Shown here piece by piece: positions 1-64,000 of a DNA stretch of 64,000 bases. The position numbers and the translations under genes are program-made. The DNA is from Fidelibacterota bacterium. GTDB taxonomy: Bacteria > Fidelibacterota > UBA8477 > JABMPR01. The DNA is taken from contig JABIFX010000253.1 of the NCBI GenBank assembly GCA_018650445.1, forward strand, positions 1-64,000. The letters run 5' to 3'. The notes under the pieces were generated by a model. That model was given only the letters and a program-made list of their open reading frames with translations, was not told the DNA's origin and searched no databases. Within the stretch, counting starts at the first letter, position 1. The number at the start of each line of letters is the position of its first letter.

Positions 1-3000
1 AAAGACACGTTTGATAGCAGGGACATAGCGCTCCATTGAAGATACCGCTATACGAATATCAGCTGGTGCAACATTATCCTTGATGAGTTGTCTGATTTGA
101 GCACCCACCAGCACCGCTTCCTCATAAATGGAAAAGCAGGGCGTGTAGGAATGACGTTTATCATCAGAGGGCATTTCCTCCTGTGACATCCAGGCTTCAA
201 TGGACATGTTGAAACCAGAGCTGGCTTGTCCACCCCGGAGTGGATCGAAAAATATCAGATCATGACTATCAGCAAGATCTTTTAAAAAGTCATAATCCGC
301 AGGAGATGTGGAATGAATTGAGTTCACGATGATTTTTATCGATGCCGAGAGACGCTTTAAGTCAGCATTTTGCCCAGGAGTCTGTATGGCTTGCTTCTCG
401 CACCAATCTAAAAATTCAGCATAAAGTTCCTGTTTTCCATCCGCAACAGATTCACCTCCTGTTGCTTTATAGAAAGCCTCTGCCATACGGTTGACTTCAC
501 CCCACTGCATTCGTTTCCCTGCAAGTTGTGCTATACCTAATCGAGTTAAATAGGGTGTTAGTCGACGACCAGTTGACTCTGTCATTTTGCGAACTTCACC
601 CAATGTCATGATTTGCAGCCTGGGGTGATTGAGTCCAACTTTGGCCAGTGATTGAGCCAACAGCTCGCCACTATTCTTAGTCGGCTCTATGATGAGTATT
701 TCTGCCAGATCATCCTGACGTTTTAATATTTCGATCAAATGGGGGTTTAGATCCTGAGCACCAGGTAATACTGGTTTTAAATCTCGTCCATGTTCGAAGG
801 TAGCCAGACCTGAAAAGTATAGGTCCTCTTCAAAGGCGATAGGAATCAGTGTGTCAAAACGATTGAAATAAAGTTCTCCACGTGCCTCTATCCCATACAA
901 ATACTTAAGCATCCACAGATAGGTTTGGATCTGGTACCAATAGGCGTGATGCTTCAACTGATTCTCATCGGGAACTTCTTTATCTGTTTTATAATCGAGA
1001 ACGACCCACTCGTCTCCACTCTGATATAGCAGATCAATAATGCCTGAAACTTTAAATACGTTGGTGCGATTCTTTAGAAAACCAAAGACTGGTATCTCTG
1101 GTAATTTATGGCCTGGATCAAGACTTGAGATTTTCTGCGCCAACTGGCTCTTACGATATATTTCAAGACAATCAGTAAGATCTTCAATAAATTGATTCTG
1201 GGTTTCAGATTCATTCACATTTCCGTCTTCCAGAAAAAGTCGGATCTGGTCTAGATAGTTTTCTGGAATAAACCATTCCATTTCCATGGCTCGGTGCAGG
1301 AGTAATCCAAAAGTTTTTGGTGCGGTTTCCAAATCCAGGTCGTCACCCACTTGACCTTCATCCGATCCAGCATATTTCTTTCTATCCATCCACTTCATGA
1401 TTGTGTGAGGCGAAATTTCACTATAAACCAGGGACTGCATGACTGGCTCTAGTTGAGTGATGTCAGCTGCTGCAGAGACAGGTCGTCCGGCTTCGGAGTG
1501 CAGAATATCTGACCCTGCTGTGAGATCATACGTCACAGCTGTAGTTGATCTGTTTTGCCATTCCTTTTGCAATGCATGGGGATCATTAAGCGCCAGATCC
1601 TTATCTAATTCGAGATCGAAGACGGGTTGCAGATATCTACCCCAGCGGGAAGTGGCGGGAGCTTTTGTATCTGGTTTGATTTTGGCAATAAAGCCAATTC
1701 CGAACCTGGCGCGAGTCACAGCAACATAGAACAGCCGTTTATCTTCGGCCTCTTCTTCGGCCCTGGTCTGTTCCTTAATCTGCTCATACATCCAGGTTTT
1801 GTGGCTGGCACTTCTGGAGTCCAGCGTGATACCGGCCTGCCGGTCACCATCATGGCGACCAATAAATACACCACTCCTGTCAGAAGGGATTGATGATTGC
1901 ATGCCCGGTAAAAGCACTACAGGATATTCCAGACCTTTGGCTTTGTGAATAGTTAGAATCTGAACTCTGGTGGCTCCTGGAAGTTCAGCCTGGGACGCAT
2001 CTCCATGTTGAATCTGGAATTTGAAATATTCATGTATCTCCCGGATGCCCAGACCATCGAGGGAAAGCTGATGAATGCTGTTAGTGATACGATCCAGATT
2101 TGCCAGCCTCAGTACGCCACCTGTTTCAGAAACCCAACTCAAACGTCTTTCATCCTCAGAAATAATCCGCTCAATGAGGCGATCCAGTGGTTCCCGGGCA
2201 CTGGCCTGCTGCCAGTCCCTAAGTGTATCACATATGTCAGGATGTAACTGTTTTAATCCGCTCCATACCCAACCCGAGCTACTTCGATCCTGGGCTACAT
2301 CTTTTAAGCGCTGAATCTCAGCATCTTTCATCACAAAGAAAGGGCTACGCAAAACACCCACCAGAGCCAGGTCGTCCAGAGGATTAACCAGCACACTGAT
2401 CAAGTGGTATATATCATAACTCTCTTGTTGCTCAAACAATCCTTTACTTGACAAGACCTCAAACTCAATGCCTTTGCTGGTGAAGATGCGGATATAATCC
2501 AGGATAGGAGTGAAGGATCTGAGCAGGATTCCAATGGCGGGTCCACTCTCTGGCTCTAACCCATTCTCATTTATCCATTTGAGCCAATCGAGAGTCAGGT
2601 CAGCCGTCTTAATAATATCAACTGCGTAACCTCTCGAGGCATCATCATCTAGTACTACACTCAATGAGCAACGAGCTACATCTCTTCTTTTACCAGTATT
2701 TAAATTGCTTTTAGCTGCATTTGTAGGACGGAATATAGTTTCGTATAATTCAAGGTCTTGTCGATCATCTTCACCTGGAAAGGCTGTGCTGATCAAGGGA
2801 TTAATCACTGATGAGACATATTTTTGAGATGAGCGATAGGTTTCGTCTGCAGTCAGAACCCATCCCCCTCCATCAGCAATGATGGAGCGGACACGATTCA
2901 TGACCTGAACATCTGCCTGGGTAAATCGATATATGGACTGCTTGGTATCCCCCACAATAAAGAGTCCCTGATCACGGAGGACTCCCTGACCAGCTTCTGC

Positions 3001-4272
3001 AATGAGCCGCACAATATCCCAGCGTACGTCATTGGTATCTTGAAACTCATCAAAGAGAATATGTTGGTAGCGTTGACCATAATGACTCGCAACTGTCTCA
3101 TCCTCCAGGATCTCTCTGGTTTTCAGCATGACTTCATTAAAGCTTAGGATGCCTTCACGTTTGAGACGTTGATTCAAAACCGCCCAGTATCCCAGAAAGA
3201 ATTTAGCAAGATGATGATTAACAATGCATGCTTCTAAATCCCACAGGTTGGGGATATCATGCATCAGGGCTTCATAAGGGAAGAGCTGCTCTGCCCTCTC
3301 CTTGAAAGCTCTTAAGCGCGTTCTGATTTCATCTTTAAAATCCTCAGGCCAGACCGTAGACGGAATCCTGGGGCTTTTTAAATAGTTACTGCGGTTTTGG
3401 GTGAGCGCAATGCGCCTGATAAACTCCAATAATTCCTGCCCATAGCGATAATCATCTTCAATGGGATTGCTTAACAGTTCCAGCAAATCTTTTAGATCCA
3501 CATATTGCGAGTGGCTGGTATCCTGCATGTCGTTGGGAGTGGGCAGTCCGTCCACCAGTTGAATCAGGGCCGGTTCTATCTCTTGTAAGGCCGGTGGAAG
3601 CGGATGCATCATCTTAAATTCAGATTGAAGCGCTTCAGGCGACGTACTACTCTGATGCTCCAGCCACCCTGTCATGAGCTGTGCATGGGATTGGAATTTT
3701 TTGATATACTCACTGATGTGCCGAACCGAGAGGTGGTCCAGCAATATGCTTAAGTCTGCATCGTTGTTGCGACTGCAATCCCCAAGATATTTCTCCCAGG
3801 TCTCCAGCTCCATGCGCTGTGTGTCAGCCTCGTCTTGAATCCGGAATTCTGGATCGATATCCAGACGTTCTGCCTGTTCCCTTAATATCTGGGCACAAAA
3901 TGAATCGATAGTGGAAATAGAATTTTTCGAAAATGTAGAACGTAGATGCATTTTGATTTTCTGAGGGGCAGATCGCAAATATGCGCCAAAATTCTCACCC
4001 ACATTGTCCAGAGCTTCATCATTTAGCAGCTTGTTCAAATCTTCATAAATACGGCCGGACATTTCTGCAGCGGCTTTGCGAGTGAAGGTGATAACCAGAA
4101 TATTTGAAGCATCTTTTCTGGGCAGCAGATTATCCTGTTGTTGCTGCCTCGCGTAATCATCCATGATAGCCGAGTAGCGTTTTGAAAGCAGCCAGGTTTT
4201 TCCAGCCCCTGCACAGGCTTCAATAAAGATGTTCTTATTGAGATCAAATACTTTGCTTAAATCAATACTCAT
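1..4272 (-). CDS. addA: AddA-type UvrD/RecB helicase-nuclease with AddB-like C-terminal extension (partial, runs off left edge)
   Basis: The ATG at 4272 opens a reading frame that I followed to base 1 and saw no stop; at least 1424 codons are present and the C-terminus lies outside the window. In order: Walker A (AGAGKT, about residues 22-27), a UvrD motif II (FDEFQDTN, about 405), GDTKQSIYRF (about 445), the late helicase motif TIHKAKGLEYPVVLLPG (about 770), VAVTRAR (about 850), and a RecB-type nuclease core (GIIDLLY...VVLDYKTDK, about 1075-1097). This is the normal end of an AddA protein. The frame then continues for about 300 residues. That part includes EAVLVGAQIRQLIKDN followed by ADIRIAVSSMERYVPAIKRVF, which resembles the start of the second half of AddB. 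The family does double-strand-break end resection for recombination. The helicase-nuclease call is firm; the AddB resemblance is judged by eye. Confidence 0.93.
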   Translation of the reverse strand, partial: MSIDLSKVFDLNKNIFIEACAGAGKTWLLSKRYSAIMDDYARQQQQDNLLPRKDASNILVITFTRKAAAEMSGRIYEDLNKLLNDEALDNVGENFGAYLRSAPQKIKMHLRSTFSKNSISTIDSFCAQILREQAERLDIDPEFRIQDEADTQRMELETWEKYLGDCSRNNDADLSILLDHLSVRHISEYIKKFQSHAQLMTGWLEHQSSTSPEALQSEFKMMHPLPPALQEIEPALIQLVDGLPTPNDMQDTSHSQYVDLKDLLELLSNPIEDDYRYGQELLEFIRRIALTQNRSNYLKSPRIPSTVWPEDFKDEIRTRLRAFKERAEQLFPYEALMHDIPNLWDLEACIVNHHLAKFFLGYWAVLNQRLKREGILSFNEVMLKTREILEDETVASHYGQRYQHILFDEFQDTNDVRWDIVRLIAEAGQGVLRDQGLFIVGDTKQSIYRFTQADVQVMNRVRSIIADGGGWVLTADETYRSSQKYVSSVINPLISTAFPGEDDRQDLELYETIFRPTNAAKSNLNTGKRRDVARCSLSVVLDDDASRGYAVDIIKTADLTLDWLKWINENGLEPESGPAIGILLRSFTPILDYIRIFTSKGIEFEVLSSKGLFEQQESYDIYHLISVLVNPLDDLALVGVLRSPFFVMKDAEIQRLKDVAQDRSSSGWVWSGLKQLHPDICDTLRDWQQASAREPLDRLIERIISEDERRLSWVSETGGVLRLANLDRITNSIHQLSLDGLGIREIHEYFKFQIQHGDASQAELPGATRVQILTIHKAKGLEYPVVLLPGMQSSIPSDRSGVFIGRHDGDRQAGITLDSRSASHKTWMYEQIKEQTRAEEEAEDKRLFYVAVTRARFGIGFIAKIKPDTKAPATSRWGRYLQPVFDLELDKDLALNDPHALQKEWQNRSTTAVTYDLTAGSDILHSEAGRPVSAAADITQLEPVMQSLVYSEISPHTIMKWMDRKKYAGSDEGQVGDDLDLETAPKTFGLLLHRAMEMEWFIPENYLDQIRLFLEDGNVNESETQNQFIEDLTDCLEIYRKSQLAQKISSLDPGHKLPEIPVFGFLKNRTNVFKVSGIIDLLYQSGDEWVVLDYKTDKEVPDENQLKHHAYWYQIQTYLWMLKYLYGIEARGELYFNRFDTLIPIAFEEDLYFSGLATFEHGRDLKPVLPGAQDLNPHLIEILKRQDDLAEILIIEPTKNSGELLAQSLAKVGLNHPRLQIMTLGEVRKMTESTGRRLTPYLTRLGIAQLAGKRMQWGEVNRMAEAFYKATGGESVADGKQELYAEFLDWCEKQAIQTPGQNADLKRLSASIKIIVNSIHSTSPADYDFLKDLADSHDLIFFDPLRGGQASSGFNMSIEAWMSQEEMPSDDKRHSYTPCFSIYEEAVLVGAQIRQLIKDNVAPADIRIAVSSMERYVPAIKRVF

Positions 4273-4356
4273 GATGTTTTAAGTTTTGAATAAATCGATT
4301 TGTATATGTTATGAATATTTTAGAACAAACTGTACTGATTGATAAAACAATAGTGG

Positions 4357-4782
4357 CTAGGGGGTTTGATCAATAATTGCTAGCAGTCTTTGCGAGAAAT
4401 CCGGTTTTAGATCTTCCAGATATTTTGCCACACCCGGCATAGCACAGATTCTATGAACACCTTCCTCCAACGCGAGAATTTCATTCTCATCAAGCGTTCC
4501 AGCATCAGCTTCTTCGCACTGAGCCTGAAAACCCTGGAATGCGGCATTAACCATGAGGGTCATACTAAGCTCTTCATCTGGACCGCTGGCTTCAAGACCT
4601 TTGGATAGCTTGGCCCACAACACGGGTTGATCCATAAAATCATGCATCATGTCGTCGGCTTTACCACTCCCAGACTTCTTCGCAGTGCCTCGCATCTGTT
4701 TGGTATTATTATAAATTTTATAAGCTAATATTATAAACAGTACAATCGTGAACGCTGCGGCAAGTAGATCTATTAAACTCAT
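4357..4782 (-). CDS. Hypothetical membrane-anchored protein, 141 aa
   Basis: Not recognised. A single hydrophobic N-terminal segment (about residues 4-24, LLAAAFTIVLFIILAYKIY) is followed by a charged stretch and an acidic soluble domain of about 110 residues, probably facing the cytoplasm. There is no cysteine or histidine pattern that would suggest an enzyme. It sits 84 bp upstream of addA on the same strand and may be co-transcribed with it, though nothing in the sequence links the two functionally. The ATG at 4782 is preceded by TTGAGAGGAAAGC, so a ribosome binding site (GAGAGGA) supports this start. Confidence 0.75.
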   Translation of the reverse strand: MSLIDLLAAAFTIVLFIILAYKIYNNTKQMRGTAKKSGSGKADDMMHDFMDQPVLWAKLSKGLEASGPDEELSMTLMVNAAFQGFQAQCEEADAGTLDENEILALEEGVHRICAMPGVAKYLEDLKPDFSQRLLAIIDQTP

Positions 4783-4854
4783 GCTTTCCTCTCAAGCAAT
4801 TAGATTTATTTAAATGTCCAGTGTTAAGTAGAACTTAAAACTTAAATTGTCGAA

Positions 4855-5064
4855 CTAACTTGTAAACAAGTCCAGTATATTACCGAGAGAACTGGTCTCG
4901 GATTTATATATTTCTGTAAACTTACAATTCACACATGTAACAGTGGTAAATTTTTTATTCTGGACATCAAAGATTTTTGAAAGCCCACCACCAGTAGCTG
5001 CAAACTGACCGGTTTCATATTCATTATTATTACATTTTGGACATTGCCAATTACTATGTTGCAT
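4855..5064 (-). CDS. Small zinc-ribbon nucleic-acid-binding protein (DUF2082-like)
   Basis: About 69 residues. The sequence begins MQHSNWQCPKCNNNEYETG, then has a central ATGGGLSKIFDVQNKKF and a second knuckle CVNCKFTEIY, and ends near GNILDLF. The paired CxxC motifs, the sk-F-diqn-kF core and the C-terminal ILDLF match the small Zn-ribbon family PF09855 (DUF2082). Its role is unknown beyond a predicted nucleic-acid or protein contact through one zinc site. The frame can be extended to 5100, but the ATG at 5064 has AGGGATGG just upstream and starts exactly where family similarity starts, so I prefer it. Confidence 0.8.
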   Translation of the reverse strand: MQHSNWQCPKCNNNEYETGQFAATGGGLSKIFDVQNKKFTTVTCVNCKFTEIYKSETSSLGNILDLFTS

Positions 5065-5207
5065 CACACCATCCCTATTATTGTTCTCATTGAGGAACAC
5101 TCACCATTCAAAAAGTCACTCTTTCAGAATCGTTAGATGTGGATGAATGTAGTTAATAGAACTCCAATCTACAATACTCATGCTTCTGCCGCACTGCGAT
5201 CATATTT

Positions 5208-6104
5208 TCATACCTTGCTGCGTTTAAGCTGAACAAGTGTTGCTCCCAAAGCCGCAATGCCCATTCCTATTCCTGCCTGTGTGGTAATCCTTTCATCCAG
5301 GAAAAACCAGGCCAGAAAGGCAATTTGGATCAACATGGTGCCATTGATAATACTCGATTCCATGGCTGAGATAGAACGCAGGGTGTGATTCCATAATGTA
5401 AATGCAAAAGCCGTGTTCACCACCGCCAGCCAGATCAGATATATCCAGTTTTGCATGCTTATAGTCGGAATACCCGTATATAGAAATCCTGTAAGCAGTA
5501 ATATGATTGACCCTATTCCCATACTGATAAAGGTGATGACAACGGGGCTAATATTACGCTGGCGATTTATATCTCTTCCAAGAATGCCAGCCCCAGAGTT
5601 AGCTAGCACACCGATGGCCATGACCACCAATCCCAGTCCCTGATTTCCTTCAAATGAAATCGGATAAAAGTAAAAAATGATACCTACCAAAAAAATGACT
5701 GCCCCAGACCACTGTAAACGGCTGGGAATTTCATTGATAAATAGGATACCCATAATGGCTACCACGATGGGGGTAAAATTCAGCATGAGACTCACGCTCA
5801 CAGCGGGTAATAGAGATAGTCCTAAAAACTGGGTTCCCTGAGTGAGTGTATAAAAAACAAATCCCAGAAGGATCAATTTGTACCACTGTCGGAGCGAAAG
5901 TTCTTTAATCTCATCCACATATTTCTTTTTGAAGATGAAGGGCAGAAAACACAAGAAAGCCAGGAAATATCTTAAACCAGCAAAGGTAATGGGTGGAATA
6001 TCTGCCAACCCCCATTTGATGATGATAAATGATGTGGACCAGAGAAAGGTTACCAGTAAGGCCTGGAGAACTGCAAAAATATGATGAAGGCGGTGATCGT
6101 TCAT
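5208..6104 (-). CDS. EamA/DMT-superfamily permease
   Basis: 298 residues with about ten hydrophobic segments arranged as two EamA repeats (roughly residues 10-145 and 155-292). The start FLWSTSFIIIKWGLADIPPITFAGLRYFLA is the characteristic first EamA helix pair, and VNTAFAFTLWNHTLRSISAMESSIIN is the matching region of the second repeat. Family members are inner-membrane metabolite exporters or importers; the substrate cannot be read from sequence. The start overlaps the end of the upstream DUF2809-like gene by 4 bp (ATGA), which suggests translational coupling. Confidence 0.9.
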   Translation of the reverse strand: MNDHRLHHIFAVLQALLVTFLWSTSFIIIKWGLADIPPITFAGLRYFLAFLCFLPFIFKKKYVDEIKELSLRQWYKLILLGFVFYTLTQGTQFLGLSLLPAVSVSLMLNFTPIVVAIMGILFINEIPSRLQWSGAVIFLVGIIFYFYPISFEGNQGLGLVVMAIGVLANSGAGILGRDINRQRNISPVVITFISMGIGSIILLLTGFLYTGIPTISMQNWIYLIWLAVVNTAFAFTLWNHTLRSISAMESSIINGTMLIQIAFLAWFFLDERITTQAGIGMGIAALGATLVQLKRSKV

Positions 6105-6523
6105 AACTCCTCGAATTCAGATAAGCCTGGCTCAGATACATTCCAAAAACTCAGGTATCTGGCAAATATTTTCACATCCACTAATACAGCCAGTGTCACT
6201 CCCAATCCATATGCAAGTATGTCATAGGGATCAAAGGTTACTCCAAATAACTCCACCCCAAAAAACTGAGCCATTTCTGAAGTCGTCATAACCAGAAAGA
6301 CGATTCCAAATTTCACAAGCCAGGGTCTAAGAAATGAAATCGACTCCTCATTTATTGATAACAGGAAATAAGCTGCAAAGGGAATCTGGACATCCCCGAA
6401 ATAGCCATAGTATAATTCATATAAATCGCCATTAAATACCTGGCCAAACCTGAATATGCTGATGCAAGCCAGACCGAGCTCCAGCAAAACAATTACTATG
6501 GTTTTACGAGTTAGATTCGACAT
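6101..6523 (-). CDS. DUF2809/VanZ-like small membrane protein
   Basis: 140 residues with four predicted membrane helices. The third/fourth-helix region (EMAQFFG...GVTFDPYDILAYGLGVTLA) matches the pattern E-x2-Q...G-T-F-D-x2-D-lAY-x-G shared by DUF2809 and VanZ-like proteins. The function of DUF2809 proteins is unknown. It overlaps the following EamA transporter by 4 bp and is probably in one transcript with it. The stretch after the last helix (about 20 residues, acidic) is likely cytoplasmic. Confidence 0.7.
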   Translation of the reverse strand: MSNLTRKTIVIVLLELGLACISIFRFGQVFNGDLYELYYGYFGDVQIPFAAYFLLSINEESISFLRPWLVKFGIVFLVMTTSEMAQFFGVELFGVTFDPYDILAYGLGVTLAVLVDVKIFARYLSFWNVSEPGLSEFEEL

Positions 6524-6559
6524 TTTTACTAAAGCAACAAGTGGGTAGCAGCAAGGGCT

Positions 6560-7048
6560 TTATTTTGCCAGCCAGATTTGTTGAAATGCTTGATCACCAG
6601 CATCCCAGAAAAAAACCGAAGCTGGTCCCTCTTTCATAAAAAGATTGATGGCATCTGTCATAAGGTATATTCTGGACTTCACATCACTTTTAGGATCTTT
6701 ATAGAATGAAATTTCCATGGGTCTGATGACTTGAATCCCGGTATTTTGTATTGACTCCATTGGAAAGTTTGTCAACTCAATCCAGTGAAAAGATTGACCA
6801 TCATTTCCCCGTAAATAAACGAGAAGTACAATTTGATTGGTAGCATGTTTGACCACGAGCTGGACACCATCATAACGGGAGTCACCGTTAAAATCACCAC
6901 CCCCGAAAATAAATTGACCAGGCTCCTCGTGCCGCCATTGATGAAAGACTTCCTGAATATCAAGATACCTGTATGCCTTGGGCAATTCCGGATCCATAGC
7001 CTGCAGGCTCAGGGTTGAAACAAGAAGTATTAATGTTCGTTTTATCAT
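6560..7048 (-). CDS. Exported hypothetical protein with one FG-GAP-like motif
   Basis: 162 residues. An N-terminal signal peptide (MIKRTLILLVSTLSLQA, cleavage near 17) is followed by a single compact domain. FGGGDFNGDSRYDGVQLVV (about residues 48-66) looks like one VCBS/FG-GAP calcium-binding loop (D-x-N-x-D-x-x-x-D). No repeats follow, so it is not a full propeller. Thirteen bases separate it from the upstream sensor kinase, so the two are probably co-transcribed. The function is unknown. Confidence 0.65.
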   Translation of the reverse strand: MIKRTLILLVSTLSLQAMDPELPKAYRYLDIQEVFHQWRHEEPGQFIFGGGDFNGDSRYDGVQLVVKHATNQIVLLVYLRGNDGQSFHWIELTNFPMESIQNTGIQVIRPMEISFYKDPKSDVKSRIYLMTDAINLFMKEGPASVFFWDAGDQAFQQIWLAK

Positions 7049-7060
7049 AGGCTGATGTCA

Positions 7061-8182
7061 TCAAAGAGGAAGCGAAAAAGTAAAAACAGTCCCTTTCCCA
7101 GGTCTGGAACTGAAGCTTACTTTTCCGCCTAATATTTTTTCTCCAAATAGCTTCATGGAAAAAGTGCCCAACCCTCGTCCTGAACTCCCCTTGGTGCTGA
7201 AATTTCGTTGAAACACTCTGAGACGAACATCCTCGGGTATGATTTGATTATTGTGAACACTAAAACTTATTTTATTTGACTCAAGTGCGATAGAAATGTG
7301 CACTGTCTCATCTGCTTCAGATGCTTCTAGCGCATTGGTAATCATATTCGCCAAAACTCGTTCCAGGAGAGAGATATCTGTTAGTAAAACAAATTCATCA
7401 TAGTCTCGTGAAAAGCTCAGGGTCTTATTCTGGCTGGCTGGATGTTTTATAAATAAAGTTGTCAAGTCTTCTCGAATTTGCTCCAGGGAGACATTCTGTT
7501 GAAGGAGATTCTTATAGTCAGCATCGCTCTCCAGTAAAAAACGCTGAATTTCAACAGCCTTCTGCAACCGTAAGGAGGATCTGCGCACCATATCAACCAT
7601 TGGAGATTTATGCTCGTCCCTTGCCAGCAATTCAGTGGCGCCGACAAGTCCAGACAACATATTATTTATATCATGAAAAAAGGTTCTCTCCAATGCGGCT
7701 CTACGGTGCTCAAGAGTGATATCCTGTAAAAAGAGCATGATAAATTTTGAGTCTTCAATGGTGATTGGATGGGATCGCACTTTCAAAACGATATCTACAT
7801 CCTGGCCATTATGATTGGCTTGTAAGGCGCAGGTTTCCTCGATAGCCCTGTTTGTTTCTAAACTAGTCACGATGGCCTTTGCAGCTCCACAGGCTGAGCA
7901 AAACTTGGTTGTACCGCAGCCTGTTGGTGTATCATGGGCATGAATGCAACCCAACGCATTTCCGGGCCGCAGACCCAGAGCATGCACAGGATCCTCGATA
8001 CCCAATATCTTCAGAAAGGAATCATTCAGCGAAATGATTTGACGTTGTTCATTCAGAACAGCCAGCAGACCGCTGACCGTTTCAAGCAAGCCTTCGACCA
8101 CAACACTCTGGGAAATTATTTCATGTGCCGAGTGGAGCTGCTCTGCTGTTGCGCGCTCTGCTGTTGCAAAATATTTATCCAT
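7061..8182 (-). CDS. PAS-domain sensor histidine kinase
   Basis: 373 residues without an obvious membrane segment. A PAS domain spans about residues 35-150 and contains a cysteine set (GC-IH...GCG...FCSAC, about residues 78-100). A DHp helix follows with the phosphoacceptor HDINN (His about 169), then the N box NMITNALEAS (about 277) and the G boxes around GRGLGTFSMKLFGE (about 330-345), ending GTVFTFSLPL. This is a complete cytoplasmic kinase that autophosphorylates on histidine. No response regulator lies nearby, so it is an orphan. The start has a strong ribosome binding site (GGGGAGG). It is 13 bp upstream of the small exported protein. Confidence 0.9.
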   Translation of the reverse strand: MDKYFATAERATAEQLHSAHEIISQSVVVEGLLETVSGLLAVLNEQRQIISLNDSFLKILGIEDPVHALGLRPGNALGCIHAHDTPTGCGTTKFCSACGAAKAIVTSLETNRAIEETCALQANHNGQDVDIVLKVRSHPITIEDSKFIMLFLQDITLEHRRAALERTFFHDINNMLSGLVGATELLARDEHKSPMVDMVRRSSLRLQKAVEIQRFLLESDADYKNLLQQNVSLEQIREDLTTLFIKHPASQNKTLSFSRDYDEFVLLTDISLLERVLANMITNALEASEADETVHISIALESNKISFSVHNNQIIPEDVRLRVFQRNFSTKGSSGRGLGTFSMKLFGEKILGGKVSFSSRPGKGTVFTFSLPL

Positions 8183-8247
8183 AAAAGAACCTCCCCAAAC
8201 GGTAATTCTAATATATTACAATCTGAATGTTACGATAATTAAAGTTG

Positions 8248-9090
8248 TTATATCTTGGACTCATGTTTCAGTGCTTCAAGGACATCCTCAACTGAAGGTA
8301 TTGAGTCTGCGCCTTTAAATTTTGAGATACGTTGATAGATTTCGCCGGCTGCATGGTGAAATCCCTGTGGTTGACCGGCACTTTTCAGAGTGGCGGCGAT
8401 TTCATCCATTTCTCCAGAGAACCGCCAGGCCTTGGCCGTAACACGCTGGAGTCGATTATGGGTGCGCTCAGTAAAATCAGAGCCGTTACTTGACCATTGT
8501 TTTTCCAAATCCTGACGAACCCCCATCTCATCGGCAGCCGCCATGATGGCACAAAGTAAGGCTGTGGATCCTTTGGTATAGGCAGCAAAACACATTTTTA
8601 TAGCCGAGGCTTTCCCAATTTCAGGTCCCATGAGCTTCGTTTCCAGCAGTCCCCCATGAAAGCAGGTCGCTACTTCAGCCGCTTTCTGCCCGGCTAGATA
8701 AAGCCAGGTATTCTTGGCTTCCCAGGCCGGTCCTCCAATGATCCCGCCATCTACAAACTCAATATCCTGTGAGGTCATTAATTGGTATATGGATTTTGCC
8801 CTCTCCGGAGATATGGCATTGACATCGGCATAAATGCCGCTGAAGGAACACTCAAGGATTTGGTGAGCAACATCCACAGCTGCGTGGGGGGGACACACCG
8901 AGATAATTATATCGCATGTTTCGCAAAATTCCGCCAACGAATTCAATTTGAAGAGGTTGTGGGTCGCAGCACGCGCTCGGGTCTCTTTACTCCGTCCCTC
9001 TGCTACCCAAAAGACCTGGTGACCGGTTGCCTGGGCTGAGACTGCCAGGGATATTCCCATGGCTCCAGGATGTAGAATACCGATGTTCAT
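8248..9090 (-). CDS. NAD(P)-dependent oxidoreductase, 6-phosphogluconate dehydrogenase-like with DUF1932
   Basis: 280 residues. The N-terminal Rossmann fold begins MNIGILHPGAMGISLA (a G-x2-G dinucleotide turn), followed by the 6PGDH-type ISVCPP and DVNAISPERA stretches. GGIIGGPAW (about residues 115-123) is the usual substrate loop. The C-terminal all-helical domain (about 190-260, TERTHNRL...KAWRFSGEMDEIAATLKSAGQP) matches DUF1932 (PF09130). Such proteins are probably beta-hydroxyacid or related dehydrogenases; the substrate is unknown. It lies 23 bp downstream of the E2-like acyltransferase. Confidence 0.88.
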   Translation of the reverse strand: MNIGILHPGAMGISLAVSAQATGHQVFWVAEGRSKETRARAATHNLFKLNSLAEFCETCDIIISVCPPHAAVDVAHQILECSFSGIYADVNAISPERAKSIYQLMTSQDIEFVDGGIIGGPAWEAKNTWLYLAGQKAAEVATCFHGGLLETKLMGPEIGKASAIKMCFAAYTKGSTALLCAIMAAADEMGVRQDLEKQWSSNGSDFTERTHNRLQRVTAKAWRFSGEMDEIAATLKSAGQPQGFHHAAGEIYQRISKFKGADSIPSVEDVLEALKHESKI

Positions 9091-9113
9091 ATTACATCAC
9101 TATCTATTGGGTA

Positions 9114-9986
9114 TTAAATACCCAGAGTCTCATCTGTTTGCGGTTTAGCCGGTTCCTTTTCCAAAGTCATCTCAGGATTTTCAACCAGATTTTTTAATAA
9201 TTCCAGGGCTTTAATACTGTAGAACCCATCATTAATTCGTTCATCAAAACTATATTTAATGGTCATCATATCTTTCACAGCTGGTCGACCTCGTTCATCA
9301 AGAGCCATGCGGGGTTCGTTAGTGCCCAGGGCCATAAAGATAGGGATATCCCCCCACTCATATAAGTGATGATAAGCTGGCTGCAAACCGATACTGCCAA
9401 GATTCGCAATAAACAGGCTCCCATACAACTCGTCTGCTCGGATCATGAATCCTGGTAACCATCCAAAATGATTGAGTGTTTTCAACAACCAGGTAAAAAA
9501 GCTAACCATAAACATTGGAAACATGAATACCAGATCCATTTCCTTGTCCGAAACTGATCTGGCACCCTCGCGGCCCTCTTTAATACCACCCTGTATATGC
9601 CGAACGGTTTCTTCAAAGGTCCAGTCCGGATCAATTTTCTTTTTAACCACAACGATGGGAGCATCTTCATTCATCTCTTTTTTCATCGAGAAACTGATCC
9701 ATATCCCATCACGTTGGAAAATACGTCGACCTGTTACAAACCTATTCAAGCCAGGGCGCTCTTTAAAAATCTGAGCTGTCCTCCAGATAATCAGATGTAA
9801 GATGCTGATTTTCAGCCCAGTTTCTTTTTGAAAATCCTCTACAAATTTCCAGGCTTTCTCTACCTCAATATGTTGTTCATAGTAGACAGTTGATTCAGTT
9901 CTGCCATGCATAAGAAATGGCATAATCCTGCGTGTATTTGGCAAATTTTTAACAAAGGTTCCATCAGGTCTCCAACGAAAAGGCAT
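9114..9986 (-). CDS. Stand-alone 2-oxoacid dehydrogenase E2-like acyltransferase domain
   Basis: 290 residues made only of the chloramphenicol-acetyltransferase-like catalytic fold of 2-oxoacid dehydrogenase E2 proteins. There is no lipoyl domain and no E1/E3-binding domain. Family features include YYEQHIEVEKAW near residue 35, LHLIIWRTAQIF, and the late strand LFIANLGSIGLQPAYHHLYEWGDIPIFMALG. The C-terminal catalytic HxxxDG motif is replaced by ERINDG (FDERINDGF, about residue 247), so the general-base histidine is absent. It may be a non-dehydrogenase acyltransferase or a non-catalytic homologue. There are 15 bp between it and the upstream NlpC/P60 gene. Confidence 0.85.
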   Translation of the reverse strand: MPFRWRPDGTFVKNLPNTRRIMPFLMHGRTESTVYYEQHIEVEKAWKFVEDFQKETGLKISILHLIIWRTAQIFKERPGLNRFVTGRRIFQRDGIWISFSMKKEMNEDAPIVVVKKKIDPDWTFEETVRHIQGGIKEGREGARSVSDKEMDLVFMFPMFMVSFFTWLLKTLNHFGWLPGFMIRADELYGSLFIANLGSIGLQPAYHHLYEWGDIPIFMALGTNEPRMALDERGRPAVKDMMTIKYSFDERINDGFYSIKALELLKNLVENPEMTLEKEPAKPQTDETLGI

Positions 9987-10001
9987 AATCTAGACTCCGC
10001 T

Positions 10002-11237
10002 CTAATATTCAAGAATATAGCTAAACTGCATGGCGCGCTCCACCGAACGCTCCTTGGCACCGACATTCCTCCAGGTATAGGCAATACTGGAAGCATTATT
10101 CAAAGCAAACTGGATTCCCATATTCCAGGTGATCCCTACATCTTTTAAAAAGACATGGTCAAATTCTATGGTGGTCATGAGACGCCGGGTAATTTGCTGC
10201 TCAATTCCAAGAAAGAAAAACGTGTCTTCATTTCCATCATATCGGGCTGAAGTATCATGGTAAGCAAACAGATCCGTCATGGCCAATCCACCACTTACAC
10301 GCCCCCGACCAAGATGCAATTTTTTGAAGCGCTCATATTTATATGATGCAACTACGTAAGCATTGCGAGGAGGGCTCCAACGATTTTCCACAACCTCAAC
10401 TGAGTTTGTATCTGTAGTCACCGTCCAATTCCGGCTATTGCTCTCAGCGCCAACAGCCAGAGATGGTAGAATCTTTCCTTTTTGCTCCCAGATACGAAAC
10501 TTGGTACTTACGAAGGGTAACTCAAATCCAAAATCGTCCATATTGTGACCAAGAAATTGGTTTACTTGAACTTCTGCCCCGAATTCCCAGCGATTCAAGA
10601 TACTCACGGCCCCGGCAACCCTGAGATTCCCCTGAGCGTCATTCTGGATATCCAGACCAATAAATCGATTTTCAATCACATCTGCTGTGGGAATGTCAAT
10701 AAGCCGGCGAACTCTGATTGGATATGCTTTGGGTAACAAATGGAACTCTCCACCAACCTCACCCGAACGGTAATCTGACCCAGTCAATCGACGTGCACCG
10801 ATGTAACGTTTCATCCAGTAGTCCGTATCCATGCGGACTTCTGTTACGCCTGCGCTTGAACTGGCGTGAATCATTTTATCGCTCTTGGTATAGACCCCTA
10901 CATGACTGACACCCTTCCCCAGAGTATCAAAGAATAACAGATCTCCATATTGAAGCTCATCTCTGGACACTTCATCACCCACGGCGTACTGCATGCGGGA
11001 AGTTCTGGGGATGATGATACCCTGGTCACGATAAACCCCTGAAGTAAAACCAGAGCAATCCACACCCCGACCTGGCTCAGTACCACCCCATTTGTAGGGA
11101 GTGCCCCTATATTTGGCAAATGACTTATCCATTTTACTTTTATTTAAGTCATCATAAACACCGACTTTCTGTGAACTACAGGCGTTCAGCAGAATAGCTA
11201 GAATGATTATACTTAGAGGCAAAAATTTACGTCGCAT
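10002..11237 (-). CDS. NlpC/P60-domain lipoprotein with a C-terminal outer-membrane-barrel-like region
   Basis: 411 residues from the chosen ATG at 11237, which is preceded by GTGGAG and gives a clean lipoprotein signal (MRRKFLPLSIIILAILLNAC; Cys20). The open frame extends to 11426, but that extension has no signal features. NlpC/P60 occupies about residues 35-150: catalytic Cys in DCSGF (about 60), His in SHVGVY (about 110) and the third residue near HASS (about 121). This family cuts peptidoglycan stem peptides. The remaining 250 residues alternate polar and aromatic strands and end in MQFSYILEY, an outer-membrane barrel style terminus. The enzyme part is firm; the barrel is inferred from strand pattern. 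Confidence 0.85.
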   Translation of the reverse strand: MRRKFLPLSIIILAILLNACSSQKVGVYDDLNKSKMDKSFAKYRGTPYKWGGTEPGRGVDCSGFTSGVYRDQGIIIPRTSRMQYAVGDEVSRDELQYGDLLFFDTLGKGVSHVGVYTKSDKMIHASSSAGVTEVRMDTDYWMKRYIGARRLTGSDYRSGEVGGEFHLLPKAYPIRVRRLIDIPTADVIENRFIGLDIQNDAQGNLRVAGAVSILNRWEFGAEVQVNQFLGHNMDDFGFELPFVSTKFRIWEQKGKILPSLAVGAESNSRNWTVTTDTNSVEVVENRWSPPRNAYVVASYKYERFKKLHLGRGRVSGGLAMTDLFAYHDTSARYDGNEDTFFFLGIEQQITRRLMTTIEFDHVFLKDVGITWNMGIQFALNNASSIAYTWRNVGAKERSVERAMQFSYILEY

Positions 11238-11349
11238 CAACGCGCTCCACTTTGTTCTCAAAACCTGAAATATACCAAAAATATAATTGCCAACCAGACC
11301 GGTGCAACAATGAGTTCTGTACACTGGTTTTATAATGAAACCTTCCTGC

Positions 11350-12582
11350 TTAATAGTCCCAGTCTGGATGCGGATTCGGAAGGCAGAGCACTTCATCCAG
11401 ATCGTTAAGAAGCGTTTCTGGAGCACTCAAATTACCGGTAACTGACAACCCGGTTGCTGACCTAACTCCCAGCCATAATCTGGTAAATGTACCGATATCA
11501 GCAACCAGGGTCGGCAAAGCTTTATCAAATCCACCTGTTGCCTTAGACGTTGGCCCGAGTTCAACAGTGTATTGCCCTGCGCATCCTCGCCAAGTCATTT
11601 CTGGATCAATGAGTTTTTCCAGGGGGTCGCTGAGATCCAAATTGAAGCGCAAGGACCTTGAATTCAGGTGGGTAGCTTCGATACACGCCTCCAGGTTACA
11701 GATTCTGGTCTGCCAGTAGGCCGAGGCTCTATTGATATGTTCAAACTTGGATTTCTCTGTTACAATTCTTGACCTGAATGGGCTTCGAATTAAATCCTGA
11801 AGTTGTATTCCAGCGGGTTCCCTCATTTTGACAAGTCGAATTTGATCACCCAGTGATTTAACCAAAGCCATCAATTCAATGAATTGCTCCGTCGTTTGAA
11901 ATGCCAGTAAATGTATGACGACGGGACCATGCTCCCCCTTACTGGTTCCCCAAAAAAAGTGCGTCAATTCACCCTTGGGTCCGTCAGTATAGCCCAGACC
12001 AAAACCCTTCTTTAACCAGGCTAACTCGGCTTCAACAAGACGCTCCGGGTATAGCGTGACACCACCATGCTGGGTTTTTCGGGCTTGAAGTGCTTGATGA
12101 ATTAGTTTCCAGTCATCACCTTTTAAACGTAGTGGAGGTCGGATTCTACTATCAATTGTAATTTCGGCTGGATCAAAGCTCATCCAATGCTCATAGGAGC
12201 CGCTTCCATATCCCAATTGATCATAAAATCCTTGTTCAAAAATCCCCAGTGTCGATACGATTGCACCTGCTTCAGCTTCCTCGGCGATGAGTTGGGCTGT
12301 TAGTTTTTTTGCCAGACCTTGCTTACGGGCTATTCTGCTGGTGGTAACGGAGGTCACGATTGACAGTGATAATTCCTCGTTCAAATATTTTATTTTACCT
12401 GGGTTTGCAGTAACCAGACATTCAGCACTCCCATTCAGATCGGCAACCAATGCTCTTCCCTCTCCGAGAAAAGCATCCAGTAATTTTTCATCCGAGCTAT
12501 CATCAATCCATTGGACCTCATGCCAGATTCTCCTGGCAGCTTCAATGTCTTTGTCGTGATCATATTTTCTATATGTATACAT
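11350..12582 (-). CDS. Eis-like GNAT acetyltransferase
   Basis: About 410 residues. The N-terminal GNAT domain has the acetyl-CoA loop region VTTSRIARKQGLAKKLTAQLIAEEAEAGA (about residues 80-108), followed by LGIFEQGFYDQLGYG, the typical Eis/GNAT end. A second GNAT-like domain follows, then a C-terminal SCP2-like region (about 285-410). This three-part layout is that of Eis-type proteins, which acetylate amines such as aminoglycosides or protein lysines. A GTG at 12609 is possible, but the ATG at 12582 has AGGAA upstream and I prefer it. It is divergent from the PBP gene. Confidence 0.85.
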   Translation of the reverse strand: MYTYRKYDHDKDIEAARRIWHEVQWIDDSSDEKLLDAFLGEGRALVADLNGSAECLVTANPGKIKYLNEELSLSIVTSVTTSRIARKQGLAKKLTAQLIAEEAEAGAIVSTLGIFEQGFYDQLGYGSGSYEHWMSFDPAEITIDSRIRPPLRLKGDDWKLIHQALQARKTQHGGVTLYPERLVEAELAWLKKGFGLGYTDGPKGELTHFFWGTSKGEHGPVVIHLLAFQTTEQFIELMALVKSLGDQIRLVKMREPAGIQLQDLIRSPFRSRIVTEKSKFEHINRASAYWQTRICNLEACIEATHLNSRSLRFNLDLSDPLEKLIDPEMTWRGCAGQYTVELGPTSKATGGFDKALPTLVADIGTFTRLWLGVRSATGLSVTGNLSAPETLLNDLDEVLCLPNPHPDWDY

Positions 12583-12852
12583 GCGGGGAATTCCTAAAAT
12601 ACTATTCACTCATTGCTGATCATTTACTAAAACAGTTATTCTCGCGGTGGAGCAAAAAATATAGTGATGGAGTGGGGTTGTGCAAAATGCTGTTTTTGAT
12701 GCTTGAGCGGGGTGATCTCGTTTTACCTGTTTCAATTCTTCGCCAGAGATCACCTACTCTGTTATCCATTACTCTGGGAATCCATGAATTATTACTTAAT
12801 TGATGCAAAAACGTATGAACAAGACAGGCATATAAGTTTATAATTGTAAGAT

Positions 12853-15033
12853 ATGATGAAACAATTCCAAGCCAGGGGCAGTCGACAGAAATTTAAGCAC
12901 AGGTTGTATATTGCCTCAATCGTGTCGCTGGCCTTTGTGGCGGGCATTTTCACATGGCTCGTCTTTTTGTCAAAGGATCTGCCTTCTCTGGACGAATTGG
13001 AGCGTTATGATCCTGATCTGATCACCCGCATTGTTTCTGCTGATGATCAGGTTATTCAGGAACTCTTTACTACACAGAGGACATTGGTTAAATCCAATGA
13101 AATCCCACCCCATGTTAAAAAAGCACTCATCGTGACTGAGGATCAGCGTTTCTACAGTCACTGGGGTATGAATTTGTTCCGGACCATTTATAACCTCTCC
13201 CTGAACATGATAACGGGTGAGATTCATGGTGGTTCATCCTCCCTGACCCAGCAATTAGCGCGTAGTCTTTATGCCCGCATTGGGTTTAAACAAACCTATC
13301 TGCGGAAGATTCGTGAGTTGATTACTGCTGTCCAGATCGAGTACACTTTTACCAAAGAAGAAATTCTGACCATGTATCTGAATACGGTTTATTTCGGACA
13401 CGGGACTTACGGACTACAGGCTGCGGCTACTAAATATTTTAATAAACGGGTTGAGAATATTACCCTGGATGAAGGTGCCATTCTGGTGGGAATGCTACGC
13501 GCACCCGCCTATTATTCACCCATTACGCATCCTGATCGGTCCAGGCATATTCGCAATGTGGTTATCAACAGCATGTTTCGAGAAAAAGCCATCAACGCAG
13601 TGGAGCGTAATTATTTCAAGTCGCTTCCCATTGATACCTGGATTCCAGATAGTGTGGACGTAGGAAATGTAGCACCCCATTTTGGTGAGTTTGTCCGACG
13701 TCAGCTGGAAAAAGAAGATGATGAAATGGGAGTTGACCTTTATCGGGATGGACTGACTATTTATACCAGTCTGGATACCCGTTTGCAGACCATCGCCAAT
13801 GAGGTCGTAGCCAAAGAGCTAGATCGAGTCCAGACCATTTTTGATGCCCGTATGATGGATGAAGAATCAAAGGCTTTGGCCAATATTCTAGAAAAACACC
13901 ATATTGACCTCACAGTTGACACTGTTCGCTTGATGATTTCTGATTCGGTTGAAATGACCCATCAGATAGAAGATTTGTTGACGGTACAGGCGCAACTGAT
14001 TTCTCTCGATGTAGAAACTGGTGAGATAAAAGCCATGGTTGGCGGCAAAGATTTCAGTAAGTCAAAATGGAATCGCTCTACCCAGATGAGACGTCAGCCG
14101 GGGTCATCTTTCAAAGCCTTCCTTTATACGGCGGCTATTGACAATGGGTATCCGGTAACGACAACCCTATTAAATCAACCTGTTGTGATCAAGTTGGGAA
14201 CAAATGATTCCACAGATTGGCGGCCGAAAAATTATGATTTAAGTATGGGTGGCGAAACCACCATGCGAGAAGGCATCAGGCGATCACTCAACTTGATTGC
14301 AGTGAGAACAATTCAGGAACTCATAGCACCATCAGCAGTGGTTGAAAAAGCCCGGGCTATGGGTATTACCACCAGACTATATCCCGGTGATGCGTTGGCT
14401 CTAGGTGCTTCAGGAGTTTTCCCCATAGAGATGGCAGCCGCATATGCAGTATACCCACGTTTGGGTATCTGGATTCAGCCGCTTGGAATTCGCTCTGTTC
14501 AGGATCGATTTGGAGGCGTTCTGCGAAACTATAATCCAGATCAGAAAGAGGTTTTAGGACGTGGGACTTCCTATGTCATGCTTTCTCTGCTTGAGACTGT
14601 GGCCAATCGGGGAACCGGTATCGGCGCCAGAACCAGATTTGGCTTTCATGAACCATCCGGTGGAAAAACAGGAACAACTACTGGCTTTACAGATGCCTGG
14701 TATGTTGGTTTTACGACACGGCTGTCCACAGCCGTCTGGGTTGGTATGGATTCCCCCTCCATCAGCCTGGGAAACAGTATGTCTGGATCAGCTTTAGGAG
14801 TTCCAATTTGGGCTCAGTACATGAAGGCAGTCTATGATAGTCTGGATTGGGAACGCGAGGAATTTGAGATTCCTGAAGAGTCTGTCGTGTTTATAAATGT
14901 TTGTTCTGAAACCCACAAGTTAGCGACACAGTATTGTACTCCGGAGCGTGAAGTCTTTTTACCTGGAACCGTCCCTACTCATCGTTGTGATGTTCACGGT
15001 AATCGTTCAAAACCAACAGTTATCGACTTTTAG
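12853..15033 (+). CDS. PBP1A-type bifunctional penicillin-binding protein
   Basis: 726 residues. One membrane anchor (about residues 20-40) precedes a GT51 glycosyltransferase domain with TEDQRFYSHWG (about 94, catalytic Glu), GGSSSLTQQLARSLY (about 125) and the KEEILTMYLNTVYFGHGTYGLQAAA helix pair. The transpeptidase domain has SxxK in PGSSFKAFLY (Ser about 418), SLN in RRSLNLIAV (about 478) and KTG in GGKTGTT (about 604). It polymerises glycan strands and cross-links stem peptides from the outer face of the inner membrane. A short tail with three cysteines follows the transpeptidase domain. The next in-frame Met is at codon 2, so the start could be 3 bp later. The neighbouring genes are not cell-wall genes. 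Confidence 0.96.
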   Translation: MMKQFQARGSRQKFKHRLYIASIVSLAFVAGIFTWLVFLSKDLPSLDELERYDPDLITRIVSADDQVIQELFTTQRTLVKSNEIPPHVKKALIVTEDQRFYSHWGMNLFRTIYNLSLNMITGEIHGGSSSLTQQLARSLYARIGFKQTYLRKIRELITAVQIEYTFTKEEILTMYLNTVYFGHGTYGLQAAATKYFNKRVENITLDEGAILVGMLRAPAYYSPITHPDRSRHIRNVVINSMFREKAINAVERNYFKSLPIDTWIPDSVDVGNVAPHFGEFVRRQLEKEDDEMGVDLYRDGLTIYTSLDTRLQTIANEVVAKELDRVQTIFDARMMDEESKALANILEKHHIDLTVDTVRLMISDSVEMTHQIEDLLTVQAQLISLDVETGEIKAMVGGKDFSKSKWNRSTQMRRQPGSSFKAFLYTAAIDNGYPVTTTLLNQPVVIKLGTNDSTDWRPKNYDLSMGGETTMREGIRRSLNLIAVRTIQELIAPSAVVEKARAMGITTRLYPGDALALGASGVFPIEMAAAYAVYPRLGIWIQPLGIRSVQDRFGGVLRNYNPDQKEVLGRGTSYVMLSLLETVANRGTGIGARTRFGFHEPSGGKTGTTTGFTDAWYVGFTTRLSTAVWVGMDSPSISLGNSMSGSALGVPIWAQYMKAVYDSLDWEREEFEIPEESVVFINVCSETHKLATQYCTPEREVFLPGTVPTHRCDVHGNRSKPTVIDF

Positions 15034-15176
15034 TTCTTCAAAGTCCTGAGGTTTTGCCTCAATTCCATTCTGTCTCGTTGAGGGAACTCGAAGCGATCAT
15101 ACATACGGTTCAATATCCTTCAAGTATCCTCGCTACACTCGGCCTCAAGAAGACAGGTCGAGGTTCTGCCCTGTGT

Positions 15177-15950
15177 CTAAAACGAGAAGTGTTTGATTGA
15201 TTCACCTTGATCAGCAATATGTGTCATGGCTTCAATACCAATATCCAGGTGTAGATCCACATACTTCTTTGTGACGCTCTGGTCCAGGGCTTCGGTTTTG
15301 ACACCATCTGGAACCATGGGAAGATCACTAACCAGCAATAACGCTCCACGAGGAATGTTATTGGCCAGACCGGTAATGAAAATGGTAGCGGTTTCCATGT
15401 CAATACCGATAGAGCGCGTCTCTTTTAAATAGCTCTTGAAAACTTCATCATGTTCCCAAACTCGACGATTGGTGGTGTAGACTACGCCGGTTCGGTAATC
15501 AAGATCCTTTTCAACCAAAATTTGTGAAATGTATTTGTGAATCTTAAAGCTGGGCATGGCTGGTACTTCTGGTCGGAGATAATCATTGCTGGTACCCTCA
15601 CCTCGGATGGCAGCAATCGGAAGAATAAAATGACCAAGATCTGTAGATTGCTTTAATCCCCCGCACTTACCCAAAAAGAGAACGCCATAGGGATCTATAG
15701 CTGAAAGCAAATCCATAATTGTGGCAGCATTTGCAGAACCCATCCCAAAATTGATAATGCTCAATCCATCCTTGTTGGTTGCTACGATCATGGAGCGATC
15801 TTCTCCAAAAACAGGGACCTCGAATCGATGAGCAAACTTCTCAACATAGTTTCTAAAATTTGTCAGTAATATTCTATCGCCAAAGGCTTCTGGTTCGACT
15901 CCTGTATAACGATAGATCCAGTTTTTTACAATTGCATGTTTTGTATCCAT
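15177..15950 (-). CDS. amn: AMP nucleosidase, short form
   Basis: 257 residues of the purine nucleoside phosphorylase fold. INFGMGSANAATIMDLL (about residues 67-83), FLGKCGGLKQS and SIGIDMETATIFITGLAN (about 175-192) are the phosphate-, base- and ribose-binding segments of the family. The length of about 258 residues matches the short AMP nucleosidases of Bacteroidota-like bacteria rather than the 480-residue E. coli enzyme. It hydrolyses AMP to adenine and ribose 5-phosphate in the cytoplasm. It is convergent with the PBP gene and has no clear operon partner. Confidence 0.9.
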   Translation of the reverse strand: MDTKHAIVKNWIYRYTGVEPEAFGDRILLTNFRNYVEKFAHRFEVPVFGEDRSMIVATNKDGLSIINFGMGSANAATIMDLLSAIDPYGVLFLGKCGGLKQSTDLGHFILPIAAIRGEGTSNDYLRPEVPAMPSFKIHKYISQILVEKDLDYRTGVVYTTNRRVWEHDEVFKSYLKETRSIGIDMETATIFITGLANNIPRGALLLVSDLPMVPDGVKTEALDQSVTKKYVDLHLDIGIEAMTHIADQGESIKHFSF

Positions 15951-16154
15951 GCCGATAATCTAACCAGCATCACCTTTGTCCAAAACAGTTTGCTGAATTT
16001 TGGACAGGCACATCTTTTATAGAGATTCCTTCATTTTTATGCCGAGTTCTTTTTAGGTATGAAAATCAGATTGAATAGATCCTCTTTCTGGAGAGCATAT
16101 AATTTGAGAACAAAAGTCTTGTCATCAATGACACCTGCGGGGAAATTCAAGGAC

Positions 16155-16805
16155 ATGTTCAAAAATCCGAAATATTATTTTTTGTGTTTATTTTTCATCG
16201 TGTTTACGGTGTCCTGTACCTCACATGCAGTGATTTCTCCAGAGCCTCTAAAGCCTGATGAAAGTTATAAAGGTGTAGCTCTTTCAGTTGAAAATATGAT
16301 TCCACAATTTGTTTACAGGAAAGGCTTAGGAGAAAAGATGGATGGAGGCATCCGGATAGGAATGTTGCCCATTCATGGAAGCGGTGTGGATGCTACAATT
16401 ACGCTTAGAGATGAGGGATCCAGGTTACACACCGTTAATTTTGCCGCTACTTATGCTGAGCAGAGTTCCTTTGGAGCAACCTACTACAATGTTTCCCGAA
16501 AAGATCGAACCAAGACGGTACGCAGAGATGGCAAGGTCTTTAAGCAAACCGAAGTTGATACTTTCAATTACGGCTATATTGGCCTTCGCTATAATTATAT
16601 TCCTTCAGGCTTTTGGGGTGACAATGTGCATCTCTTTGGATTGCTTTACGGAAGGAATTTTCGAAAAACCTGGGGCTTTGAGTTTGGATATTTCCATGAT
16701 TTTTCCGGCCGAACACCAGTTTCTGAGCTTGGATTCAATCCAAAATATGCCCCTCTCTCAGGGATTTCTATGAGGGTTTGGTTTGGTCAATTGATCAAAA
16801 TTTGA
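16155..16805 (+). CDS. Hypothetical lipoprotein, possible outer-membrane beta-barrel
   Basis: Not recognised. From the ATG at 16155 the protein starts MFKNPKYYFLCLFFIVFTVSC, a lipoprotein signal with a lipobox Cys at about 21. The frame is open back to 16059, but that would put 32 extra residues before the signal. About 195 residues follow, rich in alternating Tyr/Phe/Gly strands (FGATYYNVSRKD, YGYIGLRYNYIP, WGFEFGYFHDF) and ending in MRVWFGQLIKI. The pattern suggests a small outer-membrane barrel or a surface lipoprotein. Confidence 0.65.
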   Translation: MFKNPKYYFLCLFFIVFTVSCTSHAVISPEPLKPDESYKGVALSVENMIPQFVYRKGLGEKMDGGIRIGMLPIHGSGVDATITLRDEGSRLHTVNFAATYAEQSSFGATYYNVSRKDRTKTVRRDGKVFKQTEVDTFNYGYIGLRYNYIPSGFWGDNVHLFGLLYGRNFRKTWGFEFGYFHDFSGRTPVSELGFNPKYAPLSGISMRVWFGQLIKI

Positions 16806-17023
16806 GTACCCTATATATCTATATCACTAATATATCTCATTTTCATGTCATCTTAAAAGCTCTCGGCAATAGCCTTGAATTGGTTCTGACCATCTCTATA
16901 TTTGGTGTTTAACCAGAGATAATTTGTACCTTGTGAATAAGTACTGTTTTTCTCTGGTGCATTTTTTAACGCTTATGAGCCTAATAAAAGGTCCACGATT
17001 TAATGAATACTAAGGAGTACACC

Positions 17024-20000
17024 ATGAAACGATTGTTCTCTAACGGATGGGTTTTTGTCCTCGTCATGCTACTGGCAACTGGAGCCTTTGCCGACCGAAA
17101 GGTCTCACCAACAGCAGCCTGTGATGTATGTCCGAAGACATCAGCTGATGGAACGCTAGATGTAAACTGGAATGCTGAGACAATCGCCAGTTCATCACTC
17201 CGCGATGAGGAAGCTGTATATCATGATGGCTCCTTTGAAGGTCAAATAGGATGTGGTGGTGGGTGTGGGTTTAGTGTACGGTTTACAGCTGATATCCCCA
17301 TCTTCCTCACCGGTCTGACACTTTATACTCAGGGTGGCAGTGCTACGGCAGCAATTGTAAGTATTTACACAGATCCTGCTTCTGCTATCGCCGGTCCTCC
17401 AACCCTACCTGTTGGTCCTAATGATGGTACTGCTATCTGGGAATCTGATCCTATGGATCTTACCACAGTTGATGATCCAACATCCCAATTTGACATTGTT
17501 GTGGATAACCAGGTTCTTGAAGCCGGGGATTACTATGTTGTTGTCTGGGAAAACTCTTCAGGATTTCTGGGTATGGCTAATGATATACAATCAAATTATC
17601 TGGATCGAAACTGGGCTTATTCCGAGCTTGGCTGGCAAATGATCCATGAAGCAGGTCTCCCTGAACTCATTGGCAATTTTGGTATTTCTGCTTTGTATAT
17701 ACCTCAAGAAATTGAGGGCTCTTACATGACTGTTGATACACGAAATATCAACTTTGGTGTTCTCCAGCTCGCAGACGGCGCAGTTACAACTGATGTTACC
17801 ATTGGCAATATCGGTCTTGACCCTTTTGATGTAACTGCTATTAGCATCGATGGTCTGGATTTCTCCACAGCCCTGGTTACACCTGTCACTGTCCTGGCTG
17901 ATTCTTTCGTTGTTTTTGATGTCACCTTAACACCCTCAGCTGAGGGTGCAGTATCCGGTACATTTACAATTACCTCAGATGCTGATAATGTGACTGAAAT
18001 AGTTGTGAACGCCTCCGCCATGGTCTTCGATGGTTTCCCAGAATATATGGTCTGGAACCCCTCCATTTCCATTAGTGGACCAGCATTTGTTACCGCTTTT
18101 GGCGAGTTAGGCTATACGGCAATAGAAACACCGGATCTATTTATTTTCGGTGATCCACTTGAGGCTGATTATTCAGCCATCTTTGTAACTCTTGGGATTT
18201 ATTCTGATAATTATGTCCTTCAGGATAGTTCAGATGAAGTATTTGCTCTCATGGCTTTTGCTGATGCGGGTCGTCCACTATATATGGAAGGTGGTGACAC
18301 CTGGGCTTACGATCTCCAAACTACTCTGCATCCGTACTTTGGTGTTGATGGTGTTGCCGATGGGGGCGCGGATTTAAGTGCCGTTGTTGGACAAAATCTT
18401 TTAGCTGGAATGGACTATTCCTATTCTGGTGGAAATAGTTTTATAGATCACCTCGGGCCCCTGACTCCAGATGCACAAATTATCCATATGAATCCATTTG
18501 ATAGTGTGGGATGTGGAATCGCTAACCTTACTCCCACCAACACTACCATTGGTAACTCATTTGAGTTTGGTGGTCTCGGCGATAGTATTGGTACCACCAC
18601 AGAATTACTTCAAGAATATCTAAATTTCTTTGCCATGCCTTATACTGATGTAAGAGCACCAGTTATTTCAGGCGTAACCCAATTTACATTTACTCTGGAC
18701 ACCGAAGGTCCTTATATGGTTGAAGCTTATATCACTGATAATATTGCAACGGATTTCGCCATCATTTTTTATAATGTGAATGGCGGCGCTTTCGCAACCG
18801 CATCCATGAGTGATATGGGTGATGGAATCTATTCTGGAGCCATCCCTGGTCAGCCTGTGGGAAGCACGGTTGGATATTATATCATGGCATTTGATCCCGA
18901 TGGGAATGAAGGCTTTTCACCGGAAGGTGCTCCTGATGAATTGTATTTCTTTGATGTCGTCTCTCACCTGCCACCCATGTTTCTGGAAGCTATTTCAGGG
19001 CTTGATGGTACAGTAGAGTTATCCTGGTTGGTTCCGGGAACTGAAGCTCCAGCATTGGTAGAGTGTGCTGATTATCCCATCCCATCCCTCCCCTTCAATG
19101 CAACTGGTACCAATCTGGGAATGGGCGATGATTTTGACCTGGGTTTTGATGGTGAGGATGTTGCTTACCAGCTAAACGTTATGGTTCCTACGACGTACAC
19201 GATTTCTTTATGCGCTGGAACCAATTATGACTCAAGAATAGCTGTCTTCACAGAGGATTGTGAAACAGCAACTCAGTATGCAAATGATGATGCTTGCGGG
19301 CTGCAATCTGAGCTAACGGGGGTATATCTGGATCCAGGTACCTACCTGGTAATTGTTGATGGTTTTGGCACTAATACTGGGAATTATACTCTGGATATTT
19401 GGGAGGAAACTACTCAATCGACAGCCGAATTTGTACCACCAGGTCTTACAGAAGATATAGGAAAATTGCTGCGTCTGGGAATTGATCCCAGTTCCATCGA
19501 ACTTGACTATAGCCCAACTAAATTCAACACATTACGTGATTTACGTGAGTTGACTAATTATGGAATTTATCGCAGTGAAACATCACCAGTTCTTATTGAA
19601 GCTGGTAACCAGGTTGCTGTGATTGATACGCTGCCATTGGCTTATACAGATTTTCCACTGGTGAATGGGACCAGCTATTTTTACCGCGTCTCTGCAATTT
19701 ATGATGATGGTGAGTCGGCCTCTTCAGAGGTTGAAGGTATCCCCATGAATCATGAGCCCATGATGCCCACTGGTCTGGTTGGTACTGTGGATGATGACAC
19801 CAATGATATCACTTTGAATTGGAATGCGAATGCTGACTACGATCTGGCGGGATATTATGTCTATCGCGATGGTGAATATACAGCAACGCTCACAGAGCCT
19901 ACCACTACCTATACAGAAAACCTGCCTGATGGAGCCTACCAGTATGTGGTATCATCATTTGATACTGGCGATATGGAGTCGGTAGCATCAGAGCGGATTC

Positions 20001-22342
20001 AGGTGTTAGTTGGAGCTGTTCCTCCAAGCGAACTCCGAGCCGATGGATACTTTGATGATCATATCGAATTAAGCTGGAGAGTTCCTGGAAATCCAGCGCC
20101 CCCCCTCATGCCTTGTGCCGATGAGCTCATCCCATCACTCCCCTTCGTAACGAATGGAAGTACTATTGGTATGGGTGATGACTTTGATGTGAGTGGCACA
20201 GATAATGAAGATTATGCCTACCAGCTTTTCATGTTTGAAGATGGCAGTATCGACATCACGTTGTGTGGTCCAAACATTGATTATGATTCAAAGGTGGAAA
20301 TCTTCAATGGCGATTGTGATGTTTTACTATCTACTGGATTTTATGACGATGATGGTCCGAACTGTCCTGATAATCCAACATTGATTGGCCCATCTGAAAT
20401 CCTGGGAGCATTTCTTCCTGAAGGTGTTTATTTCGTAGTTGTAGATGGATTCAGCACCAATGCTGGAAACTATGATCTTACAATTACTGAAGCCACCACG
20501 CAGCGTCAGTATGTTCCCACATCAACTCGTGAAACCCTGAAGAAAATGGTGCTCAACAATGAGATGACACGCATGGAGGCTGATGCCATCCTTGCATCAG
20601 AAGTGCCTACTCCTTTTGCTCCCGTATTCATCGAAAATGTCTATGCACAGAGTGACTTGCGCGAAACTACTAACCTCACTCATTATAATATCTATCGTGA
20701 TGGTGGAGTTATTGGCACCACCACAGAGAGCATTTATAATGATTTCGTTGAAGAAGATATGCCTGGTTTCTATCAGGTTACTGCAACTTATGATAGTGGT
20801 GATGAATCTGCTCCAACCAACATGGTTGAAGCACGCGCCAATATGGCTCCCGGCCCTCCTGCAAATCTGCATATTGAGGACACCGGCCATACGGTAACCA
20901 TGACCTGGCAGGACCCTCTGTTTAATATGGATGGATCTCAATGCTTTGACCTTGAAGGTCTTGAAGTCAGACGGAATGGTTCCCTGATTTCCACTGTAGA
21001 TGTGTTTGAGTGGAGCTTCATGGACTTTTCATTACCAGATGGACATTATGTTTATGAAATCTCCGGCTTTGACGAAGTTCCAAACCATGGTGCTTCGGTG
21101 AGTGCTGAGGTATGGGTAGGACCAAAACCAGTTATTGTTCAGGTTTTGACTGATATCTACGCCTATGAATCTTCGTGGAACATATATAACTCCAGTAGCG
21201 AAATCGTTGCAAGTATCGCAGCAGGTGATCTTACTGAAAATAGTACACTCTATGAATGGTTCCTGGATCTAGAGCCCGGAACCTATCTATTCGAAATGCT
21301 TGACAGTTATGGTGACGGAATCTACAACCCTGGATATTATCGGGTCATGCACAATGGGAATATTCTGGCAGGAGTAGAACCTGGAGGTTTTACTGGGTCA
21401 CAGGAAATCACACCCTTCGTGGTTGAGTCTACCATCCTTATGGGTGATCTCGATGGCGATGGCTTCTTGAACATTCTTGATGTCGCCCGTTTTATTGAAA
21501 TCGTGACAGAAACTGGTGACGATCCCACCTTCGATGAACTGTCCCTCATGGACTTAAATGGTGACGGCAACCACAATATTCTGGATGTTGTCCTGCTCAT
21601 CGAAGAAGTTCTCAACATGCCTGGGCTGGCTAAAAACAGTCCAATTATTGAGAATATCACAGCCACCATTGCTCCACTTACACTGACCAATACCCGTGAA
21701 TGGCAGAATATCCCAGTCACTGTTGATTGCTTTGAGATGGTCTCTGGATTTCAGGCAGACCTCGTATTCGATCCCAGCGTGGTAGAACTAGGAATTCCTG
21801 TTCTGGCTGAGGGGAATGAATCTGTCGGCGTCTTTTCATCTGTAAGCGGCAATACTATGCGTGTTCTAGGTATTGATCTGGCTGGGAACATGATTGACCT
21901 GGCATCTGGCCTGCTGATGAATGTGCCTGTTCAGGTCATTGATGAAAATGCTACTGGCGCCATGGATTTCACCGTGGAAGATCTGATTATTTCTGGTCCT
22001 GGCGGTGTTGAGATCGTTGCTGAGTGCCTGGTTAGCATCATTGATATTGGCCTACCAGCACCAACAGAGTTCAGCCTACAGCAGAACTATCCCAACCCCT
22101 TCAACCCAACCACAAATATCCGCTATGATATCGCTGAAAGAGGCGATGCTTATCTCGTGATTTATAACATGTTGGGGCAGGAAGTCCGCTCTTTGGTTAA
22201 TGGAAATCAGGATGTGGGACGCTATGAAGTTTCATGGAATGGTCTGGACAATTCTGGTCAACCTGTAGCCACAGGTATTTATATCTATCACTTGCAGGCT
22301 GCCGGGTATTCTAAAACCATCAAAATGGCTTATATCAAGTAG
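17024..22342 (+). CDS. Very large secreted multidomain protein with dockerin, cohesin-like and FlgD-like C-terminal sorting domain
   Basis: 1772 residues from the ATG at 17024, which has AAGGAG at the right spacing; the upstream ATG at 17003 lacks one. A signal peptide ends near residue 23. In order: an adhesion-like N-terminus, a choice-of-anchor D/HYDIN-like domain (about 235-333), an Ig-like domain (about 543-640), two FnIII domains each split by a pre-peptidase C-terminal (PPC) domain (about 660-910 and 1005-1275), other FnIII repeats, and a GDG-containing beta domain (about 1370-1465). A type I dockerin pair (DLDGDGFLNILDVARF and DLNGDGNHNILDVVLL, about 1473-1535), a cohesin-like domain (about 1546-1675) and a C-terminal YPNPFNPTT sorting domain follow. 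The protein is probably surface-displayed through type IX secretion. I see no catalytic domain. Confidence 0.9.
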   Translation: MKRLFSNGWVFVLVMLLATGAFADRKVSPTAACDVCPKTSADGTLDVNWNAETIASSSLRDEEAVYHDGSFEGQIGCGGGCGFSVRFTADIPIFLTGLTLYTQGGSATAAIVSIYTDPASAIAGPPTLPVGPNDGTAIWESDPMDLTTVDDPTSQFDIVVDNQVLEAGDYYVVVWENSSGFLGMANDIQSNYLDRNWAYSELGWQMIHEAGLPELIGNFGISALYIPQEIEGSYMTVDTRNINFGVLQLADGAVTTDVTIGNIGLDPFDVTAISIDGLDFSTALVTPVTVLADSFVVFDVTLTPSAEGAVSGTFTITSDADNVTEIVVNASAMVFDGFPEYMVWNPSISISGPAFVTAFGELGYTAIETPDLFIFGDPLEADYSAIFVTLGIYSDNYVLQDSSDEVFALMAFADAGRPLYMEGGDTWAYDLQTTLHPYFGVDGVADGGADLSAVVGQNLLAGMDYSYSGGNSFIDHLGPLTPDAQIIHMNPFDSVGCGIANLTPTNTTIGNSFEFGGLGDSIGTTTELLQEYLNFFAMPYTDVRAPVISGVTQFTFTLDTEGPYMVEAYITDNIATDFAIIFYNVNGGAFATASMSDMGDGIYSGAIPGQPVGSTVGYYIMAFDPDGNEGFSPEGAPDELYFFDVVSHLPPMFLEAISGLDGTVELSWLVPGTEAPALVECADYPIPSLPFNATGTNLGMGDDFDLGFDGEDVAYQLNVMVPTTYTISLCAGTNYDSRIAVFTEDCETATQYANDDACGLQSELTGVYLDPGTYLVIVDGFGTNTGNYTLDIWEETTQSTAEFVPPGLTEDIGKLLRLGIDPSSIELDYSPTKFNTLRDLRELTNYGIYRSETSPVLIEAGNQVAVIDTLPLAYTDFPLVNGTSYFYRVSAIYDDGESASSEVEGIPMNHEPMMPTGLVGTVDDDTNDITLNWNANADYDLAGYYVYRDGEYTATLTEPTTTYTENLPDGAYQYVVSSFDTGDMESVASERIQVLVGAVPPSELRADGYFDDHIELSWRVPGNPAPPLMPCADELIPSLPFVTNGSTIGMGDDFDVSGTDNEDYAYQLFMFEDGSIDITLCGPNIDYDSKVEIFNGDCDVLLSTGFYDDDGPNCPDNPTLIGPSEILGAFLPEGVYFVVVDGFSTNAGNYDLTITEATTQRQYVPTSTRETLKKMVLNNEMTRMEADAILASEVPTPFAPVFIENVYAQSDLRETTNLTHYNIYRDGGVIGTTTESIYNDFVEEDMPGFYQVTATYDSGDESAPTNMVEARANMAPGPPANLHIEDTGHTVTMTWQDPLFNMDGSQCFDLEGLEVRRNGSLISTVDVFEWSFMDFSLPDGHYVYEISGFDEVPNHGASVSAEVWVGPKPVIVQVLTDIYAYESSWNIYNSSSEIVASIAAGDLTENSTLYEWFLDLEPGTYLFEMLDSYGDGIYNPGYYRVMHNGNILAGVEPGGFTGSQEITPFVVESTILMGDLDGDGFLNILDVARFIEIVTETGDDPTFDELSLMDLNGDGNHNILDVVLLIEEVLNMPGLAKNSPIIENITATIAPLTLTNTREWQNIPVTVDCFEMVSGFQADLVFDPSVVELGIPVLAEGNESVGVFSSVSGNTMRVLGIDLAGNMIDLASGLLMNVPVQVIDENATGAMDFTVEDLIISGPGGVEIVAECLVSIIDIGLPAPTEFSLQQNYPNPFNPTTNIRYDIAERGDAYLVIYNMLGQEVRSLVNGNQDVGRYEVSWNGLDNSGQPVATGIYIYHLQAAGYSKTIKMAYIK

Positions 22343-22375
22343 GGTCCATTTTGTAAGGGCTTGCCCTGATAAATC

Positions 22376-22407
22376 AAAAAGGCGAGGAGAAATCCTCGCC
22401 TTTTTTT
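22376..22407. terminator. Rho-independent terminator, probably bidirectional
   Basis: Perfect 8-bp stem GGCGAGGA / TCCTCGCC with a GAAA tetraloop (22381-22400), preceded by a run of A and followed by seven T. It closes the 17024 gene on the plus strand and lies downstream of the prepilin-like gene on the minus strand, so it can serve both. Confidence 0.92.
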
Positions 22408-22456
22408 ATACTATTTTGGAATTGCTCAAGTTGGGGTGGTACGGAATGTTGATTCC

Positions 22457-22903
22457 TTAATATGTCCAACCACGTTCTTCAGAGATACTTACACTCAGAC
22501 TGTCTTTAATATTAGTCGGATCAAACCAGGCAAACGATACCGTTACCTTGAGATAATCCGGCAGTGAGGTATCCAGGGGGGCGACACCATCAAAGGGGTC
22601 ATCGATCTCTCTAACTGTTGTGGTGCGATAGCCCTGTAATCCATCCAGGGTAATGGGAACTGAAAACTCGGGCATACTATCTTGAATGGTGAAATAATCC
22701 AGATCAACAGCGATGGCCATGCGGGTGGCCATGTTGGTCCAGGCCAGTTGATCCCGCATCCCCTGATCTGCTTCCCAGCGCACATGATCATAAATCTGGT
22801 ATGATCCTACAGCCACTACTGAAAGCAGTACGGCGGACAACACAACCTCAACGAGGCTATAGCCACTATTCTTCATTTGCTTCTGTTGCTCAGCTAATCC
22901 CAT
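22457..22903 (-). CDS. Prepilin-like protein with N-terminal methylation motif
   Basis: 148 residues. The N-terminus MGLAEQQKQMKNSGYSLVEVVLS carries a type IV prepilin/pseudopilin cleavage site (G|YSLVE, with Glu at +5) followed by the hydrophobic helix VVLSAVLLSVVAVGSYQIY. The rest is a soluble pilin-like domain ending SVSISEERGWTY. Such proteins are processed by PilD and assembled by type II secretion or type IV pilus machinery. No other pilus or secretion gene is in the window, so it is an isolated subunit. The GTGGGA upstream of the ATG at 22903 is a weak ribosome binding site. Confidence 0.85.
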   Translation of the reverse strand: MGLAEQQKQMKNSGYSLVEVVLSAVLLSVVAVGSYQIYDHVRWEADQGMRDQLAWTNMATRMAIAVDLDYFTIQDSMPEFSVPITLDGLQGYRTTTVREIDDPFDGVAPLDTSLPDYLKVTVSFAWFDPTNIKDSLSVSISEERGWTY

Positions 22904-23234
22904 ATATTTCCCACGTCATGATATCCCCAAGTAGGGGCACCATCGGAATTGAGCATTGCACTGAAGTAGAAAAATGGAGCTTGAGTCACTGATGAGTATT
23001 ATGGCTATATCGCTTCGACCTGAAGCAGAACTGCCGGTCCCCGGTAGCAAGTAATTGTTTTTTCAATACCTCGATGTCAATTCAAGATGATCCCGTAATC
23101 ATGATCGTCGCGGAACTTAGAAAAAATCACCTCTTATATCTATCTTTAATTTGAATTGTCAACTGATGCTTTTCGTCAGATAATATGTGATTCGAAAGCT
23201 GGTAGACGTAGCATCAGCAATGCTTAAAAAGTGC
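22904..23234. other. Intergenic region before the GntR operon
   Basis: About 390 bp separate the divergent prepilin-like and GntR genes. I found no convincing ORF in it and no tRNA or structured RNA. The last 60 bp hold the GntR promoter and operator, described separately. The rest contains only short imperfect repeats. Confidence 0.5.
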
Positions 23235-23264
23235 TTGCATATCATGTTGTGTCGGTGTTATAGT
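23235..23264 (+). promoter_or_regulatory. Sigma70-like promoter of the GntR/ABC operon
   Basis: A -35-like TTGCAT (23235-23240) and a -10-like TATAGT (23259-23264) are separated by 18 bp, which places a start of transcription near 23271, about 24 bp before the GntR start codon. The -10 lies inside the palindromic operator. Confidence 0.6.
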
Positions 23265-23277
23265 AATGTAGAACACC
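23254..23277. promoter_or_regulatory. Palindromic operator, probable GntR (YtrA-type) autoregulatory site
   Basis: The 24-bp sequence has the form GGTGTT-n-TA-n6-TA-n-AACACC, with 8 of 12 base pairs in the half-sites symmetric, centred at 23265/23266. It overlaps the -10 box and ends 17 bp before the regulator gene. YtrA-type regulators are known to bind such inverted repeats and repress their own operons, so autorepression is the natural reading. Confidence 0.7.
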
Positions 23278-23294
23278 AAAAGAGGTGAAAGAAA

Positions 23295-23663
23295 ATGAAC
23301 TTTGATCAAAAAACACCGATCTACCAACAACTGGCTGAGTCTATTCGCCAGGACATACTTTCAGGAGCGCTAGCTGCCGAAATGGCAATACCTTCTGTTA
23401 GACAGATATCTGTTGAGTATGGACTGAATCCTCAGACCGTATTAAACGCAACACAATTACTGATTCAGGAGGGTCTCTTGGAAAAAAGAAGAGGACTGGG
23501 CATGTTTGTCCAAAGCAATGCTCGTAACCAGCTCAATAAAAGCGCCAGCGATCGCTTTAAAAATGAAACCATTCAGGCACTGGTCCAGGAAGCACAACTA
23601 CTTTCCATCTCTCAAGGGGACCTGATAAAACTCATCCAAAAAAATTACAGGGAGGAAGTCTAA
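23295..23663 (+). CDS. GntR-family regulator, YtrA subfamily
   Basis: 122 residues. The wHTH domain covers about residues 1-75 (PIYQQLAESIRQDILSG, PSVRQISVEYGLNPQTVLNATQLL, LLEKRRGLGMFV). The short C-terminal tail of about 45 residues, with no ligand-binding domain, is the mark of the YtrA subgroup. Members usually repress an ABC transporter operon and respond to envelope stress or cell-wall antibiotics. The stop codon overlaps the start of the ABC ATPase by 1 bp (TAATG). A good ribosome binding site (AGAGGTG) precedes the ATG. Confidence 0.93.
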   Translation: MNFDQKTPIYQQLAESIRQDILSGALAAEMAIPSVRQISVEYGLNPQTVLNATQLLIQEGLLEKRRGLGMFVQSNARNQLNKSASDRFKNETIQALVQEAQLLSISQGDLIKLIQKNYREEV

Positions 23664-24520
23664 TGACTGCCCTTATAGAACTAAAAAATATAAGCAAATC
23701 CTACGGCGATCTGAAAGCCCTGGATGCTGTCAATCTTGAAATTCCAGCAGGGAAAATCGTTGGTCTTGTTGGTCCTAATGGCGCCGGCAAAACCACCCTG
23801 TTACGAGCCCTCACCGGTGAATTGGACTACCAGGGTGAAGCCAGAGTTCTGGACTGTGAGCCACGCACACAACGTGCTGAACTTATGGGAAAAACAGGCG
23901 TCATCCACGACATCGCCGTACTACCATCCTGGATGAAGGTTAAGGAGCTGCTCGATTTTCTTAGTGGTATCCATCCTGGATTCCATCGTGAAAAGGCTGA
24001 AACCTTTCTCAAATCAACCACCATCCCCATGGATAAAAAAATCAAGTCCTTGAGCAAGGGTATGAAAACACAATTGCATCTGGCCGTTACGCTGTCAGCT
24101 GATTCCCGTCTGCTTATTCTGGATGAGCCAACTCATGGCTTAGATATTCTTTTTAGAAAGCAACTCTATACAAGTGTTCTGGAAGATTATTTCGATGAAG
24201 AAAAATCCATCCTGATCTCAACCCATCAGATTGAAGAGGTTGAGCATATCCTCAGCGATGTCATTTTCATCAACAAGGGAAAAATTTTGCTCTATGCCAG
24301 CATTGAAGAACTGGGCGAGCGCTTTACCCAACTAACCATACCTGCAGATAAGGCAGATGAGTTGAGAGATCAGCTCAAACCCATGAGTGAGTATGGTATT
24401 CTAGGTCGGAGAGTCTTTTTACTTGAAAACACGGAGAGCAAAGCATTGGTCGGTCTGGGTGATATACAGACCCCATCTGTAGCCGATATTTTTGTTGCTC
24501 TTATGGGAGGTGAGTCATGA
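23663..24520 (+). CDS. ABC transporter ATP-binding protein
   Basis: 285 residues. Walker A is GPNGAGKTTLL (about residues 37-47), the signature is LSKGMKTQLHLA (about 132-143) and Walker B is LLILDEPTHGLD (about 151-162), followed by the H-loop STHQ. It is a single-domain ATPase for an ABC-2 exporter. It lies between the YtrA regulator and the membrane subunit, with 1-bp and 4-bp overlaps, so the operon is tightly coupled. This regulator-ATPase-permease arrangement is that of YtrABC-like systems. The cargo is not evident. Confidence 0.94.
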   Translation: MTALIELKNISKSYGDLKALDAVNLEIPAGKIVGLVGPNGAGKTTLLRALTGELDYQGEARVLDCEPRTQRAELMGKTGVIHDIAVLPSWMKVKELLDFLSGIHPGFHREKAETFLKSTTIPMDKKIKSLSKGMKTQLHLAVTLSADSRLLILDEPTHGLDILFRKQLYTSVLEDYFDEEKSILISTHQIEEVEHILSDVIFINKGKILLYASIEELGERFTQLTIPADKADELRDQLKPMSEYGILGRRVFLLENTESKALVGLGDIQTPSVADIFVALMGGES

Positions 24521-25515
24521 AACCATTAATGATCCTGTTAAAACGCGAATGGCTGGAATGGCAACGGGTTATCATCGGCACCATCCTGGTTATCACCTTC
24601 CTAAATCTGCTTATGCTGCTATCTGTATCTCGTGGTTCAGACTTTTTCCATGAAAAAATGAATGAAAAAGGGCATATCGTTATAAATGATTTCCAATTCG
24701 AGGACGAAGAAGAAGTTGATCTGGATATCCGAATGAATGGAAATGATGTTGAGATTACCATCGATGGGAAGGACACCCCCCGTAGCGTTGAAAAGATGCT
24801 CAGCAAGGTTGCTATCCCCATTGCCTTTGGATTGCGCTTTGGAATGATGGGCACCTTTGCTTTTGTCCTCTTTCTAAGCATGTTTTATTTTTCGGATGCC
24901 ATCTACAAAGAACGGGCTGACAATAGCACCCTTTTCTATCGTAGCTTGCCTGTAGATGATCATGTGCTTCTCGGTTCAAAAATAACTGCTGGACTTATAG
25001 GTGTCATTGGATTGACCCTGTTCCTCTCTCTGGAGTATTTGGTGTTCATTCGAATTGCTATCTGGATCACAGGAGAACCCTTCACCTCTCTTGCAAGTTT
25101 GATCTTGAGCCAAATATCCTATCTGAGACTCATCTGGGATTGGTTTGGTTATCTGATCTTTGCAGCCATCCATATGGCACCACTGGCCCTATTCCTTATG
25201 CTGGTTGGGTCATATGTGAAGGGTCGCCCCCTCCTGGTTGGAATTGGAGCACCCATTCTTCTATCCATCAGTTGGGCAATCATTTTCCAAAGTGCCGCCT
25301 TGTTTAGAACCATCGGAAAATTCTTCTGGGGTTTTAACCAGGTCATTATCGATCAATGGGAAATCATGGAAAAAGGCCTGGATTCTGACATGGCTATATA
25401 CGGAAATTTCTGGGCATATATCTTCAATGTTGACACTGCTATTTCTGTTTTGGTATCGGCCTTGCTTTATTATGCCATATGGCACACGTATCGCAAAAAT
25501 ATACCAACGGGATAA
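24517..25515 (+). CDS. ABC-2 type transporter permease
   Basis: 332 residues. One N-terminal helix is followed by a periplasmic acidic loop of about 70 residues (EDEEEVDLDIRMNGNDVEITIDGK), then five more helices from about residue 105 on. This layout, with a large loop between helix 1 and helix 2, is common in ABC-2 permeases of YtrC/YtrD type. Partner of the ATPase encoded just upstream (4-bp overlap). The acidic loop is unusually rich in Asp/Glu and may bind a cation or a basic substrate. Confidence 0.88.
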   Translation: MKPLMILLKREWLEWQRVIIGTILVITFLNLLMLLSVSRGSDFFHEKMNEKGHIVINDFQFEDEEEVDLDIRMNGNDVEITIDGKDTPRSVEKMLSKVAIPIAFGLRFGMMGTFAFVLFLSMFYFSDAIYKERADNSTLFYRSLPVDDHVLLGSKITAGLIGVIGLTLFLSLEYLVFIRIAIWITGEPFTSLASLILSQISYLRLIWDWFGYLIFAAIHMAPLALFLMLVGSYVKGRPLLVGIGAPILLSISWAIIFQSAALFRTIGKFFWGFNQVIIDQWEIMEKGLDSDMAIYGNFWAYIFNVDTAISVLVSALLYYAIWHTYRKNIPTG

Positions 25516-25547
25516 AATCCTGGAACTTTGGAGAAAGAGAGTTTCTT

Positions 25548-26369
25548 ATGAAAACTAGAGCCGCATTAATCATCGCAATTATTTTGGGCTTATTCACTTA
25601 TACCCTACCCCTCTATGCTGGCGATAAAGAATATCATATAGAGGAAAAAACCGTTATTGAGATTCCAGTAGTTGGTAAGATAACGACTACGACATCAAGC
25701 TATCTCTCAGGCTGCAGGCTAAAAGAGGACACTGCAGTCAAGATGCATAACGCACTTATCAAAATGGTGAGTGATTCAGATGGCAAAAGTACTGAGACTG
25801 TTCTTTCCAACTTGTGCAAGGAAGTTCAGTGGCAATTCGATGCTGAATCTGCTGCTTTTTCGCCCCACTCTTTCGAGAAACTTCGGGAATTGAAAGCCGC
25901 CCAGAAAGACCATCATGAAACTCAGATTGATATGGGGTCAGATCAAAATGATATAGATGATCTCCCCAAAATGGTTCGTGAAATTTTGGGCTATGAAAAA
26001 AATATAAATGGCTTTAGAGCCAGAAAAGTAGTCACTTCAGTTTATCCTGAGGATTCTGATAGTCGGATCGTCGTTGAGGAATTCTATACAACCAAATCAC
26101 TGGCATTATCAAGAATCTCAAAAGCACGAAAAGATCTTAGTGAGAAACTTGGTTATGAGGAAGATCATGTGGAAGGTATCCCTTCACTGGTGGATGTCAT
26201 CTACGAGCGCATTAAAAGGGATACAGAATGGGCACGACCTGATGGTGAGATCGTCCGATTTGTAATCAGACTACTGGATGAGGATGATGACGATATCTTC
26301 ACCATGAAATATGATGTTCTTGAGGCGGAGACATTGCGCTATCAAGAGGATCATTTTGCGCTGAAGTGA
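25548..26369 (+). CDS. Exported hypothetical protein of the ABC operon
   Basis: 273 residues from the ATG at 25548, which is preceded by GGAGAAAGAGAG; the frame opens at 25479, inside the permease gene. A signal peptide (MKTRAALIIAIILGLFTYTLPLYAG, cleavage near 24) precedes a soluble periplasmic domain. I do not recognise the family. The mature part starts with an EEKTVIEIPVVGKITTTTSSYLSG strand pair, like proteins that monitor or bind lipid-linked material, but that is only an impression. It is the last member of the YtrABC-like operon, so it is probably a periplasmic accessory. Confidence 0.75.
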   Translation: MKTRAALIIAIILGLFTYTLPLYAGDKEYHIEEKTVIEIPVVGKITTTTSSYLSGCRLKEDTAVKMHNALIKMVSDSDGKSTETVLSNLCKEVQWQFDAESAAFSPHSFEKLRELKAAQKDHHETQIDMGSDQNDIDDLPKMVREILGYEKNINGFRARKVVTSVYPEDSDSRIVVEEFYTTKSLALSRISKARKDLSEKLGYEEDHVEGIPSLVDVIYERIKRDTEWARPDGEIVRFVIRLLDEDDDDIFTMKYDVLEAETLRYQEDHFALK

Positions 26370-26536
26370 GTTAAGGATTTAAGTTAGATATAGTTTCAGA
26401 AAGTGATACCACTGACCTGAGAAAATGGCACATTGATTGCCGATAAAAAGAAAGTTCGAAGTGAATTGGATCGGTTCACCTCAACTGGATAAAATGACAC
26501 CTATACCGATCCACAATTGCAAAAGGGTTCAATCTC

Positions 26537-27340
26537 ATGGGAAGCACATCATTTATTCAACGGTTTGTAGATCTATTTTTTACTCCGAGTAAAGCCTTTG
26601 ACGGTTTAGTTGATGGGGTTTCATACAAGGATTGGCTCTATCCCTTTCTCATTGTAACGGCAGGGCTTTTTGTCCTACCTCTTTTTTACAGAGATATTAG
26701 CCTTGATGAAGGTGAATATCGACTTAACAAAATTATGCGTTCAATTGAGAACAATGCTGATATGGCTGAAGAGCAGAAAACTGCCTACCTTGAAAAGATG
26801 TACGAGGGGCTGGATAAAGTCGAGGATGCCAGAGACAACCCATTTGCTTTTAGAAACCTATGGGGCTATTTCCTACTTCCCGTTATGCTTTTCATCATGG
26901 CGGCTTTCTTTGCAGCCGTCTTGCTTCTGGTCGGGAATTTTGGAATGGGAGGGCAAGTTAAATTCTTCCAGATGTTTACCATGGTGATGATGACATACCT
27001 GATTGGTGGTAACGGATTTTTTATGAATATGCTTCCAGGGGTTGGAACTCTGGAACTCATGGTCAAAACCCCCTTGATTATAATAAAGGAGTCCACAAGC
27101 CTGGTATTAAGTCCCGGTCTTATGTTTGATGAGATTGACACCTTCTTCAAGCACTTTCTGAATCAACTCGACGTATTCCGTATCTGGGGTATGGTGGTAA
27201 TGGGGTTTGGTTTTGCCAAACTCTATAACAAGCCAACTGCTACAGGCCTGATGGCTGTAGGGTTTCCCTGGCTTATACTGGTCTCCATTGGAGCTGCCCT
27301 TTTAAAAGCCAATTCAGCGGCCATGGGCTCACTCAACTAA
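26537..27340 (+). CDS. YIP1-family membrane protein
   Basis: 267 residues. The N-terminus FVDLFFTPSKAFDGLVDGVSYKDWLYPFLIV is the typical entry of bacterial Yip1-domain proteins (PF04893). Five hydrophobic segments follow, separated by a charged loop of about 50 residues after the first. The function of bacterial Yip1 proteins is unknown, though they often sit beside exporters. Here it is followed 31 bp later by the TolC-family gene, so it may be the first gene of the tripartite efflux operon. Confidence 0.85.
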   Translation: MGSTSFIQRFVDLFFTPSKAFDGLVDGVSYKDWLYPFLIVTAGLFVLPLFYRDISLDEGEYRLNKIMRSIENNADMAEEQKTAYLEKMYEGLDKVEDARDNPFAFRNLWGYFLLPVMLFIMAAFFAAVLLLVGNFGMGGQVKFFQMFTMVMMTYLIGGNGFFMNMLPGVGTLELMVKTPLIIIKESTSLVLSPGLMFDEIDTFFKHFLNQLDVFRIWGMVVMGFGFAKLYNKPTATGLMAVGFPWLILVSIGAALLKANSAAMGSLN

Positions 27341-27371
27341 CAATTAAATAATATTTACGATTGGAATTTCA

Positions 27372-28634
27372 ATGCGCTTAACAATAACAAGATCACTCTT
27401 CCTTTTGCTCTTCAGCTTAACTGGATTTGGTCAATCAAACTCACCAAAAACACTTGACGATTGCATCCAAATTGGATTGGAACACAATCAGTCTCTCAAA
27501 CTCAACCGCTTTGAGACAGATAGAAGTGTCTCCCAGGCCAAAAGCAATATCGCCATGGTTTTACCGGTTGTGAGTTTCTCTCTCTCAGGCGGTAGTAGCG
27601 ATGTGTTCGGAGTCGGATGGAATGAGAGTTATTCAAACTCCCTGACGCTATCCCAAAATATCTGGGATGGTGGCGCCTGGTGGAATACACTTAAGTCCGC
27701 CAAGGTTGCGCAGGATGCAGCCACTATCCAGTATGATAGTTATGAGGTAAATACAGTTTATCAGGTCAAAGCAGCCTACTATAGTTATCTATCTACTCAA
27801 CAACTCCTCGATGTCTATCGTGAGAACCAAACGACCAGCGAATATCAACATCAACTCACACTTGAACGCTTCAAATTAGGTGCTGCTTCGCAAAATGATA
27901 CCTTGAGAACCCGAGTGAATATTGAGAATTCTCGTCTACAGATCATCAATGGGCAGGTTGACCTGAAGTCAAAATCTCGTAACCTCAACATTATTCTGGG
28001 TCGGGAGGCAGATGCTACGCTTACTCTGGCAGAGCCAATCTGGGAAGAAGTTGAAGTGCCCACTGTAGACCAAATTACGGATGAGGTTCTCAACTCGAAT
28101 CATTCGCTAAAACTATTGGACCAAAACAAAGAGATTATGGCCTATAATGTCAAAATTGCACGATCTGGCTATATGCCCTCTCTAGGCTTCTCCGCTTCAT
28201 ATAGAAACAACGCTGCAGGCATGGGTGACATTTTTGGAGACTCTACTTCAACAAAGTCTGCCGGACTTTTGCTTAGTTGGAATCTGTTTAACGGCACGCG
28301 AACAAGTCGCGGTGTCGAGCAGGGTAAAATCAACGCAAAAATGGCAGATGAAAACTATGATTTATCTGTCAGAAAGCTTCGTAAAGAATTAGCCCAAACT
28401 CTAGAGCAAATGAATGCTTTGAAAGAATCAGTCAAAATTTCTCAACTCATTCTGACGGCTTCTGAGCAAGATCTTCTTTTAGCTCAGGAACAGTACAAAA
28501 TTGGTTCTCTGTCCATTCTTGATGTTTTGAGAATCACAGCAAGTTACGAAGATGCAAAATCAAATTTCATCCGCACCCAACATAATCTGAAAGTCGCTGA
28601 GGCAGGGCTACTTCAACTCATGGGAAAACGCTAG
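27372..28634 (+). CDS. TolC-family outer-membrane channel
   Basis: 420 residues. A signal peptide (MRLTITRSLFLLLFSLTGFGQS) is followed by LDDCIQIGLEHNQSLKLNRFE, the conserved TolC/OEP entry. The two repeats of long alternating coiled-coil and beta segments then follow (about residues 30-220 and 230-420). The last segment, LLLAQEQYKIGSLSILDVLRI, is a conserved OEP hairpin. It forms the outer-membrane exit duct for the adaptor and ABC pump encoded immediately downstream. Confidence 0.93.
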   Translation: MRLTITRSLFLLLFSLTGFGQSNSPKTLDDCIQIGLEHNQSLKLNRFETDRSVSQAKSNIAMVLPVVSFSLSGGSSDVFGVGWNESYSNSLTLSQNIWDGGAWWNTLKSAKVAQDAATIQYDSYEVNTVYQVKAAYYSYLSTQQLLDVYRENQTTSEYQHQLTLERFKLGAASQNDTLRTRVNIENSRLQIINGQVDLKSKSRNLNIILGREADATLTLAEPIWEEVEVPTVDQITDEVLNSNHSLKLLDQNKEIMAYNVKIARSGYMPSLGFSASYRNNAAGMGDIFGDSTSTKSAGLLLSWNLFNGTRTSRGVEQGKINAKMADENYDLSVRKLRKELAQTLEQMNALKESVKISQLILTASEQDLLLAQEQYKIGSLSILDVLRITASYEDAKSNFIRTQHNLKVAEAGLLQLMGKR

Positions 28635-28642
28635 AGGTTGTC

Positions 28643-29884
28643 ATGTCCAAAAAGAAAATAATTATCATAGTACTGGTTGTCATTGTTGTAGGGGTTGGTG
28701 GATTTTTCGCTGTTAAGAAGGATCAGGGGAATACTAAGGATGTCCAATCTGCCAGGGTTGAGCGTGGACAGGTCGTCCATAAAGTTGCTGCCTCAGGAAG
28801 AATCCAGCCCGTTGTTGAAGTCGATGTGAGTGCCGATGTAGCAGGTCGTGTGATTCGCATGGCTGTCAAGGAGGGTGACTGGGTTAAGAAGGGACAATTC
28901 CTGGCACAACTCGATGCTACACGCTATAAGGCTGATGTTGATCGCGCTGAACAGGTGCTGGCTTCCTCGGAAGCTTCATTATCACTGGCTGAACTTGAAA
29001 AGAATCAGCAGTTCGAATTATTTCAAAAAAAATTAGTGAGCGAGCTCATCTATCAAGGGGCTCTGGTTCGTTTTCAGCAGAGCTTGTCAGCCAAAAAACA
29101 GGCTGAAGCGGCACTGGCCCAGTCACAAGACAATTACAAAAAGACAATGATGTTTGCACCCATGTCGGGAACCGTTACCCTGGTCAATAAAGAAGTTGGA
29201 GAAATGGCTTTGGGTTCAGCCTTCAGTCGGGACATCATCATGATTATTGCCGATCTGAATGAGATGGAGGTTCTGGTTGATGTAAATGAAAACGATGTGG
29301 TTGATGTCTCACTGGGTGATACCACTGAAATTGAAATCGATGCACTTCAGGACACCATGTTTCAGGGAATCGTTACCGAGATTGCCCATAGTGCACAGAA
29401 TACGGGCGGCGGTAGTCTTGACCAAGTGACCAATTTTAAAGTGCAAATTCGTCTTTTAGATCCACCCCGGGAAATTCGCCCTGGAATGTCTGCGGCAGTA
29501 GATATCCGCTCAGATGTTCAGAATGATGTCCTGTTTGTTCCCATTCAAAGCATCACCATGAGAAAACCCCTGCAGCTCAACGAAAAGCAGGATAAAGAAC
29601 TTTCACGAGCTGACAGCAGCATGAATATGGAAGATGAAGATCTTGAACCCGTAGAAGTTGTGTTTGTCCTGGTAGACAGTGAAAAAGGCAAGGGCAAAGA
29701 AGTGATTCAACGTGAAGTAGTTACTGGGATTATTGGAGAACGAGATTTTGAAATCTTATCTGGCCTGGAACTGGATGATGAAATTGTCACTGGTCCCTAT
29801 AAAGAAATCAGCCGTGGTCTGAATGATGGAGACAAGGTAAAGATTTCCAAGCGCAAAAAATTTAACGTTGACGATAAGAAATAG
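28643..29884 (+). CDS. HlyD/MacA-type periplasmic adaptor
   Basis: 413 residues. An N-terminal membrane anchor (IIIIVLVVIVVGVGGFFAVKK) is followed by a beta-barrel/lipoyl half (VHKVAASGRIQPVVEVDVSADVAGRV), a coiled-coil hairpin (about residues 95-160), the second lipoyl half (MFAPMSGTVTLVNKEVGEMA) and a beta-barrel domain. This is the MacA/HlyD adaptor order. It links the inner-membrane ABC pump to the TolC channel; the gene starts 8 bp after the channel gene. The C-terminal membrane-proximal domain carries an extended charged loop (about 305-335, acidic). The substrate is not known. Confidence 0.93.
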   Translation: MSKKKIIIIVLVVIVVGVGGFFAVKKDQGNTKDVQSARVERGQVVHKVAASGRIQPVVEVDVSADVAGRVIRMAVKEGDWVKKGQFLAQLDATRYKADVDRAEQVLASSEASLSLAELEKNQQFELFQKKLVSELIYQGALVRFQQSLSAKKQAEAALAQSQDNYKKTMMFAPMSGTVTLVNKEVGEMALGSAFSRDIIMIIADLNEMEVLVDVNENDVVDVSLGDTTEIEIDALQDTMFQGIVTEIAHSAQNTGGGSLDQVTNFKVQIRLLDPPREIRPGMSAAVDIRSDVQNDVLFVPIQSITMRKPLQLNEKQDKELSRADSSMNMEDEDLEPVEVVFVLVDSEKGKGKEVIQREVVTGIIGERDFEILSGLELDDEIVTGPYKEISRGLNDGDKVKISKRKKFNVDDKK

Positions 29885-29929
29885 TCCCTCTAAAGTCAGA
29901 ATACTGTAGAATAGAATACGGATAACATA

Positions 29930-30628
29930 ATGTCACTAATCCAGGTCAATGATCTTTATAAAATATACCAGATGGGTAATACTGAAGTGCGAGCCCTGGA
30001 TGGGGTATCAGTAACCATCGAGCAGAATGAATATGTGTCTATCATGGGTCCATCGGGGTCTGGAAAATCCACGCTTATGAACCTCCTGGGGTGCCTGGAT
30101 ACACCTACTTCAGGTGAGTTTTTTATGGATGGAATAAATGTGGCGACCATGGGTGATGATGAATTAGCCCATATTCGAAATAAAAAAATCGGATTCGTAT
30201 TTCAGACCTTCAACCTGCTTCCAAAATCAACCAGTCTACGTAATGTCGAGCTACCTCTGATTTACAATGGGGAAATAAAAGCACATGAGCGTAGAGATAT
30301 GGCCATAAAAGCTCTCACAAGGGTGAATCTAGGCGATCGAGTGAGTCATAAACCCAATGAGCTATCTGGTGGGCAGCGACAACGTGTCGCAGTAGCCAGA
30401 GCCCTGGTAAACAATCCTGCAATTATTCTGGCCGACGAGCCAACAGGTAACCTCGACTCAAAAACAGGTGAAGAAATCATGGTTCTATTTGATGAACTTC
30501 ACAAACAGGGTAACACCATTATTCTGGTTACACATGAGGAGCATATCGCTGCTCATGCCTCCCGGGTGGTCAGACTTCTTGATGGCAAGATTGCCGTAGA
30601 TGAAGCCACGAATCGAGGGAAAAAGTAA
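29930..30628 (+). CDS. MacB/LolD-type ABC ATPase
   Basis: 232 residues. Walker A is [12 protein letters not shown] (about residues 42-53), the Q-loop is [13 protein letters not shown], the signature is [15 protein letters not shown] (about 145-159), and Walker B is [16 protein letters not shown] (about 164-179), followed by VTHE. The sequence matches the LolD/MacB class of ATPases that drive MacB-fold permeases by mechanotransmission. In MacB proper the ATPase is fused to the permease; here it is a separate gene, followed by two permease genes. Confidence 0.95.
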
Positions 30629-30632
30629 CCGA

Positions 30633-31853
30633 ATGAAAAGTTTTTTCTGGGAAAACTTACGCATTGCTCTCTCCGAACTATGGGGGCACAAAACTCGGTC
30701 TATTCTCACCGGAACTGGAATCGTCATTGGTATCATCGCCGTATCCCTCATGTCTACATTGATCAACGGTGTGGATGGTCTATTTGAAGAAAGTATGAAA
30801 TTTCTCGGACGCGGAAATTTGTATGTCGAGAAATGGCCCTGGTTTGGAGATGAAGACTGGTGGACCTTGAGAAATCGACCTCGTATTGAGCTTGACATGG
30901 CTGAAAAAATCCAAGAACGCTCACAATATGCCATGGTTGTAGCTGCCGAAAGAGGTCGCATGGCCAATTTGAGTTATAAGGAACTTTCTGCCGAAAATAT
31001 CTACATCCATGGAGTGACTGCGAATTATCCTGAAGTATCAACAGTTGATGTAGAATATGGACGATTCTTTACAGAATCCGAGGATCGTACAGGTGCACAG
31101 GTTGTGCTCCTGGGTTCTGAGGTGGCAAAAACATTATTCCCACAAGGCAATCCTGTTGACAAAATGATCTTCGCTGGCTCAAAACGTTTCAGAGTCATCG
31201 GTGTTCTGGCTGAAATGGGAAAATTTATGGGAGCATTTTCAAATGATACCCAGGTTATCATTCCTCTCGCGACGTTTAATAAAATATTTCATGGTCCCTG
31301 GGGGCGCAGGAGTATCACAGTTAAGGTCCCGGAACACCTCGTTGAAGATGCCAAAGAAGAACTACGAGGTGTTGTCCGGGTATTACGTGGCCTAAAACCA
31401 GAAGAAAAAGATAATTTTGCCATCAATCAGCAAAATGCCTTTCGACAATCATACCAGGGTATCAAACTAGCCATCGGTGGTACCGGTATGATCATTACAG
31501 CCCTCTCCCTCCTGGTAGGTGGAATTGGAATTGCCAACATCATGTTCGTGTCGGTTAAAGAACGTACTCGAGAGATTGGCGTACGGAAAGCACTTGGTGC
31601 GACCCGAAGCCAGATTCAAGGACAATTTCTCATTGAGGCTATGGTCATCACAGCTTCTGGTGGATTGGTGGGACTGATCATCTCTACTCTGATCAGTATG
31701 GCTATCAGTAAATTTTTATTCCCTGCGACCATGTCCTTTGGTGTAGCCTTTATGGCAATTGCCCTGAGTGCTGGTGTGGGATTATTTGCCGGTCTGGCTC
31801 CTGCACGAAAAGGGGCAAAACTGGATCCCATTGAAGCCCTGAGATACGAGTAG
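30633..31853 (+). CDS. MacB-like ABC permease, first subunit
   Basis: 406 residues. I prefer the ATG at 30633, with GAGGGAAAA upstream, over the one at 30600 inside the ATPase gene. Helix 1 (LTGTGIVIGIIAVSLMSTLI, about residues 24-45) precedes a large MacB periplasmic core domain (about 50-275). Three C-terminal helices of the FtsX type follow, with the coupling motif VKERTREIGVRKALGATRSQI (about 308-328). Together with the next gene it forms the membrane part of an ABC mechanotransporter acting in the periplasm. The substrate cannot be read. Confidence 0.92.
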   Translation: MKSFFWENLRIALSELWGHKTRSILTGTGIVIGIIAVSLMSTLINGVDGLFEESMKFLGRGNLYVEKWPWFGDEDWWTLRNRPRIELDMAEKIQERSQYAMVVAAERGRMANLSYKELSAENIYIHGVTANYPEVSTVDVEYGRFFTESEDRTGAQVVLLGSEVAKTLFPQGNPVDKMIFAGSKRFRVIGVLAEMGKFMGAFSNDTQVIIPLATFNKIFHGPWGRRSITVKVPEHLVEDAKEELRGVVRVLRGLKPEEKDNFAINQQNAFRQSYQGIKLAIGGTGMIITALSLLVGGIGIANIMFVSVKERTREIGVRKALGATRSQIQGQFLIEAMVITASGGLVGLIISTLISMAISKFLFPATMSFGVAFMAIALSAGVGLFAGLAPARKGAKLDPIEALRYE

Positions 31854-31857
31854 GCTC

Positions 31858-33114
31858 ATGTACCTGAGAACCACAATTAAGACACTTAATGATGCTTTCT
31901 TCATGGCCCTGGAAGCTATTCGTGATAATCTCCTACGCTCCATACTTACCCTGCTGGGAATCGTTATTGGCGTGTTCGCCATTATCGCGGTGATGACTGC
32001 CATCCGCACCCTCGAATCATCCATCAACACGGGCCTGAACGTATTTGGCTCTGATGTGATCTTTGTTCAAAAATCACCGGTGATTCAGATGGGAGACCAC
32101 GCCAGCCGACGAAAATATTGGCGCCGACCCAATATTACCTATGATATGGCATTGGAATTAAGAGATCGTATGCTTGGGGCTGAATTTGTCAGTGCCCAGG
32201 ATGGGACTGGTGGTAAAACTATTCGCTTTAATAAAGAATCAACCAATCCCAATGTTGGTGTCCAGGGAGTTGATGAGTTTGGCTTGCAGGCCTTGAATCA
32301 CAAGCTTGACTATGGTAGAAATTTCATCCCTGAGGATATTGAATACAATCGCCGGGTGGTAATTCTTGGTACAGATGTCATTCAAAAACTATTTCCCTTT
32401 CAAGATCCAATAAATCAGACAATTAGTATCAACGGAATTGGTTTTGATGTTATCGGAACCTTACAGCGTAAAGGGGAGATGTTTGGTCAAAGCCAGGATA
32501 ATTTTGTCATTGTACCCATTACCGCCTATCTCCAATATTATGGGAGTCGTTGGACTTCCTTAGGCATTTCCATTAAAGCGCCAGATGGTGAGAGCTTTGA
32601 TTTAACAAAAGAAGAAGTCATCGATCAAATGCGAATTGTACGCGGGCTGGGACCTGTTGATGAGAACGACTTTGAAGTGACCTCAAATGATGCTCTCATT
32701 GATACATTTGGCTCCTTTACTGCAGGAATTAAGATGTTTGCCGGCGCTGTGAGTGTCATTGCCCTGGTGGTGGCAGGTATTGGCATCATGAATATCATGT
32801 TGGTTTCAGTAAGTGAGCGCATCAAGGAAATCGGCATTCGCAAAGCCATTGGAGCCACCAGAAATAACATTCTCTTTCAGTTCTTGCTGGAGGCGGTCTT
32901 TCTTTCATTGATTGGTGGTGTCATCGGGGTGCTCTTGGGAGTCGGCGCAGGAAACATGGTGACTCTGGTTATGAAAAATGTTGCTCCAGTCATTCCCATC
33001 GATTGGGTGTTTATTGGATTGGGGGTCTGCTCATTTATTGGGATCGTATTTGGAATCTATCCTGCCTACAAGGCCGCAGGACTGGATCCCATAGAATCGC
33101 TGCGCCACGAATAG
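31858..33114 (+). CDS. MacB-like ABC permease, second subunit
   Basis: 418 residues. It is homologous to the preceding permease and has the same architecture: an N-terminal helix (SILTLLGIVIGVFAIIAVMTAI), a MacB periplasmic core domain, three C-terminal helices and the coupling motif SERIKEIGIRKAIGATRNNI (about residues 318-337). It begins 4 bp after the first subunit's stop. The two probably form a heterodimer with one shared ATPase, a layout seen in two-permease MacB-like systems. Confidence 0.92.
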   Translation: MYLRTTIKTLNDAFFMALEAIRDNLLRSILTLLGIVIGVFAIIAVMTAIRTLESSINTGLNVFGSDVIFVQKSPVIQMGDHASRRKYWRRPNITYDMALELRDRMLGAEFVSAQDGTGGKTIRFNKESTNPNVGVQGVDEFGLQALNHKLDYGRNFIPEDIEYNRRVVILGTDVIQKLFPFQDPINQTISINGIGFDVIGTLQRKGEMFGQSQDNFVIVPITAYLQYYGSRWTSLGISIKAPDGESFDLTKEEVIDQMRIVRGLGPVDENDFEVTSNDALIDTFGSFTAGIKMFAGAVSVIALVVAGIGIMNIMLVSVSERIKEIGIRKAIGATRNNILFQFLLEAVFLSLIGGVIGVLLGVGAGNMVTLVMKNVAPVIPIDWVFIGLGVCSFIGIVFGIYPAYKAAGLDPIESLRHE

Positions 33115-33165
33115 AAAAATGACCATCTTATACTAACATACGACGTGAAATTTACGGGGATAAAT

Positions 33166-33825
33166 ATGAGTAATATTGTAAAATTTGGGGAGGATGTTGA
33201 AGGATACAGCATCCCAGTTTTAAACGAACGTGAAATTAGAGCAACTGCCGGAATACTCTTTCTGGTCATGCTATTTTCAATTCAAGCTGCAGCAGGTGCA
33301 GGGAACTTTACTCCCCTGAAATATGCTGTAACTATTTTCCTGACTGATATGTTGATTCGTGTTTTTATCAATCCTAAATATTCCCCTACCCTCATTGTAG
33401 GTAGATTGATTGTTAGAAATCAGACCCCTGAATATGTGGGTGCTCAGCAGAAGAAATTCGCATGGTACATCGGGATATTTATGGCGCTTGTTATGTTTAT
33501 TTTGATTGTCCTGGTTAACTCGTATAGTCCGATTACAGGTCTCATCTGTTTCATTTGTCTCATCTTCCTGTTCTTTGAATCAGCATTTGGTATTTGCCTG
33601 GGATGCAAGGTTTACCCCTGGATTTATAAGGAGAAGGCACAATACTGTCCCGGGGAAGTATGTGAACTGAAGGACAGACAGGAAATCCAGAAGACGTCTA
33701 AGGTACAATGGTTGATTCTATTGGCTTTTGTAATCTACAGCATTTTGCTAGTTGTATTGTTCAATGATTTTTATATCAGAGCACCCTTTGATTTATTTGG
33801 TCTTGAGGGAGCGATGCACCAATAG
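33166..33825 (+). CDS. DUF4395 membrane protein
   Basis: 219 residues from the ATG at 33166 (GGGGAT upstream); the frame can start at 33145. Four or five hydrophobic segments are present, and VLNEREIRATAGILFLVMLFSI plus FGICLGCKVYPWIYKEKAQYCPGEVCE match the DUF4395 family (PF14340). Four cysteines lie in the second half (C-x2-C...C-x4-C). DUF4395 proteins are of unknown function but often sit near thioredoxin or sulfur genes. Here it follows the MacB-like operon by 51 bp. Confidence 0.8.
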   Translation: MSNIVKFGEDVEGYSIPVLNEREIRATAGILFLVMLFSIQAAAGAGNFTPLKYAVTIFLTDMLIRVFINPKYSPTLIVGRLIVRNQTPEYVGAQQKKFAWYIGIFMALVMFILIVLVNSYSPITGLICFICLIFLFFESAFGICLGCKVYPWIYKEKAQYCPGEVCELKDRQEIQKTSKVQWLILLAFVIYSILLVVLFNDFYIRAPFDLFGLEGAMHQ

Positions 33826-33846
33826 CGTTGTTTGATCCGAGAGGAT

Positions 33847-33880
33847 AAAAAAAGCCCCACCAACTGGTGGGGCTTTTTTA
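33847..33880. terminator. Rho-independent terminator, bidirectional
   Basis: Nearly perfect stem GCCCCACCA / TGGTGGGGC (33854-33873) flanked by a run of A on the left and six T on the right. It ends the DUF4395 transcript and faces the proS gene, whose stop is about 50 bp away on the other strand. Confidence 0.92.
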
Positions 33881-33932
33881 TTATTGCTCCTAGATGTGAA
33901 TTCGAATCCTCACCTGGAATTATTATCTATAT

Positions 33933-35372
33933 TTAATATGCTTTAGCAAAAATCACCTGTTGTGAACTTGGTTCTCCAGTATAAATACACTTTCCTGAAG
34001 CTTCAGGTTGATCGAAGGGGATACAACGGATTGTGGCCTTGGTCTCATTTTTGATTTTCTCTTCAACTTCAGAAGAACCATTCCAATAGGCTTTGATAAA
34101 TCCACCCTTGGTTTCCAGAGTCTCTTTGAAATCATCCCAATTGTCTACTGTGTGAGTATTGGATTCACGGAAATCCAGAGCCCGCTGGAATAACTCATCT
34201 TGAACAATATCCTGTTGATCCGCCAAAAATTGAACGAGTTCATTCAACTGGATGAAATGTTTGGCTCCAGAATGCCTGATGACTACTACAGCATGTCCCT
34301 TTTCAATATCCTTGGGGCCAATTTCAACGCGCATGGGAACACCACACATTTCCCACTCATTGAATTTGAATCCAGGTGAGCTCTTTTCATCATCATCTAC
34401 GTGCACACGAATTTCCGCTTGTTTCAAGTTGACCACAAGATCATCAACCTTATCCATGACAAGGTCCCTGGTGTCTTTCCGAAAAATGGGAATAATCACA
34501 ACCTGATAGGGTGCCACCTTGGGAGGCAGGATTAAGCCCTTATCATCTCCATGGGACATAATCAGACCACCCACAAGACGGGTGCTTACACCCCAGCTTG
34601 TGGCATAGACGAGTTCTTCTCTATTATCCTTATTCTGAAAAGTGACCTCAAAAGCTTTGGCGAAATTCTGCCCGAGATTATGGCTGGTACCAGCCTGTAA
34701 TGCCTTGGTATCACGCATCATGGCTTCAATGGAGTAGGTGCTGACTGCACCGGCGAATTTTTCCGCCTCTGATTTCTGACCAGTGATGACCGGCATAGCC
34801 ATATAGTCCTCAGCAAAAGACTTATATACATTAAGCATTTTCAAGGTTTCATCCTGAGCTTCTTCAGCAGTAGCATGGGCAGTATGCCCTTCCTGCCATA
34901 AGAACTCTGTTGTGCGTAGAAACAAGCGCGTCCGCATTTCCCAGCGCACGACATTGGCCCACTGATTAATCAGAAGGGGCAGATCGCGATAGGATGAAAT
35001 CCATTTCTTATACATGTTCCAGATAATGGTCTCGGATGTTGGACGAACAACTAGAGCCTCATCCAGCTTCTTGCCACCTGCATGTGTAACTACTGCAACT
35101 TCTGGAGCAAAGCCTTCCACATGCTCAGCTTCTTTCTGCAAGAAGTGCTCAGGAATAAACATGGGGAAATAGGCATTTACATGACCTGTGTCCTTAAACA
35201 TTTGATTCAGGATGCCTTGGAAATTCTCCCAGATTGCATATCCATACGGTCGGATGACCATGGTACCTTTAACAGGACCATAATCCGCCAGTTTGGCTTG
35301 TCTGACCACATCGGTATACCATTTTGAAAAATCTTCGCTCTGTTTTGTTACCCCTTTTGACACAACGGGCAT
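33933..35372 (-). CDS. proS: Prolyl-tRNA synthetase, archaeal/eukaryotic-like type
   Basis: 479 residues. Class II motifs are visible: [21 protein letters not shown] (motif 1 region, about residues 40-60), [26 protein letters not shown] (motif 2, about 145-170) and motif 3 nearby ([22 protein letters not shown], about 260-281). The anticodon-binding domain and a C-terminal zinc-type domain ending in Tyr follow. The length near 480 and the absence of the INS editing insertion identify the short archaeal/eukaryotic-like ProS form. It charges tRNA-Pro. The gene is alone on the minus strand, divergent from the LPP20-like gene. Confidence 0.95.
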
Positions 35373-35612
35373 CCTTTCTGTTTGACCCTGAACCGCTTAT
35401 TCGGCACAGCGCTGCAATCATAACATAAGTACCCCCATGACACAATGAAGAATAGATCAAGAAATAGTTAATATTATATGGATCATTATCAACTTCGAGC
35501 GCTGAAGTGATCAAGCGCAAAATAGTGTCTCTCGGCATTCGTCTGGAACAATCAAACCTTGTCTTAAACACTGGCGAATACTAGAATATGGGCCATACAG
35601 CGGAGGCATTTT

Positions 35613-37025
35613 ATCTCGAAACGCTTGACTATATTTTTTCTCTTAGGTACCTGCTTTATTGCCTGGGGTGCTCCTAAACCTGATTCAACGAAATTTGATC
35701 GGTCCGTGCATGGTCGACCTTTCGATCTAGAGGAATTCATTGGCACAACGATTACTGACGATAAACTTAGTCCTCAAAATGGCACCCCTCAGTGGGTCAA
35801 GACAGGAGAAATCAGCTCTGACACCCTCTATTATGGGATAGGAGAATCGACTGAATCCCAAGAAGCTGCAGACAATGATGCCCGCTTGAGTTTTGCTCAA
35901 CATGTTGAAGTCAGTGTACAGAGTATTGCTACACAGCAAATTGAGGAGAACAAAGATAGATTGGAAGAGAACTACAGCTATGAATCGCTGGTCTCCACCA
36001 ATATGAACCTACGTAGTGTTAAAATTACTGCCAGGCATTTTTCCACCGATTCAACTTTTTATAGCCTTATTAGTTATGGGAAGTCCACCTACCATCATCT
36101 GGTAACCCAGGAGATTCAAATATCCCTGGAAGCAAGTATTCGGCAACAGGAATTGGAACATCAGGCGACGGAAGCCCTCAGAGCGGACTCACTGCGACAT
36201 AAAATTACCATGGACAGTCTGGCTTTGGGTCGGAAACAAGCCGTCATTGATTCCCTCGATCATATTTTGAAAATGGAAGAAGCCAAACTCAGACAGGAGC
36301 AAGACAGGGTCGAGCTGATAAAAAGTCATCACGCAGCTTTTCTCAAAATCAAGCCACGCTATCAGTTGATCGATGTCCCTACAGCATCCACGCCAAGAAC
36401 CTGGATCTATGCATCAGGTCGATGGAACCCCGATACTGAAGCTATTCGACAACTCAAAACCGGTGTTTCCATCTGGTTGATCAGTGCAGAAGCCAATGTC
36501 TGGGCTACCGAGTCGGTTATCGATCAAACAGATTTAATGCTCAAGCTTCAACTACTACCTGAACGGGGTGAACTTTATAAAGTCAGTCTCGCTTTTGGCT
36601 GGATTGACTACCTGGCCGCTTTCTCCCCATTAAATCGAGCCCGATTACTTGAGAAGGGTGGTCACAATAGCTTCATCAGCATTGTAAAGGATGAACTAAA
36701 CGATCCCTATGCCCATAACTCCTCATTTTTTGTTACAGGAACCGTGGGGATACCCCAGATGAACAACCATTTGTCCATGTATTTAGATAAACGTCGGATC
36801 TCTCTGGCAAATGTATGGTACCCCTTTCCCCGAAACATGGGTGACGCCATCAGCATTATTAATCAGTTTGACTATATCGATTCCAAACATTATCGGAATC
36901 GATTTAATGACCAACTGCAGTGGCAGTTTGGGCTTCGAATAATTGCTATCCCCGACCGTTTCGCCACCATGATCAGCTATGAGGATCATGAGGTCTGGAT
37001 GCTGAATTTCGAATTTCAGTATTAA
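35613..37025 (+). CDS. LPP20-like exported protein with coiled coil and barrel-like C-terminus
   Basis: About 470 residues. Annotation from the TTG at 35625 gives a shortened signal. The codon ATC at 35613 sits 6 bp after GGAGG and would give a normal signal peptide (M/I-S-K-R-L-T-I-F-F...GAPK), so I list that start as candidate. Mature part: an LPP20-like domain (WVKTGEISSDTLYYGIGEST, DARLSFAQHVEV, about residues 60-190), a coiled coil rich in Glu, Gln and Arg (about 190-250), then alternating aromatic strands ending WMLNFEFQY. Probably an outer-membrane-associated protein; role unknown. Confidence 0.7.
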   Translation: MSKRLTIFFLLGTCFIAWGAPKPDSTKFDRSVHGRPFDLEEFIGTTITDDKLSPQNGTPQWVKTGEISSDTLYYGIGESTESQEAADNDARLSFAQHVEVSVQSIATQQIEENKDRLEENYSYESLVSTNMNLRSVKITARHFSTDSTFYSLISYGKSTYHHLVTQEIQISLEASIRQQELEHQATEALRADSLRHKITMDSLALGRKQAVIDSLDHILKMEEAKLRQEQDRVELIKSHHAAFLKIKPRYQLIDVPTASTPRTWIYASGRWNPDTEAIRQLKTGVSIWLISAEANVWATESVIDQTDLMLKLQLLPERGELYKVSLAFGWIDYLAAFSPLNRARLLEKGGHNSFISIVKDELNDPYAHNSSFFVTGTVGIPQMNNHLSMYLDKRRISLANVWYPFPRNMGDAISIINQFDYIDSKHYRNRFNDQLQWQFGLRIIAIPDRFATMISYEDHEVWMLNFEFQY

Positions 37026-37248
37026 AGCACCAAATTCGCTCAACCAAAGCTCTACTAACCTTCCTGGCATCGTACATCAACCCCCAGGTCTCCTAAACTG
37101 AAATTTATCGATTTTGATAACATATTTCTTCTAACTCATTAACTTATAAACATTACTGATTGAGATTGGACATGTTCTTTGTAGAGGTAGTTGATATTAT
37201 TTAGTCAAACATCTCATTATTTTTTCCGAATTGGAAGGAGAGTGTGTG

Positions 37249-37956
37249 ATGAAAAGTCATTTTAGTATCCCCTCAAGTATTGAGAGACGCTTACAGATAA
37301 AAAATGACTTGAAGCAATCTCATAAAAAACAGAGAGATGTGCTCAAGCCATCTATCACCATCTCCAGAGAATATGGTTGTAAAGCTTACCCCCTGGCAGC
37401 ACTGCTAGAGGATCATCTAAATGAACAGGCTATTGATTCTAATGAAGAATGGACTGTTCTCGATAGACTTCTTCTAGATAGAATTGCTATTGCATCAGGG
37501 TATTCAAAATCAGAATTGGAGCACATCACCAAAGTCAACCCCAACTATCAGGCATTGATCACAAATATTGCCGGATTTAAGCATGCCGATTCATTTGAAG
37601 TGTTTAAATACATCAAGGCGATGCTTATCCATTTTGCTCAAACCGGAAACAGCATCATCATCGGTCGAGGAGGGGTTATAATTACGCAGGATTTACCAAA
37701 CGTTCTGCATGTCAGACTTATTGCCCCTATGGCATATCGGGCAAAAAATATCAGTCAGAGTTTGGGTCTATCAATAGTAGAAGCAGAACGGCACATTGAG
37801 TCACGACAAAATGAAAGAGATGATTTTATCAATCATTTTACCCAAAGAGACACCAGCGATCCGACCCTATATCATTTGGTAGTAAATAATGAAAAATGCA
37901 CAACTGAGCAAATATCGAAGCTCATCCTTGCACATCTGGACAATTTAGAGTCGTAA
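37249..37956 (+). CDS. Cytidylate-kinase-like protein
   Basis: 235 residues from the ATG at 37249, with AAGGAGAG upstream; the open frame begins at a TTG at 37231. ITISREYGCKAYPLAALLEDHL (about residues 40-61) corresponds to the start of the cytidylate kinase-like family PF13189, where a GSGG-type P-loop is expected; here it reads GCKAYP. WTVLDRLLLDRIA, SIIIGRGGVII and VRLIAPMAYRAKNI match later family motifs. Its nucleotide-kinase activity is uncertain because of the altered P-loop. Confidence 0.8.
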   Translation: MKSHFSIPSSIERRLQIKNDLKQSHKKQRDVLKPSITISREYGCKAYPLAALLEDHLNEQAIDSNEEWTVLDRLLLDRIAIASGYSKSELEHITKVNPNYQALITNIAGFKHADSFEVFKYIKAMLIHFAQTGNSIIIGRGGVIITQDLPNVLHVRLIAPMAYRAKNISQSLGLSIVEAERHIESRQNERDDFINHFTQRDTSDPTLYHLVVNNEKCTTEQISKLILAHLDNLES

Positions 37957-37961
37957 AAGTG

Positions 37962-37986
37962 GAAGCTCTTAATAGTTAAGAGCTTC
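37962..37986. terminator. Strong hairpin after the cytidylate-kinase-like gene
   Basis: Perfect 11-bp stem (GAAGCTCTTAA / TTAAGAGCTTC) with a 3-nt loop, starting 6 bp after the stop codon. It is followed by TTCC rather than a T run, so it is weak as a rho-independent terminator but may protect or attenuate the transcript. Confidence 0.55.
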
Positions 37987-38082
37987 TTCCACAGGATTAT
38001 TGAAACATCCATGGAGATATTTGATGAGGCCATTGTATAGGCTCAATAATATCATCCGATCAAGCTCAGGATGTTCTCAATT

Positions 38083-39255
38083 TTAGATCTTCACAAAAAT
38101 CCTTTTAGAATACAGATACCACAGGATAGCCAACCAGACTGCGATATTGGTCAATGCATACAGCAGCGAACCATTCAGGTCGCCTGCCAGTGGGACGAAA
38201 ATGCCACTATATAAGGCCTGCTTGATAGAAATAATATCACCCTCAGCATTGGTGGTTTTCAGCATATACATGAAGCGACCAATAATCCCTGACCCTACAA
38301 ATACTACCAGAGCATTACTTCCAAATACAATGGCTGGCTTAATCCAGAAATCCATCTTTTTAACATCAATGAGATAAGAGGATACTACAATCATCATGAT
38401 GGCTAATCCATCCATGGTGATAACATACGATACTGTCCATAACTGCTTATTGATGGGTTCAATTAGGCTGAGGAGTGAACCTGCAAAAAACAACATGATC
38501 CCCATAACACTTAAATTACTGAGTTTCTCCTGATGATCGATTGGTTTGCGCAGATACTCACCCAGCCAAAACCCACTCATAAGTGTAACAACTGCGGGAA
38601 GCGTGGATAAGAATCCTTCTGGATCAAAGGGGATGCCAGTGCCACCATATAGATGTGCTTTACCAAAAAGAAGGATGTCCATGTAGCGGATATAATTATC
38701 AGCCAGTTCAAAACTGCCTGCTCCCCAACCATCCACGAGTGGAACTCGCATAAAAAACTCATAAATGACTACCAGAACTCCCACTGCCAGTATTCTGGAA
38801 AAGGTTCTCGGGAAATAGAGGATGATCAAGCCACCAATGAGATAACTCAAACCAATGCGCTGAAGAACTCCCCAATACCGCAATGTGAGAAGGCGGCGAG
38901 GTATGTCCATAAACTCAAAGTCAGCAGCCATCTGGGCGTTGAGTGGAATGTTAAAAGGGAAGCCATTTAAGAAAAGACCCAAACCAATGATGATAGCACC
39001 CCTGGACCAGACCTTTTTCTTGAGAGCTGCTACATCGGAACCAGCCTCCATGCGTTTCCCAAAACTGAGGGCCATAGCCACACCAACGATAAAGAGGAAA
39101 AACGGAAAGACCAGATCCGTGGGTGTCCAACCATGCCACCCGGCATGACGCAATGGTCCATATATATGGGACCAGCTTCCAGGATTATTGACCAGAATCA
39201 TCAATCCGACGGTCAAACCTCGAAATACATCCAGAGAAATCATACGATCTTTCAT
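38083..39255 (-). CDS. HGSNAT-like (DUF1624/DUF5009) membrane acyltransferase
   Basis: 390 residues with about ten membrane segments. The N-terminus MISLDVFRGLTVGLMILVNNPGSW followed by LRHAGWHGWTPTDLVFPFFLFIVGVAMALSFGKR is the conserved entry of heparan-alpha-glucosaminide N-acetyltransferase-like proteins, with the conserved His-rich AGWHGW...DLVFP loop. In bacteria these transfer acetyl groups across the inner membrane to periplasmic sugars; the acceptor here is unknown. It has no close co-directional neighbour. Confidence 0.9.
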   Translation of the reverse strand: MKDRMISLDVFRGLTVGLMILVNNPGSWSHIYGPLRHAGWHGWTPTDLVFPFFLFIVGVAMALSFGKRMEAGSDVAALKKKVWSRGAIIIGLGLFLNGFPFNIPLNAQMAADFEFMDIPRRLLTLRYWGVLQRIGLSYLIGGLIILYFPRTFSRILAVGVLVVIYEFFMRVPLVDGWGAGSFELADNYIRYMDILLFGKAHLYGGTGIPFDPEGFLSTLPAVVTLMSGFWLGEYLRKPIDHQEKLSNLSVMGIMLFFAGSLLSLIEPINKQLWTVSYVITMDGLAIMMIVVSSYLIDVKKMDFWIKPAIVFGSNALVVFVGSGIIGRFMYMLKTTNAEGDIISIKQALYSGIFVPLAGDLNGSLLYALTNIAVWLAILWYLYSKRIFVKI

Positions 39256-39547
39256 GCAGGCTCCTTTATTTGATGAGCATTTTGATGATCACAAAATAGA
39301 TTGGGAAAAGTTAATATGCACATGAGAATTGATGTGACTACTAAAAATATCAGGCAAATTAATGGGAATGGTTTAATATTTGCTTTGAGCAATCATGACT
39401 AATCCACATCAATTCTGTAAATGATAGGATGATGGGCATACTTCACACTTGAAATTTGTTTTGGGGAGTTGATATTTACCCTGTGCTAAACCAACAATCG
39501 AAACGGCAATTCACTCTAGCCTTTAAACATAGATCGGAGCTGGTATC

Positions 39548-40336
39548 ATGACAGGTATTGATACTGAACTATACCCGAAAGCAGAAACTCGGCACAGTAA
39601 AACGAGCAGCGCTTTCAAGAACGCAAAAAAAGCTTTACGAGATGAACGTATCAGTGGTCTTACTGGTGCTTTTCTCGCCTTCTTCATTCTGGGTCATCTG
39701 GTTCTGGAGAGCAGCATTCTTGTGAGTGCAGACCTCTATGAAACCGTTGCCTATTTCATGGAGCATACAGTTCCCATGGCTCAACCGCTCATCTTTATCG
39801 TCACCATAGTCTTTTTCATTCACTTTATCTGGGCAGGTCGAAAGATTCCTGGAAAACTCCGCGAGCGTAAGAGAATGCTTGAGCTGGGTGAAAAACTGAA
39901 AGACTCCCGCAAAGGTTGGAACCAGGATCCAAATTCTGATATCAAGCTGCGTTCCCATTTTGAGACCTCACTCTGGATCACTCAGGTCAGAACTGGAATG
40001 ATCGTTTTGGCTACCGGTGCCTTTCATCTCTTTCTGGTAATGTGGAATATTTTTACAGATATGGGTGTTGCTGGACAGACTCTGGGACTCACGGTAGAGG
40101 TTGCTACTTCACGAGTGGAAAGTGGTCTCTGGATTCTGTACGCCATCTTGATGGTAAGTGTCGTTGCCCATATGGCTATTGGTGTCTACCGTCTCCTGGT
40201 GAAATGGTTTGCTGATACTTTCTTTGTGCGTAATTACGCAAAAGCCCTCTTTTATTTTCTATTCTGGTTTTATACGATTTTAGGTGCCGCCACAGTAATT
40301 GCCATGGCTGGTCCACTGGAAGGAATTCTCTCATGA
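39548..40336 (+). CDS. frdC: Fumarate reductase / succinate dehydrogenase diheme cytochrome b subunit (Wolinella type)
   Basis: 262 residues, five membrane helices. It lines up well with Wolinella FrdC: LGHLVLESSIL (heme His), FFIHFIWAGRKIP (heme His), GAFHLFLVMWN (heme His) and VAHMAIGVYRLLVKW (heme His) supply the four ligands of two hemes b. A MEHTV stretch may correspond to the menaquinol-site glutamate. The residue two before the last heme ligand is Val rather than the Glu that serves the E-pathway in Wolinella. First gene of the frdCAB operon, with a 4-bp overlap with frdA. Confidence 0.93.
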   Translation: MTGIDTELYPKAETRHSKTSSAFKNAKKALRDERISGLTGAFLAFFILGHLVLESSILVSADLYETVAYFMEHTVPMAQPLIFIVTIVFFIHFIWAGRKIPGKLRERKRMLELGEKLKDSRKGWNQDPNSDIKLRSHFETSLWITQVRTGMIVLATGAFHLFLVMWNIFTDMGVAGQTLGLTVEVATSRVESGLWILYAILMVSVVAHMAIGVYRLLVKWFADTFFVRNYAKALFYFLFWFYTILGAATVIAMAGPLEGILS

Positions 40337-42282
40337 AGGTACTGACTACTGATGTCCTCATTATTGGTGCCGGTTTAGCCGGTGAACGTGCTGCCATAGC
40401 CAGTGCCCAGGCTGGGCTTGATGTGACCATGTTGTCTCTGGTTCCACCACGTAGAAGTCATTCAGCTGCTGCTCAGGGTGGGATGCAGGCTTCACTGGGT
40501 AACTCCGCCAAAGGCAAGGGTGATAACCCTACTGTTCACTGGCTGGATACCGTGAAGGGTTCTGATTGGGGCGCCGATCAGGAAGTTGCCCGCATTTTTG
40601 CAGACAATGCACCCATCGCCATGCGCGAAATGGCTCATTTTGGAGTCCCCTGGAATCGGGTAGAGGGTGGCCCCAGAGATGTCTATATCAAGGGTAAGAA
40701 AACTACTATTGTTGAAGATGATGAAAAAGAAGGTTTAATCACAGCTCGGGATTTTGGCGGAACCGCAAAATGGCGGACCTGTTATACTGCTGACGGAACA
40801 GGGCACACCGTGCTTTACGCCATGGATAACCTGGCTGTTCAGTTGGATATCACTATCCATGATCGAATGGAAGCATTGAGTCTGATCCATGAAGATGGTG
40901 TCTGTATTGGTGCCATTGTTCGCTCATTACGTGATGGTGAGCTGGTAGCCTATATGTCGAAAGCCACCGCCATTGCAACAGGTGGATATGGTCGACTCTA
41001 TGGTGAATCAACCAATGCAATTATCAACGAGGGAACTGGATCCTGGCTGGCACTCCAGACTGGATTGGTCCCACTTGGCAATATGGAAGCGGTTCAATTT
41101 CATCCCACTGGCATTGTGCCCACCGATATTTTGGTAACAGAAGGTTGTCGCGGTGACGGTGGACTTCTCTTGGATGTCGATGAATATAGATTTATGCCTG
41201 AATATGAACCTGAAAAGCAGGAGTTGGCCTCTCGTGATGTTGTTTCCCGTAGAATGAAACAACACATTTTAAAGGGTAAGGGGGTTCAATCATCCTACGG
41301 TGAACACCTCTGGTTAGACCTGCGTCATCTTGGTGAAGAACACCTGACTACCAAGCTCCGCGAAGTCTATGACATCTGTATGTTTTTTATTGGTGTGAAT
41401 CCCATTAAAGAACTCATTCCTGTTCGTCCTACTCAACACTACTCCATGGGTGGTATCAGGGTAAACAAAGATGGCCATGCCTATGGTATGAAGGGTCTAT
41501 TTGCACTGGGTGAAGTTGCCTGCTGGGATATGCATGGTTTTAACCGACTGGGTGGTAACTCACTGGCTGAAACCGTGGTTGCTGGGATGGTTGTCGGTAA
41601 TAAAATCTCAGATTATGCCAAAACCGCTGAATTAAATGCTAATGTTTCTCTTGCCGAGAAATTCGGTAAGGAACAGACTGATCTGATAGAGCATCTCTTA
41701 ACCAATTCGGGAGAAGAGGATGTTTACGCCCTCCGTGATGAAATAGCTGAATTACTCAAGGATCACGTTCATATTTTCAGAACAGGGGAAGGTCTTGAAA
41801 AAGCTGTCACTGGTCTTAAAGAAATTTTAGGTCGTCTGAAGAATGTGAAAGTTAAAGCACACGCCCCAGGCATGAATCCTGAACTCTCCCAGGCACTTCG
41901 GATTGAAGGCATGGCAAAACAAGCCTATATCATTGCCAAGGGAGCACTCCTCAGGACTGAATCTCGAGGAGCTCACACCCGCGAAGATTATCCAGCCAGA
42001 GACGACAAGAACTGGTTAAACAGAACTCTGGCATCCTGGAAAATTGGCGCCGATGAGCCTGAATTTAAATATGAACCTGTTGGGCAGCTTGATTTACCCC
42101 CTGGTGATCGTGGTTATGGTGGGGGACAGATGATCGATATGGATCTCAGTCTTGAAGAATACAACGCCAAGGTCGATGCCGAGCAAAAAGCGCTTGGAAA
42201 ACATGCAACAAGTGAACCTATTGGAATTAGCCTTCCCAAAGAAGCCTGGCGTGAAGAATCACCCTATAAGGATGCAAAATAA
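40333..42282 (+). CDS. frdA: Fumarate reductase / succinate dehydrogenase flavoprotein subunit
   Basis: 649 residues, close to Wolinella FrdA (656). The FAD-binding start is DVLIIGAGLAGERAAIA (about residues 7-23). The covalent-FAD His lies in RRSHSAAAQGGMQASLG (about 43). The active site includes HPTG (about 257), RPTQHYSMGGIRV (about 365-378) and NRLGGNSLAET near residue 400. It interconverts fumarate and succinate on the cytoplasmic side. The stop overlaps the frdB start by 1 bp. Direction of the reaction cannot be read from sequence alone. Confidence 0.96.
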   Translation: MKVLTTDVLIIGAGLAGERAAIASAQAGLDVTMLSLVPPRRSHSAAAQGGMQASLGNSAKGKGDNPTVHWLDTVKGSDWGADQEVARIFADNAPIAMREMAHFGVPWNRVEGGPRDVYIKGKKTTIVEDDEKEGLITARDFGGTAKWRTCYTADGTGHTVLYAMDNLAVQLDITIHDRMEALSLIHEDGVCIGAIVRSLRDGELVAYMSKATAIATGGYGRLYGESTNAIINEGTGSWLALQTGLVPLGNMEAVQFHPTGIVPTDILVTEGCRGDGGLLLDVDEYRFMPEYEPEKQELASRDVVSRRMKQHILKGKGVQSSYGEHLWLDLRHLGEEHLTTKLREVYDICMFFIGVNPIKELIPVRPTQHYSMGGIRVNKDGHAYGMKGLFALGEVACWDMHGFNRLGGNSLAETVVAGMVVGNKISDYAKTAELNANVSLAEKFGKEQTDLIEHLLTNSGEEDVYALRDEIAELLKDHVHIFRTGEGLEKAVTGLKEILGRLKNVKVKAHAPGMNPELSQALRIEGMAKQAYIIAKGALLRTESRGAHTREDYPARDDKNWLNRTLASWKIGADEPEFKYEPVGQLDLPPGDRGYGGGQMIDMDLSLEEYNAKVDAEQKALGKHATSEPIGISLPKEAWREESPYKDAK

Positions 42283-43028
42283 TGGCACGTACCCTGACCT
42301 TCAAAATATTCAGATATAACCCCACCAAAGAGAATGATGAGCCGCATATCGATACCTTTGAATTGGAGGAAACTCCTCGTTTAAATCTATTTACTGCGCT
42401 TCACCGAATCAGAGAGAATCAAGCTCCAGATCTCATGTATGATTTTGTATGCCGGGCTGGTATTTGTGGCTCATGCGCCATGATGATCAATGGCCGACCC
42501 ACCTTAGCTTGTAGAACACTTACCGCTGATCTGGCAGATACCATTGAATTGTATCCCTTGCCCTTCTTTAAACTCCTCGGTGATCTTTCTGTCGATACCG
42601 GAGTCTGGTTCCATGATATGGCTAAACGCCTGGAATCCTGGATTCATACTACCAAGGAATTTGATCCAACTGCCGAAGAAGAGCGTATGGACAATGCCAC
42701 GGCCAATAAAATCTATGAATCTGAACGCTGTATCGAATGTGGTTGCTGCGTAGCAGCCTGTGCCACAGCCCAGGTTTATCCAGATTTCCTCGGTGCAGCT
42801 GGTTTGAACCGCATCGGCCGTTTTATGTTTGATCCTCGGGATACTCGCGGAGAGCAGGAATGGTTCGAATTGGTCTCAACTGATATTGGTGTCTTTGGCT
42901 GTATCGGGATGATGGCCTGTGACGATGTCTGTCCCAAGGATCTACCGCTCCTTGAGGTCTTCTCCTACATCCGTCGGAAAATGAATTCAGGAGTTAAGGT
43001 CGCTGTAAAGGATCTTGAGCTCAGTTAG
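42282..43028 (+). CDS. frdB: Fumarate reductase / succinate dehydrogenase iron-sulfur subunit
   Basis: 248 residues. The [2Fe-2S] site is CRAGICGSCAMMINGRPTLAC (about residues 57-77). The other two clusters use CIECGCCVAAC (about 150-160) and CIGMMACDDVCPKD (about 207-217), so all ligands expected for [4Fe-4S] and [3Fe-4S] clusters are present. It carries electrons between the flavin and the hemes of FrdC. Last gene of the frdCAB operon; a terminator hairpin follows about 100 bp later. Confidence 0.96.
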   Translation: MARTLTFKIFRYNPTKENDEPHIDTFELEETPRLNLFTALHRIRENQAPDLMYDFVCRAGICGSCAMMINGRPTLACRTLTADLADTIELYPLPFFKLLGDLSVDTGVWFHDMAKRLESWIHTTKEFDPTAEEERMDNATANKIYESERCIECGCCVAACATAQVYPDFLGAAGLNRIGRFMFDPRDTRGEQEWFELVSTDIGVFGCIGMMACDDVCPKDLPLLEVFSYIRRKMNSGVKVAVKDLELS

Positions 43029-43125
43029 CAAAGTATTTTGAGCTGAAGGCTGAGGCAGTCACTGAGGCTCTCGAAGTGTTCTCGAAGCCCCATCAAGACG
43101 GGTAAAACTATTTATTAGTTCATTC

Positions 43126-43154
43126 AAAAGGGCTGGCAATTGTCAGTCCTTTTT
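43126..43154 (+). terminator. Rho-independent terminator of the frd operon
   Basis: Ten-base-pair stem (AAAAGGGCTG / CAGTCCTTTT, with one G-T pair) and an 8-nt loop, then a T-rich tail, about 100 bp after frdB. Confidence 0.7.
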
Positions 43155-43232
43155 CTACCAAAGTATAACTGTGAAATTATTCGTCTCTTGCTAATATGTG
43201 ATAATAACAAACAAGCTATTTAGGGAGAGACC

Positions 43233-44333
43233 ATGAAGACCCGCCAGCAAAGCACGTTAATCTTATTGCTCATTCTAGTGTTTATGAGCCTGCAATTCCA
43301 ATCTTGTGACTTGTTCGATAGTGATTCTGATGATAGTGAAGATGGCTTAAACTGGATTACAGGAATAACATCTCCGGTTTCCAAAGATTCAATTTATGTA
43401 TCAATAGACGGGAATGACAGCTCAGATGGGAAAAGTGTAAATAACCCACTCAAAACCTTAGGTGCTGCTTTTTCAAAGGTTCATCCAGGTGGAAGGATAT
43501 TCATTTTAGGTGGAACATACAAAGAGGGGCTAGGTCTGCAAAAATTTGGGAGTAGCGCAGATACGATAACAATTGAAGGAATTACCGGGTCTGTGATTCT
43601 TGATGGTGAGAACGAAAGAACCATAGGTATTTATGCTGAGGACTGCCACAATCTGGTTTTCAAAAACATAACTATTCAAAACTATACAGATGTTGGGCTG
43701 GCTGTTTCAACCTGCAATGGTTTGACCATTCAAAATATGACTGTAAAAAATAATGGACACGCAGTGAAACTGACGGACTGGGAATTTGAAGGCTATGGAA
43801 TCCATGTGGATTATTCCCAAAATGTACTCATCGAAGGAGTAGAAGCTCTTGGAAATGGACCTCATCCTAAAAGTGCGAGTAACATAGTACTGGGCACAGG
43901 TATAAATACCTATGGGAATGAAAATGTGATTATCAGAGATAATTCAAGTCACGACAATACCGGTGGTGGATTATTGATTGAAGATAGTGATCATGTCCTG
44001 GCTGAGGGTAATGAGCTCTATGGGAATGATGGCGATGCTAGCGTAGATGGATGGTGGGATGCAGGTTTGTGGCTGGATGGTGGTAGTGACGTTATTCTGA
44101 AAAACAACCACTGTTATAATAACATTGGTGCAGGAATTGAAGTCAGTGATGAGGATCGCCAATCTCCTACCGGATATATCCTTGAAAATAACATTTGTAC
44201 TGAGAATACATTTGGCATTTTTATCTGGAATTTTGGTAGTTCAACCTGGCCAGATAGCTCAATTATAACCTCCATCAGTAATCAGTTCTCAAACAATGTC
44301 CAGCAGGATATTTGGATCGTAGACTGGTTTTAA
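43233..44333 (+). CDS. Parallel beta-helix lipoprotein
   Basis: 366 residues. A lipoprotein signal (MKTRQQSTLILLLILVFMSLQFQSC, lipobox Cys about 25) is followed by an acidic linker (DLFDSDSDDSEDG). DUF1565/right-handed beta-helix repeats follow from about residue 55: VSIDGNDSSDGKSVNNPLKTLGAAF and then runs of NLVFKNITIQNYTDVGLAVS, GLTIQNMTVKNN and VILKNNHCYNNIGAGIEV. Related proteins are polysaccharide lyases or surface-attached carbohydrate-binding proteins; no lyase active-site motif is evident. It has its own AGGGAGAG ribosome binding site. Confidence 0.88.
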   Translation: MKTRQQSTLILLLILVFMSLQFQSCDLFDSDSDDSEDGLNWITGITSPVSKDSIYVSIDGNDSSDGKSVNNPLKTLGAAFSKVHPGGRIFILGGTYKEGLGLQKFGSSADTITIEGITGSVILDGENERTIGIYAEDCHNLVFKNITIQNYTDVGLAVSTCNGLTIQNMTVKNNGHAVKLTDWEFEGYGIHVDYSQNVLIEGVEALGNGPHPKSASNIVLGTGINTYGNENVIIRDNSSHDNTGGGLLIEDSDHVLAEGNELYGNDGDASVDGWWDAGLWLDGGSDVILKNNHCYNNIGAGIEVSDEDRQSPTGYILENNICTENTFGIFIWNFGSSTWPDSSIITSISNQFSNNVQQDIWIVDWF

Positions 44334-44521
44334 CCAACTGATAAAGAACAATTTAGCACTACTCAAGTAATTACGAGGATGGCACCAGTAGTTATTGCCT
44401 GTATTAAATATTGCTATTATAAACTTATAAACTGAGGATGTGGGATTAAAATAGTCATAAATAATGCAAATAACCCAAATCCCATCGTTACAAATCTGGG
44501 GTTTGAACTGAGGAGGGCGTT

Positions 44522-47071
44522 ATGCTGATTTCATGGAAGCGTACAATACTAGGACTGTTATTTTCGACTATTTTATTTGCCCAATACCCCTGGCAAAACA
44601 TTGGCCCTGGAGCTGGAAGCGACCTGCATTTTATGGCTATACATCCAACAAATGCAGACATTATTTATGTTGGTGGTGATATAGAGGGCTTGTTTAAAAC
44701 CACTGACGGCGGACAAACCTGGACCAATATTAATAATAATTTAGCTCATTCTTCATATAGTGGGGATGTTTATTGGATTAATGACATTGTAATAGATCCA
44801 GTCGATTATGAGAAGGTATATATCTGTACAGCAGTAGGTCTTTTCCGAAGTCTAAATGGAGGACAATCTTGGACACTACTTTACCCCAGTAGTTTAGCAG
44901 ATGAGGAAGATGGAGTATCAGTTTCCACAATTGCAATTGATGCAGCCAATACCAATCGAATGTTCATTGGTTTTGGTAATGGAGCAGATGGTTCATACGC
45001 TGATTTTGAGCCCTTCCCTGCTTATGAAGGTGTAAGCGGTTTTGCTTCAAGTGTAGATGGGGGTGCTAACTGGACTGCAACAGACATTGGCATGCCTCCA
45101 GCAACAGCTGTTCATTCAATCGTCATAAGTCCCATAGACCCAAATCAAGTTACTGTTGCTACCACAAATGGAATCTATGCCAGTGCTGATGGGGGAACAG
45201 CGTGGGCTTCAAAGAACACTGGACTGCCTCACACAAATCTACATCGAATGAAAGGTGTTCTAGTAGAAGACACATTTACACTGTTCCTCACGGTAAAAGT
45301 ACTCGGGACTATCAGTGATTCGACCACATTTAGTGGTGGTTTCTTTAAAACTACAAATGGTGGAGATTCATGGACCGACCTGACTGGAGATTTACCTAAA
45401 TATGATGCCTATGAACCACTTTTCTATGATTACTGGAAATTTGATGTCGATCCGGTTGACCCAGAGATTATTTACATAGGTACTACCAGAGGTAGCGGGT
45501 ATGAAGAACCTGGTGTTTATGCTAGTTGGGATGGGGGTTTAATTTGGGAATTGGTTCACGATGGAACAAATTTAGGCTGGATGAATGATGAATGGTTCTC
45601 AGACCCCTATGCCTTCGACATTAAAGTTGCCCCGAGTAACCCAGACCGGATTGCTATTTGCGCAGATTTAGTAGTGATTAGCAATGATGCCGGTGAAACC
45701 TGGAATCAAAGTTATACAACTTCAGTGAATGGTGCCTGGCAGGGACGGGGGCTTGAACTTATGAATACTGATGGAATTGCTTTTCATCAAAATAACGCTG
45801 ATATTGTTTATATAGGATATGATGACATGGGTCTTTTTCGGACTGAGGATGGCGGCTCAAGCTATTTCAGGCTCGATCCTCTGCAGGACCCTGCTTTTGG
45901 GGCATTAACGGATATTGATGCGGTTAAAGATATTATGGTGGATCCGTCAAATGGTGATCTTTACATCAGTAGGTGGCAAGGCTCACAGGGTGGATATAAT
46001 GCGGGATTTACTGCTGGTGGTATTGCTATGAGCTCTGATATGGGTAATACAATCACCGAAATATCCTCAGGGTTGACAGAAGGTCGTTGTGATCTGATTT
46101 TGGACCAGACATCAGGATCTGCAGGCAATAGAACCCTATATACTGCAATCTATAACGATGGAGTTTATAAATCCACCAACAGTGGATCATCCTGGACCAG
46201 TATTAATACTGGGCTGGGAGCAGATGCTGCGGCAGCCTGGGAGATTGCAATCGATCCAAGCAATTCAAGTACTCTCTATTTGGGGGTTAATACTGCAAGT
46301 AATACCCAAGTAAGCTTGTATAAATCTACAGATGCAGGTGGTAATTGGTCATTACTAAGCAATTTTCCAGCTGGAGATGTCCTGGCTATTTATGTTGATG
46401 ATGCTTCCACAGTATATGCCTCCATGGCGGATGATTTTGATTGGAGCTATGCCGGAGGGCTCTATAAATCTTCCGATGGTGGTACAAGCTGGACTCAGTT
46501 GAATGACCACAGCAGAATTATTGATATTGATGTTCATCCCTTGGATAACAATACGATTCTTGTGGCGGGACAACAATGGTATATGGTTAGCGGAGATGCT
46601 CCAGAGTTGCTTTTATCAACTGATGCTGGCAGTACCTGGACTGAAATCTCTGCAGGTATGAATCACACATTTTTCAATTTCGCTCGATTCAATCCAAACA
46701 AACCTGAAGATATTTACGTAGGTACTGGTGGTGGTGGACTTTGGAGGCTTACAGAAGCATTCACAGGAGTCAACGATGATGTTGGAATAATTGGATCATT
46801 TAGATTAGATCAAAATTACCCAAATCCATTCAACCCAAACACTACTATTAATTACAGTTTACCGGAATCGTCAGATATTACCCTGAAAGTTTATGATATT
46901 AGTGGTCGGGAGATCCAAACCCTGGTTAACGCCAATCAGTCGACAGGTAATTATTCAGTTCAGTGGGATGGTACCACAGCAGAGGGTCTGCTCGTTGAAA
47001 CAGGTGTCTATTTCGCAATGATTCAAGCAAGTGATTATTCAGAAGTAATTAAGATGGTGTATTTACGATAG
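44522..47071 (+). CDS. Secreted BNR/sortilin-like beta-propeller protein with C-terminal sorting domain
   Basis: 849 residues. A signal peptide ends near residue 20 (LFAQ). Many BNR-like repeats follow, recognised by recurring GLFKTTDGGQTW, GLFRSLNGGQSW, GVYKSTNSGSSW and GLYKSSDGGTSW, with SPIDPNQVTV-type strands between, as in sortilin/GH74-like propellers. No clear catalytic acid pair of GH74 can be assigned by eye. The last 85 residues are a FlgD-like domain with DQNYPNPFNPNTTINYSL and end VIKMVYLR, so export by type IX secretion is likely. A GGAGGG ribosome binding site precedes the ATG. Confidence 0.9.
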   Translation: MLISWKRTILGLLFSTILFAQYPWQNIGPGAGSDLHFMAIHPTNADIIYVGGDIEGLFKTTDGGQTWTNINNNLAHSSYSGDVYWINDIVIDPVDYEKVYICTAVGLFRSLNGGQSWTLLYPSSLADEEDGVSVSTIAIDAANTNRMFIGFGNGADGSYADFEPFPAYEGVSGFASSVDGGANWTATDIGMPPATAVHSIVISPIDPNQVTVATTNGIYASADGGTAWASKNTGLPHTNLHRMKGVLVEDTFTLFLTVKVLGTISDSTTFSGGFFKTTNGGDSWTDLTGDLPKYDAYEPLFYDYWKFDVDPVDPEIIYIGTTRGSGYEEPGVYASWDGGLIWELVHDGTNLGWMNDEWFSDPYAFDIKVAPSNPDRIAICADLVVISNDAGETWNQSYTTSVNGAWQGRGLELMNTDGIAFHQNNADIVYIGYDDMGLFRTEDGGSSYFRLDPLQDPAFGALTDIDAVKDIMVDPSNGDLYISRWQGSQGGYNAGFTAGGIAMSSDMGNTITEISSGLTEGRCDLILDQTSGSAGNRTLYTAIYNDGVYKSTNSGSSWTSINTGLGADAAAAWEIAIDPSNSSTLYLGVNTASNTQVSLYKSTDAGGNWSLLSNFPAGDVLAIYVDDASTVYASMADDFDWSYAGGLYKSSDGGTSWTQLNDHSRIIDIDVHPLDNNTILVAGQQWYMVSGDAPELLLSTDAGSTWTEISAGMNHTFFNFARFNPNKPEDIYVGTGGGGLWRLTEAFTGVNDDVGIIGSFRLDQNYPNPFNPNTTINYSLPESSDITLKVYDISGREIQTLVNANQSTGNYSVQWDGTTAEGLLVETGVYFAMIQASDYSEVIKMVYLR

Positions 47072-47100
47072 TCAAACAAACACATATCACAATTACAAAA

Positions 47101-47129
47101 AAGAGCCGGTTTAATCCGGCTCTTTTTTT
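47101..47129. terminator. Rho-independent terminator shared by two convergent genes
   Basis: Stem GAGCCGG / CCGGCTC (47103-47122) with a 6-nt loop, T run on the right and A run on the left. It lies between the stops of the BNR gene (plus) and the VCBS gene (minus), and its right-hand T run touches the latter's stop. Confidence 0.92.
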
Positions 47130-49092
47130 ACTTCAAATACGTAATCTTTTGAGTTTGACTTATCCCACCCTTTTCGAGAACCACCAGATAGACACCTGCT
47201 TCAACCTGCATCCCCTGCCCATTGAGGCCGGTCCATTCAAGCTCATGAGTACCAAATGCCTGGGACTCATCCACCAAAGTTTTAATCCTGGCTCCCTTTA
47301 AATCATAAATGGTGATGGTGGTATGCATGGCCTCATTGAGCTCATAGCGAATAGTAACCGAGGGATTAAAGGGATTAGGGTAGGCAGCCTGCAACGTAGT
47401 CGTATTGGGATGTACATTTTCAGTCCCAATACTTACGATGTTCAGGTTTTCAAAGTAGTTAAAAGTCCCATCGTAATTACCCACAGTGAGGTCAAGATCG
47501 CCATCTCCATTGAGGTCAACCAGGGCTGGTGTTGCATTTTGTCCAAAAGTAAATCCTGATAACGAATCGGGATATTCAACCCAGACGCCATTTTCATGAC
47601 TGAAATATTCCACAGCTCGAAAACTCTTTCCTACCAGCATGTCCAAGTTTCCATCCAGGTTGATATCACCCAGACTGAGGACTGCATTGGTACCCACATC
47701 TAGACCACTAAAAAGGTTCGTATTCTCGGACCAAACTGCATCCAGAATGGTTCCTGTATTTTCATAGTATGAAATTTGCCCATCTTCCCGTCCAACACAC
47801 AAGTCCAGATCAGCATCCTGATCCATATCGTACAATCTTGGGCTGGACCATCCACCCACATTGATCCCGGTGAACTCGGAAGGATCCAGAACAAATGAGG
47901 TACCCGTGTTTCTATAGTAATAGAGATTGCCACTGAGATCCCCTACCACCAGATCATATTCACCATCTGCATCAAGATCACCTGCAGTGACAGCGGAATA
48001 GATGGAGTGGTCGATACTGCTGAATCGACTATGGTCGGCGGACCAGGCCGGTCCAGAAGCATTACCCGTATTTGAATAGTACTTGATGTCACCACTCTGA
48101 CTGCCACTCAGAAGATCAAGGTCCCCATCATGGTCAAAATCGATAAATACCGGGTTGCTGGCACCACCTACATCGATAACGCCACCAAACAATGAGGTCA
48201 CTTCAGACCAGGAGGCAGATGTCAACGAGCCTGTATTGCGGTAATATTTGAGGGGACCTGAAGCTGTCCCATGAACCAGATCCTGCTTCCCATCGCCTGT
48301 CAAGTCCACCAGGCAGGGTGAGTTCCAATAGGTTGATCCACCGAGTCCTGAGAATTGTGAGCTTGCCTGCATCCATGTCCAAGCAGCATTAGTTCCCACA
48401 TTTTGATAATAGTAAAATCCATATCCATCACGGCCTACAAGAAGATCGGAGTCACCATCTGCATCCATATCAGAAAACCAGGGATAGGCATACAGACCCA
48501 CATCAAACCAGGATTCCTGAGTCCCACCTATAAATATTGCTATTTCAGGGGTCCCGTAATTTTGATAGTAATTAATGGCTCCAGATTCGCTGAGCCCAAG
48601 CACCATATCGACATCACCATCATTATCCATATCTGAAAAATGCGGTACAGGGTTCGGGTCAAGACTCAGCTCGTCAAAAAAACCATCCACCTTTTCAAAT
48701 ACAGCGGCAATTGATGTCCCTGTGTTTTCGTATAATTGTAGTCCTCTATATCCCCCACTGACAAAATCCAAATCACTATCCGCATCCAGATCGACACAGA
48801 CCCCTATTTCACAGTCCAACTCCTGAACTGAAGCAAAAAGGTTATCACCTGGCTGGAAATGTGGAGAGGTCAACGATCCTGTATTCTCAAAATAAAGTGG
48901 TGGACCACTGATACTACCCAGAATCATATCCATATCCTGATCATTGTCTAGATCGGCAAAGCGAGGTTGGGAAAAGGGGAGGGAGGGCACTCCACTGGGA
49001 TTAAATATCTGGTCATTTTGCTGCCACATTTGTGCCTGACAGATGACGACGCTGATCGTGATCAGCAATAATTTTATGCTTAAGCTACTCAT
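47128..49092 (-). CDS. Secreted FG-GAP/VCBS-repeat protein with C-terminal sorting domain
   Basis: 654 residues. The signal peptide ends at about residue 20 (VICQAQ). About ten VCBS/FG-GAP repeats of roughly 50 residues follow, each with a DxDxDGDxDL calcium-binding loop (for example DLDNDQDMDMILG, DMDADGDSDLLVG, DINLDGNLDMLVG) and a YYxNTG strand. The C-terminal 85 residues are a FlgD-like sorting domain with YPNPFNPSVTIRYEL and end ISQTQKITYLK. It is probably a surface propeller or adhesion protein exported by type IX secretion. Strong GAGGGGA ribosome binding site. Confidence 0.92.
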   Translation of the reverse strand: MSSLSIKLLLITISVVICQAQMWQQNDQIFNPSGVPSLPFSQPRFADLDNDQDMDMILGSISGPPLYFENTGSLTSPHFQPGDNLFASVQELDCEIGVCVDLDADSDLDFVSGGYRGLQLYENTGTSIAAVFEKVDGFFDELSLDPNPVPHFSDMDNDGDVDMVLGLSESGAINYYQNYGTPEIAIFIGGTQESWFDVGLYAYPWFSDMDADGDSDLLVGRDGYGFYYYQNVGTNAAWTWMQASSQFSGLGGSTYWNSPCLVDLTGDGKQDLVHGTASGPLKYYRNTGSLTSASWSEVTSLFGGVIDVGGASNPVFIDFDHDGDLDLLSGSQSGDIKYYSNTGNASGPAWSADHSRFSSIDHSIYSAVTAGDLDADGEYDLVVGDLSGNLYYYRNTGTSFVLDPSEFTGINVGGWSSPRLYDMDQDADLDLCVGREDGQISYYENTGTILDAVWSENTNLFSGLDVGTNAVLSLGDINLDGNLDMLVGKSFRAVEYFSHENGVWVEYPDSLSGFTFGQNATPALVDLNGDGDLDLTVGNYDGTFNYFENLNIVSIGTENVHPNTTTLQAAYPNPFNPSVTIRYELNEAMHTTITIYDLKGARIKTLVDESQAFGTHELEWTGLNGQGMQVEAGVYLVVLEKGGISQTQKITYLK

Positions 49093-49202
49093 GACATCCC
49101 CTCGCTAATTATGATTAAATCTATGGGTGCAATTGCCTGAAACAAGTCACAAGAACCCGACGCTGAAGAATTTATTAAAGGAACGTTGATGAGGGAAGCG
49201 TA

Positions 49203-50381
49203 CTATTTAAATGTCGAGGCTTTCACCAGAAGCTCTTCCCATTCATCCTCCCATTTGGAATCAATGGTAATCCCTCCACCTGAACCCAGAGATATTTTTG
49301 AATCCTGTTGAACCAGGGTTCGAATGGCAATATTAAAGCTGAAGTCTCCATCGGGATGGAAATACCCCATGGAACCGGTATAGACGCCCCTGGAAGCATC
49401 CTCTAACTCGTCAATGATTTCCATCGCGTGTTTTTTGGGACAGCCTGTGATCGATCCACCAGGCAACATGGATAGCAGGGCATCAATTGGTTTGAGGTTC
49501 TGCCTGAGGCGTCCTGAGATCCTGGAATAGGTGTGCCAGACTTTGGGAAGTTTTCTCATATCCTTGACGGCTTCAAGAGCAATACTACCGATCTTACTGA
49601 CTTTACCCAGATCATTTCTGAGGAGATCTGTGATCATGAATAATTCAGCCTGTTCCTTTTCACTACTCATCAATTCCTGACGACGTGCATCATCTTCCTG
49701 TTGGGTTTCCCCACGGGGACGGGTCCCCTTTATGGGCTCTGTTGTTAAAACTCCATTTCTATGATGTAGAAATAACTCTGGTGAGAGGGAAGTGATCTTC
49801 AATTCATCACAATCCATGGCCATGGCATAGGCGGCAGGGTGTTTATTAAGAATTGAAGCATAAGAAATAGGGTCACTGGTCCTCCCTATCAGTTGCTGTG
49901 TGAAATTGAGCTGATAAAAATCTCCTGCACGGATGTACTCGTGGATGCGAGCAATGGTGCTTTCATAGTTTGATTCTGAAATAGTTGATTCGAATTCAAT
50001 AGATGTAGAATTGTCCAACTCTGGTTCTTTATCAGCAATATCTAGCTGGTTGATTCCCACATAATTCGCTTCTCCTTGACGGTATTCAACCCAGTGATCA
50101 TAGGCATGCATGATCGCCAACGGCACATGGCAGGAGTGCCGACTGGTCACACCCTGTAATGCCATCCCCAGATCATAACTGAAATACCCACTACACAGAT
50201 TATCCTGATTCACTTCCAGAAAGTCCAGCAAGGCAGGCAGTTCAGCGATATCCCTTAGTACGAAGCTTGAGGTAGGATCAGAGGCCAGCAGATCACGCCA
50301 CATGGGTGCGCCGTCACTATCTGTTCGAAAACAGGTGCTATCTGCTTTGGAAACCTGCGCCCATAATTGCTCCTTGTTCAT
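49203..50381 (-). CDS. pabB: Aminodeoxychorismate synthase component I
   Basis: 392 residues of the chorismate-binding fold. AGDFYQLNFTQQL (about residues 152-164), PIKGTRPRGETQQEDDARRQEL (about 216-237), ELFMITDLLRNDLGKVS and SMLPGGSITGCPKKHAMEIIDELE are conserved. PIKGT rather than PIAGT marks PabB: the lysine corresponds to the one that forms a covalent intermediate in PabB. It makes 4-amino-4-deoxychorismate for folate. It begins 1 bp after the pabA stop region, so the two are coupled. No pabC is visible nearby. Confidence 0.92.
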   Translation of the reverse strand: MNKEQLWAQVSKADSTCFRTDSDGAPMWRDLLASDPTSSFVLRDIAELPALLDFLEVNQDNLCSGYFSYDLGMALQGVTSRHSCHVPLAIMHAYDHWVEYRQGEANYVGINQLDIADKEPELDNSTSIEFESTISESNYESTIARIHEYIRAGDFYQLNFTQQLIGRTSDPISYASILNKHPAAYAMAMDCDELKITSLSPELFLHHRNGVLTTEPIKGTRPRGETQQEDDARRQELMSSEKEQAELFMITDLLRNDLGKVSKIGSIALEAVKDMRKLPKVWHTYSRISGRLRQNLKPIDALLSMLPGGSITGCPKKHAMEIIDELEDASRGVYTGSMGYFHPDGDFSFNIAIRTLVQQDSKISLGSGGGITIDSKWEDEWEELLVKASTFK

Positions 50382-50382
50382 A

Positions 50383-50943
50383 TCAAAGTTCCAGAAATTT
50401 TTCGATGATACTGCTCCCGGTACTCATCATTAAAAAGGATTCGGGATGAAACTGTAAGCCAAAGATGGGTAAATGCTCATGCTCGATAGACATGATATCT
50501 CCGGTGGCATCATGAGAAGTAGCCCGAAAGCCTGCAGGTACATCATCAATCACTAAAGAGTGATAGCGCGCCACCTCAAATGATGAATCCAGATCGGCCA
50601 TGATCCTGGAGCCTTCAGTTGTTATCGTGGTAGTTTTTCCATAAACAAGCCGATGAGCTTGAACCACCGATTTTCCATAAGCAACAGCCAAACACTGGTG
50701 TCCCAGACAGATTCCCAGGATTGGAGTGTGGTCAGAAACTTCCTTGATAAGTGGAATACAGATACCTGAGTCTGCCGGTGTTTTGGGACCCGGACCGAGA
50801 ATAATCCGCTCTGGTTTAAGAGCAGCAATAGCATCAACAGTGAGAGCATCATTCTTTTTGACAATAACCTTCTGCCCAAAACTTGATACCTGCTGGTAAA
50901 GGTTATAGGTAAAGGAATCGTAATTATCAATGAGTAGAATCAA
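50383..50943 (-). CDS. pabA: Glutamine amidotransferase, component II of aminodeoxychorismate/anthranilate synthase
   Basis: 186 residues. Start MILLIDNYDSFTYNLYQQ; nucleophile Cys in GICLGHQCLAVAYG (about residue 77); oxyanion and late motifs IILGPGPKTPADSG and QFHPES (His about 167). It supplies ammonia from glutamine to its PabB partner. PabA and TrpG are interchangeable in many bacteria, so a role in tryptophan synthesis is also possible; the adjacent pabB decides the name. The stop lies 1 bp before the pabB ATG. Confidence 0.92.
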   Translation of the reverse strand: MILLIDNYDSFTYNLYQQVSSFGQKVIVKKNDALTVDAIAALKPERIILGPGPKTPADSGICIPLIKEVSDHTPILGICLGHQCLAVAYGKSVVQAHRLVYGKTTTITTEGSRIMADLDSSFEVARYHSLVIDDVPAGFRATSHDATGDIMSIEHEHLPIFGLQFHPESFLMMSTGSSIIEKFLEL

Positions 50944-50962
50944 TTGCTGAGATCCACAGCTA

Positions 50963-51928
50963 CTAGAATTTTTTCTCTCCCAGAGTCTTTAATCTATTCA
51001 GACGGTCTGCTTCATTCTGTTTGAGCCAGATATCCTTGGATAGAATTGTCCAGGCTTTCATAAAATAAGGAGCAGCTTCTTGAGGTTTTTCCTGGAGGGT
51101 GAGACATTCTGCAATCTCTTCCGAGACATAACCATCTTCATCCTGACCGGCTGTCTGCATCTCTTTTTCAAGATCGTATTGCATATCAAGCGCTTTGTCA
51201 ACGTGACCCAGAGAGCGATGAGTCCTGGCCACACACCATTTTGCGATTTGGGTCTCTATGACCTGTTCGTGGGCTTCACGCCATTCCTGGGCTTTAAGAA
51301 AAACCGTCAGGGCTTTCTCATATTCCTGCAAATCATGGTAGGTCCAACCGATGTTGTTGTATAGAGAGCCCAACCATCCCTGGGCTCTTTTATCGGGACT
51401 CTTCTCGGCTAAATCCATAGCCTTTTCATTCCAGATTAACTGCTGATCTTGTTGCGCAGCAATCCCCAGCATGTGTGCAGCATCCACTGCATAAAAGTCA
51501 GCTTTTACCTCTAAACCCAACTCCCAGGCTTCCAAAAACAGAGCTATTGATTCCTCTTTCTTTCCGGAAGAATTGAGAGTCCTCCCCCGCTCTAACATAT
51601 AGCGAATCTTAGCTATGGAATATTCAAGTTTGAGCTCAGATTCAACTTGATCTAATAGTTTATGGGCATCTTCAAATTTTTGCTGAAGACCCAGGGTACG
51701 GGCAATCTGGGTTCTCAATTCAAGTGCATATTCTACGCTCTCCTGCGCATTTGTGTTGGCCAATACATCCCTGAATTTCTGCTCTGTTTCACCAGGTTCA
51801 TTGTAATTCCATAATTTGTCGAAATCATGCATTTGAAAATCCTCCTCGTTAACATCCTTTGTCCTATCAGGTGAACAACTTATTAATAACAATACGATGG
51901 TTAATAGCAGCACAGTTCTTATATACAT
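50963..51928 (-). CDS. TPR-repeat lipoprotein
   Basis: 321 residues. A lipoprotein signal (MYIRTVLLLTIVLLLISC, Cys18) precedes an acidic linker and then tetratricopeptide-like helical repeats from about residue 45 (for example AQGWLGSLYNNIGWTYHDLQEYEKALTVFLKAQEWREAH, with the W/Y-A-F pattern). It is a periplasmic or outer-membrane protein-protein interaction scaffold of unknown partner. Directly upstream of the pabA/pabB pair on the same strand, 19 bp away, so it may share their transcript. Confidence 0.85.
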   Translation of the reverse strand: MYIRTVLLLTIVLLLISCSPDRTKDVNEEDFQMHDFDKLWNYNEPGETEQKFRDVLANTNAQESVEYALELRTQIARTLGLQQKFEDAHKLLDQVESELKLEYSIAKIRYMLERGRTLNSSGKKEESIALFLEAWELGLEVKADFYAVDAAHMLGIAAQQDQQLIWNEKAMDLAEKSPDKRAQGWLGSLYNNIGWTYHDLQEYEKALTVFLKAQEWREAHEQVIETQIAKWCVARTHRSLGHVDKALDMQYDLEKEMQTAGQDEDGYVSEEIAECLTLQEKPQEAAPYFMKAWTILSKDIWLKQNEADRLNRLKTLGEKKF

Positions 51929-52068
51929 GATAGGACCTTACAATAATATTTCATGATATTTATCCTTTGCTAATATCAAATTAAGATTTATGCTAAGGGT
52001 GCAAAGCAGAAAAACGGGTCCCCCAGGGGAACATATCCTGGCTTATGGACATGAAAGGGAGATACCTC

Positions 52069-52776
52069 ATGAAAACAACATCGATCAATCGGTTCTCACG
52101 AGTAGCCAGCTGGCTACTGATCATATACCTATCTTTTATCGTTTCGGGGTGCAGTTACAGACCTGCTGAGCTCACTCCAGAGCAAGCGCGTGTGCTGCAA
52201 ACCCGGGATTTCAATGGCAGTCCAGAGGAAGTGGCTAAAGCAGCTAGCGTTGTTCTCCAGGAAATGCATTACACGTTGGGTAATGTTGACATGGGTTTAG
52301 GACTCATGACAGCCAGCAGGACTTCGGAGCGTTACCTGGCACCCATAAGTCGAGAAACTGGTGCTGAGAATGAGCTCGAAAATGAGCTTGGAACCTTCTG
52401 TTTGATAGCAGGCACTGTGGCCGTTGTTGGATTATTTATAGCCTGGATGTTTGATGCATTTGATGATGATGATGATGATGATGATAATGATGATGATCGG
52501 CGCCCCCACCGGCGTTCGCACAGATCCCGCTCCCACCACAATGATTCTAGCTGGTCATTATTTGGTTCCAATGACTCTGGTCCTTCAAGTGCTGACTCAT
52601 ATACTTATACCATGACCGTTAATCTTGAAGAACTTTCTCTTCAGCAAACACGGGTTCGCCTGACTGTTCAGGGAGAGCACTACGAAGGTCCTAGTCTTGT
52701 TGAATCTGGCCCCGTACAAGATCAACAATTTTTTATAGATTTTTTTACACGCTTGCATGCAACGCTGAATCGCTAA
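52069..52776 (+). CDS. Lipoprotein with an internal poly-Asp tract
   Basis: 235 residues from the ATG at 52069, with GGGAG upstream; the earlier ATG at 52045 is less likely. Signal with lipobox VSGC (Cys about 28). An N-terminal domain (SPEEVAKAASVVLQEMHYTLGNVDMGLGLMTASR) resembles the periplasmic lipoproteins that carry an L-x-L-I-T-A-S motif. Then comes a short membrane-like stretch (FCLIAGTVAVVGLFIAWMF, about residues 107-125), an acidic D8-N-D3 tract (about 132-143), a His/Arg/Ser-rich basic stretch and a second copy of the beta domain. The function is unknown. Confidence 0.75.
   Translation: MKTTSINRFSRVASWLLIIYLSFIVSGCSYRPAELTPEQARVLQTRDFNGSPEEVAKAASVVLQEMHYTLGNVDMGLGLMTASRTSERYLAPISRETGAENELENELGTFCLIAGTVAVVGLFIAWMFDAFDDDDDDDDNDDDRRPHRRSHRSRSHHNDSSWSLFGSNDSGPSSADSYTYTMTVNLEELSLQQTRVRLTVQGEHYEGPSLVESGPVQDQQFFIDFFTRLHATLNR
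52462..52497 (+). repeat. (GAT)n trinucleotide repeat encoding poly-Asp
   Basis: Eight GAT units followed by AAT and three more GAT units, all in frame in the lipoprotein gene. It encodes D8-N-D3. Such tracts can gain or lose units by slippage without shifting the frame. Confidence 0.85.
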
Positions 52777-52817
52777 TGCAGGTTCGGCGGAAGACATTTG
52801 GGGGTTAAGCCATAAGA

Positions 52818-53450
52818 TTGAGATCAGCACTACTTCCCCTCATTCTTTTTGTGCAAATTGTGTGCGCACAAGAGATGACACCCCTGGACTCACTTTATGC
52901 TGATGACACCCTGAGCCTCGCTCAAAGAACAATTCTAAAACCCATTCAAACATGGCAGCATTTCAGTTATGAATCATCTGCACTAAACTGTCAATTCGAA
53001 AAATCATGTTCAAATTTTATGGTTGCAGCTATCCTTGAGAAAGGTGTCCTGCCAGGAGTGGTGATTGGTACAGATCGGATTATCCGCTGTAATTCGGCAG
53101 CAAGGCATTATCACGTGCAACACCCCAATGCAAGGATTCAGTATGATGGACGGTTGGTGGACCCTCTTGAATGGGTAAGAGAGCCAAAACCTGGCAAAAT
53201 GCCACTACTGGCAACTTCACTATCTATCGTTCCCGGTCTGGGGCGGGCCTATGCTGGACACCCCGTTGATGGTCTGTTCAGTTTTATTCTGGTGGCTGGC
53301 TTTGCCTTTAACACCTACAACCATAATCAGGCTGAGAACCCCATTATGACTGGGATAAATGCCAGTTTTATGACCCTTTTCTGGCTAGCCGATTTTTATG
53401 GTGCCTACCGCACGGCAAAAATGACTCCACCAAGAAATTCCCAGCCCTGA
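52818..53450 (+). CDS. Signal-peptide YidD-like protein fused to a DUF5683/TM2-like membrane domain
   Basis: 210 residues from the TTG at 52818. A signal peptide (MRSALLPLILFVQIVCAQ, cleavage near 18) is followed by a YidD-like domain: ALNCQFEKSCSNFMVAAILEKGVLPGVVIGTDRIIRCN (about residues 55-93) has the conserved C-x-F...SCS...A-I...G...G...R-I-x-R-C. After a linker, two or three hydrophobic segments (MPLLATSLSIVPGLGRAYAGHPVDGLFSFILV and later) resemble DUF5683/TM2-like membrane domains. YidD normally acts on the inner face as a helper of YidC; here the signal peptide puts the domain outside. It follows the poly-Asp lipoprotein by 41 bp. Confidence 0.8.
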   Translation: MRSALLPLILFVQIVCAQEMTPLDSLYADDTLSLAQRTILKPIQTWQHFSYESSALNCQFEKSCSNFMVAAILEKGVLPGVVIGTDRIIRCNSAARHYHVQHPNARIQYDGRLVDPLEWVREPKPGKMPLLATSLSIVPGLGRAYAGHPVDGLFSFILVAGFAFNTYNHNQAENPIMTGINASFMTLFWLADFYGAYRTAKMTPPRNSQP

Positions 53451-53596
53451 TCCCTGACCTGTATTTTAACCATCTTTGTCTATCCTTCAGATATGTAGTA
53501 TTGAATTGGCAGGCGGTTTCAGATAGATTATTGCCCTCAAATTAAATGGAAAAATTGAGCTTAAATTGACCAAAGGAATGCTTACAAAGGGGAACC

Positions 53597-54859
53597 ATGC
53601 AAACTCCAAAAGGGATCCAGATATTCGCTATACTAATACTCACCATACTTGTGCTCATTGGTTGCACCAGTAACCCTTATGTAAAGAAAATTCCAAAAGA
53701 ACAATACGTAGTTATGCTATCGTTGGATGGGTGTCGTTGGGATTATCCTCAAATGGCAAATATGCCAAATCTGGAATCAATTGCACGTGAGGGTGTCAAA
53801 CTAGAATCCTTGCAGCCCTCCTTCCCCAGTAAAACCTTTCCAAATCACTATAGTATTGCAACCGGTCTCTACCCTGACAATCACGGTATTGTGCAAAACA
53901 CATTCTACGACCCTGATATGGACGCGTACTACAAGATCCGAGATAGGGAAGCTGTTGAGAATGGTGAATTTTATGGCGGAGAGCCCATTTGGGTTACTGC
54001 TGAAAAGCAGGGTTTAAAAACAGGTTCATTCTACTGGGTGGGCAGTGAGGCTCCTGTATCCGGCATTTATCCTTCCCGCTGGAAGAAGTACAATCATACC
54101 TTCCCCTATGAAGCTCGTGTGGACAGTGTTATCGCATGGTTATCGCTTCCCAAAAAGGAACGCCCCCGTCTTATAACATGGTATTACCCTGAACCAGATG
54201 GTGTCGGCCACGATTTCAGCCCTGAAAGTGATGAGGTTAAAGCCAAACTCGAATATCTTGATAGTCTGATAGGAGATTTCCGCCAAAAACTTGCCCAGCT
54301 TCCCATAGCTGATCAGGTGAATGTTATCGTTACAGCCGATCATGGTATGGCACGCACATCAGGCGATAAAGTAATCTACTTCGATGATTTTATCCAACCT
54401 GCCTGGCTGGATACTTCGCTTGGCAGTAATCCAATCTGGATGTTTGATGCAAAACCTGAGTTTTTGGATTCTGTCTATTTGAACCTCCAACGTGCGGAAC
54501 ATCTGCAAGTATGGATGAAAGACAGTATCCCGGACACTTTGCACTACGGTAGTCATCCCCGTGTCATGGATATCGTAGCGGCACCTGATCTTCATTGGAG
54601 TGTCGGTTGGAGGACCTGGGAGTACCCCTCGGATTTTATAGGGGGCACCCATGGTTATGACCCACGCTATAAGGACATGCATGCCATCTTCTACGCTGCC
54701 GGTCCCGCCTTTAAACACGGCTATATTCATCCCACGGTTGAAAATATTAACATCTACCCCCTTATTGCTAAAATATTGAATCTCAAACCAGCTGAGACCG
54801 ATGGGAAGCTGGAAAATGTCAGCCGGTTGCTAAAACCTAAAATGATGATAGACGACTAG
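53597..54859 (+). CDS. NPP-type nucleotide pyrophosphatase/phosphodiesterase lipoprotein
   Basis: 420 residues. A lipoprotein signal (LTILVLIGC, lipobox Cys about 23) precedes the alkaline-phosphatase-superfamily fold. LSLDGCRWDY (first metal Asp), SFPSKTFPNHYSIATGLYPDNHGI (nucleophile Thr in KTFPNH, about residue 78), ITWYYPEPDGVGHDFSPES (metal ligands) and VTADHGMARTS (metal Asp and His) identify the ectonucleotide pyrophosphatase/phosphodiesterase (NPP) family. GGTHGYD is the last metal His. It cleaves phosphodiester or pyrophosphate bonds outside the inner membrane. Confidence 0.93.
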   Translation: MQTPKGIQIFAILILTILVLIGCTSNPYVKKIPKEQYVVMLSLDGCRWDYPQMANMPNLESIAREGVKLESLQPSFPSKTFPNHYSIATGLYPDNHGIVQNTFYDPDMDAYYKIRDREAVENGEFYGGEPIWVTAEKQGLKTGSFYWVGSEAPVSGIYPSRWKKYNHTFPYEARVDSVIAWLSLPKKERPRLITWYYPEPDGVGHDFSPESDEVKAKLEYLDSLIGDFRQKLAQLPIADQVNVIVTADHGMARTSGDKVIYFDDFIQPAWLDTSLGSNPIWMFDAKPEFLDSVYLNLQRAEHLQVWMKDSIPDTLHYGSHPRVMDIVAAPDLHWSVGWRTWEYPSDFIGGTHGYDPRYKDMHAIFYAAGPAFKHGYIHPTVENINIYPLIAKILNLKPAETDGKLENVSRLLKPKMMIDD

Positions 54860-54861
54860 GT

Positions 54862-54960
54862 ATGATGGATCTGGTTTTCCCAGGTGGTTTGTATATTTTC
54901 GCAGGGATTGTCGTCCTGCTCTTAACATTCTATAGATGGATTAACAGGTCAGATCGTTGA
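54862..54960 (+). CDS. Small single-helix membrane protein, 32 aa
   Basis: An ATG-ATG start at 54862 gives MMDLVFPGGLYIFAGIVVLLLTFYRWINRSDR. It has one hydrophobic helix and a basic tail (inner side). It begins 2 bp after the NPP gene stop and overlaps the next gene's TTG start by 4 bp, so it could be co-translated. The ribosome binding site is poor (only AGG close to the ATG). No family is known to me. It is a plausible but unproven gene. Confidence 0.45.
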   Translation: MMDLVFPGGLYIFAGIVVLLLTFYRWINRSDR

Positions 54961-57167
54961 ATAGCTCCTACAAAAAAGTATCACAATATCTTCTGTTCTC
55001 TGTCATTTTGGCAGGTGGTCTCAATTCATGTTTCATCAATGACTTGCACCTCAGAGAGTATTTACGCCCTATCCGCAAAATTTTAAACAAAGAACGAACC
55101 TATTGGACTGACAAAATTGAATACAAAGGTGAGACGGGCACCGAAATAGTTTATTACAAAAATGGACGGCCTGCACTACACCGTTTCTTTGATGAGAATG
55201 GGCTGTTAACAACCATCAGCTATCTGGGTAAGGATGGACGTTCTCTACGAACCGATTCTCTGGTATATGCCGATGAGGAGCTGATCGGTGGGTACTATTT
55301 CTCCGAGCCCAATCATCAACTCGTGCTAAGCTTCCTGAGCTATAAACAACAGGGGCAACTGAGTCAGCGCTCCTGGTATGGCGCCATGGATGAACTATTG
55401 AGTCGTGAATTCTTTCTTTTTGGTAGAAATGGATATCGACGCATGCGGATGATTTTTGATGGCAACGATTCACTTCTTTATACTGAATCTTTCAGACGTG
55501 GTTCAGATGAATTGGAGTTGCAGAATACCTACACTATTTTTGGACAACTCGTCCATCAAACTATCTATGAACCCGGCAAAGCTCCTTATAAATACGAATT
55601 CAATTTAAATGGAGAAGTCACACGTATTTCTGAACTTTATCCCGGTGGGAATCCAGTCTGGTCAACCGACTTTCTTTACAATTCCAGAGGGGTGATAGAA
55701 CGGAGTAATTTTAGTGTTGATGGACGATTCCTGTTCACTCATCTAGGTGATATCGAGCTCTTCCAGCAATCTCTACGGACCTGGAAACACCCTGCTTCTC
55801 CGAGCCAGGTGCAACAAATTTTAAAATTCAGCCATCGCAGCCCCTTCGTTGAAGAGATTGCCAGTAGTGAGTCCGACTCCAAAATAATTGAATACAGATT
55901 GCCACGCAGTGGAGCAATTTTTAAACGCTCACTGGTAGCGCAAAATAGTATGCTTATCCAAGACAGCATTTATTCTAGCCGCGAGGGATTTCACCCGGTT
56001 TCTGTAAGAAAATTTGACAATGAGGGATTTATTATTGATGAAGTAATCTCTGATTTATCTGGTCAGCCGAAGTGGCTTCATAAATGGTATAGAGATGATA
56101 AGCAGAGAGTTATTAGAGAGGAAATTTCAGCTCTCCCTGACACTTTCACTGCAGCAGTAAGTCGGTTCTATGATAGTTTTAGTTTACCAGCCTTCTCAGA
56201 ACGGTTCACCTCCCCTGACTCATTTGAGGGGACCTGGGTGTTCTATCACGGGGGTGGTATCAATAAAACCCTTTTCTACAATAATGAGTTTGATCTAAGC
56301 GAGTCGTGGCTCCTGCGCCCTGGTGGCGATACGACACGGCATTCCACCTATAAAACCATTGACTACATCAGGGTTGAGTCAAAGTATGGACTCCATGATA
56401 CACTTTTATCTCAGCACCGCTTTACTGAGGATGGTCTTTTGAGCTGGGAAATATTTTTTGATGCTGAAAAACGTATCCTGAAGGAAACTCACAGGAAGAA
56501 AGATGGATCAATTTACCGTGAAGCCATTTACGATCACCTCAACCGCAGTATCACCAGCACCACCTATGCACCCATAGGTTTTGGGGATGGTACCTCAGCA
56601 GGACAATTCAAGGGTGATCTGACCTCTCGCGTGGTTTCTAAATTGAACGGGCAAGGCAAAAACATTCAGGTTATTTCATATAATTCCAGTGGTGAGACGG
56701 ACTGGGAGAAGCGTAATGCCTATCGGGCTGGCAAACTTTTAAAATCTGCTCAATTGGATCCCCAGGGAAAACCTGTATTCATTTCCAACTACACCCATAA
56801 CGACGAGGGTCAAGTGCTTACCGAAACCGCCCTTGATAAAAATGGTGCTCTTGTTCATACCATTGAAAACCAATACAATGAAGAGAACCAACTCATCTGG
56901 AAGACCTTCTCATCCACATTATCAGGAATTGATGGTGCAAATAGACTTTATTACGATGAATTGGGCCGCTTGCAGCGAGATGAGATCATTGAGGACAAAA
57001 GATTCATTGAGGCTGTAGAATACGAATACTTCCCTGAGTTCTTCTTGAGAATGGCCACACACTATTCACCTGAAGGTGAAATCATTCGCAAAGAGGTTGA
57101 AAATTATTTTGGCGATAATGTTTTTGCTGCCGGTTCAAGTGAGGATAATAAAGGAAACACTAAATGA
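54957..57167 (+). CDS. Large lipoprotein with YD/MORN-like repeats
   Basis: 736 residues from the TTG at 54957, preceded by no strong ribosome binding site. A lipoprotein signal (MNSSYKKVSQYLLFSVILAGGLNSC, Cys about 25) is followed by more than ten repeats of about 45 residues with Y-x-x-G-R-P-x...F-D-x-N-G-x-L and similar turns (for example YKNGRPALHRFFDENGLLTTISYLGKDG and YHGGGINKTLFYNNEFDLS). They resemble YD/MORN-like repeats of cell-surface proteins. The function is unknown. Its stop overlaps the start of the serine-hydrolase lipoprotein (ATGA). Confidence 0.82.
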   Translation: MNSSYKKVSQYLLFSVILAGGLNSCFINDLHLREYLRPIRKILNKERTYWTDKIEYKGETGTEIVYYKNGRPALHRFFDENGLLTTISYLGKDGRSLRTDSLVYADEELIGGYYFSEPNHQLVLSFLSYKQQGQLSQRSWYGAMDELLSREFFLFGRNGYRRMRMIFDGNDSLLYTESFRRGSDELELQNTYTIFGQLVHQTIYEPGKAPYKYEFNLNGEVTRISELYPGGNPVWSTDFLYNSRGVIERSNFSVDGRFLFTHLGDIELFQQSLRTWKHPASPSQVQQILKFSHRSPFVEEIASSESDSKIIEYRLPRSGAIFKRSLVAQNSMLIQDSIYSSREGFHPVSVRKFDNEGFIIDEVISDLSGQPKWLHKWYRDDKQRVIREEISALPDTFTAAVSRFYDSFSLPAFSERFTSPDSFEGTWVFYHGGGINKTLFYNNEFDLSESWLLRPGGDTTRHSTYKTIDYIRVESKYGLHDTLLSQHRFTEDGLLSWEIFFDAEKRILKETHRKKDGSIYREAIYDHLNRSITSTTYAPIGFGDGTSAGQFKGDLTSRVVSKLNGQGKNIQVISYNSSGETDWEKRNAYRAGKLLKSAQLDPQGKPVFISNYTHNDEGQVLTETALDKNGALVHTIENQYNEENQLIWKTFSSTLSGIDGANRLYYDELGRLQRDEIIEDKRFIEAVEYEYFPEFFLRMATHYSPEGEIIRKEVENYFGDNVFAAGSSEDNKGNTK

Positions 57168-58078
57168 AAAAATTCTGGCTAGTTTCAATTCAACTCGTGG
57201 CTGTGATTGGTCTTATTTCTTGTTCAGGTTTGAAAAAGACTGATGAGGTCACGACACCACATGAAGTGGGCATAGCCTACATGAATCTGGAAACTGGAGA
57301 AATCCTCGCTTATAACGCCCATGAACTCTTTCATGCAGCCAGTACCATGAAAACACCTATCATGTTTCAGTTATTCAAAATGAGAGACAAGGGTATCATT
57401 GATTTGGAAAGTGAAATTCCTGTTAAGAATCAATTCACCAGTATTGTTGATGGTTCCCTCTTCAGTCTACCTATTGAATCAGAAAAAGATGAAATTCTGT
57501 ACCCTCAGCTTGGTCAAAATATCAGTTTCTATGATATCATGGAAAAAATGATCACTCACAGCAGCAACCTGGCTACAAATATTTTAATCGAACACACTGG
57601 CGCAGACTCAATTGGAGCTACCATGCGTTCGATCAAGGCAGATGGTGTGTTGGTCATGCGGGGTGTTGAAGATATCAAAGCATACAACCTGGGTTTAAAC
57701 AATGTGACTTCTGCGTATGGGATGATGAAGGTTATGGAAGCAGTTTACAAATCAGATCTAGTTGCAGATTCTTCACGTCAGGAAATGCAGGAAATTCTCA
57801 AACGTCAACACTTTAATACCATGATACCTGCGGGCTTACCCAAGGATGTCATTGTGGCACACAAAACTGGCTCAATTACACGCATCGCCCATGATGCCAC
57901 CTTGGTCTATCCTCCTGATTCACCTCCATTTGTATTGGTTATTTTGACCCGGGGCTGGGATGACCACACCTCAGCACAAAAAGTGGGAGCTCGTATATGC
58001 TCCAAAGTATATGATTATCATCGTGGTTTACTAAAACGAACTGATATTGCCATCCCTGATCTTCTGAGGGATGAATAG
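57164..58078 (+). CDS. Serine hydrolase / class A beta-lactamase-like lipoprotein
   Basis: 304 residues. A lipoprotein signal (MKKFWLVSIQLVAVIGLISC, Cys20) precedes a beta-lactamase-fold domain of class A type. SxxK is in AASTMKTPIMFQLF (Ser about 59), SSN in THSSNLATN (about 131) and KTG in AHKTGSITRIAHDA (about 233). It could be a beta-lactamase, but SSN instead of SDN and the genome context make a DD-peptidase or peptidoglycan-editing enzyme as likely. Overlaps the YD-repeat lipoprotein gene by 4 bp. The GVED-stretch before N-x-x-T may be the omega-loop equivalent; this is a guess. Confidence 0.82.
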   Translation: MKKFWLVSIQLVAVIGLISCSGLKKTDEVTTPHEVGIAYMNLETGEILAYNAHELFHAASTMKTPIMFQLFKMRDKGIIDLESEIPVKNQFTSIVDGSLFSLPIESEKDEILYPQLGQNISFYDIMEKMITHSSNLATNILIEHTGADSIGATMRSIKADGVLVMRGVEDIKAYNLGLNNVTSAYGMMKVMEAVYKSDLVADSSRQEMQEILKRQHFNTMIPAGLPKDVIVAHKTGSITRIAHDATLVYPPDSPPFVLVILTRGWDDHTSAQKVGARICSKVYDYHRGLLKRTDIAIPDLLRDE

Positions 58079-58173
58079 CCCCCTTAAAGCCTCTGAATTC
58101 TTCATCTAATAACCTGACGAGAACCTCGAAATACAAGCTGGCACCAAGGGGTGCAAAATGTTATGATACGCCC

Positions 58174-58962
58174 ATGCTAAATCTCCACACCCTGGCCACT
58201 GACGCTGCCGTCAAAGCAGGCAAGATTCTCCTCAAATATTACAAGAATGCATACGAGATTCACGATAAGGGATACCATAATCCTGTCACAACAGCTGATC
58301 ATGAGGCAGATGCCTTTTTGAAGCAATTTCTCTTGGAGGCAACCCCGGGATTTGGGTGGCTGTCTGAAGAAACTGTAGACTCACCAGATCGTCTAGACAA
58401 GGAATTTGTCTGGATCGTTGATCCCCTTGATGGGACTAAGGAATTTATTGAAGGTGTCCCTAACTTTGTGACATCAATCGGTCTTGTCCAGAATGGAATT
58501 CCAATACTGGGCGTACTCTACAATCCCATCACAGAAGAACTTTTCAGAACGGACGCTGCAGGGGTTGTCTGGTATCTGGATCAGCAAGCGGAGCTTTGTC
58601 AGGAGACCGCATTAAAAGATGTGGGATGCTTAAACAGTCGTTCCGAAACCCGACGCGGTCTCTGGAAAACCTGGGCCAACGAATTTAAAGAATTGATTCC
58701 TATTGGGAGTGTTGCTTACAAACTTGGTTTGGTTGCAGCAGGTCAACAGGATTTCTTTGTCACCCTGCGTCCCAAAAACGAATGGGATGTATGTGCTGGA
58801 CATGCGCTCTTATTGGCATTGGGTGGGACGATGAAGACAACAACTGGGGCTGAAATAACATACAATCAGTCAGACACTATCATCAAACCGGGAATGACAG
58901 GCGGAAATAAATTTCTGGTAGATGCGTTTGTAAGTAGATTCAATGCACGGAAAGGGAAATAA
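58174..58962 (+). CDS. Inositol-monophosphatase/CysQ-family phosphatase
   Basis: 262 residues. The metal-binding motifs are WLSEET (about residues 63-68), WIVDPLDGTKEFIEGVPNF (about 86-104) and the late EWDVCAGHALLLALGG (about 205-220). The family hydrolyses phosphate esters of inositol, 3'-phosphoadenosine 5'-phosphate or fructose 1,6-bisphosphate. The EFIEG stretch is that of the CysQ-like branch, but substrate assignment is not secure. The gene ends 2 bp before thyX, so they are co-transcribed. Confidence 0.9.
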   Translation: MLNLHTLATDAAVKAGKILLKYYKNAYEIHDKGYHNPVTTADHEADAFLKQFLLEATPGFGWLSEETVDSPDRLDKEFVWIVDPLDGTKEFIEGVPNFVTSIGLVQNGIPILGVLYNPITEELFRTDAAGVVWYLDQQAELCQETALKDVGCLNSRSETRRGLWKTWANEFKELIPIGSVAYKLGLVAAGQQDFFVTLRPKNEWDVCAGHALLLALGGTMKTTTGAEITYNQSDTIIKPGMTGGNKFLVDAFVSRFNARKGK

Positions 58963-58963
58963 A

Positions 58964-59665
58964 ATGAGTAATGATTCAAAGCAATTCGAAGCATTTGATG
59001 TCCTGGGAGATGGGATCAGTTTTGTTCGTCTTATCAACACCATGGGATCTGATGTAGAAATTGTTAACGGAGCTAGAGTTTCATTTGGAAAGCGCCGCGA
59101 GGAATTGGATGAGAAAGATAAAGTTCTCATTCAATATCTAGCTGATGAGAGACACACCTCCCCTTTTGAGCATGTCGCATTTACATTTCACATAAAATGC
59201 CCTCTGTTTGTAACTCGCCAATGGCATCGTCATCGTACCTGGTCTTACAATGAGATCAGCCGTCGATATACATCCATGAATCTTGAGTTTTATGTCCCCC
59301 AGGCATATCGCCAACAAGCCGAAACAAACCGTCAGGCCAGCACTGATAAGTTGCTAGAGGAAACGAAAGATGGAAAGAATATTCATGATCTTGTGGATGC
59401 ACATACTACAGGCGCATTCGAGTTTTATGAAGATTTGATCAAACAGGGTGTTGCCAGAGAGCAGGCCAGGATGGTGCTTCCTCAAAACATGTATACTGAA
59501 ATGTACGCTACTGTGAATCTCCACAATTTGATCCACTTTGTTGAATTGCGAATTCATACTGGAGCACAGTGGGAAATTCAGCAATACGCTCTCAAACTTC
59601 TGGATCTTGCAGAAGAAGCTGCACCATATGCGATCAAAGCGATCCGCAAAGCACGGAATTGGTAG
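58964..59665 (+). CDS. thyX: Flavin-dependent thymidylate synthase
   Basis: 233 residues from the ATG at 58964, preceded by AAGGGA; a frame opening at 58943 overlaps the phosphatase. The ThyX motif RHRTWSYNEISRRY (RHRx7SxR type, about residues 88-101) is complete, with HTSPFEHVAFTFHIKCPLFVTRQWHRHR upstream and LHNLIHFVELRIHTGAQWEIQQYA near the C-terminus. It makes dTMP from dUMP with FAD and methylenetetrahydrofolate. No thyA is in the window. It fits folate biosynthesis by pabAB in the same region, though those are 8 kb away. Confidence 0.96.
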   Translation: MSNDSKQFEAFDVLGDGISFVRLINTMGSDVEIVNGARVSFGKRREELDEKDKVLIQYLADERHTSPFEHVAFTFHIKCPLFVTRQWHRHRTWSYNEISRRYTSMNLEFYVPQAYRQQAETNRQASTDKLLEETKDGKNIHDLVDAHTTGAFEFYEDLIKQGVAREQARMVLPQNMYTEMYATVNLHNLIHFVELRIHTGAQWEIQQYALKLLDLAEEAAPYAIKAIRKARNW

Positions 59666-59674
59666 GAAATACAC

Positions 59675-59818
59675 ATGGAAACAGTAGGTTTTGTATTCGG
59701 ATTGGCAGCACTCGCTTTTGCACTGATTGCCAACTCCCGTCTCAATAAATTAGAAGATAAGCTTAAAGAACTTGAGGTGCTGGATAAGGATTTCAAATCC
59801 GGCGAAAGAATTTCTTAA
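59675..59818 (+). CDS. Small membrane protein with a coiled-coil tail, 47 aa
   Basis: The ATG at 59675 has TAGGAA at good spacing and gives METVGFVFGLAALAFALIAN, a single hydrophobic helix, followed by a charged heptad-like tail (SRLNKLEDKLKELEVLDKDF). It lies 9 bp after thyX and 38 bp before the PFK gene, on the same strand. Hydrophobic helix plus amphipathic tail suggests a small membrane-anchored coiled coil; no family is recognised. It is too short for usual ORF thresholds but well supported by its start and spacing. Confidence 0.7.
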   Translation: METVGFVFGLAALAFALIANSRLNKLEDKLKELEVLDKDFKSGERIS

Positions 59819-59856
59819 GAATAATTGTTCAGATTGAAAAATGGAGAAAATGAATA

Positions 59857-61101
59857 ATGGCTAAAGCAAATGCCGTCTACGCCCAATCGGGGGGTGTCAC
59901 CAGTGTCATTAACGGGTCGGCTTATGGTGTGATCAAAGCGGCTCAGGAATCTGGCATCATTGACAATATCTATGGTGGACTCTATGGAATCAATGGAGTA
60001 CTGGAAGAAAATCTGGTTGATATCAGCCAGGAGAATCCAGCTGATATAGACCGGTTACCCTACACACCTTCAGCAGCTTTTGGATCTTGCCGCAAAAAGT
60101 TACCCTCGCTGGAGAAGAATCGCGCTGATTTCGAAAAAATTATCGAAGTCTTCAGAGCTCATGATGTCCGTTACTTCTTTTATAATGGCGGTAATGACTC
60201 CATGGATACGGCGCACAAGATTTCCCAACTTTCCCATGATATGGGTTATGATGTTACCTGCATTGGTGTTCCTAAAACGGTAGACAATGATCTTCCTGTT
60301 ACAGATAACAGCCCTGGATTTGGTTCCGTGGCTAAATACAATGCTGTATCACTGCGTGAAGCCTCCTTTGATGTGGCCTCCATGCATCATGACAGCACCA
60401 AAGCTTTTGTGGCTGAGACTATGGGGCGTCATGCCGGTTGGATCGCAGCTTCAACTGCCATGGCGGGAAACAATGAAAATGAAGGTCCCCACATTATCCT
60501 CCTGCCTGAAATTGCTTTCAGAGAAGAAGCCTTTTTGGCCGAAGTTGAACGAATCAGAGCCAAGGTGGGATATTGTGTAGTTGCAGTTTCAGAAGGACTG
60601 CAAAATGAGGAGGGCAAATTTGTCGCTGATGCAGGAACTGTTGATATGTTTGGTCATACCCAGTTGGGCGGAGCTGGAGATTTTATTTCCAATCTGATCA
60701 AGAACAAATTGAACATCAAGGTGCACAACGCCTTGCCAGATTATTTTCAACGTTCCGGTCGTCATATCGCATCCAGGACGGATGTAGAACAGGCTATTGC
60801 TGTTGGAAAGGAAGCCGTGCGTCTGGCAGCAGAAGGTCTCAATGGTCAGATGGTAACCATCGTCAGGGATTCGGATACACCTTACTCCTGGTCGGTTGGG
60901 CATACTGATATTGTTAACATCGCCAACAAGGAAAAAGTGCTCCCCGCCGAGTATATTCGCGAGGATGGTTTCCATGTTACTGAGGCATTTCGAACATATT
61001 GCCGACCTCTAATTGAGGGAGAGTTGTGGCCTGATTATTCAGATGGAATCCCTGTCTACAGCCAACTCATACGGAATCTTGTCCCTAAAAAATTAGGCTA
61101 A
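59857..61101 (+). CDS. pfp: 6-phosphofructokinase, PPi-dependent type
   Basis: 414 residues. GGVTSVINGSAYGVIKAA (phosphate loop, about residues 12-29), FYNGGNDSMDTAHKI (about 107-121), VPKTVDNDLPVTDNSPGFGS (about 138-157) and MGRHAGWIAA (about 189-198) are conserved. The Asp after the Asn in GGNDS and the Lys in PKTVDND match PPi-dependent enzymes, where ATP-dependent ones have Gly at both sites; the usual D of GGDDS is N here. It phosphorylates fructose 6-phosphate reversibly, saving ATP. It is followed by two tRNA genes. Confidence 0.92.
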   Translation: MAKANAVYAQSGGVTSVINGSAYGVIKAAQESGIIDNIYGGLYGINGVLEENLVDISQENPADIDRLPYTPSAAFGSCRKKLPSLEKNRADFEKIIEVFRAHDVRYFFYNGGNDSMDTAHKISQLSHDMGYDVTCIGVPKTVDNDLPVTDNSPGFGSVAKYNAVSLREASFDVASMHHDSTKAFVAETMGRHAGWIAASTAMAGNNENEGPHIILLPEIAFREEAFLAEVERIRAKVGYCVVAVSEGLQNEEGKFVADAGTVDMFGHTQLGGAGDFISNLIKNKLNIKVHNALPDYFQRSGRHIASRTDVEQAIAVGKEAVRLAAEGLNGQMVTIVRDSDTPYSWSVGHTDIVNIANKEKVLPAEYIREDGFHVTEAFRTYCRPLIEGELWPDYSDGIPVYSQLIRNLVPKKLG

Positions 61102-61120
61102 ATTACCGTACTAAAAGCGT

Positions 61121-61149
61121 TTGGAGGAGCATTTCCATCCGTATATATT
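61121..61149 (+). promoter_or_regulatory. Candidate promoter of the tRNA pair
   Basis: TTGGAG (61121-61126) and TATATT (61144-61149) are separated by 17 bp and would start transcription about 17 nt before tRNA-His. Judged by eye only. Confidence 0.4.
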
Positions 61150-61172
61150 GACCCGCTTTTTAAAGTATGCAT

Positions 61173-61249
61173 GGTGGGCGTAGCTCAGTTGGTAGAGCGC
61201 GCGGTTGTGGTCCGCGTGGTCGTCGGTTCAATCCCGACCGTTCACCCCA
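61173..61249 (+). tRNA. tRNA-His (anticodon GTG)
   Basis: Full cloverleaf: acceptor stem GGTGGGCG pairs with the 3' CGTTCACC, including the extra G at position -1 opposite C73 that is typical of tRNA-His; D arm GCTC/GAGC; anticodon stem CGCGG/CCGCG with loop TTGTGGT, anticodon GTG; T arm GTCGG/CCGAC. CCA is encoded (61247-61249). Confidence 0.96.
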
Positions 61250-61316
61250 TGATAGCCGAGGAATTTTTATTTGTGTTCGAACTGAACATAAATATTTTTC
61301 TCGCGCTTTGAAAATT

Positions 61317-61388
61317 GGTCCCTTCGTCTAGTGGTTAGGACTCGAGATTTTCATTCTCGCAACAGGAGTTCAATTCTCCTAGGGATCA
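61317..61388 (+). tRNA. tRNA-Glu (anticodon TTC)
   Basis: Acceptor GGTCCCT pairs with AGGGATC; anticodon stem CGAGA/TCTCG with loop TTTTCAT, anticodon TTC; T arm AGGAG/CTCCT with loop TTCAATT. It is 67 bp after tRNA-His and likely shares its transcript. No CCA is encoded after the A at position 73. Confidence 0.95.
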
Positions 61389-61395
61389 CAAAAAA

Positions 61396-61420
61396 CCCGA
61401 TCGAAAGATCGGGTTTTTTT
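61396..61420 (+). terminator. Rho-independent terminator of the tRNA operon
   Basis: Perfect 7-bp stem CCCGATC / GATCGGG with a GAAA loop followed by seven T, just after tRNA-Glu. Confidence 0.93.
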
Positions 61421-61484
61421 GTTTCCACAGTTATTAAACTTCTTGCTCTAAAATCAACTTTGGGAATTGCTCAAGGAAAAATAT

Positions 61485-62459
61485 TCAATCTATCTCATCA
61501 AGGGTTTCTAGGAGGTATCTCCATCCTCGCTGATTGAGTAACCCAGACATTTTGCGATATCCATAGCCGTAGTCTGGATCCTGACTTTCCTCCATATTGA
61601 GGAGCCGGAATTTGGCATATTCCGAAGGAGTGTCTTGGTATACCAGTTCACTACCAAGATTACAGAATCCTTCACGAATATCAGATCTTAAATCCAGATC
61701 TCTTTCAAATAAATAGATATGCATTAACTCATGTGCCAATACAGCTCTAAACATAGTCAGGGGTAGATGTGACAAAATGTAGATATGGCTATCCTTAGAA
61801 ACGACACGGCCATTACGTGTCTGAATATTGTGATCAGTAAACCCATGCATGGCATCAGAGTAGGATATGGATAGTTGTTTCAAGCGCTGCTGATCAACCA
61901 GCGAAATGGGAATATCATCTGGCAAATTAGTTATCCCATTGGATTCTAAAAGGCGTCGAACATAAGAGAATGAAGATTCCAGCAGAAAATCCTCGGAAAC
62001 TTCAGTTTCATTGCAGATACCGCAAAGGTGACGCCCATCACTCAATTCAAAACCACCCCGGGTCAATCTCTCACAAATCAATCTACCACAAGTACTACAT
62101 TCATGTAGTTCGGCGGAGTGAGCCTCATGGAATGAATTTCCCCAATAGTCCGTAAAGTAGGTACCCTGGAGAGGTCCCCCACAAATATCACACCGAGGGA
62201 CTATGTGATCGGTGTAACATTGTGGGTGATACATTTTATTGTCGAGAAGATTATATTTTCCCTCGATCAATTTTTCACAGTATGCACATCTCGGTTGGAC
62301 ATGATCCCGGTAACAATCCTCGTGATAAGATTTGCCATCAACTGATAGGTAATTGCCTTCAATGGATTTATTGCAATAGCTGCATTTGGGATCAGCAGCC
62401 TGGATGATTCCTGCAAACAGTACGAGAAGAAGTAGAAGATTGGGTGCTAATCGATGCAT
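61485..62459 (-). CDS. Exported LIM-like zinc-finger protein with DA1-type metallopeptidase domain
   Basis: 324 residues. A signal peptide (LLLLLVLFAGIIQA, cleavage near 21) is followed by LIM-like zinc modules: CSYC...YHEDC, CAYC...YHPQC, CDIC...FHEAH and CSTC...CGIC (about residues 26-150). The rest resembles the peptidase part of plant DA1 proteins: ILSHLPLTMFRAVLAHELMHIYLF (HExxH-type zinc site HELMH, about 242-246), followed by REGFCNLGSELVYQ with a possible third ligand Glu. In plants DA1 is an intracellular ubiquitin-activated protease; here it is exported, so its targets must differ. Likely periplasmic or surface; function unknown. Confidence 0.88.
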   Translation of the reverse strand: MHRLAPNLLLLLVLFAGIIQAADPKCSYCNKSIEGNYLSVDGKSYHEDCYRDHVQPRCAYCEKLIEGKYNLLDNKMYHPQCYTDHIVPRCDICGGPLQGTYFTDYWGNSFHEAHSAELHECSTCGRLICERLTRGGFELSDGRHLCGICNETEVSEDFLLESSFSYVRRLLESNGITNLPDDIPISLVDQQRLKQLSISYSDAMHGFTDHNIQTRNGRVVSKDSHIYILSHLPLTMFRAVLAHELMHIYLFERDLDLRSDIREGFCNLGSELVYQDTPSEYAKFRLLNMEESQDPDYGYGYRKMSGLLNQRGWRYLLETLDEID

Positions 62460-62526
62460 GATTAAATATTACACAACTTCGAATCTTAACCCTAACAAAA
62501 ATGTCTGGGAGCTTATACCCCTGGGA

Positions 62527-63501
62527 CTACGCCTTTTCCCTAACAGATAAAACTGGTGGTGAGTGAGTGATGATACCCTTTTTGTCTTGATAGGCCCGCC
62601 ACTTTCTGTCGATATAGGGTGTGATATGCCAGACTGCGGCACAGAGAAATAGACCTGCATAGATATCAACAACATAGTGGTGTCGGAGATAAACCGTAGC
62701 AACAATTAAGGACACTCCAATGGGAAGGAAGATCCAGAAGAGACCTTTATGGAAACGCCAGGCCATCCCCAGAGTCAGGAAGGTGATGGTGCAATGCAAT
62801 GAAGGAAAAGCCCCTCTGGCAGACGCGGAACTGATATTCACTACGGCACGAGCACTATCCGAGATAAGTGAGGTTCCTTTAAAAATATTAATGGTATACA
62901 TATCTGCCAGGGCCAGCCGTGGTGGTGCAGCAGGCAACAAAATATATAGCATATAACCACCATAATAACATAGCATCATCGTGAGCATAACAGTTCTGAA
63001 TTCCCGTCTCTCACCCTTGTAGTACATATAGAGCACCAGGATAACAGTGATCCAAAAGTAATTCATATAGGCGAATGACAACCAGTCAGTTAGCCAGGGA
63101 GTATAAAACTTTTCAGCCCACACTGTCGGTGACACGCCAAACATCCATTCATCAATGGCGTTCAGCTGGAAATGAACGTCGTTGGGGTTAACAAAGTGAA
63201 TCGTATCATGAAGATTGGTATAGATGGCAATGGCGAAAATAAATGGAGCAACTTCACGAATAAATTTGAAGGCTCTTTTGTCAGGTCTGTACCACAGAAA
63301 CCAATAGAAAATCAACATCAAAATGATCGTTACAATTATTCTGGCAATTCCACCTTCAATTTTTTTTGAATCTTCACCAACAGTAGTGTAAAAATACCAG
63401 TTGGCCCTCAGGGTAATCAGTATTGACGGAATCAGGAAGACCAGGAAGATGATCTCCTCAATTCGTAGACTCTGTATGCGTCGTATCCAGGTTTTCAGCA
63501 T
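62527..63501 (-). CDS. PAP2-family membrane phosphatase/phosphotransferase (AUR1-like)
   Basis: 324 residues with about seven hydrophobic segments. The PAP2 motifs lie in the second half: GAFPSLHCTITFLTLGMAW (PSLH, catalytic His, about residue 235) and LRHHYVVDIYAGLFL (second His with Asp, about 275). The K-x6-RP part is less clear. The long N-terminal membrane domain and motif spacing resemble inositol phosphorylceramide/AUR1-like enzymes, which transfer phosphate-linked head groups between lipids. The substrate is unknown. It is 36 bp downstream of the small multidrug export gene. Confidence 0.86.
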   Translation of the reverse strand: MLKTWIRRIQSLRIEEIIFLVFLIPSILITLRANWYFYTTVGEDSKKIEGGIARIIVTIILMLIFYWFLWYRPDKRAFKFIREVAPFIFAIAIYTNLHDTIHFVNPNDVHFQLNAIDEWMFGVSPTVWAEKFYTPWLTDWLSFAYMNYFWITVILVLYMYYKGERREFRTVMLTMMLCYYGGYMLYILLPAAPPRLALADMYTINIFKGTSLISDSARAVVNISSASARGAFPSLHCTITFLTLGMAWRFHKGLFWIFLPIGVSLIVATVYLRHHYVVDIYAGLFLCAAVWHITPYIDRKWRAYQDKKGIITHSPPVLSVREKA

Positions 63502-63537
63502 GTCTTATCTCCCATCATGGACCTCAGATTCAATTTT

Positions 63538-64000
63538 CTACACCTGTACTTCAGAAATTTCTACAATGCTTAGGATTCCCAGAGCCGCCAAGACAAAAAT
63601 GAGACAGCCCAAAATGACCCCCACCCCCACAGCCAAACTAGTCTGTCTGCTGGAAAGGTTCATCACCCTGGCCAGGGATATTCCCGTCCAGACACCACCC
63701 CCAAAGGGAATAGTAGTGATAGTAAGGGGACCCAGCCACCCAATTTTCATGAGCCCTGCAGTCCAACTCCGTTTGCTCAAGCGGTCCTGAATTCTCTTGG
63801 AACGTTCCTGCAAATAGATCGCCCATTTGAATTTCTCAAAGGATAGGTCAAACATGTGATTGATGAATGCCATAAGTACAAAATCCGAAAGAATGACGAT
63901 GATTCCTATTTCCCAGGCATTGAGACCCATGATAAGACCGAGAGGGAAGGCTGCCTTCTTTCCCAGTGTGTACTGGGCCACAAGCAGCGGGATAATAGCC
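63538..64000 (-). CDS. Small multidrug export protein family (PF06695), partial at the right edge
   Basis: The visible 150 or so codons run to the window edge without a stop, so the real start lies outside; a GTG at 63981 is only the first in-window start. Three or four hydrophobic segments are seen, with AAFPLGLIMGLNAWEIGIIVILSDF and GPLTITTIPFGGGVWTGISLARVMNL matching the Sm_multidrug_ex family. It is probably an inner-membrane transporter-like protein of unknown cargo. It ends 36 bp before the PAP2 gene on the same strand. Confidence 0.82.
   Translation of the reverse strand, partial: AIIPLLVAQYTLGKKAAFPLGLIMGLNAWEIGIIVILSDFVLMAFINHMFDLSFEKFKWAIYLQERSKRIQDRLSKRSWTAGLMKIGWLGPLTITTIPFGGGVWTGISLARVMNLSSRQTSLAVGVGVILGCLIFVLAALGILSIVEISEVQV

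Follow-up and report, generated by a model that had tools for sequence, protein, structure and literature searches.

The window, a 64,000-nucleotide stretch of a Fidelibacterota genome, begins inside a long minus-strand gene whose frame runs stop-free from position 4272 to position 1, encodes 1,424 amino acids and is open at the left edge. AddA and AddB are normally the two subunits of AddAB, an enzyme that processes broken DNA. The original prediction was that the AddA-like frame of this gene does not stop after its nuclease motif, DYKTDK, and this was found to be so: 326 further in-frame residues follow the motif up to the contig end, and both EAVLVGAQIRQLIKDN and IRIAVSSMERYVPAIKR are found in this downstream part. 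Pfam and NCBIfam models recognised helicase domains of the UvrD type and a nuclease of the RecB type, which together extend to about residue 1136 (Table 1).

The first base of the window is also the first base of its contig (C252), and the first 139 bases of this contig are identical to the end of another contig of the same genome (C40). Reading C252 and C40 through the 139-base overlap gave a single frame of 2,069 amino acids with the C-terminus ...CAYCPYDRICRKTALPR, so that extension of the contig to the left, which the original prediction had proposed as a check, met no stop codon. The gene of a second species of the window genus (G011) is interrupted at the same position, where the overlap is likewise 139 bases long, and this shared break looks like a break in the assembly graph (de Bruijn graph). 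Joining the two contigs is sensible because relatives carry the whole gene on one contig.

Table 1. Features of the window gene (window positions) and loci of the re-split genus g19
Feature	Position	Strand	Basis or remark
Window part of the fused AddA-AddB gene, residues 1-1424	1..4272	-	Frame; other 645 residues on contig C40 (L003:140-2074:+)
Exact overlap with the end of C40; gene continues through overlap	1..139	.	Sequence identity
AddA-type SF1 helicase region, about residues 1-870	1663..4272	-	UvrD-helicase and UvrD_C; addA/recB models below cut-off; best PDB chain of full-length profile 3u44_A (AddA)
Walker A, CAGAGKT, residues 20-26	4195..4215	-	Motif alignment
Helicase motif II, DEFQDT, residues 408-413	3034..3051	-	Motif alignment
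AddA-type PD-(D/E)XK nuclease domain, about residues 980-1136	865..1335	-	Pfam
Nuclease motif DYKTDK, residues 1093-1098; a separate AddA would end soon after	979..996	-	Motif alignment
Junction or linker, about residues 1156-1190, limits approximate	703..807	-	No in-frame ATG in window gene; no start codon at a common position in the family
First part of AddB-like (helicase-like) region, residues 1191-1424	1..702	-	Profile comparison
Loci of genus g19	L145:5180-8197, L146:1933-3349, L147:5319-6155; L171:4092-7208, L172:4536-7670		D/DxK core travels with AddB

Distribution of the fused frame

We searched 245 genomes of the Fidelibacterota (the present name of the phylum formerly called Marinimicrobia or Candidatus Neomarinimicrobiota) with an AddB profile. 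A match of some kind, mostly weak, was obtained in 144 of them, and an unbroken fused frame on one contig was counted in 30. These frames measured 1,930-2,145 codons from stop to stop and were distributed over the family codes f1, f2, f4, f6, f12, f27 and f28, while the 31 fused copies from the 30 genomes measured 1,922-2,136 amino acids from the first start codon. Eight further genomes (G000, G008, G010, G011, G014, G016, G043 and G044) hold pieces of the gene that run to contig ends, and the three genomes of genus g19 carry a re-split form of the fused protein. The AddB part was matched by 25 of 40 relatives; it had no match in G006, of the window genus, or in G020 and G022, of the same order, where the AddA-profile matches were of UvrD size only. 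A second full-length copy lies on another contig of G007 (L027:3358-9567 and L029:3375-9584), and the second copy of G046, also on another contig (L138, L149), is a contig-end piece; each could reflect duplication of the gene or the presence of two strains in the bin.

Among the best 80 loci of a wider scan, one, from a Candidatus Neomarinimicrobiota MAG (L044, JAERTG010000095.1), carries the fused gene, with 83% identity in the best segment; no fused frame was seen in the other 79, where the longest AddA-matching frame is 1,379 amino acids from stop to stop. Nor was one seen in 40 genomes of the Calditrichota, the phylum of L045 (35 matched, longest 1,273), or in 200 genomes of the Campylobacterota, the phylum of L057 (3 matched). 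In the phylum to which L047, an Ignavibacterium record, belongs, 395 genomes were sampled and 158 of them matched, with no more than two candidates scored in each; none of the listed matches was a fused frame, and the longest of them was 1,420. These sets from outside the Fidelibacterota are samples and do not prove absence of the fusion. Viral contigs yielded no relative.

The long frame could in principle be an artefact of assembly or binning, with AddA and AddB encoded by separate genes in the cell, and the gene is indeed broken at a contig end in both the window genome and G011, where it is joined by a mere 139-base overlap. However, the frame is unbroken on one contig in the 30 genomes counted above; several of the contigs with the intact gene exceed 100 kb, and in G036 it lies on a single-contig genome of 2,788,509 bases. 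An artefact is extremely improbable, and for the family as a whole it was rejected, since seven family codes include genomes with an intact copy on one contig. The original suggestion of a one-chain AddAB is supported. No report of an AddA-AddB fusion was found among the open-licence papers listed, which, given that restriction, is weak evidence of absence, and the main text of one survey of recombination genes (PMC1193525) contains neither 'fused' nor 'fusion'.

The AddB part and the catalytic motifs

The alignment by hhalign of a profile of the AddB part (A2, 12 rows) with a profile of 18 split AddBs gave a probability of 100 and an E-value of 1.8e-64 over 854 columns. The tail had been predicted to resemble the C-terminal, second half of AddB; its likeness to AddB was upheld, but the restriction to one half was not, as the match spans columns 35-1054 of the 1,078 columns of the template, that is, a nearly complete AddB. 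It is shortened at the extreme N-terminus, in the region with domain 1B and in the latch segment. Against PDB sequences, the best match of the AddB-part profile was the AddB chain 3u44_B (E 1.8e-14). The match consists of four colinear stretches between residues 135 and 1131, the last of them over the C-terminal cysteines, and only two pass the E-value limit singly. The best chain for the full-length profile was the AddA chain 3u44_A (E 9.8e-70). Identity between the AddB part and split AddBs is only 15-19%, and phmmer with one split AddB as query gave no PDB match at 1e-20.

The 905-residue tail of L044 was modelled with AlphaFold2 from an input alignment that held 24 split AddBs. The model was middling (pLDDT 68.1, pTM 0.39), the relative placement of its domains not being readable. 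The five best Foldseek matches of this model were nonetheless all AddB chains (best E 3.4e-22), followed by RecC and AdnA chains, in agreement with the fold expected for the tail; the TM score was low (about 0.27), as is expected of poorly placed domains. The AddB part was folded alone, since in a test alignment for a joint model of the AddA nuclease and AddB the rows of the AddA nuclease were placed on the AddB nuclease, and the joint model was dropped.

Both halves lie far below the cut-offs of the NCBIfam equivalog models. The window part scored 256 bits with TIGR02785 (cut-off 708) and 237 with TIGR02784 (cut-off 861), and the part on C40 (691 amino acids) scored 39 with TIGR02773 (cut-off 904) and 25 with TIGR02786 (cut-off 487). 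Surveys relying on these AddA and AddB models could score such bacteria as AddAB-negative, both halves being missed by wide margins.

Catalytic motifs were counted in 32 fused proteins from 31 genomes (G007 contributing two), with the window gene joined and the composite g19 row excluded. The SF1A helicase motifs I-VI of AddA (alignment by eye, with Pfam for the window gene), the H-D-DxK residues of the RecB-type PD-(D/E)XK nuclease at the C-terminus of AddA, and the H-D-DxK residues of the PD-(D/E)XK nuclease of AddB (PDDEXK_1, E 1.1e-29) were each present in every one of the 32 proteins. The four Fe-S cysteines of AddB (CP..., C-x2-C-x5-C) were present in 28 of 32, including the window gene. 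As foreseen in the original prediction, the extension of the window frame contains another helicase-like region and another PD-(D/E)XK nuclease, which bears the four-cysteine pattern. The four cysteines are lost in G024, G208, G211 and G212 (L042, L133, L134 and L135), which form one clade in both the AddA and the AddB tree and keep the catalytic residues of the AddB nuclease; a four-cysteine Fe-S motif is reportedly carried by just a subset of AddBs. A Walker A motif was present in none of the 32 AddB parts, and the helicase-like N-terminal region is of the inactive type according to hhalign, the 3u44_B match and Foldseek on the middling model. Loss of Walker A was rejected as a hallmark of the fusion, 17 of 26 split AddBs also being without it in their first 60 residues.

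G036, the single-contig genome, has no PDDEXK_1 match besides the two inside the fused frame, and its sole other AddA-profile matches sit in one frame of 753 amino acids, the size of UvrD; no other AddAB, RecC or AdnAB-like candidate was found there. Additional PDDEXK_1 matches in 12 other fused genomes occur only in frames of at most 374 amino acids, and a second AddB-sized nuclease was not found in these 13 genomes. RecC (PF04257) was matched in none of 15 genomes, 13 of them fused, with a positive E. coli control, and RecA was found in 5 of 5 genomes. The window genome also encodes, on contigs other than those of the fused gene, two small proteins that match PDDEXK_1 (G000:C253:2291-3091 and G000:C4:2007-2801, in frames of 325 and 316 amino acids).

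Gene order, trees and the re-split genus

At all 28 of 28 external split loci with both genes recognised by profile, addB lies upstream of addA on the same strand, and the five split loci of the Fidelibacterota (G023, G025, G030, G034 and G241) likewise have the order addB-addA. The order of the fused gene, A-B, is the opposite, and the fusion is thus not accounted for by the mere loss of a stop codon in the usual operon. Fused rows were set apart by a branch in the AddA tree (35 of them, support 100) and again in the AddB tree (34, support 99). Both trees come from a quick method with a one-matrix model, with warnings that long branches meet and that residue composition is uneven. The AddA and AddB parts of the window gene occupy slightly different positions within the genus in the two trees, so that mixing of strains is possible in the window genome.

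One locus first taken as a split AddB (L155) was rejected as such when PF04257 identified it as RecC (E 6.1e-63); it remains in both trees and was removed before the latch counts. This RecC gene of G227 (L155:5084-8272) overlaps an AddA/RecB-like gene, so that RecC-type systems occur in the phylum alongside split and fused AddAB. Further members (L156-L164, L167, L168 and L170) encode, at the site of a weak match, a protein of about 1,000 amino acids that has helicase and nuclease matches of the AddA kind. Pfam, applied to L156 alone, showed a UvrD helicase and a PD-(D/E)XK nuclease in one chain, which is perhaps AdnAB-like.

In genus g19 (G054, G055 and G056), a frame starts just upstream of the catalytic part of the AddA nuclease and runs through AddB. 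This frame of AddA nuclease core and AddB measures 1,005 amino acids in G054 and is cut by contig ends in G055 and G056, and the genes upstream of it are homologous in all three genomes. The AddA helicase of G054 and G056 is a separate gene of 1,038 or 1,044 amino acids on another contig, which ends after the His motif of the nuclease and whose neighbours on both sides are homologous between the two genomes (78-88% identity); G055 gave no strong helicase match. As read from these sequences, the AddA nuclease fold of g19 is split between two proteins. In the AddA tree, the two g19 helicases are nested within the fused clade with a support of 96 (30-row set), so that the fission is most likely secondary. 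The trees agree with a single origin of the fusion, in the A-B order, followed by a re-split in one genus. Genus g19 provides a natural experiment on whether, in function, the AddA nuclease goes with AddB.

That g19 encodes two chains, and so tolerates their separation, speaks for a fused frame that is translated or processed into two polypeptides, by an internal start or by proteolysis, to give an ordinary AddA-AddB heterodimer; an ATG is moreover present at the junction in 18 of 32 rows. On the other hand, the positions of these ATGs differ among rows, the window gene has none in residues 1140-1200, a loosely defined Shine-Dalgarno-like pattern accompanies an ATG in just 1 of 32 rows, and the split in g19 is elsewhere, inside the AddA nuclease. 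No start codon or ribosome site is common to the junctions, which counts against an internal start, and production of two polypeptides from the fused frame is on the whole unlikely.

The latch segment and the probable single-chain enzyme

PMC4824097 describes an ionic latch in AddB, an insertion in domain 2A with the pair E129-R629, which is termed absolutely conserved. In the same paper, the AddB substitution E129A is reported to lead to a better response to Chi, hyper-stable Chi complexes and promiscuous conversion, and the gated-scanner model is probed with point mutants such as E129A and R629A. We checked the residue numbers of the latch against the sequence of 3u44_B. Measured from the EGxFP motif to the helix that follows (LFKQWL in the window protein), the span was exactly 24 residues in 34 of 34 rows of the fused clade and 33-42 residues in 26 split AddBs (5 from Fidelibacterota and 21 others). 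The combination of an acidic residue in the E129 column with a basic one in the R629 column was found in 2 of 34 fused-clade rows and 18 of 26 split AddBs, but the E129 region aligns poorly, and the difference in length is the firmer result. We treated the latch pair as a variable feature because 8 of the 26 split AddBs are also without it. The stretch from P1197 to E1385, which includes domain 1B, had a median length of 188 in fused and 262 in split proteins.

To judge from these lengths and residues, the fused AddAB seems to lack the Chi gate of the usual enzyme, and we infer that the shortened latch segment may cause the switch to the recombination mode to be gated differently, or more loosely, than in the AddAB of Bacillus. 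More tentatively, and with the odds somewhat against it, the Chi gate (the ionic latch) may have been removed altogether, the fixed linkage of A and B routing the 3' strand and the enzyme being promiscuously recombinogenic or responsive to hotspots without a latch barrier, with the nuclease of g19 assembled from two proteins. The uniform 24-residue latch segment provides a naturally occurring test case for the gated-scanner model of how Chi is recognised.

An AddB part shortened in its latch and 1B regions, the loss of the Fe-S cysteines in one clade, and the PADLOC matches to GajB and Cas4 models might all be expected if the protein were a relative that has degenerated or been put to another use, such as that of a defence nuclease, and is no longer a recombination enzyme. 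The PADLOC matches cover only the UvrD and nuclease folds and were rejected as defence systems for this reason. Against such a change of function, the helicase motifs and both nuclease cores are preserved in all of the 32 divergent proteins, G036 is without any other AddAB, RecC or AdnAB-like candidate, and RecA is present in the genomes searched for it. We regard it as very unlikely.

The gene very probably encodes a single-chain AddAB, a break-resection enzyme predicted to consist of AddA (about residues 1-1155), a short linker and a nearly complete AddB (about residues 1170-2069). By analogy with the known mechanism of AddAB, the AddA motor would unwind DNA at a double-strand end, the AddA nuclease would cut the 3'-ended strand and the AddB nuclease the 5'-ended strand, while the inactive helicase fold of AddB would lie on the path of the 3' strand and a 3' overhang would be left for RecA. 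A natural one-chain AddAB would be a fixed 1:1 form of a machine that normally needs assembly. We filed it as a variant of AddAB because it is encoded in one frame, in 30 of 245 genomes, rather than as two separate subunits; AddAB itself is known, and the single-chain form is a new variant of it.

The closest known system is the AddAB/RexAB of Bacillus subtilis (3u44/3u4q), with which the fused protein shares an active SF1 motor and a RecB-type nuclease in AddA, and an inactive helicase fold and a second nuclease with four Fe-S cysteines in AddB. Unlike it, the fused protein is one chain with AddA first, and its AddB part measures about 900 amino acids, with a shorter 1B region and a latch segment of 24 rather than 33-42 residues. 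The split addB-addA systems of the same phylum (G023, G025, G030, G034 and G241) have the same functional parts as the fused protein, whereas their genes are separate, their AddBs measure 1,042-1,065 amino acids, the length of their latch is in the split range, and they fall outside the fused clade. RecBCD is similar in that AddA resembles RecB and the helicase-like region of AddB resembles RecC, but RecC was matched in 0 of 15 genomes and the core of the AddB nuclease of the fused protein is intact. In AdnAB, of mycobacteria, both of the two chains carry a helicase fold as well as a nuclease. The fused protein resembles it in having two nuclease domains and SF1 folds, with weaker profile and fold matches; it differs from AdnAB in being one chain whose second helicase fold is without Walker A, and AdnA ranks below AddB among its fold matches.
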